In this document: one piece after another, positions 1-64,000 of the stretch
Layout: each line of letters begins with the position of its first letter
Numbering within the stretch: the stretch's first letter is position 1
Assembly: GCF_041346945.1 (NCBI RefSeq)
Contig: NZ_CP166850.1
Coordinates: forward strand, 9,532,501-9,596,500
Reading direction: 5' to 3'
DNA from: Amycolatopsis sp. cg9
GTDB lineage: Bacteria; Actinomycetota; Actinomycetes; Mycobacteriales; Pseudonocardiaceae
DNA length: 64,000 nucleotides
Notes under the pieces: model-generated
What the model was told of the DNA's origin: nothing
What the model saw: only the letters and a program-made list of their open reading frames with translations
The model's database searches: none
Made by a program: the position numbers and the translations under genes

Positions 1-667
1 CGAGCTGCTCGGGCGGCTGCCCGGCACCCGGTACGGCGAAAGCATGGCCGAACGGCTGCGCCCGCTGGTCCGCCGCCGGAACCGGGTGCTCGAAATCGCG
101 CTGCCACAAGGCGAACGCGGTGAGGGCACCGTCCGGCTGCGCACCCTCGTCGCGGCCGCTCCCCTGGCCTTCTGGACCGAGTTCGGGCCGCCCGCCGAGG
201 TGGTGCGGATGAGCGTCGAGGGGTGCCCGGCCGCCGTGCTGCGCGATTCCTGGGCCACCGCCGCCGTCCGCCAAGGCGACGAGACCTGGGCGAAGGCGCT
301 GATCGGCGCCGACCCCGGCGGGCGCACCACGCCACCGCTGCTGGGCGTGCTGAGCCCGGCGGCCCAGGCCGCCACGGTCGGGCACCTGGTCAGCCGGCTG
401 CCCGTCGAGTCGTTCGCGCGGCTGGTGCACGAGCTGCCCCGGCCGTGGACCAAGGAGCTCGGCACCGCCCTGCTCGACTGGATCGCCCGCCAGGACGACC
501 ACCGCCTGGTCTCGCACGCCGCCGTCGTGATCGCGCGGGCGGTCCCGGCGCAGTGCCTGCGCCACCCGCTGGCCACCACCCGCCTGACCATGGACGCCGG
601 GCCGTGGCGCCGGGCGCTCACCGAAACGCTGAACTTCCGCCGCGAAATGTACGAGGAGCTCGCATGA
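1..667 (+). CDS. DUF5691-family protein, C-terminal part
   Basis: The reading frame is already open at the first base, with codons starting at position 2, so the N-terminus lies outside the window. About 221 residues remain. The stretch LLGRLPGTRYGESMAERLRPLV and the helical, Arg/Leu/Ala-rich remainder resemble the end of DUF5691 proteins, which in actinobacteria lie next to SWIM zinc-finger, MoxR ATPase, DUF5682 and VWA genes. No catalytic motif is visible. The stop overlaps the ATG of the ATPase gene (ATGA at 664-667), so translation is coupled. An internal ATG at 44 is not needed as a start because the frame is open upstream of it. Family assignment rests on context and remembered sequence character; function is unknown. 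Confidence 0.7.
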   Translation, partial: ELLGRLPGTRYGESMAERLRPLVRRRNRVLEIALPQGERGEGTVRLRTLVAAAPLAFWTEFGPPAEVVRMSVEGCPAAVLRDSWATAAVRQGDETWAKALIGADPGGRTTPPLLGVLSPAAQAATVGHLVSRLPVESFARLVHELPRPWTKELGTALLDWIARQDDHRLVSHAAVVIARAVPAQCLRHPLATTRLTMDAGPWRRALTETLNFRREMYEELA

Positions 668-1752
668 CCGCCCCCGCCACCGTCCTCCGGCCGCACGCCG
701 AGCAGGACCACGCCGCCGAGCTGGCCGCGCTGGCCGCCGCCGACGACCGGGCGAAGCCGCCGAACTGGCACCTTTCGCCGTGGGCCGTCGTCGAATACCT
801 GCTCGGCGGCACCCTGCCGGACGGCACCGTGCTCACGCCGAAGTACGTCGGCCCCCGCCGGCTGATCGAGGTGGCGGTCGCCACGCTGGCCACCGACCGC
901 GCGCTGCTGCTGCTCGGCGTGCCGGGCACGGCGAAGACGTGGGTGTCCGAACACCTGTCGGCCGCGATCAGCGGCGACTCGACGCTGCTGGTGCAGGGCA
1001 CGGCGGGCACGTCCGAGGAGTCCATCCGCTACGGCTGGAACTACGCCCGGCTGATCGCCGAGGGCCCGAGCCCCGCCGCGCTCGTCGAAAGCCCGCTGCT
1101 GCACGCGATGCGGGACGGCAAGCTGGCCCGGCTCGAGGAGCTCACGCGCATCCCGGCCGACGTCCAGGACTCGCTGATCACGATCCTGTCCGAGAAGACG
1201 CTGCCGATCCCGGAGCTGGGCACCGAGGTGCAGGCCCGGCCGGGCTTCAACCTGATCGCGACGGCCAACAACCGCGACAAGGGCGTCAACGAGCTGTCGA
1301 GCGCGCTGCGGCGCCGGTTCAACACCGTCGTGCTGCCGCTGCCGGACAGCGCCGACGCGGAGGTCGAGATCGTCAGCAGGCGGGTCGCGGAGCTGGGCAA
1401 GTCGCTGCAGCTGCCCGTCGAAGCCGCCGAACTGGCCGAGATCCGCCGGGTGGTCACGGTGTTCCGCGAGCTGCGCTCGGGCCGCACCGAAGACGGCCGC
1501 ACGGCGGTGAAGTCGCCGTCCGGCACGCTGTCGACCGCGGAGGCGATCAGCGTGCTCACCGGCGGGCTCGCGCTGGCGGCGCACTTCGGCGACGGCGTGC
1601 TGCGCCCGCACGACGTCGCGGCCGGCATCCACGGCGCGGTGGTCAAGGACCCGGTGGCCGACCGCGCGATCTGGATCGAGTACCTGGAGACGGTGGTCCG
1701 CGAGCGCGACGGCTGGGCCGACTTCTACCGGGCGGGCCAGGAGATTTCGTGA
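664..1752 (+). CDS. MoxR-type AAA+ ATPase
   Basis: 362 residues starting at the ATG that overlaps the previous stop. Walker A is GVPGTAKT at residues 85-92. A sensor-1-like stretch IATANNRDKGVNELS and the arginine-rich SALRRRFNTVVLPLP follow, as in MoxR/RavA/CbbQ ATPases. The frame is open further upstream, but that part is a shadow of the previous gene. MoxR ATPases normally act with a VWA-domain partner to remodel or activate a target protein, and the VWA partner is encoded two genes downstream. The stop overlaps the GTG of the DUF5682 gene (GTGA, 1749-1752). The target of this remodelling pair is unknown; DUF5682 and DUF5691 proteins are the obvious candidates. Confidence 0.9.
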   Translation: MTAPATVLRPHAEQDHAAELAALAAADDRAKPPNWHLSPWAVVEYLLGGTLPDGTVLTPKYVGPRRLIEVAVATLATDRALLLLGVPGTAKTWVSEHLSAAISGDSTLLVQGTAGTSEESIRYGWNYARLIAEGPSPAALVESPLLHAMRDGKLARLEELTRIPADVQDSLITILSEKTLPIPELGTEVQARPGFNLIATANNRDKGVNELSSALRRRFNTVVLPLPDSADAEVEIVSRRVAELGKSLQLPVEAAELAEIRRVVTVFRELRSGRTEDGRTAVKSPSGTLSTAEAISVLTGGLALAAHFGDGVLRPHDVAAGIHGAVVKDPVADRAIWIEYLETVVRERDGWADFYRAGQEIS

Positions 1753-3932
1753 CGGCGACCCACCTGCTCGGCATCCGCCACCACGGCCCGGGATCCGCCC
1801 GGGCCGTGGCGGCGCGGCTCGCCGAACTCGAGCCCGACATCGTGCTCATCGAGGGCCCGCCCGAAGCCGACGTCCTGGTCGAGCTGACCGAAGACCCGGC
1901 GATGGCGCCGCCGATCGCGCTGCTGGCGTACGCGACCGACGACGTCTCGCGGGCCGCGTTCTGGCCGTTCGCCGTCTTCAGCCCGGAATGGCAAGCGCTT
2001 GCCTACGCCCGCGAGGCCGGGATCCCGGTGCGGTTCTGCGACCTCCCGGCCGCGCACACGTTCGCCGCGGGGCCGGACGAGCACGCCGGCCCGCCGGTCG
2101 ACCCCCTGGCGCTGCTGGCTTCGGCCGGGGGTTACGACGACCCGGAACGCTGGTGGGACGACGTCGTCGAGTCCCGGCGCGACACCGAAAGCCCGTTCGA
2201 GGTGATCGCCGAGGCGATGACCGCGGTGCGGGAGGACGAAGAACCGCCGCGGGGCGCAGAAGCGCGACGCGAGGCGTACATGCGCTCGGTGCTGCGCCGC
2301 ACCCGCAAGGACGGCTTCGAAAACATCGCCGTCGTCTGCGGCGCGTGGCACGTGCCGGCGCTGGCCGACCCGCTGCCGCCGGCGTCGCACGACCAGGCCG
2401 TCCTCAAAGGACTGCCGAAGCGGAAGGTCGCGTGCACCTGGGTGCCGTGGACGCACGGCCGCCTGGCCACCGCCAGCGGGTACGGCGCCGGCGTGCGGTC
2501 GCCGGGCTGGTACCACCACCTGTTCACCACGGCCGAGGACGTCACCACCCGCTGGCTGACCGGCGTCGCCGGGGTGCTGCGGGAAGAAGACCTGCCGGTC
2601 TCGACCGCGCACGTCATCGAAGCCGTCCGGCTGGCCGAGACGCTCGCGACGCTGCGCGGGCGGTCGTCGGCCGGGCTCGCCGAGGTCACCGAAGCCACCC
2701 GGTCCGTGCTGTGCGGCGGCGACGAGGTGCAGGTCGAACTGGTCACCCGGCGGCTGGTGGTCGGCGAACGGCTCGGCGAGGTCCCCGACCGGGTGCCGCA
2801 GCCGCCCCTGGCCGCGGACCTGACCGCGACGGCGAAACGCCTGCGGCTCAAGAAGGACCCGGTCGTCAAGGAGCTCGACCTCGACCTGCGCACGCCCGGC
2901 GGGCTCGACCGCTCGAAGCTGCTGCACCGGCTGCGGATCCTCGGCATCGAGTGGGGCAGCCGGGAGGCGTCGGCCCGGCGGAACAAGGGCACGTTCCGGG
3001 AAACCTGGGCGCTGGCCTGGGAACCGTCGTTCGAGGTCGACCTCGTCGCGGCGGCGGTGCACGGCACCACCGTGCCTTCGGCGGCCACGGCCGCGGTCCG
3101 CGGCACCGTCGAGGGCACGCCACCCCTGGACGAGGTCACCACGGCGGTCGAGAACTGCCTGCTCGCCGACCTGCCGGAGGCGCTGCCCGAAGCGCTCGCG
3201 GCGCTCGACGCCCGGGCGGCGGCCGACGCGGACGTCGCGCGGCTGATGTCCGCGCTGCCCGCGCTGGCGAGGGCGACCCGCTACGGCAACGTGCGCGGCA
3301 CCGACACCGGCGCGCTGCGCGCGGTCGCCGACCGCATGCTCGACCGGATCTGCGCCGGGCTGCCACCGGCTGCGCACGGCATCGACGACGACGCGGCGGC
3401 CCGGCTGGCCGCGCTGGTCGACGGCGTGCACGATGCGACGTCGTTGCTGGGCGACGACGCCAAGGAACGCTGGCTCGCGGCGCTGGCCCGGCTCGCGGAG
3501 CGGCCGTCGCTGCCGCCGCTGCTGGCCGGGCGGCTCACCCGGATCCTGCACGACAGCGGCCTTCTCGACACGCTCGACATCGAGCTGCGGCTGGGCCGGG
3601 CGCTGACGCCGGGCATCACGCCGTCGGCGGGGGCGGCGTACGTCGAAGGCTTCTTCGACGGCGGCGCGCTGCTGCTGGTGCACGACAAAGGCCTGCTGCG
3701 GGTGATCGACGCCTGGCTCGCGGCGATCCCGCCGGAGGTCTTCACCGAGGTGCTTCCGTTGCTGCGCCGGACGTTCGGCGCGTTCAGCGGACCCGAAAAA
3801 CGGGCGATCGGGCACCGGGCGGCCGGCCTGAGCGGGCCCGCCCGGCTCGCGCCGGTGGCCGACGAACTGGCCGAGGACCGGGCGGAGCGCGTGCTGCCCG
3901 TCCTGGCGGCACTGCTGGGGGTGGGTGCGTGA
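1749..3932 (+). CDS. DUF5682-family protein
   Basis: 727 residues from a GTG start overlapping the ATPase stop. The N-terminus reads LLGIRHHGPGSARAVAARL, then PDIVLIEGPPEAD, and a later segment reads NIAVVCGAWHVPAL near residue 200. This layout (G-x-RHH, an IEGP strand, then a VxGxxHVPxL strand) resembles TraB/ChaN-like folds, whose members bind metals or haem; this similarity is my inference. The C-terminal 450 residues are helical repeats without a recognised motif. DUF5682 proteins occur next to MoxR and VWA genes; E. coli YehM is, as I recall, a member of that family. The protein is probably the substrate or effector of the ATPase/VWA pair. Function is not established. Confidence 0.8.
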   Translation: MTATHLLGIRHHGPGSARAVAARLAELEPDIVLIEGPPEADVLVELTEDPAMAPPIALLAYATDDVSRAAFWPFAVFSPEWQALAYAREAGIPVRFCDLPAAHTFAAGPDEHAGPPVDPLALLASAGGYDDPERWWDDVVESRRDTESPFEVIAEAMTAVREDEEPPRGAEARREAYMRSVLRRTRKDGFENIAVVCGAWHVPALADPLPPASHDQAVLKGLPKRKVACTWVPWTHGRLATASGYGAGVRSPGWYHHLFTTAEDVTTRWLTGVAGVLREEDLPVSTAHVIEAVRLAETLATLRGRSSAGLAEVTEATRSVLCGGDEVQVELVTRRLVVGERLGEVPDRVPQPPLAADLTATAKRLRLKKDPVVKELDLDLRTPGGLDRSKLLHRLRILGIEWGSREASARRNKGTFRETWALAWEPSFEVDLVAAAVHGTTVPSAATAAVRGTVEGTPPLDEVTTAVENCLLADLPEALPEALAALDARAAADADVARLMSALPALARATRYGNVRGTDTGALRAVADRMLDRICAGLPPAAHGIDDDAAARLAALVDGVHDATSLLGDDAKERWLAALARLAERPSLPPLLAGRLTRILHDSGLLDTLDIELRLGRALTPGITPSAGAAYVEGFFDGGALLLVHDKGLLRVIDAWLAAIPPEVFTEVLPLLRRTFGAFSGPEKRAIGHRAAGLSGPARLAPVADELAEDRAERVLPVLAALLGVGA

Positions 3933-5101
3933 GCGCGGAAATCGACGACCGGCTGCGGCGCTGGCGGCTGGTGCTGGGCGGCGAGGGTGCCGGGCCCGGC
4001 TCGGGGCTGGCCGACACCGAGCTGTCCGATGAGGACAGTGGGGTCGACCAGGTGCTGGCCGCCCTCTACGACAAGCCGGACGAGGAGGCCGCGGGCGGGC
4101 CGCGCGGGGCGAACCTGGGCGCGTCGGCGCCCCGGGTCGCGCGCTGGCTGGGCGACATCCGCCGCTACTTCCCGAGCACGGTGGTGCAGGTGATGCAGCG
4201 CGACGCCGTGGATCGGCTCGGGCTGACCCGGATGCTGCTGGAGAAGGAGCTGCTGTCGGCGGTCGAGCCCGACGTGCACCTGGTCGGGACGCTGCTCTCG
4301 CTGAACGGCGTGCTGCCCGAGGAGACGAAGGAGACCGCGCGGGAAGTCGTCCGCAAGGTGGTCCAGGAGCTGGAGGAGCGCCTCGCCGAGCGCACCCGCG
4401 CGGCGATCAGGGGCGCGCTGGACAAGGCCTCGCGCACGCACCGGCCCCGCCCGGGCGACGTCGACTGGGCGCGCACGATCCACGCGAACCTCAAGCACTA
4501 CTCCCCCGAGCTGCGCACGATCGTGCCGGAGCGCCTGATCGGCTTCGGGCGGCGGCAGCAGGCGGTGCAGCGGGACGTGATCCTGGCCGTCGACCAGTCG
4601 GGCTCGATGGCGGAGTCGGTGGTGTACTCCGGGCTGTTCGGCGCGGTGCTGGCCTCGATGCGGGCGCTGCGGACGTCGTTCGTCGCGTTCGACACCGAGG
4701 TGGCGGACCTGACCGAGCACCTGGCCGATCCGGTCGACGTTCTGTTCGGCACCCAGCTGGGCGGCGGCACCGACATCAACCGGGCGATCGCGTACTGCGA
4801 GGGCCTGGTCGAGCGCCCGGAGCGCACGCTGCTGGTGCTGATCAGCGACCTGTACGAGGGCGGCGACGAGGACGAGCTGCTGCACCGCGTCGGCGAGCTG
4901 GTGAACGCCGGGGTCCAGGTGGTGACGCTGCTGGCCCTGTCCGACTCGGGCGCCCCGTCATACGACCACGAGAACGCGGCGGCACTGGCCGAGCTGGGCG
5001 TCCCGGCGTTCGCGTGCACACCGGACCAGTTCCCGGAGCTGATGGCCGCCGCCATCCGCGGCGACGACCTGCAGGGGTGGGTGGCGCGCGAGACCAGCTG
5101 A
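3929..5101 (+). CDS. VWA-domain protein (CoxE/YehP type)
   Basis: 390 residues, GTG start overlapping the previous stop (GTGA). The N-terminal half is helical and charged, with VRKVVQELEERLAERTR suggesting a coiled coil. The VWA domain begins near residue 215: DVILAVDQSGSM carries the MIDAS DxSxS motif at about residue 222, the second MIDAS threonine is in GGGTDINRAI, and the third aspartate in LVLISDLYEGG. All metal ligands appear intact. VWA proteins of this type pair with MoxR ATPases, here two genes upstream. The gene closes the operon; 72 bp follow before rpmJ. The same four families, with a SWIM protein, make up the E. coli yehLMPQ neighbourhood as I remember it. Confidence 0.9.
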   Translation: MSAEIDDRLRRWRLVLGGEGAGPGSGLADTELSDEDSGVDQVLAALYDKPDEEAAGGPRGANLGASAPRVARWLGDIRRYFPSTVVQVMQRDAVDRLGLTRMLLEKELLSAVEPDVHLVGTLLSLNGVLPEETKETAREVVRKVVQELEERLAERTRAAIRGALDKASRTHRPRPGDVDWARTIHANLKHYSPELRTIVPERLIGFGRRQQAVQRDVILAVDQSGSMAESVVYSGLFGAVLASMRALRTSFVAFDTEVADLTEHLADPVDVLFGTQLGGGTDINRAIAYCEGLVERPERTLLVLISDLYEGGDEDELLHRVGELVNAGVQVVTLLALSDSGAPSYDHENAAALAELGVPAFACTPDQFPELMAAAIRGDDLQGWVARETS

Positions 5102-5141
5102 GTCGTGGAATCAAACCGACCCGGAAGGTGTTGGGGAGGGT

Positions 5142-5157
5142 GTGGGAGGGGTCCCAC
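5142..5157. terminator. Small hairpin between VWA gene and rpmJ
   Basis: GTGGGA and TCCCAC pair around a GGGG loop just before the rpmJ ribosome binding site. It could end the VWA operon or lie in the rpmJ leader. There is no U-tract. No Zur-box-like AT-rich palindrome is visible here. Confidence 0.3.
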
Positions 5158-5173
5158 GGGAAGGACGGTCACC

Positions 5174-5296
5174 ATGAAGGTCCGCAGCTCGATCCGCTCG
5201 CTGGCCCGCCGGCAGGGCTCCCAGGTCATCCGCCGCGGCAACCGCGTGTTCGTGATCAACAAGGACGACCCGCGTTCGAAGGCGCGTCAGGGCTGA
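5174..5296 (+). CDS. rpmJ: 50S ribosomal protein bL36, zinc-free form
   Basis: 40 residues beginning [10 protein letters not shown] and ending KARQG, the usual bL36 ends. The three Cys and one His that bind zinc in the standard protein are absent, so this is the C-minus paralogue that replaces the zinc form when zinc is short. An AAGGACGG ribosome binding site lies a few bases upstream of ATG 5174; an earlier in-frame ATG at 5105 would add residues foreign to the family. The last 10 bp overlap the convergent monooxygenase gene. In other actinobacteria the C-minus copy is often Zur-controlled, but no Zur box is visible here. The zinc-form copy would be elsewhere in the genome. Confidence 0.93.
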
Positions 5297-6762
5297 ACCG
5301 AGCTCGCCGGCGTGCGGGACTCGAACCGCATGACGCCGTCGTCGAGCCGGTTGAAGCGCATGTCCGCCAGGTCCAGCAGGTAGTTCTGGCGCATCATCCA
5401 GGGCCGCTTTCCGCCCTGCTTCGGCAGGTCGGAGGCGGCCCTCTTGATGTACCCGGACTGCAGGTCCACGATCGGGCGAGTCGAGCCCGCCGAGGAAGCC
5501 GAAGCCGCGTCCGGCAGGCAGTACGCGAACCCGTGGCGGTCCAGGTGCGCGAGCAGCCGGCACACGTACTGGGACGTCAGGTCCGCCCGCAGCGTCCACG
5601 AGTTGTTCGTGTACCCCACGCACCACGCCAGGTTCGGGACGCCGCCGAACATCATCCCCTTGTACGCCCGCTGGTCGCCGGGAGAAATCGCGCGCCCGTC
5701 GACCTCCAGCGAAATCCCGCCGAAAGCCACCAGGCGCAGACCCGTCGCCGTCACGATGATGTCCGCCGGCAAGGAGCGTCCCGACGTCAGCTCCACGCCG
5801 GACGCGGTGAAGCGCGCGATCCCGTCCGTCACGATGTCCGCCTTGCCCGACCGCAGCGCCTTGAACAGGTCCGCTTCCGGGACCAGGCACAGGCGCTGGT
5901 CCCACGGGTCGTACGACGGCACGAAATGCGGGTCCACCGGGATCGACGCCGGCAGTTGCGCCGCCACCCGCTTGCGCAGCGCCAGCGCCGCCCGGTCCGG
6001 GAGCCGGCGCATCAGCTGGAAGAACAGCGTCCCCATGACCACGTTCTTGCCGCGGACCACCCGGTGCGCGAGCTTTTCCGGCAGCAGCGCGCGGATCCGG
6101 TCGGCGAGCGCGTCCCGGCCCGGGCGCGCCACGATGTACGACGGCGACCGCTGCAGCATCGTCACCCGCGAAGCGCGGGAAGCCAGCGCCGGGACGAGCG
6201 TCACCGCCGTCGCGCCGCTGCCGATCACCACGACCCGCTTGCCCGAGTAGTCCAACGCCGAAGGCCAGTGCTGCGGGTGGACGACCTCGCCCGCGAACTC
6301 CGAGCGGCCGGGGAAGTCGACGACGTGCCCGGATTCGTAGGAGTAGTAACCACTGCACAGGTACAGGAACCGGCACGTGAACGTCGCGCCGTGCGCCGTC
6401 GAAACCGTCCACAACGCCGCCGAAGACGACCACGACGCCCGCACCACCCGGTGCCCGAACCGGATCCGGCCGGCGATCCCGTGCGCGGCCGCCGTTTCGC
6501 GGATGTAGGCCAGGATCGACGGCCCGTCCGCGATCGCCTTCGGGTCCTTCCACGGGCGGAACGGGTAGCCGAGGGTGAACATGTCCGAATCGGACCGGAT
6601 GCCCGGGTAGCGGAAGAGGTCCCAGGTGCCGCCGATGGTGTCACGCGCCTCGAGCACGGCGTACGTTTTGCCCGGCAGCCGCTCCTGGAGCCGGCACGCC
6701 GCACCGATGCCGGACAAGCCGGCCCCCACGATCAGGACGTCGACGTGTTCGGCACCGGTCAT
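5287..6762 (-). CDS. ethA: EthA-like FAD/NADPH Baeyer-Villiger monooxygenase
   Basis: 491 residues, close to mycobacterial EthA (489). The FAD Rossmann motif GAGLSGIG lies near residue 12, followed by [18 protein letters not shown]. The Baeyer-Villiger fingerprint FxGxxxHxxxWP is present as [12 protein letters not shown], and a second nucleotide motif as [13 protein letters not shown]. The C-terminal [11 protein letters not shown] segment is also typical. I start at ATG 6762 (MTGAEHVDV); the frame continues upstream to 6969 but the extra 69 residues match nothing in the family. Such enzymes oxygenate ketones and sulphides, and EthA activates ethionamide. No EthR-type TetR gene is adjacent. 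The natural substrate here cannot be told from sequence. Confidence 0.88.
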
Positions 6763-6842
6763 GGATTCCAGCCTAATCCCGCAACGGCAGTCGGGCGACT
6801 GGGCAGCCAGGTCGTTTATCGGCTGGCGCAGGCTCGGTGTTG

Positions 6843-7799
6843 TCAGTTTCGGCGGTTCGGGCCGCCTTTGGCGGAATTCTTCGATGTGCGCCGCGTCTTC
6901 GTCTTTGCCTTGGTCGTCGGAGAGCTCGTCGTCTGCGGTTCGATGGCATCTGATTTGCCGTGTCGCCAACTGGCCCGAAAACGCCGGAGCTCATCGCCGA
7001 GATCGCCGCCCCACTTGACCACGCCGACAACCGCAGCGCCAACAGCTACCAGCACGGCAGACACGATCCCCCAATTCTCGGCTACGGCCTCGAAGAAGGT
7101 CTGTGCAGGTTCGTGCACGTCAAGCTGGGATACGTAGGTCAGCGTCCGCTGCGGACTTCCGCCGGCAACCACGTAAGGCCGATTTCCACTTTCCGCTACG
7201 GCCGGTTGCAGTTGCAGTCGTAGCTGCCGATTACCCGAGGCGGTGCCGGTGACCGTCCAGGACCAGTTCAGGACCCCGGCGGGGTTGAACAAACTAGGCA
7301 CCCACTCCGGCGGGTACACGTGCGTTGTGTCGTCCCCGACGAGGCGGGCACTGAGCAGGCACTGGACTCCGATCTGCGCTGACGTCGGGTCCGTGCCCGG
7401 GATCACCTTGTCCGGCGGCAACGGTTGATCCCCTACGTCGACCGCCGCGACGTAGACCCCCGCAACCCTTTTCTCGAGTGCGACAGTCGCGGGGTAGTCG
7501 ACCTGTGCTGACTTCCAGTTGCTCACGCCTTGCTCGCACTCGGCCACGAACTTGCTCAGAGGAGTGGAGCCGGTAGGGACCGGCGCAGTGGGGTTCGTCA
7601 TGGGCACGGTCGTGTCCGTGTGTGGCGCAGGCGGGGACCCCGGTGCGCCCATAGTGTCTTCAGGTGAACAGCTGGCCGGCGCGACGGCGATGACGAGAAC
7701 GATTCCAGCGAGCAGCATCAACGCAGCGACGCTGCCGCCCCAGCTCGGTTCCTTCGTCGCCTTGGCTGATCGTGACCGTGGCTTCTCGGTGTCGCTCAT
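6843..7799 (-). CDS. Unknown membrane protein with two predicted helices
   Basis: 318 residues I do not recognise. A basic N-terminus is followed by a hydrophobic helix at about 23-42 (VAALMLLAGIVLVIAVA), a Pro/Thr-rich linker, a central domain of about 150 residues with three Cys, a second helix at about 242-262 (IVSAVLVAVGAAVVGVVKW), then a very basic Ser/Thr/Lys tail. The likely topology puts the central domain outside and both ends in the cytoplasm. A GGAG ribosome binding site precedes ATG 7799. By eye the GC content is lower than in neighbouring genes and more A/T-ending codons are used, which suggests recent acquisition. It lies 80 bp upstream of ethA on the same strand. Confidence 0.7.
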   Translation of the reverse strand: MSDTEKPRSRSAKATKEPSWGGSVAALMLLAGIVLVIAVAPASCSPEDTMGAPGSPPAPHTDTTVPMTNPTAPVPTGSTPLSKFVAECEQGVSNWKSAQVDYPATVALEKRVAGVYVAAVDVGDQPLPPDKVIPGTDPTSAQIGVQCLLSARLVGDDTTHVYPPEWVPSLFNPAGVLNWSWTVTGTASGNRQLRLQLQPAVAESGNRPYVVAGGSPQRTLTYVSQLDVHEPAQTFFEAVAENWGIVSAVLVAVGAAVVGVVKWGGDLGDELRRFRASWRHGKSDAIEPQTTSSPTTKAKTKTRRTSKNSAKGGPNRRN

Positions 7800-7923
7800 C
7801 CGGGTCGCTCCGAGGTTTGCCTGTCCAGGGACTCGCAGACGGGCAGGCTCTCGTTACCGCGGGCAGCGGATATCAGCCGAACGGACTTCAGTGCGGGCTG
7901 CGGCCCAGCTATCGAGGTGGGGA

Positions 7924-7960
7924 CCCCGCCGGACCGGGTCGGGGCACCGGTCCGGCGGGG
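7924..7960. terminator. Terminator after the PL8 lyase gene
   Basis: A perfect 14-bp inverted repeat, CCCCGCCGGACCGG and its complement, separated by 9 bases, directly downstream of the lyase stop on the minus strand. It is very stable but has no long U-tract, as is usual in actinobacteria. Confidence 0.75.
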
Positions 7961-7967
7961 AAGACCA

Positions 7968-10319
7968 CTACAACCGCACCACGGCCGTCGCGCCGAACGT
8001 GCCCTTGAGCGGCACCGTCACGGCCTTCCCGTGCACGGTCACCGTGACGCTGTCCTGTGTCTGCGTCGGGTCCGACACCGCCAGCTGCCCGCGCCCCACC
8101 GCCACCGACGCCGGCCCGGACACGCGGACGCCGTCGACCGCACCGGCCGCGAAGAAGTTCGCCAGCAGCGTGTCCCCCGTCCGGACGGCCTGGACCGTCG
8201 CGGTGTTGGCCCGCACGCGCCACGCCCAGGACGCCGCCGGCGTGCCGATCGGCGACGCGCCCGGCAGCACCGCGTACGCGTACGTCGCGTCCGCCGGCTT
8301 TACGCCGTGCTCGAGGACCAGCTTCTGGTACCGGCGCGTGTTCGGCGTCGTGGTGCCCTTGGTGTTGGCGCCGGTGTCGATGTCGCGCCACGCGCCGGTC
8401 CGGTCCTCGCGCAGGGCCGTCACCGAAGCGCCGTCCAGGACCACGTACCCGCCGACGTCTTCCAGGTGCAGCCAGCGCGGACGGCGCAACGCCGACGCCT
8501 TGCCGAGGTCGGCCGGAACCCGCCGGCCGTCCGCCAGCAGCACTCCGCGCCCGCCCTCGCCGAGGTTGCGGTTCTCGATCGTCGTGCGCACCGCGTGCTC
8601 GGACGTGCCGGTGATCCCGGCGCCGAGGCACAGGATCCCCGCCGGGGTGAAGAACCACGACTTCTTCGCCACCAGCGAGCCGTCCCAGGACTTGAAGTCG
8701 AACGCGTAGGCGCCCGTGCGCGCGTCCCAGCGGACGCCGCCGGTGTGCTGGTTCGGCCCGACCGGCACGCCGCCGAACGCCGGGTCCACCGGGCCGTCGT
8801 GCTCCGTCGTGCCCGGCAGCAGCAGCGGATCGACCGTCGGCCAGTAGGCGTCGGTGTAGTGGCCCTTGGCGTTCGGGAGGAACGTGTAGAGCACGCCGTC
8901 GCCGACGTGGTAGCCCTTGAGGTTCTGGCCGTTGATGGCTTCGTAGCGGGAAATCCGGGTCGAGCTGACGCCGAGGGACGCCGACCAGTCGTCGGTGACG
9001 TGGACCAGGCGGTCCTGCTGGCCAAAGATCCGGTGCGTGGCGGTGACCCGCGCCGGGCGCGCGCCCGAGGCCAGCATGTCCTGCGCGAACTCGATGCCCG
9101 GCGTCGCCACCAGGTCCGGGCCGGGCGCGAACCGCTCGGGGTCCGGGATCTTCAGGAACGGGGCGTACGCGCCTTCCTTGATCCACTTCGCGGCCAGTGC
9201 GTTGAGGTCGGTCTTCGTCTTCCCGGCCGCCGTCCGCGCCAGCACGAGGGTCGCGACGGTGAGCTGGTGGCCGATGTCGTGGCCGGTCTCCCCCTGCCGC
9301 GACAGCATCCGCCCGCGCACCGGCTCCATCAGCGCGCCCGCGTAGACGAACGGCGCGAAGCTGTCCGCGACCAGCGCGTAGACCTTGTCCTTCAGCGGCT
9401 GCGGGAGCGCGTACTCGGTGCCCTGCGTGACGTGGATGGCGCCGGCGAGCGCGGTCAGCAGCACGATGCCGTAGTGCCCGGGGTACGGGATGGTGTCGTG
9501 CTGGATGAACGAGCCGTCGACGTGGAAGCCGTCGCCGGCCGCGCGGTCCAGCTTCGCCACGACGCTCGCCGCGCCCCCGCCGGCGACGTCGGTGAGCGCG
9601 TCGATGCCCGTCTTGATCCAGGCCGGGTCGCCGAGCATCGCGCCGGACACGATCGAGATGAGCGCCTTGTCCGCGCGGTTGGCCCCGGTTTCGATGACGG
9701 ACGCGTTGTTGGCGCGCCGGTTCGGGTCGCCGACGAACCGCTTCACCGGCGCCAGGTAGCGGGCGAGCTGGTCCGCGGTCAGCTCGCCGGCGACCACCGA
9801 AAGCGTGTGCAGCAGGTAGTACGGGATGCCGATCTCGTAGGTGTACCAGTTGCCGATCTCGCCGACGTTTTCGTTGTACTGGCTGGCGTAGATCAGCTCC
9901 AGCGCCGCCTTGATCCGGTCGAGCACCGCCGGGTCGCCGGCCAGCGCACCGCCCGGGGTGCCCCAGTCGACGGCGATCGCGCGCAGCCGGGCGTACATCG
10001 ACGTCGTGTAGTCGCTGCCCGGGCCGAGCGGCAGGTCCGTCCACAGTGGAGCGCCGCCGCCGGCCACGGACAGGCTCGCGTGGTACGCCTTCGCGACGCG
10101 GCCCAGGTTCGCCAGCGCTTCGGTGCGTTCCGGCGACGGCCGGTTGATGCCGGTCTGCAGCTGCCGGTATGCGGCGACGATCGGCGCGGTCGCCGCGGGC
10201 ACACCACCCGCGGCGGCGGCCGCCACCGGAGCGGCGAAGGCGGGACGGGTCAGGAAAACGGTCGAAGCGGCGGCGGCCAGCGCGCCGCCGCGCAGCGCGT
10301 TTCTCCGGTTCACGGGCAT
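7968..10319 (-). CDS. Secreted polysaccharide lyase family 8 (hyaluronate/chondroitin/xanthan lyase type)
   Basis: 783 residues. The N-terminus has a twin-arginine-like signal (VNRRNALRGGALAAAAST) ending near AFA-AP. The alpha/alpha toroid carries an aromatic patch GNWYTYEIGIP near residue 157. The PL8 catalytic triad fits Asn214 (GANRADKAL), His274 (GSFIQHDTIPYPGHYG) and Tyr283, with the expected 9-residue His-Tyr spacing, plus GRMLSRQ. The C-terminal half is the usual beta-sandwich. PL8 enzymes split uronic-acid polysaccharides by beta-elimination, giving unsaturated uronides. A GGGAGG ribosome binding site precedes the ATG. It lies downstream of the uronate genes on the same strand, which fits a supply role, but no unsaturated glucuronyl hydrolase (GH88/GH105) is seen. 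Exact substrate unknown. Confidence 0.88.
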   Translation of the reverse strand: MPVNRRNALRGGALAAAASTVFLTRPAFAAPVAAAAAGGVPAATAPIVAAYRQLQTGINRPSPERTEALANLGRVAKAYHASLSVAGGGAPLWTDLPLGPGSDYTTSMYARLRAIAVDWGTPGGALAGDPAVLDRIKAALELIYASQYNENVGEIGNWYTYEIGIPYYLLHTLSVVAGELTADQLARYLAPVKRFVGDPNRRANNASVIETGANRADKALISIVSGAMLGDPAWIKTGIDALTDVAGGGAASVVAKLDRAAGDGFHVDGSFIQHDTIPYPGHYGIVLLTALAGAIHVTQGTEYALPQPLKDKVYALVADSFAPFVYAGALMEPVRGRMLSRQGETGHDIGHQLTVATLVLARTAAGKTKTDLNALAAKWIKEGAYAPFLKIPDPERFAPGPDLVATPGIEFAQDMLASGARPARVTATHRIFGQQDRLVHVTDDWSASLGVSSTRISRYEAINGQNLKGYHVGDGVLYTFLPNAKGHYTDAYWPTVDPLLLPGTTEHDGPVDPAFGGVPVGPNQHTGGVRWDARTGAYAFDFKSWDGSLVAKKSWFFTPAGILCLGAGITGTSEHAVRTTIENRNLGEGGRGVLLADGRRVPADLGKASALRRPRWLHLEDVGGYVVLDGASVTALREDRTGAWRDIDTGANTKGTTTPNTRRYQKLVLEHGVKPADATYAYAVLPGASPIGTPAASWAWRVRANTATVQAVRTGDTLLANFFAAGAVDGVRVSGPASVAVGRGQLAVSDPTQTQDSVTVTVHGKAVTVPLKGTFGATAVVRL

Positions 10320-10395
10320 GACAATGCCTCCCAGGAAGACATCCTCGGCTTACGGGGAAAGGAATTCAGTTGTGCGGCGGCGTGGTGGAGCATCA

Positions 10396-10423
10396 CCCCG
10401 CACTTTCACGTGAAAGTGCGGGG
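10396..10423. repeat. Dispersed palindrome family 1, copy A
   Basis: A perfect 28-bp palindrome: the 20-bp core GCACTTTCACGTGAAAGTGC flanked by CCCC and GGGG. It lies in the gap between the aldehyde dehydrogenase stop and the PL8 start. The same core recurs at 10433-10452 and twice in scpB. It could act as a terminator or binding site; its recurrence points to a mobile palindromic element. Confidence 0.9.
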
Positions 10424-10432
10424 CCCAGGTCG

Positions 10433-10452
10433 GCACTTTCACGTGAAAGTGC
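10433..10452. repeat. Dispersed palindrome family 1, copy B
   Basis: Second exact copy of the 20-bp core GCACTTTCACGTGAAAGTGC, nine bases after copy A, ending 3 bp from the aldehyde dehydrogenase stop codon. Confidence 0.9.
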
Positions 10453-10455
10453 GGG

Positions 10456-11910
10456 TCAGCGGGAGCCGTCGGTGCGGCGGGGCAGCTGCCAGGGGTTGGC
10501 CTCCTGCAGGGGTTCGGGGAGCAGCGCGTCCGGGAAGCCCTGCCAGGCGATCGGGCGCAGGAACCGCTCGATCGCCGCCGTGCCGACGGACGTCGTCGTC
10601 GGGGCGGTCGTGGCCGGGTAGGGGCCGCCGTGCTGCTGGGCCCAGCTCACCGTGACGCCGGTGGGCCAGTCGTTCCACAGCAGCCGGCCAGCGATGCGGG
10701 CCAGCGGGGGCAGCACCGGCCGGAGCCAGTCCGCGTCGGACTCCTCGCCGTGGATCGTGGCGGTGAGCCCCGGTTCGACGACGTCGAGCAGGCTCAGCAG
10801 CTCGGCCTGGTCGGCGTAGGTGACGATCAGCGACGCCGGGCCGAAGCACTCTTCGTGCACGGCGGGGCCACCCTCGAGGAACTGCTTGCCGGTCGTGGCC
10901 AGCAGCGTCGGCGTGAACGACGGCGACTCCGAAGCCGACGAAGACACGACGTCGACGCCCGGCACCTCGCGCAGCGCGGCGAGTTTCGCCTCGTACCCGG
11001 CGGCGATGCGGTCGTTGAGCATCGGCTGGGCCGCGGCACCGTCCAGCGCGGCCTGCAAAGTCGACGTCAGGCCGTGGTCCTCGGGCAGGAACAGCAGCCC
11101 GGGCTTGGTGCAGAACTGCCCGGCGCCGAGCGTGAACGACCCGGCGTAGCCCTTCGCGACGGCCTCCCCGCGCGCGGCGATGGCGGCCTCGGTGACGACG
11201 ACCGGGTTGACGCTGCCGAGCTCGCCGTAGAACGGGATCGGCCGGGGCCGCGCGTTCGCGATGTCGAACAGCGCCCGCCCGCCCGGGATCGACCCGGTGA
11301 ACGACGCCGCGGAGATGCGCGGGTCCTTCAGCGCCGTGACGCCTTCCTCCTGGCCGAAGATGACGTCGAAGATGCCGTCGGGTGCGCCGGCGCCGGTCAG
11401 GGCTTCGCGCACGATCCGGCCGGTCAGCGCGGACAGCTCCGGGTGCCCGGGGTGCGCCTTGAGGACCACCGGGCAGCCCGCGGCGAGCGCGGACGCCGTG
11501 TCGCCGCCGGCGACGCTGAACGCGAACGGGAAGTTGCTCGCGGCGAACACCAGCACCGGGCCGATGGCGGTCTTCACCCGGCGGATGTCCGGGCGCGGGC
11601 CCATCGGCCAGTCCGGGTCGGCGTGGTCGACGGTCGCGCCGAGGTACTCGCCGTCGGCCAGGGTCTCGCCGAAGAGGCGCAGCTGGAACGTCGTGCGCTT
11701 CAGCTCGCCCGCCAGCCGCGGGGTGGCCGGCAGGTGCGTCTCGGTGTGGGCGAGCGGGACGAGCTCGTCCGCGGCGGCGTCGAGCGCGTCGGCGGCCGCG
11801 ACCAGCCAGCGGGACCGCTCGGCCGGCGTGGCCTCGGCGGCGGGGCGGGCGGCCGCGGCGGCCCCCGCCAGGATCTTCTCGAGCGTGGCGGCGTCGGTGG
11901 CCTGGCTCAT
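10456..11910 (-). CDS. 2-oxoglutarate semialdehyde dehydrogenase (NADP-dependent aldehyde dehydrogenase)
   Basis: 484 residues of the aldehyde dehydrogenase superfamily. Visible motifs are ASNFPFAFS (the Asn-Phe-Pro substrate/cofactor region), SFTGSIPGG, the general-base Glu in FYGELGSVNP and the nucleophile Cys in GAGQFCTKPG. This pattern (SNFPFAFSVAGGDTASALAAGCPVV) is typical of the alpha-ketoglutaric semialdehyde dehydrogenases of sugar-acid catabolism. It would oxidise 2,5-dioxopentanoate, the product of the dehydratase encoded at 14413-15348, to 2-oxoglutarate with NADP. It is on the same strand as, and downstream of, the dehydratase genes. A family-2 palindrome lies just upstream of its start and family-1 palindromes just after its stop. 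Confidence 0.9.
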   Translation of the reverse strand: MSQATDAATLEKILAGAAAAARPAAEATPAERSRWLVAAADALDAAADELVPLAHTETHLPATPRLAGELKRTTFQLRLFGETLADGEYLGATVDHADPDWPMGPRPDIRRVKTAIGPVLVFAASNFPFAFSVAGGDTASALAAGCPVVLKAHPGHPELSALTGRIVREALTGAGAPDGIFDVIFGQEEGVTALKDPRISAASFTGSIPGGRALFDIANARPRPIPFYGELGSVNPVVVTEAAIAARGEAVAKGYAGSFTLGAGQFCTKPGLLFLPEDHGLTSTLQAALDGAAAQPMLNDRIAAGYEAKLAALREVPGVDVVSSSASESPSFTPTLLATTGKQFLEGGPAVHEECFGPASLIVTYADQAELLSLLDVVEPGLTATIHGEESDADWLRPVLPPLARIAGRLLWNDWPTGVTVSWAQQHGGPYPATTAPTTTSVGTAAIERFLRPIAWQGFPDALLPEPLQEANPWQLPRRTDGSR

Positions 11911-11944
11911 CGGGGTGCAGCTCCTAGCTCTTGTCGGCGTGCGC

Positions 11945-11989
11945 TGAAGGGGACTTTCCTGGCATCTGATGCGAGGAAGGTCCCCTTCA
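11945..11989. repeat. Dispersed palindrome family 2, full hairpin
   Basis: An imperfect 45-bp inverted repeat with 22-base arms starting TGAAGGGGAC and ending GTCCCCTTCA; two mismatches in the arms. It lies between the 376-residue protein stop and the aldehyde dehydrogenase start and probably folds in the transcript. Confidence 0.85.
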
Positions 11990-11991
11990 GC

Positions 11992-12019
11992 TCATCAGAT
12001 GCGACCAACGTCCCCTTCA
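11992..12019. repeat. Dispersed palindrome family 2, half copy
   Basis: A second, unpaired copy of the right arm (CATCAGATGCGAC then GTCCCCTTCA) immediately beside the full hairpin. It looks like a decayed or partial second unit. Confidence 0.7.
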
Positions 12020-12021
12020 CC

Positions 12022-13152
12022 TCAGTGCGTTTCGTGGGCGGCGGCGGTGGCCGAGCCCAGGTCGCCCCAGCGACCCGGGCCGGCCAGTCCGAGGTGGTAC
12101 AGGTGCAGCTCCGCGGCGCCCGCCTTGGCCAGCTCGCCGGCGTACGCGGCGATGTCCGGGACCGGCGCGGCGGCGACCGCGGTGATGTAGCTGCCGATCG
12201 CGACCCGCTCGGGCAACGCCTCGCGAGCCGCGGCGACGGCTTCGGCACCCGTGGCGGGCGCCCAGCCGAACAATACGACCGCGTCGACGTCGTCCGCAGC
12301 GGACGGCGTCAGGCCCGGCAGCGCGCCGGTGACCCACGGGTCGAGCGCGCCGTGCAGCACGATCCGGACGCCCGCGGGCAGCTGCGCGAGCACCGCGGCC
12401 CGCAGCTCGTCGGTCGCCTGCTGCCGGACGCGCAGCAGCATCGAGGTCAACGAGGGCGGCAAGCCATCGGCCGTCACCCCGAGGTCGCCGGTCGCGACCA
12501 GCCGCCGGACCTCCTCGACGAGCTGAGCCCGGACGGTGTCCGCGTCGACGTCCCACGACGACGCACAGGCGTCGCAGCAGCAGATCGACAGCAGCCGGGC
12601 CACCGCGGGCGCCCAGACTCCGTCGGTCTTCTCGTGCTGGTGCTGGTGCACCGCACCGAGCGGGCCGCAGGCCTCGAGGATCACCGACGACAGCTCCAGC
12701 CCGGCGACGGCCTCCGCGGTCAGCTTCGCCGCGTACTCGCGCACCGCGGGCTGCGCCGGGCACAGCGCCCACGGGTAGGGCTCACCGAAGCAGTTGCGCA
12801 CCACGACGTCCGGGTGCTCGTAGCCGAGCCGGGAGTTGTGGGTCAGCACGATCCACGCGGCGGCCGGGATCCCGGCCTCGTTCAGCAGCCGGACGGCGTC
12901 GCCCCCGGAGTCCTCCGACATAACCCAGTCCGGAGTGGACGGACGCAGCACGCCCCACCCGTCCGAAACCGGGCGGTAGAAAGCCGCGTGCCGGGCGACA
13001 ACCGAAGTCCGCGATGCCGACCACGGCGTCGCCGCGCGGGCGCTGTGGTACGACAGCGCCACGGCCACCTCGTCGACCCCCAGGTCCCGGACGCGCGAAG
13101 CGAACCCGGGTTCCAGGACGTCCCAGGGGTAGGCGTATCCCGTCACCTTCAC
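12022..13152 (-). CDS. Unknown protein of the uronate operon, possible TIM barrel
   Basis: 376 residues. I cannot assign a family. Alternating hydrophobic strands and Ala-rich helices, the N-terminal YAYPWDVLEP, the central VILEACGPLGAVHQHQHEKT and the late RIVLHGALDPW and VVLFGWAP strands look like a TIM-barrel enzyme. A Cys cluster ICCCDACASSW near residue 190 may bind metal. It has no signal peptide. The gene starts 4 bp after the glucarate dehydratase stop on the same strand, so it is co-transcribed with sugar-acid genes and may act on a sugar acid, lactone or uronide. Glycoside-hydrolase-like or lactonase roles are possible but unproven. Confidence 0.75.
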   Translation of the reverse strand: MKVTGYAYPWDVLEPGFASRVRDLGVDEVAVALSYHSARAATPWSASRTSVVARHAAFYRPVSDGWGVLRPSTPDWVMSEDSGGDAVRLLNEAGIPAAAWIVLTHNSRLGYEHPDVVVRNCFGEPYPWALCPAQPAVREYAAKLTAEAVAGLELSSVILEACGPLGAVHQHQHEKTDGVWAPAVARLLSICCCDACASSWDVDADTVRAQLVEEVRRLVATGDLGVTADGLPPSLTSMLLRVRQQATDELRAAVLAQLPAGVRIVLHGALDPWVTGALPGLTPSAADDVDAVVLFGWAPATGAEAVAAAREALPERVAIGSYITAVAAAPVPDIAAYAGELAKAGAAELHLYHLGLAGPGRWGDLGSATAAAHETH

Positions 13153-13156
13153 CGGG

Positions 13157-14413
13157 TCACCACCTCGCCGTGTTGGGCTCGAACCCGGAAACGTACTTCC
13201 GCATGTAGGTCACGTCGTCCCGTTTGGTCAGTCCACATCGGACGTAGTTCTCGTGCAACCGGGCCAGCGCGTCCTCGTCCAGCCGCACACCGAGTCCCGG
13301 GGTCGTCGGCACCGCCACGGCACCCTCGCGGAACTCCAGCACGCCCGGCTCGATGACGTCCTCGACCTTCCACGGCCAGTGCGTGTCGCACGCGTAGGTC
13401 AGGTGCGGCGTCGCCGCGGCGACCTGCACCATCGCGGCCAGGCTGATCCCGAGGTGGCTGTTGGAGTGCATCGACAGGCCGACGCCGAAGCTCTCGCACG
13501 TCGTCGACAGCGACTGCGTCGCCCGCAGGCCGCCCCAGAAGTGGTGGTCCGACAGCAGGACGCCGATCGCGCGCGCCCGGAACCCCGGCTCGATGTCGCC
13601 GAAGTCGACCACGCACATGTTGGTGGCCAACGGCATCGTCGCTTCGGCGGCCACCTGGGCCATCCCCTCGATCCCCGGCGTCGGGTCCTCGAGGTACTCC
13701 AGGACGCCGTCGAGCTCACCAGCCACCCGGATGCCGGTCCGAGGAGTCCACGCGCCGTTCGGGTCGATCCGCAGCGGGTGCCCGGGGAACGCCTCGGCCA
13801 GCGCGCGGATCCCGTCGACCTCCTGCGCGGGCTCGTAGACCCCGCCCTTGAGCTTGATCGAGCGGAAGCCGTACTCGTCGATCATCCGCTTCGCCGACCC
13901 CACCAGGGTTTCCGGCGTGGTGATCTCGCCCCAGGAGTCCTCGCGGCCGTCGACGTGCTTGCCGTACTTGTAGAACAGGTACGCCGAGAACTCGACGGCG
14001 TCACGCGCCTTGCCGCCGAGCAGGTCGGTGATCGGCCGGCCGAGGTACTGCCCCTGCGCGTCCAGGCACGCGACCTCGAACAGTGAGTAGACGCTCGCCA
14101 CGGTCTTGCGGATGGAGAACCCGCCGATCAGCCCGTGCGCGTCGGTCAAGACCGTGTCCGACAACGCCTGCGCGACCAGCCGCTGCAGGCCGGGCAGGTC
14201 GAAGACGTCGTGGCCGCGCAGCCGCGGCAGCACCTTGCGCACCTCGCCGAGGAACGCGGAGTCGCCGTAGGACTCGCCGAGCCCGACGATCCCGTCTTCG
14301 CACTTCACCTGCACGACGCTGCGCAGCGCGAACGGCTCGTGCACGCCCATGACGTTGAGCAGCGGCGGGTCCGCGAACGCGACCGGCGTCAGCACCACAT
14401 CGAGGATCTTCAT
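13157..14413 (-). CDS. gudD: Glucarate dehydratase, enolase superfamily
   Basis: 418 residues. The family signature is clear: the catalytic Lys pair in SIKLKGGVYEP, the metal-binding DPNGAW, the ED of LEYLEDPT, and the His general base in SMHSNSHLGIS. These features match the glucarate dehydratase branch of the enolase superfamily. It removes water from D-glucarate (or a galactarate/idarate epimer) to give 5-keto-4-deoxyglucarate. The start ATG overlaps the stop of the preceding dehydratase gene (ATGA at 14413), so the two successive enzymes are translationally coupled. Whether glucarate or galactarate is preferred cannot be read from the sequence. Confidence 0.92.
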   Translation of the reverse strand: MKILDVVLTPVAFADPPLLNVMGVHEPFALRSVVQVKCEDGIVGLGESYGDSAFLGEVRKVLPRLRGHDVFDLPGLQRLVAQALSDTVLTDAHGLIGGFSIRKTVASVYSLFEVACLDAQGQYLGRPITDLLGGKARDAVEFSAYLFYKYGKHVDGREDSWGEITTPETLVGSAKRMIDEYGFRSIKLKGGVYEPAQEVDGIRALAEAFPGHPLRIDPNGAWTPRTGIRVAGELDGVLEYLEDPTPGIEGMAQVAAEATMPLATNMCVVDFGDIEPGFRARAIGVLLSDHHFWGGLRATQSLSTTCESFGVGLSMHSNSHLGISLAAMVQVAAATPHLTYACDTHWPWKVEDVIEPGVLEFREGAVAVPTTPGLGVRLDEDALARLHENYVRCGLTKRDDVTYMRKYVSGFEPNTARW

Positions 14414-15348
14414 CAGCCCAGCGCCTTCAGCGTGACGAAGCCGTCCTCCACGACCTTCTCGAGCCGGTGGACCTGCTCCGGCGTCGGCTCGACCAGCGGC
14501 GGCCGGACCGGGCCGACCTTGTCGCCGCGCAGCCGGGCGGCGGCCTTCACCAGCGAGACGGCGAAGCCCGGCGTCTCGTCCCGCAGCGCCACCAGCGGCA
14601 GGTAGAACCCGGTCAGCAGCGCGTCCATCACGCGGGTTTCGCCCTCGCCGAGCGCGCGGTGGAAGCGGTGCGCGATCTCCGGCGCAAAGCAGTGCACCGC
14701 CGAGGAGTACCGGGCGACGCCGATCGAGGCGTACGCCTTGGCCGAGACCTCCGCGGTCGGCAACCCGTTGAAGAACAGGAACTTCCGCGCCCGCTCGGTG
14801 TCCAGCGCGCGGATGGTGGTGACGATCCGGGTCATCACCTCGACGTCGCCGTAGCCGTCCTTGAGCCCCACGATCGAGGGAATGTCGAGCAGCGCCGCCG
14901 CTGTCTGCGCGGTGTACACGCCGGTGCCGCGGTGGTAGACGATCACCGGCACCGACGAGTCGCCGACGGCGTACCGGACGAAGTCGACCAGGCCCGCCGG
15001 CGGCCCGGTGACGAGGTACGGCGGCAGCAGCAGGACGCCGTCCGCACCGCCGGCCTCGGCGAGGGCGACGCCCGCCCGCGCCGAGGCGGCACCCCCGCCC
15101 GCACCCACCCAGACCGGGACCCGGCCCGCGGCGACCTCACGGGTCTTCGCGAGCACCGCGGCGTGCTCGGCCGGCGACAGGGAGCTGAATTCCCCCGTGC
15201 CGCACGCGACGAACAGGGCGCCGGCGCCCGCCGCGATGTGGCTCTCCACGTTCTCCGCGAGCGCGTCGAGGTTGACCTCGAGGTCCTCGGTGAACGGGGT
15301 GAGGGGGAAGGCCAGCAGGCCGTCCAGCGCGATCTCGGTCTGTGCCAT
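14413..15348 (-). CDS. kdgD: 5-dehydro-4-deoxyglucarate dehydratase
   Basis: 311 residues of the DHDPS/N-acetylneuraminate lyase superfamily. The N-terminal LLAFPLTPFTEDLEVN and CGTGEFSSL, the Tyr in VIVYHRGTGVY and the Schiff-base Lys in IVGLKDGYGD fit the KdgD branch rather than DHDPS itself. The enzyme dehydrates and decarboxylates 5-keto-4-deoxyglucarate to 2,5-dioxopentanoate. Its substrate is made by the next gene product and its product is consumed by the aldehyde dehydrogenase at 10456-11910. It follows the transporter gene by 52 bp on the same strand. Confidence 0.92.
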   Translation of the reverse strand: MAQTEIALDGLLAFPLTPFTEDLEVNLDALAENVESHIAAGAGALFVACGTGEFSSLSPAEHAAVLAKTREVAAGRVPVWVGAGGGAASARAGVALAEAGGADGVLLLPPYLVTGPPAGLVDFVRYAVGDSSVPVIVYHRGTGVYTAQTAAALLDIPSIVGLKDGYGDVEVMTRIVTTIRALDTERARKFLFFNGLPTAEVSAKAYASIGVARYSSAVHCFAPEIAHRFHRALGEGETRVMDALLTGFYLPLVALRDETPGFAVSLVKAAARLRGDKVGPVRPPLVEPTPEQVHRLEKVVEDGFVTLKALG

Positions 15349-15400
15349 CTGTTTTCTGCTCTCCGTTTGTCGGGTGCGGCCGGGGGTGGACCGGCGCCGG

Positions 15401-16906
15401 TCAAGCGGGCACGGTCGTGCCTTCCTTGGTGCGGTCGACGTCGTCGTCGGCGTTCACGGTGTCGACGATCTCATCGGCGACCGCGCTGCGCTCGGGCGCG
15501 AGCAGGCCGAGACCGACGTACAGGGCGAGCGAGACCAGGATCGGCGTGGCGATCAGCACCGTCTGGTTCGCGGTGAAGACGTAGTAGCAGAGCGCGTAGT
15601 CGACCAGGCCGCCCGCCCAGGAGACCAGCGCCGCGCGCGGGCCGCACTTGCGGAACCACGGCAGCATGCCCAGCAGCAGCGGGATCGAGATCGGGCCCAT
15701 CAGCGCGGCGACCCAGTTGACGACGATCTGCAGCACGCCGCCGAGGTTCTGCGCCTGGGTGGCCACCAGCATGGTCAGCGCGACGAAGATCACCGTGGTG
15801 ACCCGGGCCGCCTTCAGGCCCTGGACGTCCGTCCACTGCCGGGCGCGGCGGAACATCGCCGGGATCATGTCCCGGGTGATCACCGCGGAGATCGCGTTGG
15901 CGTCGGAGGAGACCATCGCCATGGTGTGCGAGAAGATCCCGGCCAGCACCAGGCCGATCAGGCCCGGCGGCAGGAACGTCGTCGTCATGATCGCGTAGGA
16001 CTGGGTGGGGTCCTTGACACCCGGGATCAGCAGCGGCGCGGCGAACATCGGGAACATCAGCACCAGCGGCCACAGAAGGTACAACGCCGACGAAAGCCGC
16101 GCGCCGCGCCTGGCTTCCTGGGTGCTCGGCGCGGCCATGTACCGCTGCGCCAGGTTCCACATGCCTCCGTTGTACTCCAGCGTCTTCACCAGCACGTAGA
16201 CGAGCAGGAAGATGGTGGTGTACTTGGACGTCACGGGGTTCACGTGCCCCTCGGGCAGCTTGTCCCACATCGTCCACAGCGCGGAGACGCCGCCGAGCTT
16301 GCCGAGGACGACGGCGATCATCACGATCGCCGCGATGGCCTGGATGACGAACTGGCCGAAGTCGGTGAGCGCGTCGGCCCAGAGCCCGCCGATGGTGCAG
16401 TAGACGAGGGTGACCGCGCCGGTGATCAGGATGCCGAGGTTGTAGTCGAGCCCGGCGAAGACGTGCAGCAGCGTCGCGACGGCGAACCACTTGGCCGCGA
16501 TGTCGAAGATCTTCAGCAGGCTGCCGCTCCACGCGAGCGCCTGCTGCGTCGGGACGTTGTACCGCTTGGCCAGGTACTCCAGCGGCGAGGCGACGCCGAG
16601 CTTCGAGCGCAGCCGGTTCCAGCGGGCGGCGAACAGCCAGCTGCCGATGCCCACGCCGATGCCGATGCTGGCGAAGCCCCAGAAGTACACGGTGACGCCG
16701 CTGGTGTACGCGACGCCCGCGTACGCGACGAAGAGCACGGCGCTGTAGCCGGACATGTGGTGCGAGATGCCGGCCAGCCACCACGGCATCTTGCCGCCCG
16801 CCGTGAAGAAGTCCTTCACGTCGCTGACCCGTTTGTGCGACCACCAGCCGATGACGATCATCAGCGCGAAGTACGCGCAGACCATCGTCCAGTCGAGTGC
16901 GTGCAC
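15401..16906 (-). CDS. Sodium:solute symporter (SSS family), probably for uronate or sugar acid
   Basis: 501 residues with about 13 hydrophobic segments. The first helix (MVCAYFALMIVIGWW), KDFFTAGGKMPWWLAGISHHMSGYSA and the later GIFSHTMAMVSSDANAISAVITRD are the SSS-family hallmarks, including the sodium-site region. It would import the substrate by sodium symport. As the first gene of the sugar-acid operon, facing the IclR gene, it is probably the uronate/glucarate transporter, but specificity is an inference from context. A GTG start is preceded by GGAAGGGAG at good spacing. The C-terminal 30 residues are acidic and cytoplasmic. Confidence 0.85.
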   Translation of the reverse strand: MHALDWTMVCAYFALMIVIGWWSHKRVSDVKDFFTAGGKMPWWLAGISHHMSGYSAVLFVAYAGVAYTSGVTVYFWGFASIGIGVGIGSWLFAARWNRLRSKLGVASPLEYLAKRYNVPTQQALAWSGSLLKIFDIAAKWFAVATLLHVFAGLDYNLGILITGAVTLVYCTIGGLWADALTDFGQFVIQAIAAIVMIAVVLGKLGGVSALWTMWDKLPEGHVNPVTSKYTTIFLLVYVLVKTLEYNGGMWNLAQRYMAAPSTQEARRGARLSSALYLLWPLVLMFPMFAAPLLIPGVKDPTQSYAIMTTTFLPPGLIGLVLAGIFSHTMAMVSSDANAISAVITRDMIPAMFRRARQWTDVQGLKAARVTTVIFVALTMLVATQAQNLGGVLQIVVNWVAALMGPISIPLLLGMLPWFRKCGPRAALVSWAGGLVDYALCYYVFTANQTVLIATPILVSLALYVGLGLLAPERSAVADEIVDTVNADDDVDRTKEGTTVPA

Positions 16907-16952
16907 CGCAGGCTCCCTTCCGCGTCCACGTCGATGCGGTCTCGAAGGAGAT

Positions 16953-17005
16953 GTTCACATCCATGAACGGAGTCTGTTATAGTGATTATGTTCATCCATA
17001 AGAAC
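16953..17005. promoter_or_regulatory. Divergent overlapping promoters with two IclR-type operators
   Basis: Plus-strand promoter: TTCACA at 16954-16959, 18-bp spacer, TATAGT at 16978-16983, reading into iclR-udh. Minus-strand promoter: TTCTTA (complement of 16999-17004), 17-bp spacer, TATAAC (complement of 16976-16981), reading into the transporter operon. The two -10 boxes overlap. Two 16-bp inverted repeats of form GTTC-N8-GAAC lie at 16953-16968 and 16990-17005, 37 bp apart, each covering one -35 box. This fits autorepression plus repression of the operon by the IclR protein, released by a pathway metabolite. Binding itself is inferred. Confidence 0.75.
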
Positions 17006-17065
17006 GTTGTTCGGGACGCTAATATGGCCGGAGTCACAAGTCAACGGCCGGACGGAGGAGCACAA

Positions 17066-17875
17066 ATGCCGCAGAAGGTGGACAACCCGGTAGCGGTCGA
17101 CGGCCCTCCCGCCGAATCGTCGGGGGTCAAGTCCGCGCGCCGGGCCGTCGACCTCATCGAGACGTTCGCGGCGAACGACGTCTGGCTGTCGCTGTCCGAC
17201 CTACACGCGCGCACGGGCTTTCCGCGCTCGTCGCTGCACGGCCTGCTGCGGACGCTGCTGGAGGCCGGCTGGCTGGAGGCGGACGCCAACACCGCGCGCT
17301 ACCGCCTCGGCGTCCGCGCGCTGATCTGCGGCACGGCGTACCTGGACCGCGACGCCGTCGTCCCGTTCGCGACGGAAGCACTGGAGCGCATCCGGGAGAA
17401 GACCGGCTTCACCGCGCACTTCGCCCGCCGCAACGGCACCGAGGTCGTCTACCTGGAGACGCGCGAGTCGCAGCGCTCCACGCACCTCGTCTCCCGCGTC
17501 GGGCGCACGCTGCCCACGCACGCGACCGCGCTGGGCAAGGCGCTGCTGGCCGAGCTGACGCACGACGAGATCGAGGCGCTGATGCCGGCGTCGCTGACCG
17601 CGCTGACCCCGAACACCATCACCACGCTCGAAGCCCTGCACGCCGAGTGCGCCGCGACCCGCGAGCGCGGGTACGCCGCCGAGGTCGAGGAGGGCACGCT
17701 GGGCGTCCGGTGCGTCGCCGCGGTGATCCCCTACCGGATCCCGGGCACCGACGCGATCAGCTGCTCGATGCCGATCTCCCAGGTGACCGACGCCGACGCC
17801 CGCCGCGTCGGCGAGCTGCTCGCCGAAACCACCGCCGAGCTCGGGCAGCAGCTGCGCCGGGCCGGCATTCGCTGA
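17066..17875 (+). CDS. IclR-family transcriptional regulator
   Basis: 269 residues. The winged helix-turn-helix spans about 20-75 (LSLSDLHARTGFPRSSLHGLLRTL), followed by the IclR effector domain with the typical VYLETRESQRSTHLVSRVG, LPTHATALGKALLA and ISCSMPISQV segments. I chose ATG 17066 because GGAGGAG lies 6 bases upstream; GTG/ATG codons at 16982, 16988 and 17024 fall in the promoter region and lack such a site. It diverges from the transporter operon and precedes udh, so it probably controls uronate catabolism. The effector could be a uronate or an aldarate. Confidence 0.9.
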   Translation: MPQKVDNPVAVDGPPAESSGVKSARRAVDLIETFAANDVWLSLSDLHARTGFPRSSLHGLLRTLLEAGWLEADANTARYRLGVRALICGTAYLDRDAVVPFATEALERIREKTGFTAHFARRNGTEVVYLETRESQRSTHLVSRVGRTLPTHATALGKALLAELTHDEIEALMPASLTALTPNTITTLEALHAECAATRERGYAAEVEEGTLGVRCVAAVIPYRIPGTDAISCSMPISQVTDADARRVGELLAETTAELGQQLRRAGIR

Positions 17876-17901
17876 CCGCCGCCCTTACCGAGAGGAAATC
17901 C

Positions 17902-18708
17902 ATGACGGACCAGCGTGTGCTCATCACCGGGTCGGCGGGTGTCGTCGGCACCCTGATGCGCCCCCGCTTGAAGCGCGACGGCCGGGTGCTGCGCCTGCTC
18001 GACCTGGCGCCGCAGACGGCGTCGGACGCCTCCGAAGAGGTCGTGACGGCGTCGGTGACCGACCCCGAGGCGATGGCCGCGGCGTGCGAGGGCGTCGACG
18101 CGCTGATCCACCTCGGCGGGCACAGCCGCGAGAACTCGTGGGAAGCGACCCTGGACGTCAACATCAACGGGACGCAGACGGTCCTGGAGGCGGCCCGTTC
18201 CGCCGGGATCAGCCGCGTCGTCCTGGCGTCGAGCAACCACGCGGTCGGCTTCCGCCGCAACGACGAGGACCTCCCGGCGGACTCGTCCCCGCGCCCGGAC
18301 ACGTACTACGGCGTATCCAAGGCGGCGATCGAGGCGCTGGGGAGCCTGTACCACTCGCGGTTCGGCATGGACGTCATCGTGATCCGGATCGGCTCGTGCT
18401 TCGAGACGCCGTTGCCGCTGGGCCCGCGCGGCCTGACGACGTGGCTGTCCCCGGACGACGGCGCCCGGCTGTTCGAAGCCTGCCTCTCGGCACCGTCGCC
18501 CGGGTACCGGCTGATCTGGGGCGTCTCGGACAACACGCGCCGGATCTACTCGCTGGCGGAAGCCGAGGCGCTGGGCTACAAGTCCTTGGACGACGCCGAG
18601 GTGTACGCGGAGCAGCTGGCCTCTCGCCCCGCCCCCACGGGGGCGGCGGCCGAGTACGTCGGCGGCCCGTTCTGCACGGCACCCCTGGGTGTCTTCAACC
18701 CGCTCTGA
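17902..18708 (+). CDS. udh: Uronate dehydrogenase
   Basis: 268 residues of the extended SDR/epimerase superfamily. Cofactor motif GSAGVVG lies at about residue 10, the active-site Ser in VLASSNHAVGF and the YxxxK pair in YYGVSKAAIE. The compact length and the HAVGFRRN segment are typical of NAD-dependent uronate dehydrogenase (EC 1.1.1.203), which oxidises D-glucuronate or D-galacturonate to the aldaro-lactone. This supplies the aldarate used by GudD. The gene lies 26 bp after iclR with a GAGAGGAAA ribosome binding site. A lactonase for the aldaro-lactone is not obvious unless the unknown 376-residue protein serves. Confidence 0.88.
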   Translation: MTDQRVLITGSAGVVGTLMRPRLKRDGRVLRLLDLAPQTASDASEEVVTASVTDPEAMAAACEGVDALIHLGGHSRENSWEATLDVNINGTQTVLEAARSAGISRVVLASSNHAVGFRRNDEDLPADSSPRPDTYYGVSKAAIEALGSLYHSRFGMDVIVIRIGSCFETPLPLGPRGLTTWLSPDDGARLFEACLSAPSPGYRLIWGVSDNTRRIYSLAEAEALGYKSLDDAEVYAEQLASRPAPTGAAAEYVGGPFCTAPLGVFNPL

Positions 18709-18717
18709 CGGTCTTAC

Positions 18718-18753
18718 GGAAGCCGCGAGGGTACTAGTACCTTCGCGGCTTCC
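18718..18753. terminator. Terminator after udh
   Basis: A 36-bp inverted repeat, GGAAGCCGCGAGGGTACT against its near-complement with one mismatch, 9 bp after the udh stop. It isolates the uronate locus from the deacetylase gene downstream. Confidence 0.75.
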
Positions 18754-18784
18754 TCGTCTCTCCGGGTGCGGCCAGGGTGGCGCC

Positions 18785-19516
18785 ATGATCTTGAAATCCC
18801 GCCGCGCGCGGAAGTGGGCCATCGTCGTGGCGAGCGTGCTGGTCGTCGTGCTCGCCGGCGCGGTCACGCTGTTCGAAGTCTCGAAGTCGCGGACCTTCCA
18901 GTTCTTCGGCACGCTCGTGAACCGCGTCGAGACCACCGAGAAGGTCGTCGCCCTCACCTTCGACGACGGGCCGGACCCCGCGGGCGCGCACGCCGTGCTG
19001 GAGACGCTCGGAGCCCGCCAGGTCACGGCGACCTTCTTCCTCATCGGCCGGGACATCGCCGCGCACCCCGGGCTCGCGCACGACATCGCCGCGGCGGGCC
19101 ACGAAATCGGCAACCACAGCTTCAGCCACGAGCGCATGATCGGCGTGACGCCCGCCTGGGTCGCCGACGAGGTCGAGGCCACCGACGCGCTCATCCGCAC
19201 CACCGGCTATTCCGGCGAAATCCTCTTCCGGCCGCCGAACGGCAAGAAGCTCTTCGCCCTCCCGCACTACCTCGCCGAGCACGACCGCACCACGATCACC
19301 TGGGACGTCGAGCCGGACTCCGACGGGGCGCCGGACGCCGCGGCCGTCGAGAACGCCACCGTCGACCAGGTGCGGCCCGGCTCGATCGTGCTGCTGCACG
19401 GCATGTACGCCGCGCGCGAGCAGACCCGGCGGGCGATCGGGCCGATCATCGACCGGCTCAAGCAGCGCGGCTACCGGTTCGTGACCGTGTCGCAGCTGCT
19501 GGCAGCCCGACGCTGA
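18785..19516 (+). CDS. Membrane-anchored polysaccharide deacetylase (NodB/CE4)
   Basis: 243 residues. One N-terminal helix (about 13-33, WAIVVASVLVVVLAGAVTLF) acts as signal anchor. The NodB domain follows: motif 1 ALTFDDGPDP with the catalytic and metal Asp pair, motif 2 GNHSFSHERM with the two metal His, motif 3 FRPPNGKK and a late SIVLLHG. All catalytic residues are present, so it should remove N- or O-acetyl groups from peptidoglycan or an extracellular glycan. I start at ATG 18785, just before the basic MILKSRRARK stretch; upstream codons of the open frame lie in the terminator. Its last 59 bp overlap the 3' end of the convergent kinase gene. Confidence 0.87.
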   Translation: MILKSRRARKWAIVVASVLVVVLAGAVTLFEVSKSRTFQFFGTLVNRVETTEKVVALTFDDGPDPAGAHAVLETLGARQVTATFFLIGRDIAAHPGLAHDIAAAGHEIGNHSFSHERMIGVTPAWVADEVEATDALIRTTGYSGEILFRPPNGKKLFALPHYLAEHDRTTITWDVEPDSDGAPDAAAVENATVDQVRPGSIVLLHGMYAAREQTRRAIGPIIDRLKQRGYRFVTVSQLLAARR

Positions 19517-20447
19517 CGACCCACTCGCCGTCCCGCGGCCCGTGCGTCAGCACTCCCCCGGCCGCCGCGGCTTGCTCCGCGAGGCCGGCGAGACCGTACC
19601 CGCCGCCCGTGGGGGGACTTCCCTTGAGCGGGTTGCGCGCGGTGATCGTCACGCGCTCGCCCACTTCGACGCCGAACCGCAGCCGGACGCCGGGACCGTT
19701 GTGCCGCAACGCGTTCACCGCCGTCTCCGCGACGAACCGCTCGGCCAGCTCCCGCACCGGGTGCGGCAGCGCGGGCAGCACCGGGTCGCGGTCGAGGACC
19801 AACCCGGCGGTGCGCAGCCGGGCGAGCACCTCGGCGAGGTCGGGCGCGCGGTCGGCGTCGTCGCGGAGGTCGTCGAGGGTGCGCCGGACCAGCGTGAGCG
19901 CGCCGCGCCCGGCGGCCAGGAGGGTGTCGAGGCGTTCGCGGTCGGCGTCGGTGAGGTGCCCGACCGCGCGCAGCGTCTCCGCCTGCACCAGCATGACGGC
20001 CGTGGTCTGGGCGAGCGTGTCGTGCAGCCGCCGGGCCGCGCGCTCGGCCCGGTCGGCGAGCGCCCGGCGGCGTTCGGCGCCGAGCAGCCAGGCGACCGCG
20101 CAGATCGTGATGGCCAGCAGCGTGCCGTCGAACGGGCCCTTGGCCGGGAACACGGCCGCGCCGGCCACGAGCGCCGCCGCGGCCGCGAGCCACCGCTGCG
20201 GCGTGCTGTAGAGCGCGAGCAGCACCGGCACGTACATCGTGTTGCGCGGCTGGTCGAGCAGCAGGTGCCCGGCCGTCGCGAGGGTGACGACCACCAGCAC
20301 GAGGGCGGGCGCGCGGCGCGACCACAGCAGCGGGACCAGCTGGACCGCGCTGAGCAGCGCCGCGACCCAGCCCTGGTGCGGGGTCCAGGCACCGCTGGCG
20401 AAGAACACCGCCGCGGCCGCGGCCGTCGTGACGAAGGACTGACGCAT
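19458..20447 (-). CDS. NarL-type sensor histidine kinase
   Basis: 329 residues starting at ATG 20447. Four to five hydrophobic segments fill the first 150 residues with short loops, so the sensor is membrane-embedded. The HisKA_3 box is RRLHDTLAQTTAVMLVQAE with the phospho-His near residue 166, followed by LVRRTLDDLRDD. The ATPase domain has ETAVNALRHN and GGGYGLAGLAEQAAAAGG. It faces its response regulator head to head across 24 bp. A longer upstream reading frame is only the shadow of the regulator gene. The signal is unknown; small kinases like this often sense membrane stress or cell-wall agents. Confidence 0.87.
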   Translation of the reverse strand: MRQSFVTTAAAAAVFFASGAWTPHQGWVAALLSAVQLVPLLWSRRAPALVLVVVTLATAGHLLLDQPRNTMYVPVLLALYSTPQRWLAAAAALVAGAAVFPAKGPFDGTLLAITICAVAWLLGAERRRALADRAERAARRLHDTLAQTTAVMLVQAETLRAVGHLTDADRERLDTLLAAGRGALTLVRRTLDDLRDDADRAPDLAEVLARLRTAGLVLDRDPVLPALPHPVRELAERFVAETAVNALRHNGPGVRLRFGVEVGERVTITARNPLKGSPPTGGGYGLAGLAEQAAAAGGVLTHGPRDGEWVVSVGLPAAATRSRTGSRAA

Positions 20448-20471
20448 GTGCCCGACAGTAGAGTCGAACGC
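20448..20471. promoter_or_regulatory. Back-to-back leaderless promoters of the two-component pair
   Basis: On the plus strand TAGAGT (20459-20464) is seven bases before the regulator GTG. On the minus strand TACTGT (complement of 20455-20460) is seven bases before the kinase ATG. The two -10 boxes overlap by two bases and each would start transcription at the start codon. No good -35 box is seen on either side. Confidence 0.5.
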
Positions 20472-21050
20472 GTGATCCGGGTTCAGGTCGTCGACGACCA
20501 CGCGCTGGTGCGCGAGGGCATCGCGCTGATCCTGGGCGCGCAGCCGGACCTCGACGTCGTCGCGCAGTACGGGAGCGGCCCGGAGCTGCTCACTTCCGCC
20601 GTCGAGGCCGATGTCGTGCTGCTCGACCTCTACCTGCCCGGCATGGACGGCCTCGAAGTCCTGCGCCGGCTCCCGGCCACGGCACCGCGGGTGCTGATGC
20701 TGACCACGGTCGGGCGGCCCCGCGAAATCCGCGAAGCGCTCAACGCGGGCGCGGCCGGGTTCGTCCTCAAGGACTCGTCCGGCGACGAGCTGGCGGCCGC
20801 CGTCCGGGCCGCCCACCACGGCGTGGCCGCGCTGAGCCCGGCGGTGGCGTCGGCCTTGACCGCGGGCGGCGCGCTGACGCCGCGGGAGCGGGACGTGCTG
20901 GAGCTGCTCGGCGAAGGACTGTCCAACCGGGACATCGCGGCCCGGCTGCGGCTGGCCGAGCGGACGGTGAAGGTGCACGTCGGGAACGTCCTGGCCAAGC
21001 TGGGCGTCACGAGCCGCACGCAGGCGGCGCTGCTGGCCAGGGACCGGTGA
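20472..21050 (+). CDS. NarL/LuxR-type response regulator
   Basis: 192 residues. The receiver domain has VVDDHALVREG, the phospho-acceptor Asp in VVLLDLYLPGMDG (near residue 52), the Thr in LMLTT and the Lys in FVLKDSS. The output domain is a LuxR helix-turn-helix, LTPRERDVLELLGEGLSNRDIAARL...TVKVHV, near residues 135-190. It is the partner of the adjacent histidine kinase. The GTG start is supported by a -10 box seven bases upstream. Its stop overlaps the GTG of the next gene (GTGA), so the kinase-fold protein downstream is co-expressed with it. Confidence 0.9.
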   Translation: MIRVQVVDDHALVREGIALILGAQPDLDVVAQYGSGPELLTSAVEADVVLLDLYLPGMDGLEVLRRLPATAPRVLMLTTVGRPREIREALNAGAAGFVLKDSSGDELAAAVRAAHHGVAALSPAVASALTAGGALTPRERDVLELLGEGLSNRDIAARLRLAERTVKVHVGNVLAKLGVTSRTQAALLARDR

Positions 21051-21943
21051 TCGCGGCGTGGTGCGCGGCGCACCTGGGCAGCACCCCGGTCGGGGTGCTG
21101 TTCGAGCGCCGGTCGTTGTCGGACGTCACCGGGCTGCGGCTGGCCGACGGCCGCGAGGTCGTGGTCAAGTCCCGTGCCGCCGACGGCCGGGCCGGGGCCT
21201 GCGTCGCCGCGCAGGAACACTTGGCGGACCGCGGGTTCCCGTGTCCCCGGCCGCTCACCGCGGTGACCGTCGCCGGCGGGCTGGCCGTGCACGCCGAGGA
21301 GTACCGGCCCGGCGGCGAGGTGCTCCGCGGCGACACGCCCGACGTCGCGGTGCGCTACGCGGCGGTGTTCGCGCGGCTGCTGGCCGAGCTGGCGGAGGTC
21401 CGCGTCCCGCCGCCGCTGCCGAACCCGCGCTGGACGCGGTGGGACCACGCCGGTCCGGGCTTGTGGCCGTCGATCGGCTTCCTGGACGAGCGGGACCAGA
21501 GCGCGGTGCCGGGGTATGTCGTCCGAGCGGCGGAGCGGACCCGCCACCGGCTGCTGGCCGCGGACCTGCCCTGCGTGCTGGGTCACGCCGACTTCGAAGC
21601 CCAGAACCTCCGCTGGCGCGACGGCGGGATCCGGGCCGTGCACGACTGGGACAGCCTGGCGTGGCTGCCGGAAGCGGCGCTCGTGGGTGCCGCCTCCGGG
21701 GCGTTCGCCAGCGACTCGCCACCGACGCTGGCGCCGGTCGCGAGCTCCGCGGCTTTCCTCGAGGCGTACCAGGACTTCCGCGGGCGGCGGTTCACCGCGG
21801 AAGAGCACGAAGTCGCTTGGGCGGCCGGACTCTGGCCCGCCCTGCACAACGCCCGCTGGGAAGCGCTGCACGGCGATCCCCCGGTGTGCGGTGCGGCCGT
21901 CCGCGCGCAGGCCGCCGAGCGGCTCCGCCGGGCGAACGCTTGA
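21047..21943 (+). CDS. Aminoglycoside-phosphotransferase-fold protein
   Basis: 298 residues. The Brenner motif is visible as VLGHADFEAQNLRW (HxDxxxxN) and the metal-binding Asp as AVHDWDSLAW. The N-terminal lobe has the strand GREVVVKSRA with a candidate ATP-binding Lys. This is the APH/choline kinase fold, which phosphorylates small hydroxyl compounds, but no specific subfamily is recognised. The GTG start overlaps the response regulator stop, which suggests a coupled function with the two-component system. An antibiotic resistance role is possible but not shown. Confidence 0.8.
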   Translation: MIAAWCAAHLGSTPVGVLFERRSLSDVTGLRLADGREVVVKSRAADGRAGACVAAQEHLADRGFPCPRPLTAVTVAGGLAVHAEEYRPGGEVLRGDTPDVAVRYAAVFARLLAELAEVRVPPPLPNPRWTRWDHAGPGLWPSIGFLDERDQSAVPGYVVRAAERTRHRLLAADLPCVLGHADFEAQNLRWRDGGIRAVHDWDSLAWLPEAALVGAASGAFASDSPPTLAPVASSAAFLEAYQDFRGRRFTAEEHEVAWAAGLWPALHNARWEALHGDPPVCGAAVRAQAAERLRRANA

Positions 21944-21986
21944 CCTTGTACGCCCCTTGTACGGCCCCGCCATACCGTCGCGCGCC

Positions 21987-23255
21987 ATGTCGAAGAAGCT
22001 GCTTTCGCTGGGCGTGTTCGCCGCCCTCGCGGCCACCGCCTTCACCGCCACCGACGCGGCCGCCGCGCCGAAGACCTACTACGTCGATCAGGTTTCCGGT
22101 AGTGACGCGGCGGCCGGGACGTCGCAGTCGGCGCCGTGGAAGTCCCTCGCCAAGGTCGCCGCGACCACCCTGGCCCCCGGGGACACCGTGCTGCTGCGCC
22201 GCGGCCGGACCTGGAGCGGCGGGCTCGCCGTCCGCGGCTCCGGCAGCGCGACCGCGCCGGTGACCATCGGCGCCTACGGCACCGGCGCGCGCCCGATCGT
22301 CCAGGGGAACGAAGAAGCCTGCGTCGACCTGCCGGGGAACTACCTCACGGTGCAGGACCTGCAGATCGGCGTCGCGGCCGACGCCGGGCGCTGCTCCTGG
22401 GCGGGTGTCGAGGTCGGCGGGGACCACGACAAGGTGCTCTCGAACTACATCACGGGCGCCGGAGCGGGCGTCTACATCGCGCCGAGCGCCGACGGCACCG
22501 AAGTCACGCAGAACGACCTCGTCGACAACAACCACATGACCGTCGTGACGCCGGGCGGCAGCGACGACTCGGGCGCGTTCGCGATCCTGGTGCAGGGCAA
22601 CGGGTCCGACATCGGCTGGAACCGGATCAGCGGCTCGATCGCGGTGAGCGACGACTTCGGCGGCCTCGACGGCGCCGCGGTCGAGATCTTCTACGGCTCG
22701 GGCAACGTCATCCACCACAACATTTCCGAGGACAACGAGTCCTTCACCGAGCTCGGCACCGACGCCGACGACCCCGACGGCGTGTCCCGCGACAACGTCT
22801 ACGAGTACAACGCCGTGTTCGGCGCCAAGACCCGCGGCGGCATCGTGACGCGCGGGGCCGACGACCGGAACGGCCCGGTGACCGGCACGGTCTTCCGCAA
22901 CAACTCGGTCCGGCTGAGCAACGCCGACTCCGAGGGTTTCGTCTGCTACGGCGGCTGCACGAACCAGACGCTGGAGCTCACGCAGAACGTCGTCCAGGCC
23001 GCCATGAAGGTCGGGTACGCCGACACCGGCTGGACCGCCACCGACCACAACGTCTTCTTCGGCGGCCAGCAGCAGTTCACGCCGGGCGCCACGGACAAGG
23101 TCGCCGACCCGAAGTTCACCTCGGCCACGAACCTGGTCCTCACCGCCGGCAGCCCGGCGATCGGCCTCGGCACGACGAAGTACGCGGACGTCGACGTCGA
23201 CGGCACCGCGATCGGCACGCGGATCGACGCGGGCGCCTACCAGTTCACCCCGTGA
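21987..23255 (+). CDS. Secreted right-handed beta-helix protein
   Basis: 422 residues. A Sec signal peptide (MSKKLLSLGVFAALAATAFTATDAAAA) is followed by YYVDQVSGSDAAAGTSQSAPW, the usual opening of parallel beta-helix proteins. Then come Asn/Asp/Gly-rich repeats such as NVIHHNISEDN and NVYEYNAVFG, as in pectate-lyase-like and DUF1565-type proteins. No clear catalytic triad can be assigned. It may bind or cleave a polysaccharide outside the cell. An ATG at 21987 gives the signal peptide directly; the longer frame upstream is a shadow of the kinase-fold gene. The last 11 bp overlap the convergent TetR gene. Confidence 0.8.
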   Translation: MSKKLLSLGVFAALAATAFTATDAAAAPKTYYVDQVSGSDAAAGTSQSAPWKSLAKVAATTLAPGDTVLLRRGRTWSGGLAVRGSGSATAPVTIGAYGTGARPIVQGNEEACVDLPGNYLTVQDLQIGVAADAGRCSWAGVEVGGDHDKVLSNYITGAGAGVYIAPSADGTEVTQNDLVDNNHMTVVTPGGSDDSGAFAILVQGNGSDIGWNRISGSIAVSDDFGGLDGAAVEIFYGSGNVIHHNISEDNESFTELGTDADDPDGVSRDNVYEYNAVFGAKTRGGIVTRGADDRNGPVTGTVFRNNSVRLSNADSEGFVCYGGCTNQTLELTQNVVQAAMKVGYADTGWTATDHNVFFGGQQQFTPGATDKVADPKFTSATNLVLTAGSPAIGLGTTKYADVDVDGTAIGTRIDAGAYQFTP

Positions 23256-23862
23256 CGTACCGCGTCAGCATCGCGACCATCTCGTTCTCCAGCTTCCCGG
23301 CGTCCACCGGCTCGTGGTCGGCCACGAGCTGGTGGACGACGAGCTCGGTCGTGGTGACGCAGAGCCGGGCCGCCGTCTCCGTGTCGGCCACCCGGACCTC
23401 GGGGTGGTTGTCGAACAGCTCTCGGACGTAGCCGACCAGGGACTGCTTCAGCAGCGCGACCTTGTCGAGGAGCTCCTTCGACCGCGGCGCCTGTTCCATG
23501 AGCAGGCGCAGCAGCTGCGGGTTGCCGAGGTGGGTCTCGATCGCGCCGCGGACGAAGACGCGGAAGATCTCCTCGATGGAGGCGGGCAGTTCCCCGTGCT
23601 GGATCCGTTCCGTGGCGGCGGTGCCTTCGTCGAGGTGGCGGACCAGCAGCTCGGCCAGGATCGCGTCCTTGTTCGGGAAGTACTGGTACAGCGAGCCGAT
23701 GGAGATGCCGGCGTGCTTGGCGATGCGGTTGGTGGTGCCAGCGGCGTAGCCGAACTCGCCGAAAACGTGAGCAGCCGCGGTCAGGATCCGCTCCCGGGTC
23801 AGCTCGGCGCGGACCTGACGCGGCTGTTTACGTGGCTGGATGCGGCGCTCGCCCGAACTCAC
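23245..23862 (-). CDS. TetR-family regulator
   Basis: 205 residues. The helix-turn-helix lies at about 20-65: TRERILTAAAHVFGEFGYAAGTTNRIAKHAGISIGSLYQYFPNKDAIL, the standard TetR pattern. The C-terminal ligand domain resembles the type with VxxLxxxLxxxEN(E)M endings found next to small flavoprotein or transporter operons. It faces the PPOX-reductase operon across 67 bp that hold two related inverted repeats, so it probably represses that operon and itself. The ligand is unknown. Confidence 0.9.
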   Translation of the reverse strand: MSSGERRIQPRKQPRQVRAELTRERILTAAAHVFGEFGYAAGTTNRIAKHAGISIGSLYQYFPNKDAILAELLVRHLDEGTAATERIQHGELPASIEEIFRVFVRGAIETHLGNPQLLRLLMEQAPRSKELLDKVALLKQSLVGYVRELFDNHPEVRVADTETAARLCVTTTELVVHQLVADHEPVDAGKLENEMVAMLTRYVTG

Positions 23863-23875
23863 GGCCCCTCCTCGC

Positions 23876-23919
23876 GCGCTGCTCGAAAGCGAGTAGCGCA
23901 GGATCTGAGTATTTGCTCA
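23876..23919. promoter_or_regulatory. Two candidate TetR operators
   Basis: Site 1 is a near-perfect inverted repeat, GCGCTGCTCG-AAAG-CGAGTAGCGC at 23876-23899. Site 2 is TGAGTATTTGCTCA at 23906-23919. Both contain the half-sites TGCTC and GAGTA, in opposite order. They lie between the divergent TetR and PPOX genes. Site 1 could also be an RNA hairpin. Confidence 0.55.
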
Positions 23920-23929
23920 TAATTGTGCC

Positions 23930-24550
23930 ATGACCAGCACAAACACGCTGAGCCGAGTCGCCATGGCCGAGGTTCGGGCCCGGCTGGGCGAGCCCGAAGC
24001 GATGATCGAAGCCAAGATCGGCGACCGCATCGACCGGCACGCCCGCCGCTTCATCGCCCATTCGCCGTTCCTGACGCTGGCCACCGCCGACGCCGCGGGC
24101 CGCGCCGACTGCTCGCCCCGTGGCGACTACCCCGGGTTCGTGAAGGTCCTCGGCGAACGCACCCTCGCCCTGCCCGACCGCACCGGCAACAAGATCGCCG
24201 ACTCCTTCCGCAACATCGCCGAGAACGACGGCGTCGGGCTGCTCTTCTTCGTCCCCGGCACGCGGGAAACCCTGCGGGTCAACGGCAGCGCGTACGTCAC
24301 CGACGAGCCCGATGTCCTGGCCCGGATGAGCACCGAGGCGAAGGAGCCGATGCTCGCCATCGTCGTCGAGGTCGAGCAGGTGTACTTCCACTGCGGCCGC
24401 GCGCTGATCCGCTCGCGGCTGTGGGATCCGGCGAGCCAGGCGCTGGCGGCCGAACTGCCTTCGGCGGGCGAGGTCGCCGCCGAGGCGATGGGCGCCGATC
24501 CCGAGCTCCTCGAGCGGATGCTCGAAGAGGGCTACCGGAAGCTGTACTGA
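23930..24550 (+). CDS. PPOX-class FMN-binding flavoprotein (MSMEG_1061-like)
   Basis: 206 residues. The split-barrel flavin fold is suggested by FLTLATADAAGRADCSPRGDYPGFVKV, LPDRTGNKIADSFRNI and GLLFFVPGTRETLRVNGSA, which are the conserved blocks of pyridoxamine-phosphate-oxidase-like proteins of the MSMEG_1061 type. These bind FMN or F420 and reduce or oxidise small molecules; substrates are largely unknown. The gene starts 67 bp from tetR and is followed after 2 bp by the ferredoxin reductase, so electrons may pass between the two products. No Shine-Dalgarno sequence is obvious before ATG 23930. Confidence 0.85.
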   Translation: MTSTNTLSRVAMAEVRARLGEPEAMIEAKIGDRIDRHARRFIAHSPFLTLATADAAGRADCSPRGDYPGFVKVLGERTLALPDRTGNKIADSFRNIAENDGVGLLFFVPGTRETLRVNGSAYVTDEPDVLARMSTEAKEPMLAIVVEVEQVYFHCGRALIRSRLWDPASQALAAELPSAGEVAAEAMGADPELLERMLEEGYRKLY

Positions 24551-24552
24551 CC

Positions 24553-25434
24553 ATGCAGAAGACGATCCTGGACCGCGTCGAGCGCCTCGCCGACGACGTC
24601 GTTTCCCTCGTCCTGCGCGGCGACGAAGGTCCGCTCGAAGCGTGGGAGCCGGGCGCGCACATCGACCTCGCGCTGCCGAACTGGCTGACCCGGCAGTACT
24701 CGCTGTGCGGGGACCCGGCCGACCGCTCGGCGTACCGGATCGCGGTCCGGTACGACCCGCTCAGCCGCGGCGGCTCGGAGTACGTCCACCTGTTCCTGCG
24801 GCCGGGCCGGACGCTCGAGGTTTCCGCGCCGCGCAACCACTTCCCGCTCGTGCCGGCGCCGGAGTACCTGTTCCTGGCGGGCGGCATCGGGATCACGCCG
24901 ATCCGGCCGATGCTGCGCGCCGCCGGGCCCGGGGCGACGCTCGTGTACGCCGGTCGTTCGCCGGGCACGATGCCGTTCGCGGCCGAACTCCGCGCCGAGT
25001 ACGGCGATCGCGTGCGGCTGTTCGACCACGGCCGCCCGGACCTCGCGGCACTGGCGGCGGAGTTCCCGGCGGCGGAGGTCTACTGCTGCGGCCCGGCGTC
25101 CATGGTGGACGCGGCCGAAGCGCTGTTCCCGCGCGTGCACACCGAACGCTTCCGGCCCACGCGGCGGGTGTTCGGGCCGGACACGCCGTTCGAGGTGGTG
25201 TGCGCCCGCTCCGGCGGCACGATCCGGGTCCCCGCCGACGAGTCGCTGCTGGACACGCTGAACCACGCCGGGCGGCCGGTGCCCTCGGGGTGCCGCGAAG
25301 GGGTGTGCGGCAGTTGCGAGCTTTCCGTGCTGGAGGGGGAACCCGAACACCGCGACGACATCGGCGCCCCCGCGGGCCGGGTGTACGCCTGCGTGTCACG
25401 GGCGCGCTCGCCCCGGCTGGTGCTGGACGTCTGA
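24553..25434 (+). CDS. VanB/phthalate-dioxygenase-reductase-type flavoprotein with 2Fe-2S domain
   Basis: 293 residues with three domains in order: an FMN/FAD barrel (RQYSLCGDP, the flavin-binding RxYS), an NAD-binding domain (LFLAGGIGITPIRPM, then VYCCGPASMV), and a C-terminal plant-type ferredoxin domain with ligands in GCREGVCGSCELSVL plus a Cys in VYACVSRA. This is the one-piece reductase that normally feeds a Rieske oxygenase such as vanillate demethylase. No oxygenase gene is present here, so its acceptor may be the PPOX protein or something encoded elsewhere. The stop overlaps the ATG of the next gene by one base. Confidence 0.88.
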   Translation: MQKTILDRVERLADDVVSLVLRGDEGPLEAWEPGAHIDLALPNWLTRQYSLCGDPADRSAYRIAVRYDPLSRGGSEYVHLFLRPGRTLEVSAPRNHFPLVPAPEYLFLAGGIGITPIRPMLRAAGPGATLVYAGRSPGTMPFAAELRAEYGDRVRLFDHGRPDLAALAAEFPAAEVYCCGPASMVDAAEALFPRVHTERFRPTRRVFGPDTPFEVVCARSGGTIRVPADESLLDTLNHAGRPVPSGCREGVCGSCELSVLEGEPEHRDDIGAPAGRVYACVSRARSPRLVLDV

Positions 25435-26231
25435 TGATCCCCAAGGTGCGCCGCCCGAAGACGCGGCGGATGCTCACCCTCGAAGTCCGCGCGAACACCG
25501 CGCCGAGCCCGTCGTTCCGCACCATCACCCTCGGCGGCCCGGACCTCGCGGACCTCGAACCGGCGGGCGACGACCAGGCCGTGCGGCTGTTCTTCCCCCG
25601 CGCGGGCCAGGACCGGCTGCGGATGCCGACGCTGGACAACGAGGGCTGGATGGCCGAGGTGCTGATGCTGCCGAAGAGCCGCCGCCCGTGGGTCCGCAAC
25701 TACACGATCCGGCGAGCCCGGCCCGGCGAGATCGACATCGAGTTCGCCCTCCACGACGGCGACGCCCCGGCGACTTCCTGGGCGCGGCGGGCGCGGCCGG
25801 GCGACCCGGCCGGGGTGTTCGACCTCGGCCTCAGCTACCTGCCGCCGCCCGGGGTGCCCTGGCAGCTGCTGGCCGGGGACGAGAGCGCGGTACCGGCGAT
25901 CCTGGCGATCCTCGAGCACGCACCCGCCGGCCTGGTGGCGGAGGCGTTCCTGGAGGTGCCCTCGGCGGCCGACGTCCGGGAGGTCGAGGCACCGCCCGGC
26001 GTGCGCGTGCACTGGCTGCCCCGCGCGCGGCCGGAGGACCGCCCGGGTGAGCTGGCGCTGGCGTCCCTGGTCGCCGCCGACCTCCCGCCGGGCCCCGCGT
26101 ACGCGTGGATCGCGGGGGAAGCGGCGCTGGCCACCGGCGCACGCCGGCACCTGGTGCGGGAGCGCGGCTGGCCGAAGGGCGACATCGCGTTCCTGGGCTA
26201 CTGGCGCCACGGGCGGGCCGCCCCGGGCTGA
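25434..26231 (+). CDS. Siderophore-interacting flavoprotein (ferric reductase type)
   Basis: 265 residues. The FAD-binding motif VRNYTIRRA, then QLLAGDESAVPAILAIL, YAWIAGEAALA and the C-terminal DIAFLGYWRHGRA are the characteristic blocks of the SIP/ViuB family, which reduce ferric siderophores with NAD(P)H in the cytoplasm. It starts at the base that ends the preceding gene, so it is in the same operon as the reductase and PPOX gene. No siderophore synthesis or uptake gene is nearby, so the iron link is by family only. Confidence 0.88.
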   Translation: MIPKVRRPKTRRMLTLEVRANTAPSPSFRTITLGGPDLADLEPAGDDQAVRLFFPRAGQDRLRMPTLDNEGWMAEVLMLPKSRRPWVRNYTIRRARPGEIDIEFALHDGDAPATSWARRARPGDPAGVFDLGLSYLPPPGVPWQLLAGDESAVPAILAILEHAPAGLVAEAFLEVPSAADVREVEAPPGVRVHWLPRARPEDRPGELALASLVAADLPPGPAYAWIAGEAALATGARRHLVRERGWPKGDIAFLGYWRHGRAAPG

Positions 26232-26375
26232 GCCGCAGGCCGTCGGCGGCCGCCACAACCGGACCGCCCGGGCAGGGCTCCGGCAAGCTCGCGCGAGTCA
26301 CTCGGCCGCGGGCGACCGGCTCGCCGAGCGTGGGCGCGTACCATCGCGGGCAGCCTCGACGGCGAGGAGACGGGC

Positions 26376-27248
26376 GTGGGCGAACTCGGGCTGGCCGACA
26401 CCAACGGCATCCTCGCCCTGCCCTGGGTGCGCCCGGACCGGACGAGCGCCGGCCTCGGCTGGGACCGCGTCTACGTCTCCAAGCAGCGCGAACGCCCCTA
26501 CCGCGCCGAGTTCGGGGCCGCGCGCAGCCACCAGCTGATCCTGCACCTCGACGGCCCGGTGACCGTCCGGCGCGGCGTCGGGACCCCGCGCGAGCAGCGC
26601 AAGCGGATGCCGGTGGGCGGGCTCTTCCTGCAGCCGTCGCACGGGGACCTGTCCGTCGAGCTGGGCGGCGAGCTCGACACCGTGCACGTCTACCTCGCCG
26701 ACGACGCCGTGCAGGAAGCCGCCGGCGGGGACGCGCCGGTCCGGCTCGCCGAGGAGCTCGGCAGCACCGATCCCCTGCTCGAACAGCTCGTGCTGAGCCT
26801 CGACGGGGTCGTCCGCGACTGGGAGCCGAGCGCCCGCACGTACGCCGACCAGCTCGGTGCCCTCGTCGCGGCCCAGCTCGTCCGCCGCCACGGCGCCGGG
26901 CCGGTGCGCGAGCCCGTCGCCCTCGGTCTCTCGGACCGCCAGTTCGCGACGGTCCGCGACTTCATGGCCGACCGCCTGGCCGAGCCGGTCCCGCTGGCCG
27001 AGCTGGCGGCGCTCGCGGGGTTGAGCGTCAGCCAGTTCTCCCGCCGCTTCAAGGCCCGCACGGGCCTGCCGCCGCACCGGTTCCTGCTGCGGCTGCGCGT
27101 CGAGCAGGCCGGGTTGCTGCTGCGCACGGGCGACGCCCCGATCGCGGAGATCGCCCTGCGCTGCGGGTTCTCGCACCAGGAACACCTGACGCGGGTGCTG
27201 CGCGCCCAGCTCGGCACGACCCCCGCCGCACTTCGCCGGGCGGGCTGA
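26376..27248 (+). CDS. AraC-family regulator
   Basis: 290 residues from a GTG with GGCGAGGAGA five bases upstream. The N-terminal domain is a cupin-like effector domain (LILHLDGPVTVRR, GGLFLQPSHGDLSVEL). The C-terminal 100 residues hold the double helix-turn-helix: VPLAELAALAGLSVSQFSRRFKARTG and APIAEIALRCGFSHQEHLTRVLRAQLG. It precedes, on the same strand, the hydroxyquinol genes, with a 7-bp inverted repeat in the 76-bp gap, so it likely activates that operon in response to an aromatic compound such as resorcinol. Confidence 0.9.
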   Translation: MGELGLADTNGILALPWVRPDRTSAGLGWDRVYVSKQRERPYRAEFGAARSHQLILHLDGPVTVRRGVGTPREQRKRMPVGGLFLQPSHGDLSVELGGELDTVHVYLADDAVQEAAGGDAPVRLAEELGSTDPLLEQLVLSLDGVVRDWEPSARTYADQLGALVAAQLVRRHGAGPVREPVALGLSDRQFATVRDFMADRLAEPVPLAELAALAGLSVSQFSRRFKARTGLPPHRFLLRLRVEQAGLLLRTGDAPIAEIALRCGFSHQEHLTRVLRAQLGTTPAALRRAG

Positions 27249-27259
27249 CACACGCGCGT

Positions 27260-27317
27260 TTCGTGCCGCGCGGCAGCACGAACGTGCAGGACCGCGGGCA
27301 CCGGGACGGCCGATACT
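27260..27317 (+). promoter_or_regulatory. Promoter and candidate AraC site for the hydroxyquinol operon
   Basis: An inverted repeat TTCGTGC-N9-GCACGAA spans 27260-27282. A -10 box GATACT lies at 27312-27317, seven bases before ATG 27325, which predicts a leaderless transcript. The repeat lies about 30 bp upstream of the -10, a normal position for an activator. Confidence 0.5.
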
Positions 27318-27324
27318 CCCCCGC

Positions 27325-29073
27325 ATGACCTCGTTCAGCTACGCCGCGAACCCCGTCCGGGTGGTCTTCGGCTCGCTCGACACCCTCGGCGCCGAAGCCG
27401 ACCGGCTCGGGCTGGGCCGCGTCCTGCTGATCGGCCGGCCGCGGCACGGCGACCGCGCCGCCGAAGCGCTCGGCCCCCGGCTCGCCGCGCGCTTCGGAGA
27501 ACCCGCGATGCACACCCCGGTCGACGTCACCGAGCGCGCGCTCAAACTGGCCGCCGAGCACGGCGCCGACGGTGTCGTCGCGATCGGCGGCGGTTCGGCC
27601 ACCGGGCTGGCCAAGGCGATCGCCCTCCACACCGACCTGCCGCAGCTGATCGTCCCCACGACGTACGCGGGCTCCGAACTGACCTCCGTGCTCGGCCAGA
27701 CCGCCAACGGCCGCAAGACCACGCAACGGACCCCGAAGGTCCGGCCCGAGACCGTCCTCTACGACGTCGGCCTCACCCTCGGCCTGCCGGTGAGCGTCTC
27801 CGCGGCCAGCGGTCTCAACGCGCTCGCCCACGCCGTCGAGGCCCGCTCCGCCCCCGACGCCAACCCGATGACCGACCTGCTCGCTGCGGAGGCGATCAGG
27901 CTGCTCACGAGCGCCCTGCCCCGCATCGCGGCGAGTCCGTCCGATGGGGACGCCCGCGCCGACGCCCTCCGCGGCGCCTGGCTCGCCGGCACCTGTCTCG
28001 ACGCCGTCCAGATGGGCTTGCACCACCGGCTCTGCCACCACCTCGGCGGCAAGTTCGGCCTGCCGCACGCCGAAACCCACGCCGTCCTGCTCCCGTACGT
28101 CATGGCGCACCAGGGGCTCGAGGACGCGGACGACTTCTTCGCGCTGACCGCGAGCCTCCCCGTTCCGCACTCGCTGGCCGAGCTGGGGCTCACCGAAGCC
28201 GACCTCGACGGCGAACCCGAAGAAGCCTTGCTCCGCCAGGCCCTCCACGGCACCCGCCCGGTCGCGCGGCCGAGCCTCAAGGCGCTCACGAAGCAGGTCG
28301 TCGACAGCTTCGCCGGCGCGCCGGACCGCGTGCGCGTCCTGCTCACCGACCTCGTCGAAACCCTGCACGGCTACGCCATCCGCACCGACCTCACCCAGGA
28401 CGAGTGGGAGTACGCGATCGGCTTCCTGACCCGAGCCGGGCACATCACCACCGACACCCGGCAGGAGTTCATCCTGCTGTCGGACACCCTCGGCGTCTCC
28501 AGCGTCGTCGACGTCCTGACCAACTCGCGCACCCCGGACACGACGCCGTCGGCGGTGCTCGGCCCGTTCTACGTCGAAGGACCACCCGAAACCCCGCAGG
28601 GCGCGGACATCGCGGCCGGCCTGCCGGGCACTCCACTGTGGACCGGCATCCGGGTCACCGACACCGAAGACCGGCCGGTGCCCGAAGCGGTCGTCGACGT
28701 CTGGCAGTCCAATGAGGACGGCTTCTACGACGTCCAGCTGCCCGAAGTGGACGGCCCGGTGCTGCGCGCCCGGTTCCGCACCGACGCGGAAGGACGGCTG
28801 CGCTTCCGGACCATCGTGCCCAGCGCGTACCCGATCCCCGCCGACGGCCCGGTGGGGCAGCTGCTCGACGCCGTCGGACGGCATCCGTACCGGGCCCCGC
28901 ACGTGCACTTCATGATCGCCAAGCCCGGCTACCGCACGCTCATCACGCAGCTGTTCGTCGCCGGCGGCGAGTACCTCGACTCGGACACCGTGTTCGGCGT
29001 CAAGGACGGCCTGATCGTCGACTTCACCGACGGGCTCGACTTCACCTTCCGGATCTCGGGGAGCACCGAATGA
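27325..29073 (+). CDS. Maleylacetate reductase - hydroxyquinol 1,2-dioxygenase fusion
   Basis: 582 residues. Residues 1 to about 310 are an iron-type alcohol dehydrogenase fold of the maleylacetate reductase group: AIGGGSATGLAKAIA (NAD site), YAGSELTSVLG, and the metal-site region HHRLCHHLGGKFGLPHAETHAV. Residues about 325-582 are an intradiol dioxygenase: helical N-part, GPFYVEG with one ligand Tyr, AYPIPADGP with the second, and HPYRAPHVHFMI with the two His. The single chain would open hydroxyquinol to maleylacetate and reduce it to 3-oxoadipate. The reductase part is shorter than free-standing enzymes (about 350). This fusion type is known in actinobacteria. The next gene supplies hydroxyquinol. 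Confidence 0.9.
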   Translation: MTSFSYAANPVRVVFGSLDTLGAEADRLGLGRVLLIGRPRHGDRAAEALGPRLAARFGEPAMHTPVDVTERALKLAAEHGADGVVAIGGGSATGLAKAIALHTDLPQLIVPTTYAGSELTSVLGQTANGRKTTQRTPKVRPETVLYDVGLTLGLPVSVSAASGLNALAHAVEARSAPDANPMTDLLAAEAIRLLTSALPRIAASPSDGDARADALRGAWLAGTCLDAVQMGLHHRLCHHLGGKFGLPHAETHAVLLPYVMAHQGLEDADDFFALTASLPVPHSLAELGLTEADLDGEPEEALLRQALHGTRPVARPSLKALTKQVVDSFAGAPDRVRVLLTDLVETLHGYAIRTDLTQDEWEYAIGFLTRAGHITTDTRQEFILLSDTLGVSSVVDVLTNSRTPDTTPSAVLGPFYVEGPPETPQGADIAAGLPGTPLWTGIRVTDTEDRPVPEAVVDVWQSNEDGFYDVQLPEVDGPVLRARFRTDAEGRLRFRTIVPSAYPIPADGPVGQLLDAVGRHPYRAPHVHFMIAKPGYRTLITQLFVAGGEYLDSDTVFGVKDGLIVDFTDGLDFTFRISGSTE

Positions 29074-30812
29074 GCTACGACACCGACGTCATCGTGGTCG
29101 GCAGCGGCCCGGCCGGCGGCTCCGCGGCCCTCCTGCTCGCCACCTACGGCGTGCCCACGGTGCTCGCCACCAAGTACGGCTGGACGGCGAACACGCCCCG
29201 CGCGCACATCACCAACCAGCGCACCATGGAGGTGCTGCGCGACCTCGGCGTCGAGGACAAGGCCCTCGCCGCCGGCACCCCGCCGGAGCTGATGGGCGAC
29301 ACCGTGCTCTGCACGTCGCTGACCGGACCGGAGATCGGCCGGATCGCCAGCTGGGGCACCGGCGACCGGTCGGCGGCGGAGTACACCGCCGCGAGCCCGT
29401 GCCACATGATCGACCTGCCGCAGACCTACCTCGAACCGATCCTGGTGAGCGAGGCCGCCGCGCGCGGCGCGAAACTGCGGCTGGACACCGAATTCCTCGA
29501 CTTCACGCAGGACGGCAGCGGGGTCACGGCCCGGTTCCGCGACCGCGTCCGCGGTGACGAGTTCACGTTGCGCGCCAAGTACCTGATCGGCGCGGACGGC
29601 GCCCGCAGCCGCGTCGCCGAGCAGGCCGGGCTGCCGATCGCCGGGCAGACCGGCAAGGCGGGGAGCATGAACATCACGTTCACCGCCGACCTCGCGCCGT
29701 ACGTGGCCCACCGGCCGAGCGTCCTGTACTGGGTGATGCGGCCGGGCGCGCACCTCGGCGGGATCGGGATGGGCCTGGTCCGGATGGTCCGGCCGTGGCA
29801 CGAGTGGCTGCTGACCTGGGGTTACGACATCGAGCAGGCCCCGCCCGAGGTAGCCGTCGAGGAAGCGACGCGGCTGGTGCGCGACCTGGTCGGCGACCCG
29901 GGCCTCGAAGTCGAAATCACCTCGACCTCGCTGTGGACGGTCAACCACAACTACGCCACCGAGTACCGCAGCGGCCGGGTGTTCTGCGCCGGGGACGCGG
30001 TGCACCGGCACCCGCCGTCCAACGGCCTCGGCTCGAACACGTCCGTCCAGGACTCCTACAACCTGGCCTGGAAGCTCGCGATGGTCCTGCGCGGCGAGGC
30101 GGGCGAGGGCCTGCTGGACAGCTACAGCGCCGAACGGGCGCCGGTGGGCAAGCAGATCGTCGACCGGGCGAACCTCAGCCGTGACCAGTTCGGGCCGATC
30201 TTCGCCGCGCTGGGCATCACCGGTGACACCGACGCCGACGGCATCACGGCCGGCCTGGAGACCTGCCTGGCGCCCACGGCCGAGGGCGCGCGCAAACGCC
30301 GTGAGCTGGAGCGGGCGATCGAGCTGAAGCACTACGAGTTCAACGCGCACGGCGTCGAGCTGGACCAGCGGTACGTCTCCGGCGCGGTGCTGCCCGACGG
30401 CGTCGCGGCGGCACCGGAGCGCGACCCCGAGCTGTTCCACCGGCCGAGCACCGAGCCGGGCGCGAAGCTGCCGCACGCGTGGCTGGTGGGGTCGCACGGC
30501 CGCCGCGTGTCCACTTTGGACCTCGTGGCCGGCGGCCGGTGGACGGTGCTGACCGGCCTGACCGGGACGCCGTGGCGCGACGCGGCGGCGAAGGTGGGTG
30601 CCGAACTGGGCCTCGACCTGCGAGCCGTCCGGATCGGCGACCCCGGGGCCCGCGACGCCTACGGGGACTGGTCCCGGCTGAGCGGGATCGACGAGGACGG
30701 CTGTCTGCTGGTCCGCCCGGACGGCTACGTCGCCTGGCGCCACGCGGCATCGGCGCCCGACGCCGCGCAGGCGCTGCTCAGTGCGGTGCGGACGGTCCTC
30801 GACCGGCCCTGA
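29070..30812 (+). CDS. FAD-dependent aromatic hydroxylase (TfdB/resorcinol hydroxylase type)
   Basis: 580 residues. The FAD motif is VVGSGPAGGSAALLLA near residue 10, NTPRAHITNQRTMEVLRDLG follows, and the second FAD motif is VFCAGDAVHRHPPSNGLGSNTSVQDSYNLAWKL. The C-terminal thioredoxin-like domain is of the phenol hydroxylase/TfdB group. It would hydroxylate resorcinol or a chlorophenol to hydroxyquinol, feeding the fused enzyme encoded upstream (overlap ATGA at 29070-29073). The GDG-type segment is replaced by YLIGADGARSRVAE, as normal. It ends where the convergent cyclophilin gene begins, with no gap. Resorcinol as substrate is an inference from the pathway. Confidence 0.87.
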   Translation: MSYDTDVIVVGSGPAGGSAALLLATYGVPTVLATKYGWTANTPRAHITNQRTMEVLRDLGVEDKALAAGTPPELMGDTVLCTSLTGPEIGRIASWGTGDRSAAEYTAASPCHMIDLPQTYLEPILVSEAAARGAKLRLDTEFLDFTQDGSGVTARFRDRVRGDEFTLRAKYLIGADGARSRVAEQAGLPIAGQTGKAGSMNITFTADLAPYVAHRPSVLYWVMRPGAHLGGIGMGLVRMVRPWHEWLLTWGYDIEQAPPEVAVEEATRLVRDLVGDPGLEVEITSTSLWTVNHNYATEYRSGRVFCAGDAVHRHPPSNGLGSNTSVQDSYNLAWKLAMVLRGEAGEGLLDSYSAERAPVGKQIVDRANLSRDQFGPIFAALGITGDTDADGITAGLETCLAPTAEGARKRRELERAIELKHYEFNAHGVELDQRYVSGAVLPDGVAAAPERDPELFHRPSTEPGAKLPHAWLVGSHGRRVSTLDLVAGGRWTVLTGLTGTPWRDAAAKVGAELGLDLRAVRIGDPGARDAYGDWSRLSGIDEDGCLLVRPDGYVAWRHAASAPDAAQALLSAVRTVLDRP

Positions 30813-31709
30813 TCACGGGGTGGTGGTGACCCCGGTGAACGTCACCGGGGTCTTCGGGGGCCCGCTGCCGTCGCCGATGCCCGGCTTCGAGGAGTCGATG
30901 CCGCCGCGGGCGACCCGGTCCAGGACGGCGAGGCCGGCGTCGTCGATGCTGCCGAACACCGTGTACTCCGGCGGGATCCGCGTCTCGCCGAAGACCAGGA
31001 AGAACTGGGAGCCGCCGGTGTCCGGCTGGTTCGTCTTCGCCATGGCCAGGACGCCGCGGCCGTAGGTCAGCTCGGGGAACACCTCGTCGCGGATCGTGTA
31101 GCCGGGACCACCGGTCCCGTCGCCGACGGGGTCGCCGCACTGGAGCATCTGCAGCCCCGATGTCACAGACAACCGGTGGCAGGAAGTGCCGTCGTAGAAG
31201 CCCTGCTTCGCCAGGCTCAGGAAGTTGACCACGGTGCACGGCGCCAGCGCGCGGTCCAGCGTCAGCCCGATGGCACCCGCGCTCGTCGCGAGCCGCACGC
31301 CGGCTGTCCCGGACGACGGCGCCGGGCCGTCCGGCGGGAGCGCGACCTTCTTCGGCGCCGGCGCGCCGGGGTCGGGGGTGAACGCGCAGGTCACCGGATC
31401 GGCCAGCGGTTTCACCCGGCTCGGCATCGCCGCCCGGCCACCCGGGATCGAGACCGGTGAGCTGACCGCGACCGGCGGCGTGGACGAGGCCGTCGTCGAC
31501 GCCGGTGCCGTCCAGAACCCCCCGTCGGCCTGGGCGTCCGGCTTGCGCAGGAACCCGGGGTAGCCCCAGGCCAGGAACGCCAGCGCCATCACGACGACGA
31601 CCACGACCGACCCGGTGACCAGCGCGATCGCCGCCGTCGACGTCCGCTTCGGCGGCGTCGGCGGCTGCCACTGACCGGACGGCTGGAACCGCTCCCCCGG
31701 CTCGCTCAT
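30813..31709 (-). CDS. Membrane-anchored cyclophilin-type peptidyl-prolyl isomerase
   Basis: 298 residues. A Pro-rich cytoplasmic start is followed by one helix at about 27-48 (AIALVTGSVVVVVVMALAFLAW) and a Thr/Ser/Pro-rich linker, then the cyclophilin domain from about 135: VNFLSLAKQGFYDGTSCHRLS, PGYTIRDEVFPE, GVLAMAKTNQPDTGGSQFFLVFG. The usual catalytic Arg region (FHRV) reads CHRLS, with the Arg kept. It should fold proteins outside the membrane. I start at ATG 31709 (MSEPGERF), which has GAGGGGAG upstream; a further in-frame ATG at 31736 adds nine residues. Confidence 0.85.
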   Translation of the reverse strand: MSEPGERFQPSGQWQPPTPPKRTSTAAIALVTGSVVVVVVMALAFLAWGYPGFLRKPDAQADGGFWTAPASTTASSTPPVAVSSPVSIPGGRAAMPSRVKPLADPVTCAFTPDPGAPAPKKVALPPDGPAPSSGTAGVRLATSAGAIGLTLDRALAPCTVVNFLSLAKQGFYDGTSCHRLSVTSGLQMLQCGDPVGDGTGGPGYTIRDEVFPELTYGRGVLAMAKTNQPDTGGSQFFLVFGETRIPPEYTVFGSIDDAGLAVLDRVARGGIDSSKPGIGDGSGPPKTPVTFTGVTTTP

Positions 31710-31757
31710 GAACGCTCCCCTCGTCGAGAGCTCCATTCTGCCGCCGCCGGGCGATCC

Positions 31758-31775
31758 TCGGGCGAGAACGCCCGA
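31758..31775. terminator. Terminator after the first GH95 gene
   Basis: TCGGGCG-AGAA-CGCCCGA, a perfect 7-bp hairpin with a tetraloop directly next to the stop codon of the minus-strand gene. Confidence 0.6.
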
Positions 31776-34049
31776 TCAGGGCAGGCCCCAGGGCGAACTC
31801 GGCCCGCCGGGGGTGACCGGCCGGACGCCGAAGTCCGGCTTGTCCCCTTTCCGGTGGACGAACGCGTCCTCGCCGCGCCCGAGTTCCACTTGGACGTCCC
31901 CGGTGGCCAGCCGCCGCCACCGGCGGGCCCGGCCGCGCGCGTCCGTCACGACGAGCTCGCCGTCGATGCCCGGCCGCAGCACGCACGGCGCCCCGGCCTC
32001 GCTGTGCACCTTCAGCCACCGCGTCTTCCCCCCGGCCCGGGACGCGCTGAGCAGGAACGCGCCTTCGGTGCGGAAGTCCCGCAGCGCGATGTCGCCCCAC
32101 GCCGACGGGACCGCGGGGAACAGCCGGAGCACGCCACCCCAGCTCTGCACCAGCATGTCCTGCAGGGACTTCGCCGCCGAGAGCGGCGTTTCGATGACCG
32201 GACCGGACTCCTTGTACATGGTGTTCGGCTGGATGTAGCGCCGTTGCAGCTCGCCGAGGTAGAACGCGGCCTGGTCGCCGCGCAGCATCTGCGCCGAGAT
32301 CGACGCGGCCCCGGTGAACGTGTAGCCCTGCAGCGCGCCTTCGAAGCCGACCCAGTGGTTCAGCGACGTCTCGATGATCTGCCGGTGTTCCGGCTGTTCC
32401 CAGGTGACGTCGTGGAGCGGGTAGATCTGCAGCAGGTGCGAGTAGTGCCGGTGCGACTTCGCGAACGGCACCCCGGCGCCGATCATGTAGCCGTTCGCGT
32501 CGGCCGGGTAGGCCACGAGGTTCGCGAGGACGTCCCGCCACTTCGGCGCGAGCGGGTCCCCGGGTGCGGTCTGCAGGAGCGTCTTGCAGCCCCAGCGGAT
32601 CAGCGAGAGGTCGTAGTTGCAGTCCGGGGCGTTGACGCCGTACTCGGGCGAGAACGTCGGCGGCAGGTGCAGCTTCCCGTCCGCGCCCGGGGCGAGGAAG
32701 TGCAGGTAGTAGTTGATCGCCTTGCGCAGCAACGGGAACAGCGTGCCGCTGAGCAGCTCGCGGTCCATCGTGTGCCGGTGGGACAGCCACACGTTGTGCA
32801 GCGCCCAGGTCAGGTTGCCGACCTCCGGCGTCGGCGTGTCCTGCCCCGGGACGCCGACCGGGAACCCGCTGGTGGCGTTCGAGACGCCGTTGAGCAGGGT
32901 CATGTCGGTCGTGCGCGGGATGCCCGCCGAGTCGGCCTGGTACGGCTGCGCGACCTGGCTCGTCAGGTTCGCCCGGTATTTGCCGAGCGCGTGGCTGACG
33001 GCGTCCAGCTCCAGGTGGTTCGAGCCGTGGATCAGCCAGTACTCGAGCTGGACGTTGAGGTTCCACCACGTGGCCGGCCACGGCGTGTTCTCCAGCCACG
33101 GCCCGGACGTCGCCATCACCGGCGCCTCGCGCCGGGCCGCCGACGCGACCTTGTACAGCTGGATCCAGTAGAAGCTCTGCAGCCGGGTGTCCGGGATGGA
33201 CACGAAGCTGCGGCGGTAGTAGGCGTGCCACCAGCGCCGGTGGTCCTGGGTCAGCTCGGGGAACGCGGGCGCGCGGCGGACCGTGCCGAGCGCTCGCGCC
33301 ACCGACGTCTTCTCCGGGTGCGACCACGCGACCGACGTGTACAGCGTGCGCGTGCCGCCGCGCGGCACCTCCCGCCAAGCGGTCACGTGCTCGCCGCCGG
33401 CCAGCAGCGGCTGGACGGCCAGCCGGGCGTCGCCGCTGGTCGTCAGGTTCACCGGCGGGTTCGCGGTGTAGCCGGCCGGCGGCGGCTTGTTCCACACCGG
33501 ATCGGCGCGCGGGCTGACCGCCACCGCCGGGTGGAACACCCACTTGAAGCCGCGTTCTCCCTCACTGGGCCGGACTTCGACCGCGAGCAGCGACTGTCCG
33601 GTGTGGACGATCGCGCGCAGGCTCAGGCTGCCCGCCGCGGTGGTGATCGTGCCGGTCAGCTCGGCGTTCCACAGGTCCAGCCGCCAGTCGAGCGCGGTGA
33701 TCGCGCCGACGGGCTCCAGCGTGAAGTACCCGATCGGCAGGCGGGCCAGGCCGAACAGCGAGCCGAACTCCGGCCGGTGGTCCTGCACCTGGCTGTGCTG
33801 GACGGTGAGGCGGATCGCGTTCTGCCCCGGTTCGGCGTAGCTGCCCGAGCCGAGGAACCCGTTGCCCAGGAACGGGCCCTCGTACCAGGTCTTCGGCAGC
33901 CGCCGCCAGTGCAGGTCGGCGGTGGCCAGGAACTCCGCCCAGCCGAAGTCGTCGCCGCCCGGTGCCGCCGCCGCGGCCGCGGGGGCCAAGCCGGCGGCGG
34001 CCAGCCCGGCGAGCGCGCCGCCGAGCACGGTTCTGCGGGTGATGTCCAT
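31776..34049 (-). CDS. Tat-exported GH95-type glycoside hydrolase, copy 1
   Basis: 757 residues. The signal MDITRRTVLGGALAGLAAAG is a twin-arginine type. GH95 landmarks are present: the N-terminal GNGFLGSGSY, the NLN pair in TWWNLNVQLEYWL (matching the two catalytic-site Asn of bifidobacterial AfcA), SPEYGV with the acid Glu position, HRHYSHLLQIYPLHD and the Asp in MLRGDQAAF. GH95 enzymes cleave alpha-L-fucosides or alpha-L-galactosides; which applies here is unknown. GAGGAGG precedes ATG 34049. The gene is 26 bp downstream of a homologue and shares its architecture throughout, so the pair arose by duplication. Confidence 0.8.
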   Translation of the reverse strand: MDITRRTVLGGALAGLAAAGLAPAAAAAAPGGDDFGWAEFLATADLHWRRLPKTWYEGPFLGNGFLGSGSYAEPGQNAIRLTVQHSQVQDHRPEFGSLFGLARLPIGYFTLEPVGAITALDWRLDLWNAELTGTITTAAGSLSLRAIVHTGQSLLAVEVRPSEGERGFKWVFHPAVAVSPRADPVWNKPPPAGYTANPPVNLTTSGDARLAVQPLLAGGEHVTAWREVPRGGTRTLYTSVAWSHPEKTSVARALGTVRRAPAFPELTQDHRRWWHAYYRRSFVSIPDTRLQSFYWIQLYKVASAARREAPVMATSGPWLENTPWPATWWNLNVQLEYWLIHGSNHLELDAVSHALGKYRANLTSQVAQPYQADSAGIPRTTDMTLLNGVSNATSGFPVGVPGQDTPTPEVGNLTWALHNVWLSHRHTMDRELLSGTLFPLLRKAINYYLHFLAPGADGKLHLPPTFSPEYGVNAPDCNYDLSLIRWGCKTLLQTAPGDPLAPKWRDVLANLVAYPADANGYMIGAGVPFAKSHRHYSHLLQIYPLHDVTWEQPEHRQIIETSLNHWVGFEGALQGYTFTGAASISAQMLRGDQAAFYLGELQRRYIQPNTMYKESGPVIETPLSAAKSLQDMLVQSWGGVLRLFPAVPSAWGDIALRDFRTEGAFLLSASRAGGKTRWLKVHSEAGAPCVLRPGIDGELVVTDARGRARRWRRLATGDVQVELGRGEDAFVHRKGDKPDFGVRPVTPGGPSSPWGLP

Positions 34050-34075
34050 TCCGGCCTCCTCGTCGAAGCGGGATG

Positions 34076-36367
34076 TCAGCCCGGCAGGCCCCACGCGGGT
34101 GCCGCACCGAGCGCGGGAACGTCTCGCGGCCCGAAGTCCGGCCGCGTGCCCCGGGGTGTGACGACGGCGGTGCCGCCGCGCCGCAGGCCGATCGAGATCC
34201 GGCCCGGGCCGGTGGCGCGCCACGGCAGGTGCCTGCCGTGCTCGTCGCGGACGTCGACGTCCCCGGCGATGCCGTGCTGGAGGACCAGGGGTTCGCCGGC
34301 TTCGCTGCGCACGCGGACGAACTCCGTCGTGCCCGCGCGGCGGGAGGCGTCCACGAGGAACGCGCCCTCCGCGCGCAGCCCGGAGATCGAGGCGTCCCGC
34401 CAGGTCGCCGACACCGACGGGAAGACCTTGAGCACGCCCCCGGACCCCTGCAGCACCATGTCCACCAGGGACTGCGCGGCCGTGATCGGGCTTTCGATGG
34501 CGAAGTTCGAGCCCTCGCGGTACATCGTGTTCGCGGTCAGCTCGGTGTCGGCGACGATGTTGCGGTCGAGGAAGAACTTCAGGTACCGCAACGCTTCCTC
34601 GGGTGAGTCCATCACGGACTTCATCGAGGACGCGGCCGCGTAGCTGTAGCCGTGCCAGGCGGACTGGTCGGCGGCCCAGTGGTCGAAGGTGCGGGTCATG
34701 AGGTCGCGATCGGCGGGGTTGTCCCAGACCTTCTCCCGCAGCGGGTACAGCCACAGCAGGTGCGAGAAGTGCCGGTGCGACGCGGCCAGCGGCACGCCGT
34801 CGCCGATCAGCACGCCGTTCGCCGGATCTTCGTGGTACGGCACGAGTTTCGCGCCGATCTCCTGCCAGATCGGCACGCGCGGTTCGTCCAGGCGCAGGAT
34901 CCGGGCCGTGTCGACGAGGGTGCGGGCCGCCCACCGGATCAGCGACAGGTCGTAGGTGCAGTCGGGGGCGTCGGCGTACTCCGGCGACCGGGTCAGCGGC
35001 AGGTGCAGGGCGCCGTCGGGACCGGTGACCAGGAAGTGGCGGTAGAAGTTCAGCGCCTTCGCCAGCGTCGGGTACAGGACGTCGCGCAGCACACCCCGGT
35101 CCAGGTGGTGCCGGTAGGCCAGCCAGACGTTGTGCAGGCCCCACAACAGGTTCCCGGTCTGGTCGGTCTTGGACGTCGTCCCGGGGACGCCGACCGAGCG
35201 CGTGCCGCCGGGACGCAGGCGCCAGTCCCCCGGGTGCGAGAGCGCATAGGTGTCTCCGTCGCGGTACGCGGGCGGCACGGACGCCTCGAGGTTCGCGTGG
35301 TCGCGCCGGAAGGTCTCGGTGACGGCGTCGAGTTCCGGGTGGTTGCTGCTGTTGACGATCGGGTAGGTGACCTGGACGTTGAGGTTCCACCAGACCGCGG
35401 TCCAGCTGTTGCCGACCTCGGGGAACCACGGGCCCCATTCCGAGACAACAGGCCCGTCCGCGCGCGTGGCGGCCGCGATCTTGTACAGCTGGATCCAGTA
35501 GAACCGCTGCACCTGCTTGTCCGGCACCGAAACGAAGCTGCGGCGGTGGTAGTCGTTCCACCAGTGGCGGTGGCGCGCGAGGAGGAAGTCCGGGTTCAGG
35601 GCAAGCGCCTTCCGGACGCTTTCGAGCGCGGTCGCCGTGTGCGTGGTGCCGGGGAAGCTGTAGGCGACGGTCGCGGCGAGGAGCCGGCGGGCCCCGATCG
35701 CGCGTTCCCGCCACGCCGTCGTGTACCCGCCCCCGGCGAGCATCGGCTGCGCGCAGTACCCGGCCGCGAGCTCGGGCGCGGGGTTCGCGACGTACTCGGG
35801 CGGCTTGCGGACGGTCCGGGTCGTCGCGGACTCCAGCGGCTGGAACGCCCACGCCGCACCGGCTTCGCCCGCGCTCGGCGTCATCGAGACGAGCAGCACG
35901 CCGAGGTCGTTGTGCACGACCGCGGAGAAGGCGACCGAGCCCTGCGTCGTGGTGATGGTGCCGCCCAGCTCGGCGTTGTAGAGGTCGAGCGTCCAGTCGA
36001 CGGCGGTGATCGCGCCGGCGAAGGTGAGCGTGAGGTAGCCGATCGGCAGCCGGGACAGCCCGATGCCGGCCTCCCACTGGATCCGCTGGTCCTGCACCTG
36101 GGTGTGGCTCAGCATCACCTTGAGCACCTGCGGCGCCTTGCCGGCGTAGACCTGCGCGCCGAGGTAGCCGTTGGCCAGGAACGGGCCCTCCTGCCAGTTC
36201 TTCGGCAGCCGCTTCCAGATCATGCGCGCGTCCGCGGCGACGTCGCGGTGCGGGTTCGCCGCGGCCAGCGCGGGCGGCGCCGCCCGGGACCACAGGCCGC
36301 CGAAGGCAGCGGCCCCGGCCGCGACCGAGGCAGCGCGGAGCACCGTCCGCCGGGACACTGAGTCCAT
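34076..36367 (-). CDS. Tat-exported GH95-type glycoside hydrolase, copy 2
   Basis: 763 residues, homologous to the gene downstream over the full length. Tat signal MDSVSRRTVLRAASVAAGAA. Landmarks: GPFLANGYLGAQVYAG, VWWNLNVQVTYPI, TRSPEYADAPDCTYDLSLIRW, ASHRHFSHLLWLYPL and a late Asp in SVMDSPEEAL. The active-site set matches copy 1, but loops differ, so substrates may differ. GGAGG precedes ATG 36367. The 170 bp upstream, shared with the divergent HEXXH gene, presumably hold the promoter; I see a TAGTAT -10-like box about 24 bp before the start but no clear -35 box. Confidence 0.8.
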   Translation of the reverse strand: MDSVSRRTVLRAASVAAGAAAFGGLWSRAAPPALAAANPHRDVAADARMIWKRLPKNWQEGPFLANGYLGAQVYAGKAPQVLKVMLSHTQVQDQRIQWEAGIGLSRLPIGYLTLTFAGAITAVDWTLDLYNAELGGTITTTQGSVAFSAVVHNDLGVLLVSMTPSAGEAGAAWAFQPLESATTRTVRKPPEYVANPAPELAAGYCAQPMLAGGGYTTAWRERAIGARRLLAATVAYSFPGTTHTATALESVRKALALNPDFLLARHRHWWNDYHRRSFVSVPDKQVQRFYWIQLYKIAAATRADGPVVSEWGPWFPEVGNSWTAVWWNLNVQVTYPIVNSSNHPELDAVTETFRRDHANLEASVPPAYRDGDTYALSHPGDWRLRPGGTRSVGVPGTTSKTDQTGNLLWGLHNVWLAYRHHLDRGVLRDVLYPTLAKALNFYRHFLVTGPDGALHLPLTRSPEYADAPDCTYDLSLIRWAARTLVDTARILRLDEPRVPIWQEIGAKLVPYHEDPANGVLIGDGVPLAASHRHFSHLLWLYPLREKVWDNPADRDLMTRTFDHWAADQSAWHGYSYAAASSMKSVMDSPEEALRYLKFFLDRNIVADTELTANTMYREGSNFAIESPITAAQSLVDMVLQGSGGVLKVFPSVSATWRDASISGLRAEGAFLVDASRRAGTTEFVRVRSEAGEPLVLQHGIAGDVDVRDEHGRHLPWRATGPGRISIGLRRGGTAVVTPRGTRPDFGPRDVPALGAAPAWGLPG

Positions 36368-36537
36368 GAAGCATCCTCCGAATTCATACTACGTTTCGGT
36401 GAGTTCAAGCGGCGGCGTGCGGCCATACTTGCAGAGGGGTTCCCAAAACGCCAGAGCGGTTCACCCGGAAAGCGGCAGAGACATCCGATGAATACCGGCG
36501 GCGGGAACTCTGGACCCGACCCGAGCGTCTAGCCGGT

Positions 36538-37416
36538 ATGGCCTTCCTCCGGTGGCCCGCGCCGGTGCCGCCGGCGGACGCGTTCGCCCGGCTGGGCCTC
36601 GTCACGGACGCCATCGCCGAGCTCTACGCGAAGCTGTCCGGACCGGCGGTCAAGGCGTTCGGCACGCTGCCGCCCCTGCCCCCGGAGCGCGACCCCCACA
36701 TCGGAGCCCAGTGGATCGCCGCGGCGATGACCCGCCACCTCGGCATCGGCGACGCCCGGGTGATCGTCGGCTTCAACGCGCTCGGCGGGCACGTCGGCGA
36801 GGTCGAACTGGGGCCGGGCCCGGAGTACTTCGTCACCCTCGGCACGCGCTACCAGGACGACCCGCGCGACATCCCGGCGGTGCTGGCGCACGAGGTGACG
36901 CACGTCTTCCTGCACCGCCACGGGCTCCGCCACGCCGACCTGACCCGCCACGAGATCCTCACCGACACGGCGACGCTCTACCTCGGCCTCGGGTGGCCGA
37001 TGCTGGCCGCGTACCGCGTCGACGTCACGCAGGGCCGGTACACCCGCCGCCGGACGACGTCCCGGGTCGGCTACCTGTCCCCGCCGGAGATGGGCTACGT
37101 GCTGGCGAAGCGGGCCCTGGCGTTCGGCGAGGAGGTCCGCTCGTTCACCGGCGCCGCGGCGGAGGCGTACCGGCTCGGCCACGACCGGGCGCTGGCGGAC
37201 TACGCGCGTCCCCCGCTGTCCGGCGCGAGCCGCGCGGCCCGCGCGCGGTACCGGCGGGACCGCGAGCTGAGCCGATCGACCGCCGACTACCACTTCGCCG
37301 GCGGCAAGGTCGCGTTCGCCTGCCCCGCCTGCGGTCACGGCACCCGGCTGCCCGCCGGGCGCTCGGTGCGGGCCCGCTGCGCGGCCTGCCGCTCGGTCTT
37401 CGCCTGCGAGACCTAA
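36538..37416 (+). CDS. Unknown HEXXH metalloprotein with C-terminal zinc ribbon
   Basis: 292 residues, no family recognised. A helical N-terminus is followed by a strand/helix metallopeptidase-like core with the zincin motif in VLAHEVTHVFLHRHGL near residue 123 and a possible third ligand in RHEILTDTATLY. The C-terminus is a rubredoxin-like zinc ribbon: FACPACGHGTRLPAG then ARCAACRSVFAC. There is no signal peptide, so it is cytoplasmic. It could be a peptidase or a metal-bound DNA/RNA-associated protein. Its stop overlaps the end of the convergent M1 peptidase gene by 4 bp. Confidence 0.75.
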   Translation: MAFLRWPAPVPPADAFARLGLVTDAIAELYAKLSGPAVKAFGTLPPLPPERDPHIGAQWIAAAMTRHLGIGDARVIVGFNALGGHVGEVELGPGPEYFVTLGTRYQDDPRDIPAVLAHEVTHVFLHRHGLRHADLTRHEILTDTATLYLGLGWPMLAAYRVDVTQGRYTRRRTTSRVGYLSPPEMGYVLAKRALAFGEEVRSFTGAAAEAYRLGHDRALADYARPPLSGASRAARARYRRDRELSRSTADYHFAGGKVAFACPACGHGTRLPAGRSVRARCAACRSVFACET

Positions 37417-38825
37417 AGCGGCGGGAGCGCGGTCGAATCCAGCCAGCGGGTGAAGAACACCGTCAGCGAGCGGCCCGCGTACGCCTCCGCCGTCGTCACG
37501 AACTGGGCCGTCGTGACCAGGCCGTGCCGGTGCTCGGCCGCCCACGCCTTCAGCAGCGCGAAGAACGCCGGGTCGCCGATCTCCGCGCGGAGGGCGTGCA
37601 GGGTCAGGCCGCCGCGCTTGTAGACACGCTCGTCGAACATCCGGGCCACGCCCGGGTCGGCGATGCGGACGTCGGCCGGCTTCGCCTTGAGGCGGGCGTG
37701 CCAGTCGCGGGCCAGTGCCTGGGCGGACGGGCCGCCGGACTCCTCCGACCACAGCCACTCGGCGTAGGTCGCGAACCCCTCGTTCAGCCAGATGTGCCGC
37801 CAGTCCGCCACGGTCAGGCTGTTGCCGAACCACTGGTGGGACAGCTCGTGCACCACGAGCCGCTCGTACGTGCGGCGACCGTCGACGTGGTTGGCGCCGA
37901 AGATCGACATGCCCTGCGCCTCGATCGGGTCGTCGAGGTCGTCGTCGGTGACGACGATGACGTACTCGGCGAAGGGGTACGGGCCGAACAGCCGCTGCAG
38001 GAACTCCATCATCCGGCCCTGCCGCCCGAAGTCGCGGTCGAACGCCCGGCGCAGCCGCGGCGGCACGGCGGCCCGCTGCGGCACGGTCTCGAAGACCGTC
38101 TCGACCTGCCCGCTCGCGCGCCCGAAGCCGAGGCTCAGCCGGCGCAGGCCCACGCCCGTGTGCGGGAACCAGCCGCGGCCGGTCAGCTCGACGTCGTCGT
38201 AGCGGCCGATCTGCACGCTCATCAGGTACGTCGCCGTCGGCTCCGGCCGGTCGAACACCCACTTCGTCGTGCTGGCCGACGTGGTCCGCTCGACGAGGGT
38301 GCCGGTGACCGCGACCAGGTACGGCGACGCCGTCGTCACGCTCACCCGGTACGACGCCTTGTCCGACGGGTGGTCGTTGCACGGGAACCAGGACGGCGCC
38401 CCGACCGGCTGGCTCGCCACCAGCGCGCCGTCGGTCAGCTCGTCCCAGCCGACGTCACCCCAGCGGCTGCCCACCGGGCGCGGGTTGCCGACGTAGTGGA
38501 CCTCGACGGTGAACGCGGCACCCGCCGCGATCGACTTCGCCGGCTTGACGTGCAGCTTCGCGCCGCGCTTCAGGTACTTCGCGGGCTTCCCGTCGACCAG
38601 CACGCGGTTGATCCGGAACTCGCCGAAGTCGAAGCTGGCGCGGGAAAGCGCCTGCGTCGCCTCGGCGGTGATCACGGCCGAAGCCGACAGCCGGTTCGGC
38701 GCGACCTTGTAGTCGAGCGTGAGGTCGTAGTGCCGGACCCGGTAGCCGCCGTTGCCGTGGGCGGGGAGGTAGGGGTCCCCCGAGGTGTCCGCCCCGGGTG
38801 CCGGTGCCGGAGCCTTCGAAATCAC
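37413..38825 (-). CDS. M1-family zinc aminopeptidase
   Basis: 470 residues, shorter than the 850-residue aminopeptidase N type because the C-terminal helical domain is missing. The exopeptidase motif is the GAxN-like IEAQGMSIFGAN, and the zinc site is VVHELSHQWFGNSLTV with the third ligand in WLNEGFATYAEWLW. A downstream Tyr (DERVYKRGG) fits the transition-state residue. The GTG start has GAGGAAAGG upstream. It follows the Pls-like NRPS by 90 bp on the same strand. Streptomyces epsilon-poly-lysine-degrading enzymes are, as I recall, zinc aminopeptidases of this kind, so it may trim or degrade the NRPS product. Confidence 0.9.
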   Translation of the reverse strand: MISKAPAPAPGADTSGDPYLPAHGNGGYRVRHYDLTLDYKVAPNRLSASAVITAEATQALSRASFDFGEFRINRVLVDGKPAKYLKRGAKLHVKPAKSIAAGAAFTVEVHYVGNPRPVGSRWGDVGWDELTDGALVASQPVGAPSWFPCNDHPSDKASYRVSVTTASPYLVAVTGTLVERTTSASTTKWVFDRPEPTATYLMSVQIGRYDDVELTGRGWFPHTGVGLRRLSLGFGRASGQVETVFETVPQRAAVPPRLRRAFDRDFGRQGRMMEFLQRLFGPYPFAEYVIVVTDDDLDDPIEAQGMSIFGANHVDGRRTYERLVVHELSHQWFGNSLTVADWRHIWLNEGFATYAEWLWSEESGGPSAQALARDWHARLKAKPADVRIADPGVARMFDERVYKRGGLTLHALRAEIGDPAFFALLKAWAAEHRHGLVTTAQFVTTAEAYAGRSLTVFFTRWLDSTALPPL

Positions 38826-38863
38826 CCGTGCCGAACCTTTCCTCGTACCGACGTACCAAACCA

Positions 38864-38894
38864 GGCTCGCACGGACGGGTGAGTCCGGCGAGCC
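38864..38894. terminator. Nested hairpin between NRPS and M1 peptidase genes
   Basis: GGCTCG ... CGAGCC encloses CGGAC-GGGTGA-GTCCG, giving a stem of about 11 bp with small bulges. It may end or attenuate the NRPS transcript before the peptidase gene. Confidence 0.45.
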
Positions 38895-38915
38895 AGGTGG
38901 GTACTTCGTGACCTT

Positions 38916-41900
38916 CTACTTACCCGTCCACGCGGAGATCGGGTTGCCGAGCCAGCGCGTGTCGGCCGGCACCTCGTCGCCGCGGGTCACCAGTGAGCCC
39001 GGGCCGACCGTGGTGCGCGCGCCGATGCCCGCGCCCGGCAGCACGATGCCGTGCGGGCCGAGCGTCGCGCCTTCGCCGAGCGCGACCCGCGACATGCTCA
39101 TGATCCGGTCGTGGAACAGGTGCGTCTGCACGACGCAGCCGCGGTTGATGGTCGCGCCGTCGCCCAGCTCGACGAGGTCGGCCTCGGGCAGCCAGTACGT
39201 CTCGAGCCAGACACCGCGGCCGATCTTGACGCCCATCGTGCGCAGCCAGGCGGCCAGCAGCGGGGTGCCGCCGATCGAGCCGATCAGCCACGGCACCGCG
39301 AGCGCCTCGACGAAGGTGTCGGCCAGCTCGTTGCGCCAGACGAAGGAGCTCCACAACGGGTGGTCGATCTCGCGGAACTTCCCGACCAGCAGCCACTTCA
39401 TCACGGTCGCGGTCAGCGCCGCGACGACGCCCGCGGCCAGCAGGGCGGGCCCGGCCAGCAGCAGCGCGATCCCGAAGCCGAACGCGGAAGCGGCCCACAG
39501 CAGCCCGAAGGCGACCGAGACGGTCAGCGCGACGCCGCACATGACCGGGATGATCCGGCACAGCTCGACCAGCGCCCGCGCCGCCTTGAGGTGCAGCGCC
39601 GGGGTGTAGGTGCGGCTCGTGTCGGCGTCGCCGATCGCGCGGCGGACCGGCAGCGGCGGCATGCCGAGGTACGACGAGCCCTTCTTCGCCTTCAGCGGCG
39701 TCGAAGACAAAACGCCGACGAGTCCGCGCTTCGGCACCGAACGGCCGGGCGCGGTCATCCCCGAGTTGCCGAGGAAGGCCTGCTTGCCGATCCGCGCCGG
39801 GGCAACGTGCAGCCAGCCGTGGCCGAGCTCGTAGGTGGCGACCATGGTGTCGTCGGCCAGGAACGCGCCGCTGTCGACCTTGGTCATCTTCGGCAGCGCC
39901 AGCACGGTCGACGCCTCGACGTTGCGGCCCACCTTCGCGCCGAGCAGCCGCAGCCACACCGGCGTGAACAGGCTGGCGTACAACGGGAACAGGCCTTCGC
40001 GGGCCATGCTCATCAGCCGTTCGGTGGCCCAGACCTGCCACGCGACGCGGCCGTGCACCGGGTGGTAGCCCTCGACCATGCCGATGCTCAACGACCGGAC
40101 GCCGGCGAGCACGAGCAGCATGTACGCGGCGAAGTACGCGATCGTCGCGACCGGGACGAAGACCAGTGCCCGGGTGAACGCGTCGAGCAGCGTCGGCGCG
40201 CCGGAAATCGCGTAGCCGAGCACGGCGGCACCGGCGAGCGCGGCGATCCCGGGCAGGAAGCCGAGGACCAGTGAGGTCGCGCCGTAGACGGTGGCCCAGA
40301 AGTGCGAGCGCGGCGGGCGGCTCGACGGCCACTTCAGCGCGTCGCGCTCGTCCTTGGCCACGCGCGCGGCCGGCGAACCCGCCCAGCGCTGCCCGGCCGG
40401 GACGGCGCCGCGGACGGTCGATCCGGCCGCGATCTCCGCGCCCTTGCCGATCCGGACGCCGGGGAACAGCGTGCTGCGCGCGCCGATGCGGGCTTCCGCG
40501 CCGACGCGGACCTTGCCGATGTGCACGACGTCGCCGTCGACCCAGTGCCCGGACAGGTCGACCTCGGGCTCGATCGCCGCGCCGCGCCCCAGCTTCAGGA
40601 ACCCGGTGACCGGCGGCGGCGAGTGCAGGTCGACGTCCTTGCCGATCCGCGCGCCGAGCGCCTTCGCGTACGTCGTCATCCAGGACGCGCCGGCGACGCT
40701 GTCCGCGCCGGAGAACTCGGCGAGCTTCTCGGCCGTCCACAGTCGCAAGTGGACACTCCCGCCGCGCGGGTACGTACCCGGGCGGACCCCGGACAGCAGC
40801 ACGCGCGCGCCACCGGCGGCGATCGCGATCCGGCCGGCGGGGCTGAACAGCACCACCCAGGCCAGGCCGAGCCACGCCCAGTTCAGCGTCGGCGCCCAGG
40901 CGAACCCGAGCAGGGACAGGACGTTCGACAGCGCGGCGGCGAGCGTCGCCCAGCGCAGGCCGACGAGGCCCATCAGCGGGACCGTCAGCAGCGTCTGGAC
41001 GACCCCGGCGCGCCGCGGCGTCGGCGCGATGTCCCGGCGCTCGGTGGCCTGGCCGCTCAGCGCGTCCAGCACCGCGGCCAGCGCGCCCAGCTTCGGGTGG
41101 GCGTAGATGTCGGCGACCGACACCTGCGGGTGCCGGGTGCGGATGCGCGCGACGACCTGGGCGGCGGTCAGGCTGCCGCCGCCGTGGGTGAAGAAGTCGG
41201 CCTTCGGGTCGTCGACCGACACGCCGAGGATCTCGGCCCAGCCTTCGGCGAGCCACGTCTCGGTCGGCGACAGCCCGGTGGCGTCCACAGTGGACAGCGG
41301 CCACGGGAGCGCGTTCCGGTCGACCTTGCCGGAGGTGCGGGTCGGCAGGTCCTCGACGACGGCGAGCAGCGGCACCAGCGCGGCGGGCAGCTGCTCGCGC
41401 AGCCGGGTCGCGGCGTCGTCCTGGTTGAACGGGACGCCCGCGGCGGGCACGACGTACCCGACGAGCACCTGGTTGCCCGCCTTGGTGCGGCGGATCGCGG
41501 CGGCCGCGCCCTGCACGCCCGGCAGGGCCTGCAGCGCGGCGTCGACCTCGCCCAGCTCGATGCGGCGGCCGCCGAGCTTGACCTGCTCGTCGAGGCGGCC
41601 GAGGAACAGCAGGCCTTCGGCTTCCGCGCGGACCATGTCGCCGGAGCGGTAGGCGCGCTGCCAGCCCAGCGACGGCAGCGGCGCGAACTTCTCGGCGTCC
41701 TTGTCCGCGTCGAGGTAGCGGGCCAGCCCGGCACCGCCGATGACCAGCTCGCCGGTCTCGCCCATGGCGACCGGCAGGCCCTCGTCGTTGACGACGGCGA
41801 GCTGCCAGCCGGACAGCGGCAGGCCGATCCGCACCGGGCCCTCGCCGGTCAGCTGCGCGGCGCAGGCGACGACGGTGGCCTCGGTCGGGCCGTAGGTGTT

Positions 41901-42845
41901 CCAGACTTCGCGGCCTTCGACGGCGACGCGCTCGGCCAGCTCCGGCGGGCACGCTTCGCCGCCGAAGATGAGCAGGCGGACGTCTTCGAGCGCGTCGGCG
42001 GGCCACAGCGCGGCCAGCGTCGGCACGGTCGAGACGACGGTGATCCGCTGCGCGACCAGCCACGGGCCGAGGTCGACGCCGGTGCGGACCAGCGCGCGCG
42101 GCGCCGGCACCAGGCAGGCGCCGTGGCGCCAGGCCAGCCACATCTCTTCGCAGGAGGCGTCGAAGGCGACGCTCAGGCCGGCCAGGACGCGGTCGCCGGG
42201 GCCGATCGGCTCGTCGGTGAGGAACAGCTCGGCCTCGGCGTCGACGAACGCGGCGGCGGAGGCGTGCGTGACCGCGACGCCCTTGGGCTTGCCGGTGGAG
42301 CCGGAGGTGAAGATGATCCACGCGTCGTCGGCCGGGCCGGGGGCACCGGTGCGCCCGCCCGGCGTGCTGTGGACGTTGATCTTGCCGTCGGTCGCGACCG
42401 CCGCGACCTGAGCTTCTTCGAAGACCAGCTCGGCGCGCTCGTCCGGGTCGTCCGCGTCGACCGGCACGTAGGCGGCGCCGACGGACAGGGTGGCGAGGAT
42501 CGCGATGTACAGCTCGGCGGTACCGGAGGAGATGCGGATGCCGACGCGGTCGCCGAGGCCGACGCCATAGCCGCGCAGCCGGCGGCCGTAGGCGTCGATC
42601 TCCTCGAGCAGGCGCCGGTAGGTGAGGGTGGTGCTGCCGTCGTCGATCGCGGCGGCGTTGGGGTGGCGCTCGGCGGTGGCGGCGACGATGTCGAGCAGGG
42701 TGCGCTCGCTGGCGCCGAGGCCGGACCAGAACAGCGCCCGGTCGGCGACCGGGGCCGGCGACGGCGCGTGCGTCACCTCGGCGACGCACGCGAGCGGCGC
42801 GGTGATTTCCGCCGCCGATTCGGCGGGTTCGATCGTGACGGTCAT
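38916..42845 (-). CDS. Pls/PosA-type membrane nonribosomal peptide synthetase
   Basis: 1309 residues, the usual size of epsilon-poly-L-lysine synthetase. Order: adenylation domain (about 40-520) with FTSGSTGKPKG, NTYGPTEATVV, YRSGDMVR, LDEQVKLGGRRIELGEVD and TSGKVDRNAL; a thiolation domain with phosphopantetheine Ser in FFTHGGGSLTAAQV near residue 557; then three pairs of membrane helices, each followed by a hexapeptide-repeat domain (VHIGKVRVGAEARIGARS and similar). No classical condensation or thioesterase domain is present; in Pls the three tandem domains link monomers. Start ATG 42845 has GAGGTGG upstream; a further 23 upstream codons lack support. It should make a short amino-acid homopolymer. 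The monomer cannot be read with certainty. Confidence 0.88.
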   Translation of the reverse strand: MTVTIEPAESAAEITAPLACVAEVTHAPSPAPVADRALFWSGLGASERTLLDIVAATAERHPNAAAIDDGSTTLTYRRLLEEIDAYGRRLRGYGVGLGDRVGIRISSGTAELYIAILATLSVGAAYVPVDADDPDERAELVFEEAQVAAVATDGKINVHSTPGGRTGAPGPADDAWIIFTSGSTGKPKGVAVTHASAAAFVDAEAELFLTDEPIGPGDRVLAGLSVAFDASCEEMWLAWRHGACLVPAPRALVRTGVDLGPWLVAQRITVVSTVPTLAALWPADALEDVRLLIFGGEACPPELAERVAVEGREVWNTYGPTEATVVACAAQLTGEGPVRIGLPLSGWQLAVVNDEGLPVAMGETGELVIGGAGLARYLDADKDAEKFAPLPSLGWQRAYRSGDMVRAEAEGLLFLGRLDEQVKLGGRRIELGEVDAALQALPGVQGAAAAIRRTKAGNQVLVGYVVPAAGVPFNQDDAATRLREQLPAALVPLLAVVEDLPTRTSGKVDRNALPWPLSTVDATGLSPTETWLAEGWAEILGVSVDDPKADFFTHGGGSLTAAQVVARIRTRHPQVSVADIYAHPKLGALAAVLDALSGQATERRDIAPTPRRAGVVQTLLTVPLMGLVGLRWATLAAALSNVLSLLGFAWAPTLNWAWLGLAWVVLFSPAGRIAIAAGGARVLLSGVRPGTYPRGGSVHLRLWTAEKLAEFSGADSVAGASWMTTYAKALGARIGKDVDLHSPPPVTGFLKLGRGAAIEPEVDLSGHWVDGDVVHIGKVRVGAEARIGARSTLFPGVRIGKGAEIAAGSTVRGAVPAGQRWAGSPAARVAKDERDALKWPSSRPPRSHFWATVYGATSLVLGFLPGIAALAGAAVLGYAISGAPTLLDAFTRALVFVPVATIAYFAAYMLLVLAGVRSLSIGMVEGYHPVHGRVAWQVWATERLMSMAREGLFPLYASLFTPVWLRLLGAKVGRNVEASTVLALPKMTKVDSGAFLADDTMVATYELGHGWLHVAPARIGKQAFLGNSGMTAPGRSVPKRGLVGVLSSTPLKAKKGSSYLGMPPLPVRRAIGDADTSRTYTPALHLKAARALVELCRIIPVMCGVALTVSVAFGLLWAASAFGFGIALLLAGPALLAAGVVAALTATVMKWLLVGKFREIDHPLWSSFVWRNELADTFVEALAVPWLIGSIGGTPLLAAWLRTMGVKIGRGVWLETYWLPEADLVELGDGATINRGCVVQTHLFHDRIMSMSRVALGEGATLGPHGIVLPGAGIGARTTVGPGSLVTRGDEVPADTRWLGNPISAWTGK

Positions 42846-43017
42846 CGAGCGTCCACCTCGACCGCGACGAAGACGTGCAGGGACGAACCATGGGCGCGCA
42901 AGCCCACCACTCACCTCTCGGGAGCCTCAACCGGGCTCGCTCTCCGGTTGAGGCGCCCGCAACGACCTTTCACCATACCCGCGGATTGCGAAAAGGTGTC
43001 CACAGGGTCACGAGGGA

Positions 43018-43044
43018 GTGTCGGACCTCACGCGGGCCCGACAC
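43018..43044. terminator. Weak terminator after der
   Basis: GTGTCGG and CCGACAC pair across 13 bases, 10 bp after the der stop on the minus strand. Confidence 0.4.
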
Positions 43045-43053
43045 GTGGGGAAA

Positions 43054-44514
43054 TCACCGCGTCCGCGCGGCCTTCCCGCCGATCTTCGGCTTCGCCTTCT
43101 TCTCCCGGACGCGGACATTCACCCGAACGGGACTGCCGGTGAAACCGAACTGCTCGCGGAACTTGCGCTCGATGAACCGGCGGTAGCCCGCCTCGAGGAA
43201 GCCGGTGGTGAACAGCACCAGCGTCGGCGGCCGGATGCCGGCCTGCGTCGCGAAGAGCACCTTCGGCTGCTTGCCCGAGCGGACCGGCGGCGGGGTGGCC
43301 GCGATCAGGTCGGACAGCCAGGCGTTGAGCTGGCCGGTCGGCACCCGCTGGTCCCACGACTTCAGCGCGGTCCGCAGCGCCGGCGCCAGCTTGCGCACCG
43401 AGCGGCCGGTCAGCGCGGAGATGTTGACCTTCTCCGCCCACGGCACGCGGACCAGGCCGCGGTCCAGCTCGCGGACCATCGCGTGCCGGCGGTCCTCGTC
43501 GACCAGGTCCCACTTGTTGAACGCCAGCACGCAGGCGCGCCCGGCCTCGACGACCATGGTCAGCACCCGCAGGTCCTGCTCCGAAAGCGGCTCGGCCGCG
43601 TCGAGCAGCACGATCGCGACCTCGGCCGCGTCGATCGCGGTCTTGGTGCGCAGCGAGGCGTAGTACTCGGCGCCGGCCGCGAAGTTGACGCGCTTGCGCA
43701 GGCCCGCGGTGTCGACGAACCGCCAGGTCTCGCCGTCCAGCTCGACCAGCGAGTCGACCGGGTCGACGGTGGTGCCGGCGACCGAGTCGACGACCGAGCG
43801 CTCCTCGCCGGAGAGCTTGTTGAGCAGGCTCGACTTGCCGACGTTCGGCTTGCCGACCAGCGCGACGCGCCGCGGACCCGACGTCACGGCGCCGCCTTCG
43901 CGCGGCGATTCGGGCAGGGCCTTGAGGATGGCGTCGAGCAGGTCGCCGGAGCTGCGGCCGTGCAGCGCGCTGACCGGGTGCGGCTCGCCGAGGCCGAGCG
44001 ACCACAGCGAAGCGGTGTCCGCGAGCAGCCGGTCGTCGTCGACCTTGTTCGCGGCCAGCAGCACCGGCTTCTTCGAGCGGCGAAGCACCTTGGAGACGGC
44101 TTCGTCGGTGGCGGTGGCGCCGACCGTGGCGTCGATCACCAGCAGCACGGCGTCCGCGGTCTGCATGGCCAGCTCGGCCTGTGCGGCGACGGAGGCCTGC
44201 AGGCCGGTCGCGTCCGGCTCCCAGCCGCCCGTGTCGACCAGGGTGAACTTGCGGCCACCCCAGTAGGCGTCGTAGGCGACGCGGTCGCGGGTCACGCCCG
44301 GCACGTCCTGCACGACGGCTTCACGACGGCCGAGGATGCGGTTGACCAGCGTCGACTTGCCCACGTTCGGACGGCCGACGACCGCGAGCACCGGCTGCGC
44401 GAGCGCGGCCTCCTCGGCCAGCTCGGCCGCCTCGATCTGCGCGTCGAGCGCGGCGAACTCGGTCTCGTCCGACCAGGTGCCGTCGATCTCGCCGACGCTG
44501 TCCAACTCTTCCAT
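43054..44514 (-). CDS. der: Ribosome-assembly GTPase Der (EngA)
   Basis: 486 residues with two tandem GTPase domains and a KH-like C-terminus. Domain 1 has [20 protein letters not shown] and NKVD. Domain 2 has [22 protein letters not shown] and FNKWDLVDE. The last 110 residues form the KH domain and a basic tail. Der is needed for 50S subunit maturation. I start at ATG 44514, 17 bp after plsC; the open frame runs to 44565 but would overlap plsC. Actinobacterial Der carries an acidic N-terminal extension like the one here ([17 protein letters not shown]). Confidence 0.95.
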
Positions 44515-44531
44515 CACTGACCCAATTTCCC

Positions 44532-45191
44532 TTATGGCGAGCCGAATCCGTTTTCGGAACGCCAATCGTCCAAAGTCTTCACGAGCGCCGCGAGCTCACC
44601 GCGCAGCTCTTCGGTGCCCTGGTCGAGCCCGGTCTTCCCGGGTCCGACCTTCGGCGTGAACGGCTCCCCCACGAGGATGTCCACGCGCGGGCGCCAGCGC
44701 CGCTTGCCGTCGGCCGGCTTGCGCGTGCCCCGCGTCGCGACCGGGAGCACGGTCGCGCCGGAGGCCCGGACCAGCCAGGCCGCGCCGCGTTCGGCCGCGC
44801 CGACGTCCCCGGCGCCGCGGGTGCCCTCGGGGAAGATCCCGACGACGCCGCCGCCCTTGAGCACGCCGACCGCGGTCATCAGCGGTTTGCGGTCGATCTC
44901 GCCGCGCTTGAGCGGGATCTGCCCGATCGCCAGCATGAACTTGCCGACGATGCCGCCGAACATCTCGGCTTTGACCAGGAACGCCGAACGCCGCGGCAGC
45001 ATTCCGAAGATCAGCTGCGGTTCGACCATCGAGCTGTGGTTCGCGATCACGAGCACCGGCCCGGTGGCGGGCATGCGCTCACGGCCGTGCACGCGGACGC
45101 GGAAGGCCGATCGCAGATGGTACCGGGCGAAGACCCGCCCGGCTTCGTGGAGCCATGCGACGGAGCCTTCCGGCAGTCCGTCAGCGCTCAT
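44532..45191 (-). CDS. plsC: 1-acyl-glycerol-3-phosphate acyltransferase (PlsC-like)
   Basis: 219 residues. The acyltransferase motif I reads [11 protein letters not shown]: His is kept, but the usual Asp of HX4D is Glu. Motif III is present as [10 protein letters not shown]. Motif II-like [12 protein letters not shown] lies between. The protein would acylate lysophosphatidate or a related glycerolipid at the inner membrane. Start ATG 45191 overlaps the cmk stop (ATGA); seven extra upstream codons to 45212 are not needed. A PlsC-like gene between cmk and der is common in actinobacteria. Confidence 0.85.
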
Positions 45192-45913
45192 CGAGCTACC
45201 TCGGCGTCGCACCCCGCCAGCAGCCCGCGGTGGCTGGCCAGTTCGCTGAGGGCGACGATCACCTGGTCGATCGACAGTTCCGAGGTGTCGACGTGCACGG
45301 CGTCGTCGGCCGCGCGCAGCGGCGAGGCGGCACGGGTCGAGTCGAGGTGGTCACGGCGCTCGACGCTGGCCAGCGCGTCGGCGACCGACGACGCCCGCCC
45401 GGCGGCGGTGTCCTGGGTGCTCCGGCGGGAGGCGCGGACGTCGGCCGACGCGGTCAGGAAGACCTTGAGCGGCGAGTCCGGCGCGACGACGGTGCCGATG
45501 TCCCGGCCCTCGACGACGATCCCGCCGCGGTGCCCGACGACGTCGTCGATGATCTGCCGCTGCCGGCCGACCAGCAGCTCGCGCACGTGCGACACGGCGG
45601 AGACGGGCGAGACGGCCTTGGTGACCTCGGGCCCGCGGATGTCGGCGGCGACGTCTTCGCCGGCGAGCCGGATCTCCGGGCGCTCGGGGCTGGTCCCGAT
45701 GCTGAAGTCCGCCTGGTCGGCGACGGCGGCGACGGCGGCCGCGTCGGCCGGGTCCACGCCGGCGCGCAGCACGGCGAGGGTGACCATCCGGTACATGGCA
45801 CCGGTGTCGAGGTAGCCCGCCCCGAGCCGGTCGGCGAGCTTGCGGGCGACGGTGGTCTTCCCGGTCCCCGACGGGCCGTCCAAGGCGACCACACCACGTA
45901 GGGCTCCCGTCAC
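45188..45913 (-). CDS. cmk: Cytidylate kinase
   Basis: 241 residues. P-loop VALDGPSGTGKTTVARKLA, the CMP-binding YLDTGAMYRMVTLAVL, the inserted NMPbind domain with EGRDIGTVVAPD, and RASRRSTQD in the lid are all present. It phosphorylates CMP and dCMP. I prefer GTG 45913 because AGGAGA lies six bases before it; GTG 45919 would sit one base from the same site. It is the first gene of cmk-plsC-der. In mycobacteria rluB comes directly before cmk; here 6.8 kb separates them. Confidence 0.92.
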   Translation of the reverse strand: MTGALRGVVALDGPSGTGKTTVARKLADRLGAGYLDTGAMYRMVTLAVLRAGVDPADAAAVAAVADQADFSIGTSPERPEIRLAGEDVAADIRGPEVTKAVSPVSAVSHVRELLVGRQRQIIDDVVGHRGGIVVEGRDIGTVVAPDSPLKVFLTASADVRASRRSTQDTAAGRASSVADALASVERRDHLDSTRAASPLRAADDAVHVDTSELSIDQVIVALSELASHRGLLAGCDAEVAR

Positions 45914-45982
45914 CGGCACTCTCCTAGCGTTCTCGTCTCGTTCGGGCCGGTGCCCATTCTGCCGGTCGGGCCCCGGAGGAGA

Positions 45983-46549
45983 TCAGTCGCCCCGCGCGCC
46001 GAAGCGGGCGACCACCAGCGCCTGCCGTCGCGCCCGGTGCTCCGGGGACAGCCGGTGGCCGCGGTCCAGGGTCACCAGGCCGTGCAGCGTGCTCCAGAAC
46101 ACCTCGGTCAGCGCGCCCGCGTCCGGCTCGTGGGCCACCGGCTCGATCACCGCGAGCAGCCCGGCGAAGCACGCCTTCATCACGTCCGGGGTTTCGTCCT
46201 TGGCGAACGGCAGCTCCGAAGCCAGCGTGAACATCGCGTCGTACAACGCGGGCTTGGCCCCGGCGAACGCGACGTACGCGCCCACGACCCCGGCGACGCC
46301 GCCGTCCCGCGCGGCCGCGAGCGCCGTGGCCAGCTCGGCGAACCCCTCCAGGGCGGCCGCCGCCATGATCGCGTCCTTGCCGCCGGGGAAGTGGCTGTAG
46401 AGCACCGGCTGGCTGTACTCGATCAGGGCCGCGAGCCGCCGGGTGGTGACCGCGTCCCAGCCCTCCGCTTCGGCCAGCTCCCTGGCCGCGGCGACGATCC
46501 GCCGCCCGCGCTCGGTCCGGTCGCGCACCCGCCGTTGTCGCTGGGTCAT
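45983..46549 (-). CDS. TetR-family regulator with operator array
   Basis: 188 residues. Helix-turn-helix: GRRIVAAARELAEAEGWDAVTTRRLAALIEYSQPVLYSHFPGGKDAIM, residues about 13-60. The C-terminal domain includes FAGAKPALYDAMFTLASELPF and SPEHRARRQA, as in TetR proteins that sit beside DUF4267 or DoxX-like membrane genes. I start at ATG 46549; nine upstream codons fall in the operator array. TAGCAT seven bases upstream would make the mRNA leaderless. It diverges from the DUF4267 gene and probably represses both. Confidence 0.88.
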   Translation of the reverse strand: MTQRQRRVRDRTERGRRIVAAARELAEAEGWDAVTTRRLAALIEYSQPVLYSHFPGGKDAIMAAAALEGFAELATALAAARDGGVAGVVGAYVAFAGAKPALYDAMFTLASELPFAKDETPDVMKACFAGLLAVIEPVAHEPDAGALTEVFWSTLHGLVTLDRGHRLSPEHRARRQALVVARFGARGD

Positions 46550-46556
46550 GACGCAG

Positions 46557-46622
46557 ATGCTAGCACCGCTAGACAAACTAGCGCCGCTAAGTTAGCGTTG
46601 CTAGCAATCCTAGCGATGCTAG
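46557..46622. promoter_or_regulatory. Four tandem CTAGC-N3-GCTAG operators
   Basis: Four 13-bp palindromes of the form CTAGC-N3-GCTAG start at 46560, 46578, 46592 and 46610 (two have a single end mismatch). Spacing is 18, 14 and 18 bp. They cover the whole divergent promoter region. The minus-strand -10 (TAGCAT) overlaps the first, and a plus-strand promoter TTAGCG-N17-GATGCT (46592-46620) overlaps the last two. This strongly suggests cooperative binding by the adjacent TetR protein. Confidence 0.8.
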
Positions 46623-46640
46623 AAAACTGGAGGGAACACC

Positions 46641-47009
46641 ATGCTCATCGCCGGCTACGTCCTCGTCGCGATCGTCTCGCTCGGGATCATCTACGTCGGG
46701 CTCAACTACCTCTTCGCGCCGGCGAAGATCGCCGCGGGCTTCGGCTTCACCGAGGTCCCCGAAAACGCCGAGACCTTCCTCAACGTCAAGGGCGGCCGCG
46801 ACGTCGGAGCCGGTCTCGTCCCGCTGGCCCTGATGATCTACGGCGACCCGCACGCGCTGGGCTGGGTCTTCCTCGCCGCGGCCGTCTGGCCCGTCTTCGA
46901 CATGCTGATCGTCCTGCGCCACCGCGGGAAGAAGGCCGTCGCCTTCGGCGTCCACGGGCTGACCGCCGTCGTGATGGTCGTCGCGGCGCTGTTGCTCCTG
47001 CTCGGCTGA
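46641..47009 (+). CDS. DUF4267 membrane protein
   Basis: 122 residues with four predicted helices (about 3-25, 51-67, 70-88, 100-121). The segment LNVKGGRDVGAGLVPLAL after the first helix is the conserved DUF4267 block. GGAGGG precedes the ATG. It is small, integral and without catalytic motif, similar in layout to DoxX-like proteins. It is divergent from, and likely controlled by, the TetR gene through the four-site array. Its function is unknown. Confidence 0.85.
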   Translation: MLIAGYVLVAIVSLGIIYVGLNYLFAPAKIAAGFGFTEVPENAETFLNVKGGRDVGAGLVPLALMIYGDPHALGWVFLAAAVWPVFDMLIVLRHRGKKAVAFGVHGLTAVVMVVAALLLLLG

Positions 47010-47045
47010 ACGTCGCGAATCGGACACGTGGGTTACGGTGGTTGG

Positions 47046-47528
47046 GTGAACGTCGAAGTAACCCCCCTGCCCGGCATCGGGGTCCGCAAGGACTTCAGCA
47101 CCCGGACCGGCCGCCGCATCGGTGTCGTGTCCCAGCGGGACGGCCACACCGAACTCATCGTCTCCAAGGCGGACGACGCCGACGCCTGTGCCGCCTCGAT
47201 CCCGCTGACCGCGGACGAGGCGGGCACGCTGGCCAACCTGCTCGGCGCGCCGCAGCTGGTCGCCCAGCTCACCGAGGAGCACCAGGACCTGCCGGGGATC
47301 AGCACGAAGCAGCTGCCGATCAAGCCGTCCGGCCCGTTCGACGGCCGCACGCTCGGCGACACGGCGATGCGCACGCGCACCGGCGTCTCGGTGGTCGCGG
47401 TGGCCCGGGCCGGCCAGGTGCACCCGTCGCCGACGCCGGACTTCGCCCTCACCGGGGGCGACCTGCTCGTCGCGGTCGGCACGAGCGAGGGCCTCGAAGC
47501 CGCCGCCAAGATCCTCAAGTACGGCTGA
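47046..47528 (+). CDS. khtT: Cation:proton antiporter regulatory subunit (KhtT-like, TrkA-C)
   Basis: 160 residues. The N-terminal half is a small alpha/beta domain (VTPLPGIGVRKDFSTRTGRRIGVV), the C-terminal half a TrkA-C/RCK_C domain (VVAVARAGQVHPSPTPDFALTGGDLLVAVGT), which binds nucleotides. It would gate the antiporter encoded seven bp downstream, as KhtT does for KhtU. GTG 47046 is preceded by TACGGT at 47034-47039, six bases upstream, so the mRNA is probably leaderless; another in-frame GTG at 47028 lies upstream of that box. Confidence 0.85.
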   Translation: MNVEVTPLPGIGVRKDFSTRTGRRIGVVSQRDGHTELIVSKADDADACAASIPLTADEAGTLANLLGAPQLVAQLTEEHQDLPGISTKQLPIKPSGPFDGRTLGDTAMRTRTGVSVVAVARAGQVHPSPTPDFALTGGDLLVAVGTSEGLEAAAKILKYG

Positions 47529-47535
47529 GCGGCCG

Positions 47536-48729
47536 ATGGACCACACCGCGCTGTCCCTGATCGAACTGGGGGCGGTCTTCTTCGTGCTGGGCGCGCTCGG
47601 GCGCCTGGCCGGGAAGATCGGCCTCTCCCCCATCCCGCTCTACCTGCTCGGCGGCCTCTGCTTCGGCTCCGGCGGGCTGATCCCGCTGACCGACATCGGC
47701 GGCTTCACCCACCTGGCCAGCGAAATCGGCGTCGTGCTGCTGCTGTTGCTGCTGGGCCTGGAGTACTCCGCGGCCGAGCTGTTCACCGGCCTGCGCCGCT
47801 CCTGGACGGCGGGCCTGCTCGACATCGTCCTCAACGCCGCCCCGGGCGCGGCGGTCGCGCTGCTGCTGGGCTGGGGCCCGGTCGGCGCGATGGTGATGGC
47901 GGGCGTCACCTACATCTCGTCGTCCGGCATCGTCGCCAAGGTCCTCGGCGACCTCGGCCGGCTCGGCAACCGCGAGACGCCGGTGGTGCTGTCGATCCTC
48001 GTGTTCGAGGACCTGGTGATGGCGCTCTACCTGCCGATACTCACGGCGGTGCTGGGCGGGGTGTCGCTGCTCGGCGGCATGGAGGCCGTCGGGATCTCGC
48101 TGCTGGTGATCACCGTGGTCCTGGTGATCGCGCTGAAGTTCGGCCGGTACGTCTCGGCCGCCGTCGACAGCCCCGACCGCGAGGTGTTCCTGCTCAAGGT
48201 CCTCGGCGCGGCCCTGCTGGTGGCGGGCGTCGCGTCGGCGATGCAGGTGTCGGCCGCGGTCGGCGCGTTCCTGCTCGGCATCGCGATCTCCGGCTCGACG
48301 GCGGAGAACGCGACGCACCTGCTGGAGCCCCTGCGCGACCTGTTCGCCGCGGTGTTCTTCGTGGTCTTCGGCCTCAACACGAACCCGGCGTCCATCCCGC
48401 CGGTCCTCGGCTGGGCCGTCGTGCTCGCACTGGTGACAACGCTGACGAAGGTCGGCACCGGCTGGTGGGCGGCCCGCCGGCAGGGCATCGGGAAGATGGG
48501 CCGCGCCCGCGCCGGAGCGGCGCTGGTGGCGAGAGGCGAGTTCTCGATCGTGATCGCGGGCCTGGCGGTGACGGCGGGCGCGGTCACCGGCGAACTGGCC
48601 GCGCTGGCCACGGCGTACGTCCTCCTGATGGCGATCCTCGGCCCGACGGCCGCCCGGGTCGTCGAGCCGATCGTCCGCGCGGTGCAACGCAAGACGGCCG
48701 CGAAGACGGCTCCGGCCGAAGCGAGCTGA
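47536..48729 (+). CDS. khtU: Potassium/proton antiporter (CPA2, KhtU-like)
   Basis: 397 residues with 12 to 13 hydrophobic segments. The Na+/H+ exchanger domain is clear: LLLLLLGLEYSAAELF in the third helix region, YISSSGIVAKVLGDLGRLGNRETP, the acidic ion-site stretch ILVFEDLVMALYLPIL and AAVGAFLLGIAISGS. There is no C-terminal RCK domain, so the separate KhtT-like protein does the gating. It would export potassium in exchange for protons, helping with pH or electrophile stress. It is co-transcribed with khtT. Confidence 0.88.
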   Translation: MDHTALSLIELGAVFFVLGALGRLAGKIGLSPIPLYLLGGLCFGSGGLIPLTDIGGFTHLASEIGVVLLLLLLGLEYSAAELFTGLRRSWTAGLLDIVLNAAPGAAVALLLGWGPVGAMVMAGVTYISSSGIVAKVLGDLGRLGNRETPVVLSILVFEDLVMALYLPILTAVLGGVSLLGGMEAVGISLLVITVVLVIALKFGRYVSAAVDSPDREVFLLKVLGAALLVAGVASAMQVSAAVGAFLLGIAISGSTAENATHLLEPLRDLFAAVFFVVFGLNTNPASIPPVLGWAVVLALVTTLTKVGTGWWAARRQGIGKMGRARAGAALVARGEFSIVIAGLAVTAGAVTGELAALATAYVLLMAILGPTAARVVEPIVRAVQRKTAAKTAPAEAS

Positions 48730-48730
48730 A

Positions 48731-48983
48731 GCCGGCCGAGCAGAAGACCAGGTCACGGCGGCGATCGCGGAACGCGAGTCCTTACGCCGTGACTGCCGGG
48801 CCGGTGCCGCCCGGTTCGCGCGGTTGCTCGCGCCGGACTTCTCCGAGTTCGGCACCTCCGGCCGCGAATTCGGCCACGCCGCGGCACTTCTCGTGGGGGA
48901 CGAGACCGAGGACGACGAGCCGATCGAGGTCCGGAACATGCGCGGCCTGCTCGTCGCCAATGGCGTCGACATGGTGAAGTACC
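48731..48983 (+). pseudogene. Remnant of an NTF2-like (DUF4440-type) gene
   Basis: The frame reads DQVTAAIAERESLRRDCRA, ARFARLLAPDFSEFGTSGREF and EPIEVRNMRGLLVANG, which resembles small NTF2-like proteins of the DUF4440 type. No ATG or GTG is available at the right place: the coding match begins right after the khtU stop with no start codon. The match breaks off after VDMVKY, where a palindrome begins, so the last strands of the fold are lost too. A TTG at 48824 could start only half of the domain. Truncation at both ends suggests a decayed gene. Confidence 0.5.
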
Positions 48984-49017
48984 CCGCCGAACGGCGCCGG
49001 CCGGCGCCGTTCGGCGG
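48984..49017. terminator. Perfect 34-bp palindrome between convergent genes
   Basis: Arms CCGCCGAACGGCGCCGG and its exact complement meet with no spacer. It lies 10 bp past the stop of the minus-strand GNAT gene and ends the plus-strand khtTU region, so it can serve as a bidirectional terminator. Confidence 0.7.
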
Positions 49018-49026
49018 CCGGGCGAA

Positions 49027-49977
49027 TCAGGCTTCGAGCGCCCAGCGCACATACCGCCGCGTCGGCGTGAAACCCGCCTTCACGAAAACCCCGGACGCCC
49101 CGGCCGGATCCGCCGAGTCCACGTTCAAGCTCGCGCGGTCGTGACCCAGCCTGCCGGCGGCCCGCAGCGCGTGGGCCAGCAACGCGCCCGCCACACCCCG
49201 CCGCCGGTGCTCCCGCAGCGTCCCCACGACCATGAAGTGCGCGTCGCGAACACCGGTCGCCGCCGTGTCGGCCTCCCACGACATCGTCACCAGCACGCCC
49301 ACCGCGGTCCCGGCGTCCCGCGCCAGGAAGGAGACCTCCGGCAGGAAGGTCTGGTTGACGATCTTGTTCCGCCACTGGTCCGCCGGCATCGGCGCGGCAC
49401 CCCAGAAGTCCCGGTAAGCCTCGTTCCGCACCGACCGGAAGTCCTCGTCGTTCGACGGCGACCACGCCTCGATCCGCACCCCCGGCACGACGACGTCGGT
49501 CACGCCCGAGAGGGGGTGCTCCATCCGCTGGAAGTACCGCGCCGGCGTAAACCCCCGTGACCGCACGAGTTCCGGGACCCCGGCGATGTGCTCGGCCTTG
49601 TGCACGTCGACCACCAGCCGCAGCCCCGGGTGGTGCCGGGCGTGCACCACCTTCGCCGCCGCCACGCCCGCTTCGAGCAACGCCGTCCCGATGCCGCGGC
49701 GGCGGTACGCGGGATGCACGCCGCCGTCCAGGAAGACCCGGTGGACTTCCCGGACGGACGCCTGGTGGCGGACCTTCATGTAGCCGACCAGCGTCTCGCC
49801 GTCGAACGCGGCGAGGCTCGCCCGCTCGAGGTCCGTGTACGGGTCGATCAGCTCCTGGAGCGTGTCCTCCTCGGTGTAGTTCTCCCCGATCCGGTCCACG
49901 GCCTCGATCGCGTTGAGCAGGTCGGCCGACGCCCTGGCGTCCCCGCCGGTCAGCGGCCGCCACGTGAGTGCGCGCAT
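49027..49977 (-). CDS. Double-domain GNAT acetyltransferase
   Basis: 316 residues with two tandem GNAT folds, a layout shared with mycothiol synthase. The first acetyl-CoA loop is VHPAYRRRGIGTALLEAGV near residue 88, the second VVGTLREHRRRGVAGALLAHAL near residue 255. Both Q/RxxGxG/A pockets look functional. The sequence lacks a clear MshD signature, so I would not call it mycothiol synthase. The acceptor is unknown. It stands alone between convergent and codirectional neighbours inside the accessory block. Confidence 0.85.
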   Translation of the reverse strand: MRALTWRPLTGGDARASADLLNAIEAVDRIGENYTEEDTLQELIDPYTDLERASLAAFDGETLVGYMKVRHQASVREVHRVFLDGGVHPAYRRRGIGTALLEAGVAAAKVVHARHHPGLRLVVDVHKAEHIAGVPELVRSRGFTPARYFQRMEHPLSGVTDVVVPGVRIEAWSPSNDEDFRSVRNEAYRDFWGAAPMPADQWRNKIVNQTFLPEVSFLARDAGTAVGVLVTMSWEADTAATGVRDAHFMVVGTLREHRRRGVAGALLAHALRAAGRLGHDRASLNVDSADPAGASGVFVKAGFTPTRRYVRWALEA

Positions 49978-50026
49978 GCGCCGACCGTAGCCACGGCGGG
50001 GACGGGCTGTCGTGCGGTTTTCCCGG

Positions 50027-51868
50027 TTACCGCAGGTCCGCCCGGCCCGCCGACGGCACGTGCTCGCCGCCGGCCGGGGACGGGTGTGTCGTTGCCGGCG
50101 CCGGGATGCCCGTCAGCGGGATCGACGCCGACGTGCGCGCCAGGTCCAGGGTCACCCGGCCCGGCTGGGCGGGGCCGCGGATGAAGCTGCCGTCCGTGCC
50201 GCCGATGATCAGCGCCAGTGCGTGCCCACGCGGCACCACGTGGTCGGTCGAAGCCAGCCGGAACGTCATCGGGTACGCCGTGCCCGGCGTCAGCGGGCGT
50301 TCCTGGGACAGGGAAGCGTAGTTCGCGAGGTCCGCCCAGCCCCGGCTGAGGATCGTGTAGTTCACCTTCTTCACGTCCGCCGACGCGATCCGGTAGCAGG
50401 CGTCGTCCCCGGCCGCCGACGATCCCCAGCAGTTCTCGGTCGTCCCGGTCTTGATCCCCTCGCCGCTGCCGGCGAAGTTGCGGATCGTCGCCGGGCCGAG
50501 GTCCACGAGCAGCGCGGACAGCCGGGCCGACGTCGTGCTCGGCGTCGCGGTCACGGTGAGCGTCGTGGTCCCGGACACCTGGACGTCCGACGTCAGCGCC
50601 CCGGTCGAGTAGGTCAGCGCGGCGCTGCCCGGGTTCGTCACCCAGGTGTCCTCGCCCAGGTTCGGGTTGTCGGTGAAGGACGCGGTACCGGACGCCGGCG
50701 CCGTGCCCAGCGTGCCGGACGCCCCCGGCCGCAACGTCGTCGCGACGGCGTTCGCGGCCGGGTAGGCGCTCTGGTCCACCCACTGGTCCGGCTGCCGCTC
50801 GACGCTCGCCTGCGGCCCGTTCTGGACGCCGTTGTCGACGCCGAGCAGGTAGTGGTCGAACCACCGGTGCAGCAGGTCGACCCAGTCCGCGCGCCGGTAG
50901 TCGAACGGGTCGACGTGCCCGGTCTGCGCCAGCCAGATCTTCTTCTCGACGTTCAGCCCGCGCCACCACTGTCCGAAGTGGATGGTTTTGACGTTCAGGT
51001 CGTTGACGCCGTGGGAAAGCAGCACGCTGGCGCGCACGTTGCCCGCGTTCTTGACGTAGTCCCGGTCGGCCCACAGCGGCCCGTAGTCGCCGTTCGCCGT
51101 CGCGCCCTGGGTGAGGACCTGGTTCTGCGCCGAGCAGTTCTGCCCGGAGTTGCGGGCTTCGACGGTCTGCGCGAGGCCCGCCGGGTTGAACCCGAACGTC
51201 GCGCCGTCGGAGCGGTAGTAGTCGTACCAGGAGCTGATCGCCGAGATCGGCACGATGGTCTTGAGCCCGGCGACGCCGGTCGCCGCGACGCCGTTGGCGA
51301 TCGTCCCGTCGTAGGACTTCCCGATCATCCCGACGTTCCCGGTGCTCCAGGCCGCCGTCACCGCACTGCCGCCGGTCTTCGCGCTGTAGCCGGTGGCGCG
51401 GCCGTTGAGCCAGTCGACGACCTTGCGCGCCGAGTCGACGTCCGAAGCGCCGCCGACGTCCGCGCAGCCCGCCGAGCGGTTGGTGCCGGCCAGGTCGACG
51501 AGCACGACCGCGTAGCCGCGCGGCACGAAGTAGTTGTCGTAGAACAGCGGGAACTTCACCGGCCTGCCGGCGCTGTCGTAGCTCTTGAGCTCGCTCTCGT
51601 TGCCGCGCCCGCAGCACGAGTAGTACGGGCTGGCGTCCATGATCACCGGCACGCGCGAGGTCGCGCCGGACGGGCGCACGACGTCCGCGGCGACGCGGTC
51701 GGAGCGACCGTCACCGTCGCCGTCGCGGCCGATGTCGACCCAGACGGTCTCCCGGATCGCCGACGCGTAGTCGTAGACGGGTTCACTCCCCGCGGGAGCC
51801 GCGGCCGCCGGGGCCACCGCGCCGGACAGGAGCACCGCGAGGATTCCGCACACCACTCCGAGTCGCAT
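50027..51868 (-). CDS. Secreted S15/CocE-type hydrolase (X-Pro dipeptidyl-peptidase-like)
   Basis: 613 residues. A Sec signal (RLGVVCGILAVLLSGAVAPAAAA) is followed by an alpha/beta-hydrolase domain with the nucleophile Ser in MIGKSYDGTIAN, an Asp in LSHGVNDLNV and the His in AQTGHVDPFDY. The C-terminal 200 residues form the jelly-roll domain (PGTAYPMTFRLASTDHVVPRGHALALII) of the S15/CocE/NonD group. It probably releases X-Pro dipeptides or hydrolyses esters outside the cell. I start at ATG 51868, directly before the signal; the longer frame to 51967 belongs to the divergent region. Confidence 0.87.
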   Translation of the reverse strand: MRLGVVCGILAVLLSGAVAPAAAAPAGSEPVYDYASAIRETVWVDIGRDGDGDGRSDRVAADVVRPSGATSRVPVIMDASPYYSCCGRGNESELKSYDSAGRPVKFPLFYDNYFVPRGYAVVLVDLAGTNRSAGCADVGGASDVDSARKVVDWLNGRATGYSAKTGGSAVTAAWSTGNVGMIGKSYDGTIANGVAATGVAGLKTIVPISAISSWYDYYRSDGATFGFNPAGLAQTVEARNSGQNCSAQNQVLTQGATANGDYGPLWADRDYVKNAGNVRASVLLSHGVNDLNVKTIHFGQWWRGLNVEKKIWLAQTGHVDPFDYRRADWVDLLHRWFDHYLLGVDNGVQNGPQASVERQPDQWVDQSAYPAANAVATTLRPGASGTLGTAPASGTASFTDNPNLGEDTWVTNPGSAALTYSTGALTSDVQVSGTTTLTVTATPSTTSARLSALLVDLGPATIRNFAGSGEGIKTGTTENCWGSSAAGDDACYRIASADVKKVNYTILSRGWADLANYASLSQERPLTPGTAYPMTFRLASTDHVVPRGHALALIIGGTDGSFIRGPAQPGRVTLDLARTSASIPLTGIPAPATTHPSPAGGEHVPSAGRADLR

Positions 51869-51935
51869 GCCCGTCACGCTAGCGAGCCGGGGAACGCGCG
51901 CACCACGGCGGAAAGTCGGGGGTACGTTGGCGGTC

Positions 51936-52775
51936 GTGACGGAGTCCCTGCCCGCCGTGAGCCGCACCGCCGTCGGCGTCGCCGCGTTGCGCGCCGCCGA
52001 GAGCCGCCGCCCGGACCGCCTGTTCGACGACCCGTACGCGGCCGCCTTCTTCGAAGCGGGCCGCTCGGCCCTGCCGGACGCGTCGCCCGGAGGACCGCAA
52101 GCCGGCCTCGGCGCGCTGTTCTACCCGCAGGTCGTGATCCGCACCCGGTTCTACGACGACCACCTGCTCGGCAGCGACTGCACGCAGGTCGTGCTGCTCG
52201 CGGCCGGGCTGGACACGCGGGCGTTCCGGCTGGCCTGGCCGGTCGGCACCCGGCTGTTCGAGCTGGACCTGCCGGAAGTGCTGGCGTTCAAGGACGGCGT
52301 GCTCGACGCGCAGAGCGCCGAACCCTCGTGCGAACGCGTCGTCGTGCCCGCGGACCTGCGCGAAGACTGGGCAGTGGAGCTGCGCGGCGCCGGGTTCGAC
52401 CCGGCCGCGCCGACCGCGTGGCTGGCCGAAGGCCTGCTGATGTACCTGACGCGCGAGGAGGCCGAGCGGCTGCTGACCACCGTCGGCGAGCTGTCGGCGC
52501 CGGGCAGCCGGCTCGCGTTCGAGCACCGGCCGGGCACACCACCGGACAGCTTGATCGCCCGCGCGAAGGCCGCCGCGGGAGGCGAGCACGTCACCTCGTT
52601 GTGGCGCGGCGGGCTCGGCGGCCGGGCACCGGCGTGGCTGGCCGCCCACGGCTGGGCGCCGTCGACGGTCACCCGCGCCGAGCTGGCCACCGCCTACGGC
52701 CGGCCGTCGGACGACGACGCGACCGCCGGCGGCTTCGTCACCGCCGTGCGGGGTCAGAGCTCGACGTTGCGGTAG
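51936..52775 (+). CDS. SAM-dependent methyltransferase (TIGR00027/LCMT type)
   Basis: 279 residues. The hallmark sequence is VSRTAVGVAALRAAESRRPDRLFDDPYA at the N-terminus, then FYDDHLLG, the SAM loop VVLLAAGLDTRAFRL, the LFELDLPEVLAFK strand and WLAEGLLMYL. These define the actinobacterial family of putative O-methyltransferases related to leucine carboxyl methyltransferase, abundant in mycobacteria. I prefer GTG 51936: a TACGTT box seven bases upstream predicts a leaderless mRNA, and the family begins near here. Earlier in-frame codons (from 51867) run into the divergent hydrolase start. It overlaps rluB by 22 bp at the 3' end. Confidence 0.87.
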   Translation: MTESLPAVSRTAVGVAALRAAESRRPDRLFDDPYAAAFFEAGRSALPDASPGGPQAGLGALFYPQVVIRTRFYDDHLLGSDCTQVVLLAAGLDTRAFRLAWPVGTRLFELDLPEVLAFKDGVLDAQSAEPSCERVVVPADLREDWAVELRGAGFDPAAPTAWLAEGLLMYLTREEAERLLTTVGELSAPGSRLAFEHRPGTPPDSLIARAKAAAGGEHVTSLWRGGLGGRAPAWLAAHGWAPSTVTRAELATAYGRPSDDDATAGGFVTAVRGQSSTLR

Positions 52776-53506
52776 AGCGCGCCGACCTCGCCCTTCGTCA
52801 GCCGCCGGATCGAGCCGACGCGCTGGTTGCCGAGCTGGACGTCGCCGACCGCGGTCCGGACCAGCTTGAGCACCGGGTGGCCGGTGTCCTTGAGCAGGCG
52901 GCGCACGATGTGCTTCTTGCCCTCGTGGATGACCAGCTCCACCAGCGACTTGCCGGAGTGCATGTCCTTCACCCGGAACTGGTCGACCTTGATGATGCCG
53001 TCCGGCAGCTCCCAGCCGTTGCGCAGCTCCTTGCCGAGCCCGCGCGGGACCAGGCCGTCGACCTCGGCGAGGTAGGTCTTGAGCACCCGGTAGGACGGGT
53101 GCATCAGCCGGTGCCCGAGGTCGCCGTCGTTGGTCAGCAGCAGCAGGCCCTCGGTGTTCTCGTCGAGCCGGCCGACGTGCACGACCCCGGGCGTCTCCTC
53201 GTACCGGCCGGCCAGGTAGTCGCCGACGCACGGGCGGCCGCGGTCGTCCGACATGGTCGAATGCACGCCCTTGGGCTTGTTCAGGGCGAGGTAGATCAGG
53301 TCGTCGCGCAGGTTCACGCGGGTGCCGTCGACGTGGATGACCGCCTCGTCCGGGTGCACCCGGCGGCCCAGCTCGGTGACGACCTCGCCGTCGACCTCGA
53401 CGCGCCCGGCGACGATGAGGTCTTCCGCCGCGCGCCGGGAGGCGACCCCGGCCTGCGACAGCACCTTCTGCAGGCGGATGCCGTCGGGGTGCTCACTGGA
53501 TGTCAT
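52754..53506 (-). CDS. rluB: 23S rRNA pseudouridine synthase (RluB/RsuA family)
   Basis: 250 residues. An S4 RNA-binding domain (IRLQKVLSQAGVASRRAAEDLI...GRVEVDG) at 8-60 is followed by the synthase domain with the catalytic Asp in VGRLDENTEGLLLLTNDG. The LALNKPKGVHSTM and KTYLAEVDG strands are conserved too. It converts a specific uridine of rRNA to pseudouridine. The start overlaps the scpB stop by 14 bp, so it is coupled to the segregation operon, as in mycobacteria. Confidence 0.93.
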   Translation of the reverse strand: MTSSEHPDGIRLQKVLSQAGVASRRAAEDLIVAGRVEVDGEVVTELGRRVHPDEAVIHVDGTRVNLRDDLIYLALNKPKGVHSTMSDDRGRPCVGDYLAGRYEETPGVVHVGRLDENTEGLLLLTNDGDLGHRLMHPSYRVLKTYLAEVDGLVPRGLGKELRNGWELPDGIIKVDQFRVKDMHSGKSLVELVIHEGKKHIVRRLLKDTGHPVLKLVRTAVGDVQLGNQRVGSIRRLTKGEVGALYRNVEL

Positions 53507-54335
53507 CGATGGTGTCCACTTCGGGTAGCAACGGAGCGATGGCGGGCAGGTCGTTCAGTGACGACAGCCCCAGTCGCTCCAGGAACAGCTCGGTCGTCAC
53601 GTACAGCGTCCCGGTCGTGTCGGGGTCGGTCCCCATCTCTTCGATGAGGCCGCGCGCGAGCAGCGTCCGGATCACGCCGTCCACGTTCACGCCGCGCACC
53701 GCGGCGACCCTGGCCCGGGTCACCGGCTGCCGGTACGCGATCACGGCGAGGCTCTCGAGCGCGGCCCGGGTCAGCTTCGACCGCTGGCCGTCCAGCAGGA
53801 GCTTCTCCACGAACGGGGCATAGACGTCCCTAGTGTAGAACCGCCACCCCTCACCGACTCGCCGCAGGTCGATCCCGGAGGTCCGGTCGGTGAACTTCTG
53901 CGCCATGGTGCGCAGCGCGACGACGATCCGCGCCTTCGGCTGCTCGAGGGTTTCGGCGAGCAGCTCCTCACTGGCGGGCGAGTCGACGACGAGCAGCAGC
54001 GACTCAAGGGCGGCCTCGAGAGCTTCGTCGGAGCTGACGTCGGGCAGCAGGCTGATGTCCCCGCTCGCGACCAGGTCGGACTCGGGGTCATCAGGCCCAG
54101 GCTCCCCCTCGGCCTCCGCACTTTCACGTGAAAGTGCGGGCTCCGGGGCGGACTCCTCGGCCACGGGCTCCACCGGCTGGCCGTCCTCGTCCACGGGCTC
54201 GCCCGACAGGGCCTCGTCCAGGGCCAGCTCCGCCGCGGCCTCCGCACTTTCACGTGAAAGTGCGGACTCCTCGGCCACGGGCTCGCCCGCCGGCGGCACC
54301 GGCGCTTCGGCCACTTCGTCGTTCTCGGGGCTCAC
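53493..54335 (-). CDS. scpB: Segregation and condensation protein B
   Basis: 280 residues. The GTG start overlaps the scpA stop (GTGA). The conserved part begins near residue 95: LEAALESLLLVVDSPASEELLAETL, GWRFYTRDVYAPFVEKLL, LTRAALESLAVIAYRQPVTRARV, RGVNVDGVIRTLLARGLIEE and TGTLYVTTELFLERLGL form the tandem winged helices that bind ScpA. The first 95 residues are an acidic, low-complexity extension that contains two in-frame copies of a dispersed palindrome, each translated as ALSRESA. ScpB with ScpA and SMC makes the bacterial condensin. Confidence 0.93.
   Translation of the reverse strand: MSPENDEVAEAPVPPAGEPVAEESALSRESAEAAAELALDEALSGEPVDEDGQPVEPVAEESAPEPALSRESAEAEGEPGPDDPESDLVASGDISLLPDVSSDEALEAALESLLLVVDSPASEELLAETLEQPKARIVVALRTMAQKFTDRTSGIDLRRVGEGWRFYTRDVYAPFVEKLLLDGQRSKLTRAALESLAVIAYRQPVTRARVAAVRGVNVDGVIRTLLARGLIEEMGTDPDTTGTLYVTTELFLERLGLSSLNDLPAIAPLLPEVDTIDDIQ
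54116..54139. repeat. Dispersed palindrome family 1, copy C, inside scpB
   Basis: Exact 20-bp core at 54118-54137 with CC/GG flanks, in frame in scpB (about residues 67-73, ALSRESA). Confidence 0.9.
54241..54266. repeat. Dispersed palindrome family 1, copy D, inside scpB
   Basis: Exact 20-bp core at 54244-54263 within a perfect 26-bp palindrome (TCC/GGA flanks), in frame in scpB at about residues 25-31, again reading ALSRESA. Confidence 0.9.
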
Positions 54336-55234
54336 CCGTACTCCTCTTCGTCTCCGGCGGCGCGGTCCAGCTCGGCCGCCGCGGAGGCTTCTTCCTTCGA
54401 GCCGCCCGTCCAGCGGACGTGCAGTTCCGCCAGTGCCTCGCTCTGCTCGAACTGGACCGACGACTCGCGGTAGAGCTCCAGCAGCGCCAGGAAGCGGGCG
54501 ACGATCTCGACCGTGTGCTCGCAGTCGTCGACCAGCTCGCCGAACGTCGCCTGGCCGCGCTCCGCCAGCATGACCCGCAGGATCCCCGCGTGCTCGCGCA
54601 CCGAGATGCGGCCCATGTGGATGTGCGCGATCGACACCGTCGGCGGCGGCTTCGGCCGGAACACCGCCACCGCGATCTCCGCGAACTTCTGCGGCGTGAC
54701 GCCCAGCATCACCTCGGGCAGCAGCCCGACGAACCGGTCCTCCAGCGCCACCGACCGCGGGTACCGCCGCAGCGCGCCCTGTTCCAGCTCGCCGAACAGC
54801 GCCGCCACCTGCTTGTACGCGCGGTACTGCAGCACGCGGGCGAAGAGCAGGTCGCGGGCTTCCAGCAACGCCAGGTCGTCTTCGCTCTCGACCTCGGCCG
54901 CGGGCAGCAGGCGCGCCGCCTTCAAGTCCAAGAGCGTGGCCGCGATGACCAGGAACTCCGTCGTCTCGTCGAGGTTCCACTCGGTGCCCAGCGCGCGCGT
55001 GTACGCGATGAAGTCGTCGGTGACCCGGTGCAGCGCCACCTCGGTGACGTCGAGCTGGTGCTGCGAGATCAGCTGCAGCAGCAGGTCGAACGGCCCTTCG
55101 AAGTTGGCCAGCCGCACCTTGAACTTCGACGTGCTCAGTTCTTCGGTGTTGACGCCTTCGGGGATCATCCCGCCGTGCACCGTCTGGTGCTCTTCGGGGA
55201 CCTGTTCCTCCGGAGCCGGTGCCGGCTCGTCCAT
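54332..55234 (-). CDS. scpA: Segregation and condensation protein A
   Basis: 300 residues. The kleisin N-terminus FKVRLANFEGPFDLLLQLISQHQLDVTEVALHRVTDDFI is standard, followed by EFLVIAATLLDLKAARLLP and the C-terminal winged helix (TVEIVARFLALLELYRESSVQFEQSEALAELHV) that contacts the SMC head. The first 36 residues are an acidic extension typical of actinobacteria. It bridges SMC and ScpB. Its ATG overlaps the stop of the RHH gene upstream (ATGA) and its stop overlaps the scpB start. Confidence 0.94.
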   Translation of the reverse strand: MDEPAPAPEEQVPEEHQTVHGGMIPEGVNTEELSTSKFKVRLANFEGPFDLLLQLISQHQLDVTEVALHRVTDDFIAYTRALGTEWNLDETTEFLVIAATLLDLKAARLLPAAEVESEDDLALLEARDLLFARVLQYRAYKQVAALFGELEQGALRRYPRSVALEDRFVGLLPEVMLGVTPQKFAEIAVAVFRPKPPPTVSIAHIHMGRISVREHAGILRVMLAERGQATFGELVDDCEHTVEIVARFLALLELYRESSVQFEQSEALAELHVRWTGGSKEEASAAAELDRAAGDEEEYG

Positions 55235-55644
55235 CAGCCCTCGGTTTCGCCGCCGTCTGAGCCGACCACCCGCAGCCGCTGCACCAGCACCGACTCCTCG
55301 CCGTTCTGGTCGAAGTCGGCCAGCAGCACCGCCACCGCTTCGCGGACCAGCCGGCCGCGGTCGACGACCAGCTCGTGCTTGGCGCGCAGCGTCAGCCGGG
55401 CCTGTTCCATGGCCACGAGCTCGTCGCCGGAGACGTACACCGTGATCTTCGCGTCGTGCTTGGTCCGTCCCGACCCGTGCGGGGCCGCGCTGCGGGCCAG
55501 CTGTTCGGTCCGGCCGGTGCCCGCGGGCTTGGCCTTCTCGGCGGGCTCCGCGGGCGCGGGCGCCTGGGGCGGGAGGTCGAGGGCGGGGCTGGAGGTGATC
55601 CTGAAGAGTTCCGACGCTCCGGGCAGGGAAGCGCGCCTGCTCAC
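55234..55644 (-). CDS. Ribbon-helix-helix-like protein between parA and scpA
   Basis: 136 residues. A Pro/Ala-rich N-terminal half is followed by HDAKITVYVSGDELVAMEQARLTLRAKHELVVDRGRLVREAVAVLLADF, a strand plus two helices in the pattern of RHH DNA-binding proteins. It sits between parA and scpA with coupled starts on both sides (GTGA with parA, ATGA with scpA), an arrangement conserved in related genomes. It may be the partner that links the ParA-like ATPase to DNA, in place of a ParB. No function has been assigned by me beyond that. Confidence 0.75.
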   Translation of the reverse strand: MSRRASLPGASELFRITSSPALDLPPQAPAPAEPAEKAKPAGTGRTEQLARSAAPHGSGRTKHDAKITVYVSGDELVAMEQARLTLRAKHELVVDRGRLVREAVAVLLADFDQNGEESVLVQRLRVVGSDGGETEG

Positions 55645-56612
55645 CGAGCGATCACCTCGCGGGCCAGCTGGCGGTACGCCGCCGCGCCGGCCGACTTGGG
55701 CGCCCAGGTCGTGATCGGCTCACCCGCGACCGTCGTCTCGGGGAACCGCACGGTGCGGTTGATGACCGTGTCGAACACGGTCTCGCCGAATGCCTCCACC
55801 ACGCGAGCCATGACCTCCTTCGAATGCAGGGTTCTCGGGTCGTACATGGTGGCGAGAATCCCGACTATGTCCAGTTTGGGGTTGAGGCGTTCCTGGACCT
55901 TCTCGATGGTGTCGATCAGGAGGGCGACGCCTCGCAGACTGAAGAACTCGCACTCCAGCGGGATGATCACGCCGTCCGCGGCGGTCAGCGCGTTCACCGT
56001 GAGCAAGCCGAGCGAGGGCTGGCAGTCCACAAGAACATAGTCGTAGTCGTTCATGACCGGACGAAGGACCCGTAACAACGTGTGCTCGCGCCCTACCTCA
56101 GCGACGAGCTGGACCTCCGCCGCGGACAGGTCGATGTTGCTCGGCAGCAGGTCAACGCCGTCGACGCGGGTTTTCATGAGCACGTCGGTCGCGCTGACCG
56201 ACCGCTCCATGATGGCGTTGTAGACCGTGTGGTCCAGTTCGTGCGGCTGGATGCCGAGGCCGACGGCGAGCGCGCCCTGCGGGTCGAAGTCGACGAGCAG
56301 CACCTTGCGGCCGTACTCGGCGAGGGCGGCACCCAGGTTGATGGTCGACGTCGTCTTGCCGACGCCGCCCTTCTGGTTGCACATCGCCATGATCTTGGCC
56401 GGGCCGTGCCTGTCCAGCGGCGCCGGGTCGGGGTGCTCGCGGATCGGGCGGCCGGTCGGGCCGATGCCCTCGAGCTTGACCTTCTTGCCGTTGCGCTCCT
56501 GCGGTTCGTCGCCTTCGTGGACCGCGGGCGTGGCGATGGTGACCTGGCTGAGGTTCGCCGCCGCCGACCCGGCGGACTCGGCCGGTACGGCCGGCTGGTT
56601 CGGTGTCGACAT
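55641..56612 (-). CDS. ParA/MinD-type ATPase of the scpAB operon
   Basis: 323 residues. The deviant Walker A is CNQKGGVGKTTSTINLGAAL near residue 80, Walker B-like VLLVDFDPQGAL and VLVDCQPSLGLLT, then VIIPLECEFFSLRG. A 65-residue acidic N-terminal extension precedes the domain. This is the Soj/ParA-like protein encoded beside scpAB in actinobacteria (Rv1708-type), distinct from the parAB locus at the origin. It probably helps position chromosome or condensin. A promoter is visible upstream. Confidence 0.9.
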   Translation of the reverse strand: MSTPNQPAVPAESAGSAAANLSQVTIATPAVHEGDEPQERNGKKVKLEGIGPTGRPIREHPDPAPLDRHGPAKIMAMCNQKGGVGKTTSTINLGAALAEYGRKVLLVDFDPQGALAVGLGIQPHELDHTVYNAIMERSVSATDVLMKTRVDGVDLLPSNIDLSAAEVQLVAEVGREHTLLRVLRPVMNDYDYVLVDCQPSLGLLTVNALTAADGVIIPLECEFFSLRGVALLIDTIEKVQERLNPKLDIVGILATMYDPRTLHSKEVMARVVEAFGETVFDTVINRTVRFPETTVAGEPITTWAPKSAGAAAYRQLAREVIAR

Positions 56613-56647
56613 GGCGCGAAAGCTCCTTGTTCGTCAGCGTCCGCCGC

Positions 56648-56677
56648 AGCCTATGCGCGGAGTCGGAGCCCCGGCAA
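56648..56677 (-). promoter_or_regulatory. Promoter of the parA-scpAB operon
   Basis: On the minus strand TTGCCG (complement of 56672-56677), an 18-bp spacer and TAGGCT (complement of 56648-56653), about 35 bp before the parA ATG. Confidence 0.5.
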
Positions 56678-56734
56678 AGCAACGCGCCGGACCCGAGGGG
56701 GCAATGTCACTCGACCGTCGGTCCAGGTTAGGAA

Positions 56735-56757
56735 GGCCCTTCGCCGTTTATAGGGCC
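56735..56757. terminator. Hairpin after xerD
   Basis: GGCCCT and AGGGCC pair around an 11-base loop directly next to the xerD stop on the minus strand. Confidence 0.45.
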
Positions 56758-56759
56758 GT

Positions 56760-57698
56760 CTAGCCCAACGCGCGCGGGTGCGCCGTGGCGTACACCTCGC
56801 GCAGGGTGTTGACCGTGACCAGCGTGTACACCTGCGTCGTCGTCACCGAGGCGTGGCCGAGCAGTTCCTGGACGACCCGGACGTCCGCGCCGCCCTCGAG
56901 CAGATGCGTGGCGAAGGAGTGGCGGAGCGTGTGCGGCGAAACGACGGCCGCGATCCCCGCGCGGCCGGCCGTGTCCTTGAGGACCTGCCACGCGCTCTGC
57001 CGCGAGAGGCGGCTGCCGCGGGCGTTGAGGAACAGCGCCGCGGTGCCCCGGCCGTGCGCGGCGAGCGCCGGCCGCGCGCGGACGGTGTAGGCGTGCAGCG
57101 CGGCGAGCGCGGGCCGCCCGATCGGGACCAGCCGCTGCTTGCCGCCCTTGCCGTCGAGCAGCACCGTGCGCTCGGCGGCGTCGACGTCGTCGAGGTCGAG
57201 GCCGACCGCCTCGGAGATCCGCGCCCCGGTCGAGTAGAGCAGCTCCAGCAGCGCCCGGTCGCGCAGCGGGCGCTCGCCGTCCGGCGGCGGGGTCTCCAGC
57301 AGCCGGAGCACGTCGTCGACCGGCAGGGCCTTGGGCAGCCGCTTCGCGGGCGTCGGCGGGCGGACCTCGCGGGCCGGGTTGTGCTCGGTGAGACCCTCGG
57401 CATGGGCGAACTTGTGCAGGCCCCGCACGGCGACCAGGGCCCGCGCGGCCGACGACGCCGCCAGCGGCTTGTGCTCCCCGTCGCCCTCCCGCAGGGCGGC
57501 GCCGAACGCCGTGACGTGCGCGGCCGTGACGTCGGCGACCTTCCCGACGCCCGCGCCGTCGAGGTGCGCGGCGTACCGGCGCAGGTCACGGGCGTAGCTG
57601 TCCAGGGTGTTGCGCGCGGTCCCGCGTTCGACGACCAGGTGGTCGAGGTACGCGGCGATCACGCCGTCCGTGCTGCCCGGGGCTGCCACGCCGGTCAC
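56760..57698 (-). CDS. xerD: Tyrosine recombinase XerD
   Basis: 312 residues. N-terminal SAM-like core-binding domain ([30 protein letters not shown]), then the catalytic domain with Arg in [13 protein letters not shown], Lys in [11 protein letters not shown], HxxR in [17 protein letters not shown], His in [13 protein letters not shown] and the nucleophile Tyr in the same segment. It resolves chromosome dimers at dif with XerC. Its place between the NUDIX gene and parA matches mycobacteria, so it is the housekeeping enzyme, not a mobile-element integrase. GTG start; no strong ribosome binding site. Confidence 0.93.
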
Positions 57699-57755
57699 CT
57701 TAGGCCGCCCGGGGCTCGTGACCCGGCAGAAACCCCGTTCTCAGCTTCGCGCGGT

Positions 57756-57761
57756 TACCTT
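57756..57761 (+). promoter_or_regulatory. -10 box of the DUF1707/TM2 gene
   Basis: TACCTT lies seven bases before ATG 57769, predicting a leaderless transcript. No convincing -35 box. Confidence 0.4.
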
Positions 57762-57768
57762 GGATTCC

Positions 57769-58263
57769 ATGGAGTCGGACGCGCTCCGCATCGGCACCGC
57801 CGAGCGGGAGGAAGCGGCGAGGCTGCTCGCCGACCACTTCGGCATGGGCCGCATCACGCCGGACGAGTACGAGACCCGGGTGACGGACGCCTACGCGGCG
57901 GCCACGCTGGGCGACCTGCGGCCGCTGTTCCGCGACCTGCCGCCGCCGCACCCCGGCTTCTTCGGCCCGCCGCCGGTGCCGATGGCCCCGATGCCCCCGC
58001 CGATGCCGGTGTACGCGCCCCCGCCGCTGCCGGCGTACGCCCCGCAGTACTCCTACCGCTCGAAGACGGTGGCCGGGGTGCTGCAGATCGTCCTGCCGTT
58101 CGGCGTCGGCCGGTTCTACACCGGCCAGATCGGGCTGGGCGTGCTGCAGCTGTTCATCTGCATGATCACCTTCGGCTTCGGCGCGATCTGGCCGATCATC
58201 GACGGCATCGTGCTGCTGGCCAACGGCGGCCTGGACGCCGAAGGCCGCCCGCTGCGCCCCTAG
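57769..58263 (+). CDS. DUF1707 - TM2 domain membrane protein
   Basis: 164 residues. Residues 4-55 are a DUF1707 domain (LRIGTAEREEAARLLADHFGMGRITPDEYETRV), common at the N-terminus of actinobacterial membrane proteins. A Pro-rich linker of about 35 residues follows, then a TM2 domain (KTVAGVLQIVLPFGVGRFYTGQIGLGVLQLF, two helices with the G-x-FYxG turn). It is the only plus-strand gene inside the otherwise minus-strand xerD-pyrG block. Function unknown; such proteins may sense or organise the membrane. A longer open frame from 57607 is antisense to xerD. Confidence 0.85.
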   Translation: MESDALRIGTAEREEAARLLADHFGMGRITPDEYETRVTDAYAAATLGDLRPLFRDLPPPHPGFFGPPPVPMAPMPPPMPVYAPPPLPAYAPQYSYRSKTVAGVLQIVLPFGVGRFYTGQIGLGVLQLFICMITFGFGAIWPIIDGIVLLANGGLDAEGRPLRP

Positions 58264-58273
58264 CCCCGAGCAC

Positions 58274-58296
58274 CCCAATGTGGCGTTGGTTGCGTC
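58274..58296. repeat. Dispersed palindrome family 3, half copy
   Basis: CCCAATGTGGCGTTGGTTGC, one unpaired arm similar to the full hairpin 8 bp further on. Confidence 0.75.
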
Positions 58297-58303
58297 CAGC
58301 GCA

Positions 58304-58350
58304 CCCAATGTGGCGTTCGGTGCGTCTGACGCACCGAACGCCACATTGGG
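58304..58350. repeat. Dispersed palindrome family 3, full hairpin
   Basis: Two perfect 23-base arms (CCCAATGTGGCGTTCGGTGC... and its complement) around a single T, 47 bp in all. It lies between the convergent TM2 and NUDIX genes and can end both transcripts. Confidence 0.9.
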
Positions 58351-58359
58351 GCGCTTGGG

Positions 58360-58989
58360 TCAGGACTCGCGGCGCTTGGCGAACGCCGTCGGGCGGTCCT
58401 CCCACGGGGCATCGGCCGGGCGGGACGAGGCCGCGCCGGTGAGCACCGCGTGCGCGGCCAGCACCCCGGACACCGTGGCGCCGTTGACCAGCTCGCCCGC
58501 CAGTGCCATCCGCACCGCCTCGGCGAGCGGGAACTTGCGGATCACCAGGTCCGCCTCCTCCTCGCCGAGCACGTCACGGTCCACATCGGACAGTCCGCGG
58601 GCCAGGAACACCCGCACGACCTCGTCGGTGAACCCGGGCGACGCCGCGACGTCGACCAGCGTCACCCACTCCGAAGCCGCCAGGCCGACCTCTTCGACCA
58701 GCTCGCGCTTGGCCGTGCCGACCGGGTCCTCGCCGAGGTGGTCGATCAGCCCGGCCGGCAGCTCCCACAGCCGGTGCCCGATCGGGTGCCGGTACTGGTG
58801 GATGAGCGTGACCTGCCGGTCGTCGTCCAGCGCGACGATCGCCACCGCGCCGAGGTGCTCGATCACCTCGCGGGTCGCGGTGCCGCCGCCCGGCATGACG
58901 ACCTCGTCGACCCGGAGGCCGACGACCCGTCCGATGTGGACGTCCCGGCTGGCCGCGACGCTGAACTCGTGCTCGCCGGGCGCGGTCAC
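58360..58989 (-). CDS. NUDIX hydrolase (ADP-ribose pyrophosphatase type)
   Basis: 209 residues, GTG start overlapping the pyrG stop (GTGA). The NUDIX box reads [19 protein letters not shown] followed by VEEVGL, with one residue more than the classical spacing between Gly and Glu, as in the mycobacterial ADP-ribose pyrophosphatase (Rv1700). The preceding [18 protein letters not shown] is also typical of ADPRases. It hydrolyses ADP-ribose or a similar nucleotide sugar. The pyrG-NUDIX-xerD order is conserved. Confidence 0.9.
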
Positions 58990-60686
58990 CGGGCCGCCAC
59001 CGGGGCCTCGGGCAGCTCGACCGGGAGCCGCTCGGCGACCTTGCGGTCCACCACGGCCTTGACGAACGCGCTGAACAGCGGGTGCGGCCGGGTCGGGCGG
59101 CTCTTCAGCTCGGGGTGCGCCTGCGTGCCGACGAAGAACGGGTGCTTGTCGGCCGGCAGCTCGACGAACTCGACCAGGCGGTCGTCCGGCGAGGTGCCGG
59201 AGAAAACCAGGCCCGCGTCCGAGAGCTGCTTGCGGTAGGCGTTGTTGACCTCGTAGCGGTGCCGGTGCCGCTCGGAGACCTCGGTGGTGCCGTACGCCTT
59301 CGCCGCCTGCGAACCCGGCTTGAGCTTCGCCGGGTAGGCGCCGAGCCGCATGGTGCCGCCCATGTCCCGCTCCCCCGCGACGACGTCGCGCTGGTCGGCC
59401 ATGGTCGAGATCACCGGGTGCTTGGTGTTCTCGTCGAACTCCGACGAGCCCGCGTCCTCGATGCCGGCCAGGTGCCGCGCGGCCTCGATGACCATGCACT
59501 GCAGGCCGAGGCACAGCCCGAGCAGCGGCACGCCGCGGGTGCGGGCGTACTCGATCGCGCCGACCTTGCCCTCGATGCCGCGGATGCCGAAGCCGCCCGG
59601 GATCAGCACACCGTCCACATCGGACAGCACGGACGCCGCGCCGGACGCGGTCTGCGCGTCGTCGGAGGCGACCCAGACGATCTCGACCTTGGCGCGGTGG
59701 GCGAACCCGCCCGCGCGCAGCGCCTCGGTGACCGACAGGTAGGCGTCCGGCAGGTCGATGTACTTGCCGACGACCGCGATCCGCACGACCTCGTTCGGGT
59801 TGTGCACGCGGTCGAGCAGGTCGCCCCACACCGTCCAGTCGACGTCGCGGAACGGCAGCCCGAGGCGGCGGACGACGTAGGCGTCGAGCGCCTCGCCGTG
59901 CAGCACCTTCGGGATGTCGTAGATCGACCGCGCGTCCGGGCAGGCGATGACGGCCTCGGTGTCGACGTCGCACATCAAGCCGATCTTGCGCTTGAGGTCT
60001 TCCGGGATCTCCCGGTCGGCCCGGCAGACCAGCGCGTCGGGCTGGATGCCGATGTTGCGCAGCGCGGCGACCGAGTGCTGAGTCGGCTTCGTCTTCAGCT
60101 CGCCCGACGGCGCCAGGTACGGCACCAGCGAGACGTGCAGGAAGAAGCAGTGGTCGCGGCCGACGTCGTGGCGGACCTGGCGGCAGGCCTCCAGGAACGG
60201 CAGGGACTCGATGTCGCCGACCGTGCCGCCGACCTCGGTGATGACGACGTCGGGCGCCTGCCCGGCCTCGTCCGGCTCGGCGGCCGCGGTGATCCGGGCC
60301 TTGATCTCGTCGGTGATGTGCGGGATGACCTGCACCGTGTCGCCGAGGTATTCCCCGCGGCGCTCCTTGGCGATCACCTCGGAGTAGACCTGGCCGGTCG
60401 TGACGTTGGCCTTGCCGTCGAGATCGCGGTCGAGGAACCGCTCGTAGTGCCCGATGTCGAGGTCGGTCTCGGCGCCGTCGTCGGTGACGAACACCTCACC
60501 GTGCTGGAACGGGTTCATCGTCCCGGGGTCGACGTTGAGGTAGGGGTCGAGCTTCTGCATCGTGACGCGAAGCCCGCGTGCGGTAAGGAGCTGACCGAGG
60601 CTGGAAGCCGTGAGTCCCTTACCCAGAGAGGAGGCGACGCCTCCGGTGACAAAGACGTACTTGGTTGCCCGTGACTGAAGTCCCAC
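58986..60686 (-). CDS. pyrG: CTP synthase
   Basis: 566 residues. Synthetase domain: [22 protein letters not shown] (P-loop), [52 protein letters not shown]. Glutaminase domain: IPGGFGIRG, the nucleophile Cys in LLGLCLGLQ and the His/Glu pair in [10 protein letters not shown]. It makes CTP from UTP and glutamine. The GTG at 60686 fits the family N-terminus. TATGCT on the minus strand, eight bases upstream, suggests a near-leaderless mRNA. Confidence 0.95.
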
Positions 60687-60694
60687 GGGCCGCC

Positions 60695-60700
60695 AGCATA
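60695..60700 (-). promoter_or_regulatory. -10 box of pyrG
   Basis: TATGCT on the minus strand, eight bases from the pyrG GTG. No clear -35 box. Confidence 0.4.
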
Positions 60701-60771
60701 TCCCAAGCCCGCGGATCCGCTCGCTGTGACATGCCCGAACCGCTTTTTGTGCCCCTGACCACCCCGTCGGG

Positions 60772-61929
60772 CTAACTCGAGGCCGTGACCTTCAGCCGGG
60801 GACGGCCGGTGAGCGCGCGGCTGCCCGGCAGCCGCCGCAGCACCTCGACGATCACGATCGTCAGCGCGATCGTCGCCAGGTAGATGATCAAGCTCAGCCA
60901 GGGCGCGCCGAAGCGTTCGGCCACGTGCGGGATCGCCGGGCCGAGCAGGGCCAGCGCGAGCGGGTGGACGAGGAAGATGCTGAACGACCGGTTCGCCGCC
61001 CACGAGACCAGGCGGGCGCCCCGGCCGCCTTCGCGGCGGCGTGCCGACCACCACGTGGTGAGCGCGTAGATCGCCGCGATCACCGTGAGGAACCACGGGA
61101 TGAGGTACGGCTGGAACGGGTCGCTGGCCACCTGCGGGAACGTTCCACTGTGGACGGTGCGGAGGTAGTACCACTCGGTGCCCACCAGCACGGCGGCGAG
61201 CGCGCCGCCGAGCAGCAGCCGGTGCCGGCCGACCCAGGCGTGCACGGTTTCGAAGTGGAAGGCCACCACGGCACCGAAGAGCGTGTAGAACTGGTACGGC
61301 ACGATCGTGGCGTACAGGTGCGTGATCGTCTCGTAGCTGACCCCGAACGGCTGGTACGTCATGAACAGCGTGACGCCGACCTGCACGGCCCCGCTGCCGG
61401 CCAGCAGCCACTTGTGCTTGCCCTCGGTCGCCCGCAGCAGCTTCATCAGCAGCGGGAACAGCAGGTACACCTGCATCGTCACGAGCAGGAAGTACAGGTG
61501 GTACCAGGCGCCGCCGGTGACGAGGTCCTTGAGCAGCAAGCGCATCGACGCCTCGAGCGAGCCCGGCTGCTGCGTTCCGGTGACCAGCGAAAACGCCCAG
61601 AAGAACATGGTCCACGCCAGGTAGGGCGTGGCGACCAGCGGCAGCCGCCGTCGCCAGAAGTCGCCGGGGGCGATCTCGCGGCCGCGGTTCTGGAACACCA
61701 GCACGAACCCGGTCAGCGCGAAGAACGCCTCCCGCGTGAAGTGCAGCGGCGTCTCGACGGCGTTGGCGCCGACGTCCTGCGCGAAGTTCGTCGCGCCCAC
61801 CACGTGGATGAGGATGACGCACGCGAACGTGATCAACCGGAAGAGGTCGATCTGGTGCAGGTACGGCGCTTTCCCGCCTGGTCTCGCGAGGCGGGCGGGG
61901 GCTTCGAGAGTGGCCTGGGCAGTCGTCAT
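60772..61929 (-). CDS. Membrane acyltransferase (acyltransferase family 3)
   Basis: 385 residues with about 10 helices. The N-terminal [20 protein letters not shown] holds the catalytic-type Arg and His of the OafA/YrhL family, and [17 protein letters not shown] follows. Late [15 protein letters not shown] is also typical. Such proteins O-acylate sugars, antibiotics or cell-envelope polymers from the inner membrane. Substrate unknown. It stands alone, with 205 bp of non-coding DNA upstream in which I see no clear promoter, and 85 bp downstream to pyrG. Confidence 0.87.
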
Positions 61930-62134
61930 CGTGCCGCCGTTCCGGCACCGTCGTCGGCGTGGTTCACGTTGTCAGACTTGCCACCCATTCTGTGAATTTC
62001 CCATGAAGCCACTGGGAAGCGCCTGTTGAGCGGGCTTCTGGGACGTGTCGGATATGCCACTTCCACTCAGGAAGCGAGGACCCGCCGATCATGTTAACGC
62101 GTGAGTTCTCCGGTACGCAGCGTGAGCTTCGTCA

Positions 62135-62797
62135 TCAAGCTGTGACCTGCGGAAAGAGCGCGCGCAGCGTCACCTCGCGGTTGACGCGTACGTGCTCGAC
62201 CGCGGAGGCCTTCGCCCGCTCGGCGTCCCCGGAGGCGATCGCCTCGTACAGCCGCCGGTGCTCGTCGAGCAGCTCGGTCCAGTGCTCGTTCTGGCTCGTG
62301 AGCCAGCGGAGCCGGCCTTCCAGGGGCTGGAGCATGGTCGTGAGCAGCGCGTTGCCCGCGATGGCGACGATCTCGTCGTGGAAGCGCGAGTTGAACGCGG
62401 CGATCCGGGCGGCGTCACCGCGAGCCGTCGCGCGGGCCGCGTCGGCGAGCGCGCGGTCGAGCCGCTTCAGCTCCGCCGCGCCCGCACGGGCCGCCGCCAG
62501 CCCGGCCGCGAGCCCTTCGAGGGCCTCCCGGACGTCGAACAGCTCCTCGACGTCGACGCGCGCCAGCTGCCGGACGACGATCCGGCGCGCCGACTGCTCG
62601 ACGAGGAACCCCTCCGCCTCGAGCGCGCGGATGGCCTCGCGGACCGGGACGCGGGAGACGCCGAGGTCCTCGGCCAGCTCGCGCTCGACCAGCCGGTCAC
62701 CCGGGCGGAGCCGGCCGGTCAGGATCCGTTCGCGCAGCTCGTCGCGCACGCGCTGACGGGTGGCCGCCAGGGGCTGCCGCTCGCTCGCCGTCGTCAC
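62135..62797 (-). CDS. GntR-family regulator (FCD subfamily)
   Basis: 220 residues. Winged helix at about 10-75: RVRDELRERILTGRLRPGDRLVERELAEDLGVSRVPVREAIRALEAEGFLV. The C-terminal FCD domain has VREALEGLAAGLAA, FNSRFHDEIVAIAGN (metal His/Asp) and EHRRLYEAIASGD. GAGGAGG precedes the GTG start. It faces the NCS1 permease, and a strong 31-bp inverted repeat covers the permease promoter, so it probably represses uptake until a nucleobase, hydantoin or related ligand binds. Confidence 0.9.
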   Translation of the reverse strand: MTTASERQPLAATRQRVRDELRERILTGRLRPGDRLVERELAEDLGVSRVPVREAIRALEAEGFLVEQSARRIVVRQLARVDVEELFDVREALEGLAAGLAAARAGAAELKRLDRALADAARATARGDAARIAAFNSRFHDEIVAIAGNALLTTMLQPLEGRLRWLTSQNEHWTELLDEHRRLYEAIASGDAERAKASAVEHVRVNREVTLRALFPQVTA

Positions 62798-62845
62798 CGG
62801 TCCCCCTCCTCACAAGCCTGTAACACGAGTTTACGGACCGGAGGG

Positions 62846-62902
62846 TTGACGGCGGCGGACCCGAGGGTGATATTTGGGATGCCAAATTTTGGTATCCCAA
62901 AT
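62846..62902 (+). promoter_or_regulatory. NCS1 permease promoter with GntR operator
   Basis: TTGACG at 62846-62851, 17-bp spacer, GATATT at 62869-62874. A 31-bp inverted repeat at 62872-62902 has outer arms ATTTGGGAT and ATCCCAAAT, with inner CCAAA and TTTGG. It covers the end of the -10 box and the start of transcription, a repressor position. It can be read as two overlapping TTTGG(G/T)AT-type sites. Confidence 0.75.
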
Positions 62903-62934
62903 CGCCGTCGCCGCACGTCGATCGGAGGCCTGCC

Positions 62935-64000
62935 TTGACCGCCGCCCCGCTCACCGAGAACCAGCAAGAGACGAGCCCACCGCCGGATCCCCGGCTTTGG
63001 AACGAGGACCTGGCCCCCGCGAAGGAACGCCGGTGGAAGGTCTACGACATCTTCGCGCTGTGGATGTCCGACGTGCACAACCTCGGCAACTACACCTTCG
63101 CCGCCGGCCTGTTCGTGCTCGGCCTGTCCGCCTGGCAGGTGTTCACCGCCCTGCTGTTCGGCTTCGTGATCATCTACTTCGGCATGAACCTGATGGGCCG
63201 GATCGGCCAGCGCACCGGCGTGCCGTTCCCGGTCGTCGCGCGGATCAGCTTCGGCACGTTCGGCGCCAACCTGCCCGCGCTGATCCGCGCGATCATCGCG
63301 ATCTTCTGGTACGGCATCCAGACCTACCTCGCGAGCGTCGCCATCACGCTGCTCGTGCTCGCCATCGACCCGGGCCTGAAACCGCTGACCGAGCACGGTT
63401 TCCTCGGGCTGCACGCGCTCGGCTGGATCTGCTTCGTCGCGCTGTGGGCGGTCCAGGCGCTGATCCTGACCCGCGGGATGGAGTCGGTGCGCAAGTTCCA
63501 GGACTGGTGCGGCCCGGCGATCTGGGTCGTGATGATCGCGCTCGCCGTCTGGATCCTCGCCGCCGGGAACTGGCACATTTCCCTGACCAGCAGCCCGAAA
63601 CAGCTTTCGGTGGGCGAGCAGATCCGGCAGTGGTTCGGCGCCGCCGGGCTGATCCTGGCCACCTACGGCACGCTGATGCTGAACTTCTGCGACTTCTCCC
63701 GCAACGCCCCGGACCAGAAGACGGTGAAGCGCGGCAACTTCTGGGGCCTGCCGATCAACTCGACGGCGTTCGCGCTGCTGTCGGTGATCGTCACCGCGGG
63801 GAGCATGCAGGTATTCGGCGAGGCCATCACCGACCCGGCCGAGCTGCTGTCCAAGGTGCACAACACGCCGGTGCTGATCGTCGGCGCGCTGACGTTCGCC
63901 GTCGCCACGATGGGCGTCAACATCGTCGCCAACTTCGTCTCCCCCGCCTACGACCTGGCCAACATCTGGCCGAAGCGGATCTCGTTCACCGTCGGCGGGC
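62935..64000 (+). CDS. NCS1-family nucleobase:cation symporter, N-terminal part
   Basis: At least 355 codons, running off the window. TTG 62935 is the start: GGAGG lies seven bases upstream and the protein then reads LTAAPLTENQQE up to WNEDLAPAKERRWKVYDIFALWMSDVHNLGNYTFAAGLFVLGLSAWQ, the typical NCS1 opening. About eight or nine helices are visible. GQRTGVPFPVVARISFGTFG is the conserved loop. The family imports uracil, cytosine, allantoin, hydantoin or related compounds with Na+ or H+. Which one cannot be said. It is divergent from the GntR gene. Confidence 0.9.
   Translation, partial: MTAAPLTENQQETSPPPDPRLWNEDLAPAKERRWKVYDIFALWMSDVHNLGNYTFAAGLFVLGLSAWQVFTALLFGFVIIYFGMNLMGRIGQRTGVPFPVVARISFGTFGANLPALIRAIIAIFWYGIQTYLASVAITLLVLAIDPGLKPLTEHGFLGLHALGWICFVALWAVQALILTRGMESVRKFQDWCGPAIWVVMIALAVWILAAGNWHISLTSSPKQLSVGEQIRQWFGAAGLILATYGTLMLNFCDFSRNAPDQKTVKRGNFWGLPINSTAFALLSVIVTAGSMQVFGEAITDPAELLSKVHNTPVLIVGALTFAVATMGVNIVANFVSPAYDLANIWPKRISFTVGG

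Follow-up and report, generated by a model that had tools for sequence, protein, structure and literature searches.

A genus-specific 26-bp palindromic repeat of Amycolatopsis, present twice in frame in scpB, with a near-invariant centre and paired variable arms

Introduction

Why should the gene for ScpB, a protein of the condensin complex, contain the same perfect palindrome twice, both times in frame and translated? The question arises from a 64,000-nucleotide stretch of the Amycolatopsis sp. cg9 genome, hereafter the window, in which scpB lies on the minus strand at 53493..54335. A sequence-only reading had proposed that the element may spread as coding DNA, or that its sites may have a role in the segregation operon, for example as DNA sites for a chromosome-organising protein. 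Here, the repeat was followed through the genome, the genus and the family, and these proposals were weighed against other explanations.

The palindrome in the window

The 20-mer GCACTTTCACGTGAAAGTGC is present in scpB as two exact copies, at 54118-54137 and 54244-54263. As had been read from the sequence, both are in frame, both are translated as A-L-S-R-E-S-A, and both fall within the N-terminal extension, ahead of the SMC_ScpB domain (Pfam, residues 109-265). A flanking CC/GG extends each 20-mer to a perfect 24-bp palindrome (54116-54139 and 54242-54265). In terms of the 26-bp unit defined below, copy 1 occupies 54241..54266, with its inner 14-mer at 54247-54260, and copy 2 occupies 54115..54140, with its 14-mer at 54121-54134. 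The neighbouring scpA (54332..55234) and, further along, a gene for a ParA-like ATPase (55641..56612), both on the minus strand, have no copy of the repeat, and no Rfam match was found around scpB (window 53000-55500). The 20-mer occurs four times in the window, at 10400, 10433, 54118 and 54244; the first two form a 59-bp doublet (10397..10455) directly past the stop codon of a minus-strand gene (10456-11910). At 58277-58347, between convergent genes, the window also contains three copies, one of them inverted, of another gene-end motif around AATGTGGCGTT, which contain an inner CGGTGCGTC-TGACGCACCG hairpin.

Abundance and distribution

The genome of the window (G000, 10.64 Mb) contains 105 exact 20-mers against 0 for a reversed control, a number far above chance. 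The inner 14-mer, CTTTCACGTGAAAG, is found 135 times exactly, 136 times at up to one mismatch and 141 times at up to two (control 4), the last figure including parS, which is two mismatches off. Among 390 genomes of the family the 14-mer was located in 23, namely 22 of the 80 in the genus and one of the 310 others (G325, a single copy), and the 20-mer in 18 of the 80. We define as carriers those genomes with at least 26 14-mers; there are 16, all Amycolatopsis, with 26-194 copies (G000 135, G008 51, G017 136, G019 66, G025 119, G031 51, G039 39, G041 144, G042 124, G044 181, G048 85, G051 67, G062 26, G066 194, G067 43 and G075 115). Low counts were obtained for G057 (3) and for G023, G032, G065, G068 and G079 (1 each). 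In named genomes the 20-mer was present in at least 120 stretches, and among the 80 matches listed all were from Amycolatopsis, including A. rifamycinica, A. pretoriensis, A. bullii, A. eburnea, A. kentuckyensis and A. iheyensis; species without a name were also represented, and the soil strain A. rifamycinica DSM 46095 is one of the carriers. These loci were picked by the exact 20-mer, which biases them to shared sites and fixes arm positions 1-3. The repeat is genus-specific. Viral contigs gave 0 matches for either 20-mer, a 60-base doublet query had no match among plasmid records, and a literature search, from whose coverage subscription papers were mostly absent, revealed no publication on the repeat.

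In a one-locus tree of the scpB region (34 rows, midpoint root), carriers and non-carriers are interleaved, and G075 (115 copies) and G057 (3 copies) are sisters with full support. Because 12 of the 31 inner branches are open, the number of changes between carrier and non-carrier is unsure, and a single change is also possible. G029 lies close to carriers in this tree, yet it has 8 near-matches against 8 in the control. In this genome the copies seem either to have vanished faster than by point mutation or never to have been numerous. The repeat-free Amycolatopsis genomes G002 (L281-L285) and G003 (L286-L290) have other repeated hairpins, examples being GTCCGTGAAGGCC..GGCCTTCACGGAC and ACACGAATGTGGCTTTCG..CGAAAGCCACATTCGTGT.

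Structure of the unit and its dialects

The unit is a 26-bp palindrome made up of a fixed head, CTTTC-ACGT-GAAAG, and six variable, self-complementary arm pairs. In the first DNA sample, 237 of 238 distinct TTTCACGTGAAA cores were the 14-mer and the remaining one was parS; GCAC/GTGC stood outside the core in 197, many of the others had different matched arms, for example GAGC/GCTC, TCGC/GCGA, TAGC/GCTA and CCAC/GTGG, and some arms were unmatched. Pairing was scored in single copies, defined as those with no neighbour within about 70 bp. In coding singles (n=37), arm positions 1-6 were paired in 36, 34, 33, 34, 33 and 26 copies, respectively, of which positions 4-6 are the telling ones because selection by the 20-mer largely fixes positions 1-3; positions 7 and 8 were paired in only 10 and 8, where shuffles gave higher means of 13.2 and 12.1. 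In intergenic singles (n=77), pairing at positions 4-11 and 13 was above the maximum of 1000 shuffles. These limits give 26 bp as the length of the common palindromic unit, which is extended at gene ends.

Copies are also arranged in pairs. Among neighbours up to 80 bp apart, 59 of 83 cases have a 33-bp spacing, and the doublet is thus 26-7-26, eleven codons from centre to centre. The linker consensus is CCCCAGG in both the doublets called intergenic (30) and those called coding (29), with the qualifications that orienting each linker to whichever side was nearer CCAGG favours this consensus, and that at least three scpB doublets (G044 and G066) were scored as intergenic where the gene caller missed scpB. 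Copies spaced by 39 bp can have a small-hairpin spacer, CTTTG..CAAAG (L005:1540, L007:1540, L022:1991-2049 and L103).

Two related genomes, G028 and G037, contain no exact 14-mer, but 318 and 344 sites when two mismatches are allowed (10 and 8 in the control). The CCGG repeat, CTTTCCCGGGAAAG, was present as 8 exact copies in 271 kb of G028 and 5 in 115 kb of G037, mostly with GCA/TGC outside and with paired arms, and the 33-bp spacing was seen twice, in one pair with a variant loop. Four one-off loops besides CCGG were observed in the G028 stretches examined. A sister family with the sequence CTTTC-RYRGG-GAAAG, which we designate family B, was found in 22 of the 80 genus genomes, including 13 of the 16 carriers; its loop has five bases and its palindrome is imperfect. 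At two orthologous sites (L146/L165 and L103/L007) the ACGT loop and the family-B loop are found on a near-identical stem. The stem is constant across ACGT, CCGG and family B, and the loop varies.

Compensatory changes at the soxG site

A site in soxG (SoxG family), chosen from the G000 copy only, was traced through the 80 genus genomes. A match was present in 58, and 29 of the 30 loci examined were readable, all 16 carriers included. In 12 of the 16 carriers an exact 14-mer lies nearest the VVDVS motif and the arms differ; the core is altered in the other four (G019, G051, G062 and G075), and the 13 remaining readable genomes are without the 14-mer. The resulting alignment has eleven rows, two of the twelve being identical over 38 bases. 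Selecting rows by their unaltered core makes the five inner pairs constant but leaves the arms free. All six arm pairs show change on both sides, with 95.0% of cells paired as against 84.0% in shuffles. The covariation was 0.336, compared with 0.138 when shuffled (0 of 500 shuffles as high), and there were six double-changed pairs against 3.2 in shuffles (1 of 500). Structures slid along the alignment pair at 35-52% only.

In G040, G023 and G077 the soxG product retains LSRES or LARES with GC-richer codons. From the sequences, these non-carrier segments may be read as decayed copies in which constraint at the DNA level has been lost; alternatively, the peptide may have been there before the repeat. 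Clean insertion was discarded as the only source of copies, since the second soxG copy arrived with a replaced stretch and not as a simple insert.

Placement relative to genes

In the examined loci we placed 268 distinct copies, counting orthologues separately and using a codon-usage gene caller. Reading frames contained 111, convergent gaps 75, tandem gaps 75, divergent gaps 4 and locus edges 3. The proposal that the element spreads as coding DNA is supported by the 111 copies in called reading frames, 98 of which are read as LSRE and 13 as FHVK; the third frame contains a stop. The host proteins include ScpB, SoxG, an AMP-binding enzyme, a BTAD-type regulator, two sensor-kinase-like proteins, an ABC ATPase and a molybdopterin oxidoreductase, to which, on our reading of the translations, modular synthase-like proteins may be added. 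Intergenic copies lie at a median of 21 bp from a stop codon, with 171 of 225 distances not exceeding 50 bp.

The scpB linker of 13 of the 16 carriers holds one to three copies at varying positions (11 of 14 from one reading, plus G044 and G066 read separately), and carriers G051, G067 and G062 have none there. In those 11 readings all linker copies use the LSRES frame. The expectation that relatives would be found without the insertion was confirmed at one site, the 54244 copy being a 30+3-bp in-frame gain that is missing from the close relative G048 (L172). Copy 2 is shared, as G048 and G042 also carry a copy at the matching PEPALSRESA. Since both scpB copies are preceded, in sense, by GAGCCCGTGGCCGAGGAGTCCGC, the 54244 copy seems to have arisen by local duplication around the one at 54118. 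The opposing picture, in which all scpB orthologues would have ALSRESA with other codons, was not observed: in the scpB stretches examined, LSRES always coincided with the exact 14-mer, and repeat-free genomes had none. The suggested special role in the segregation operon was not supported, with only 2 of the 135 genome copies lying in scpB. Copies at this place are equally compatible with a permissive linker and with a function, and for this reason we claim no scpB function; we infer that they are ordinary repeat members in a permissive linker.

Exactness and gain of copies

Thirty-nine G000 clusters, comprising 64 of the 135 copies, were examined, and orthologous DNA of other species was compared for 21. 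In all 21, one or more other species had the 14-mer there, the lowest flank identity being 0.71-0.93; the comparison DNA was partial and biased to carriers. Under neutrality some 39-88 relics would be expected, a rough figure which assumes 3-5.5% divergence on the genome's own branch. Those seen in G000 were one at one mismatch and five at two mismatches (control four). Of the neighbours lying up to 70 bp from a chosen copy, 96 were exact and 3, 1 and 1 had one, two and three mismatches, respectively. The near-match excess (the count at up to two mismatches minus exact copies minus control) was below one-tenth of the exact number in ten carriers: G000, G017, G025, G031, G041, G042, G044, G048, G066 and G067. 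It was larger, as excess/exact, in G051 (33/67), G039 (13/39), G062 (9/26), G008 (9/51), G019 (10/66) and G075 (16/115). The excess was 17 in G044, and among low-copy genomes 18 in G057 and 14 in G068.

Gains between relatives measure 30-39 bp, as with a 33-bp unit in G042 scpB relative to the window, 39 bp in L096 versus L149 and 30 bp in L144 versus L143. Since most gains adjoin an existing copy, local duplication may account for some of the spread; the occurrence of one linker at unrelated places suggests block transfer too.

What maintains the repeat?

The near-invariant centre, taken with arms that differ in matched pairs, suggests that a cell component may read the folded hairpin. Our preferred reading, to which we assign a probability of about 0.5, is that of a short copy-and-paste palindromic DNA element, read as a folded hairpin and kept exact by a putative reader. 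What is read would be the folded DNA, a hairpin or cruciform made of the stem and a four-base loop, and not a duplex operator or an RNA. The putative protein would recognise the stem as well as the loop, whose sequence (ACGT or CCGG) would be the dialect of the protein, and its action would keep the copies exact; where a lineage loses the reader, the copies would decay. Our analysis found no reader protein for the hairpin. Against this reading, exactness is not universal, six carriers having the larger near-match excess and 4 of 16 an altered soxG core, and point mutation alone hardly explains non-carriers of the G029 type, which are near carriers and have no near-match excess. A more speculative extension, which we offer tentatively, is a genome-wide structural DNA code in which the 26-bp hairpin, situated at gene ends and throughout proteins, would carry an address in its loop (ACGT, CCGG or family-B) for putative readers that differ between lineages or are missing from them, and reader loss would erase the copies.

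The palindromes might instead be RNA hairpins at gene ends, either bidirectional terminators or transcript stabilisers: intergenic copies are close to stop codons, their gaps are convergent or tandem and seldom divergent, and the arms are longer outside genes. We nevertheless consider this unlikely. The T-rich tail is missing (mean 1.48 T per 8 nt, against 1.29 in the control), and there is no preference for G.U, which numbered 19 to 26 A.C in tandem gaps and 31 to 65 in reading frames, counted where the sense of transcription was known and at least 4 of 8 arm pairs were formed. Selection on RNA should favour G.U, so a stem at the RNA level is not supported. Furthermore, 111 of the 268 copies lie inside called reading frames, and an RNA hairpin would not require an invariant loop and inner stem. 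An intrinsic terminator in the strict sense (hairpin plus T tract) was rejected on the missing T tail and on a terminator scan around the window doublet, which returned 0. The longer arms of gene-end copies leave room for a transcript function, which may act there too. As a separate matter, A.C exceeds G.U in genes. Another alternative is that the elements are purely selfish protein-coding palindromes without present function, comparable with those of Rickettsia. In-frame copies in unrelated genes, in-frame gains, a common linker at unrelated places and patchy presence are all as this would predict; on the other side, mutated copies are nearly absent from G000 although its sites are shared, and a single DNA sequence is read in two frames, from which it appears that the DNA is what is kept. 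We regard pure selfishness as quite improbable. A DNA-uptake-type signal that has species dialects and spreads through biased transformation seems highly improbable. The 24-mer includes AAGTGCGG, which we take to resemble the Haemophilus uptake signal. Dialects and tolerance of reading frames recall the uptake sequences (DUS) as presented in the available text of PMC3630211, but about 13 copies/Mb here compare with 5918 DUS in a 2.4-Mb genome, and one one-mismatch copy per 135 with +21% for kingDUS.

The remaining possibility, raised by the sequence-only reading, is that the palindromes are bound as double-stranded DNA by a chromosome-organising protein of the ParB/Noc kind. According to the available part of PMC7383237, parS (TGTTTCACGTGAAACA) and the Noc site (TATTTCCCGGGAAATA) differ at half-site positions 1 and 6. 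Over the seven inner bases, the ACGT and CCGG dialects match the half-sites TGTTTCAC/TATTTCCC except at just these two positions. At position 1 the dialects carry C, at position 6 A or C. The wide dispersal and exactness of the copies also speak for such a site. On the other hand, the stretch of ParB presumed to bind DNA shows no difference among the 14 carriers and 4 non-carriers compared; in the CCGG pair it departs from theirs, by two residues in G028 and three in G037. A single ParB-family match was found in 10 of the 16 carriers and in both CCGG genomes, and GTTTCACGTGAAAC is still beside parB, in the CCGG genomes too. The arms covary, which a duplex operator would not need, and family B, with its five-base loop, has no perfect palindrome. 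True parS would be GTTTCACGTGAAAC near oriC and read by ParB, whereas the copies are dispersed with C/G at position 1; a Noc site would be TATTTCCCGGGAAATA with Noc, a ParB paralogue, as its reader, whereas position 1 differs and most carriers have the single match. The parS-like cluster of G000 is a separate one, at 2574930-2575815, beside parB at 2573235. In that region (G000:C1:2573235-2575815) are the only four parS-like sites at up to one mismatch, one GTTTCACGTGAAAC and three with one change, all beside parB. We consider a ParB/Noc site rather unlikely, and ParB itself is disfavoured as reader by its identical presumed DNA-binding stretch and single match. Because of these two observations and the retention of GTTTCACGTGAAAC in CCGG genomes, the ACGT dialect is unlikely to be read by a changed ParB; a distant ParB-like protein may lie below the limit of the search.

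The palindromic repeat behaves as if single copies matter, even where they alter proteins, the condensin-complex protein ScpB among them. Sister genomes with 115 and 3 copies, together with two loop dialects, make the search for a reader a direct comparative and biochemical task, which would test whether selection, conversion or a mobile enzyme can keep short dispersed repeats exact. There is also a caution for annotation: LSRES stretches in Amycolatopsis proteins can derive from DNA elements and not from protein function.

Comparison with known systems

In their 12 central bp the two dialects coincide with parS and the Noc site, but the Amycolatopsis repeat has C/G as its outer base, is dispersed, has variable paired arms and occurs with a ParB stretch that is the same in non-carriers (compared with the sites given in the available text of PMC7383237). 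With the DUS of the Neisseriaceae, as far as described in the accessible portion of PMC3630211, it has in common a short dispersed motif, species dialects and coding frames without stops; it differs in being far sparser and palindromic, with one one-mismatch copy per 135 exact. Perfect inverted repeats within genes are also known from the mitochondria of Nematomorpha, where they reach 284 bp, and the accessible part of that account (PMC6649704) does not mention a fixed head.

REP doublets and BIMEs resemble the repeat in being short hairpins with more than 100 copies that lie near gene ends, either alone or regularly paired, and, like REP-type sequences, it is a short palindromic hairpin with a common motif in high copy number (135; 26-bp unit). 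In contrast to REP, as outlined in the accessible sections of PMC2817692 and PMC12306157, many Amycolatopsis copies are within genes, there is no GTAG-type head and the palindrome is perfect. REP are extragenic and seldom in genes; here, 111 of 268 copies are in called reading frames. A crude motif regex for REP tyrosine transposases, run over the 2221 called genes of the examined loci, gave 5 matches, none recognisable as such an enzyme. The Rickettsia palindromic elements, in the portion of PMC10969869 available, are likewise palindromes that lie in frame in unrelated protein genes and encode a conserved peptide, as do the in-frame copies described here. They measure about 150 bp, against 26 or 59 bp in Amycolatopsis, and the Amycolatopsis repeat is set apart from them by its exact core, its paired variable arms and its loop dialects.
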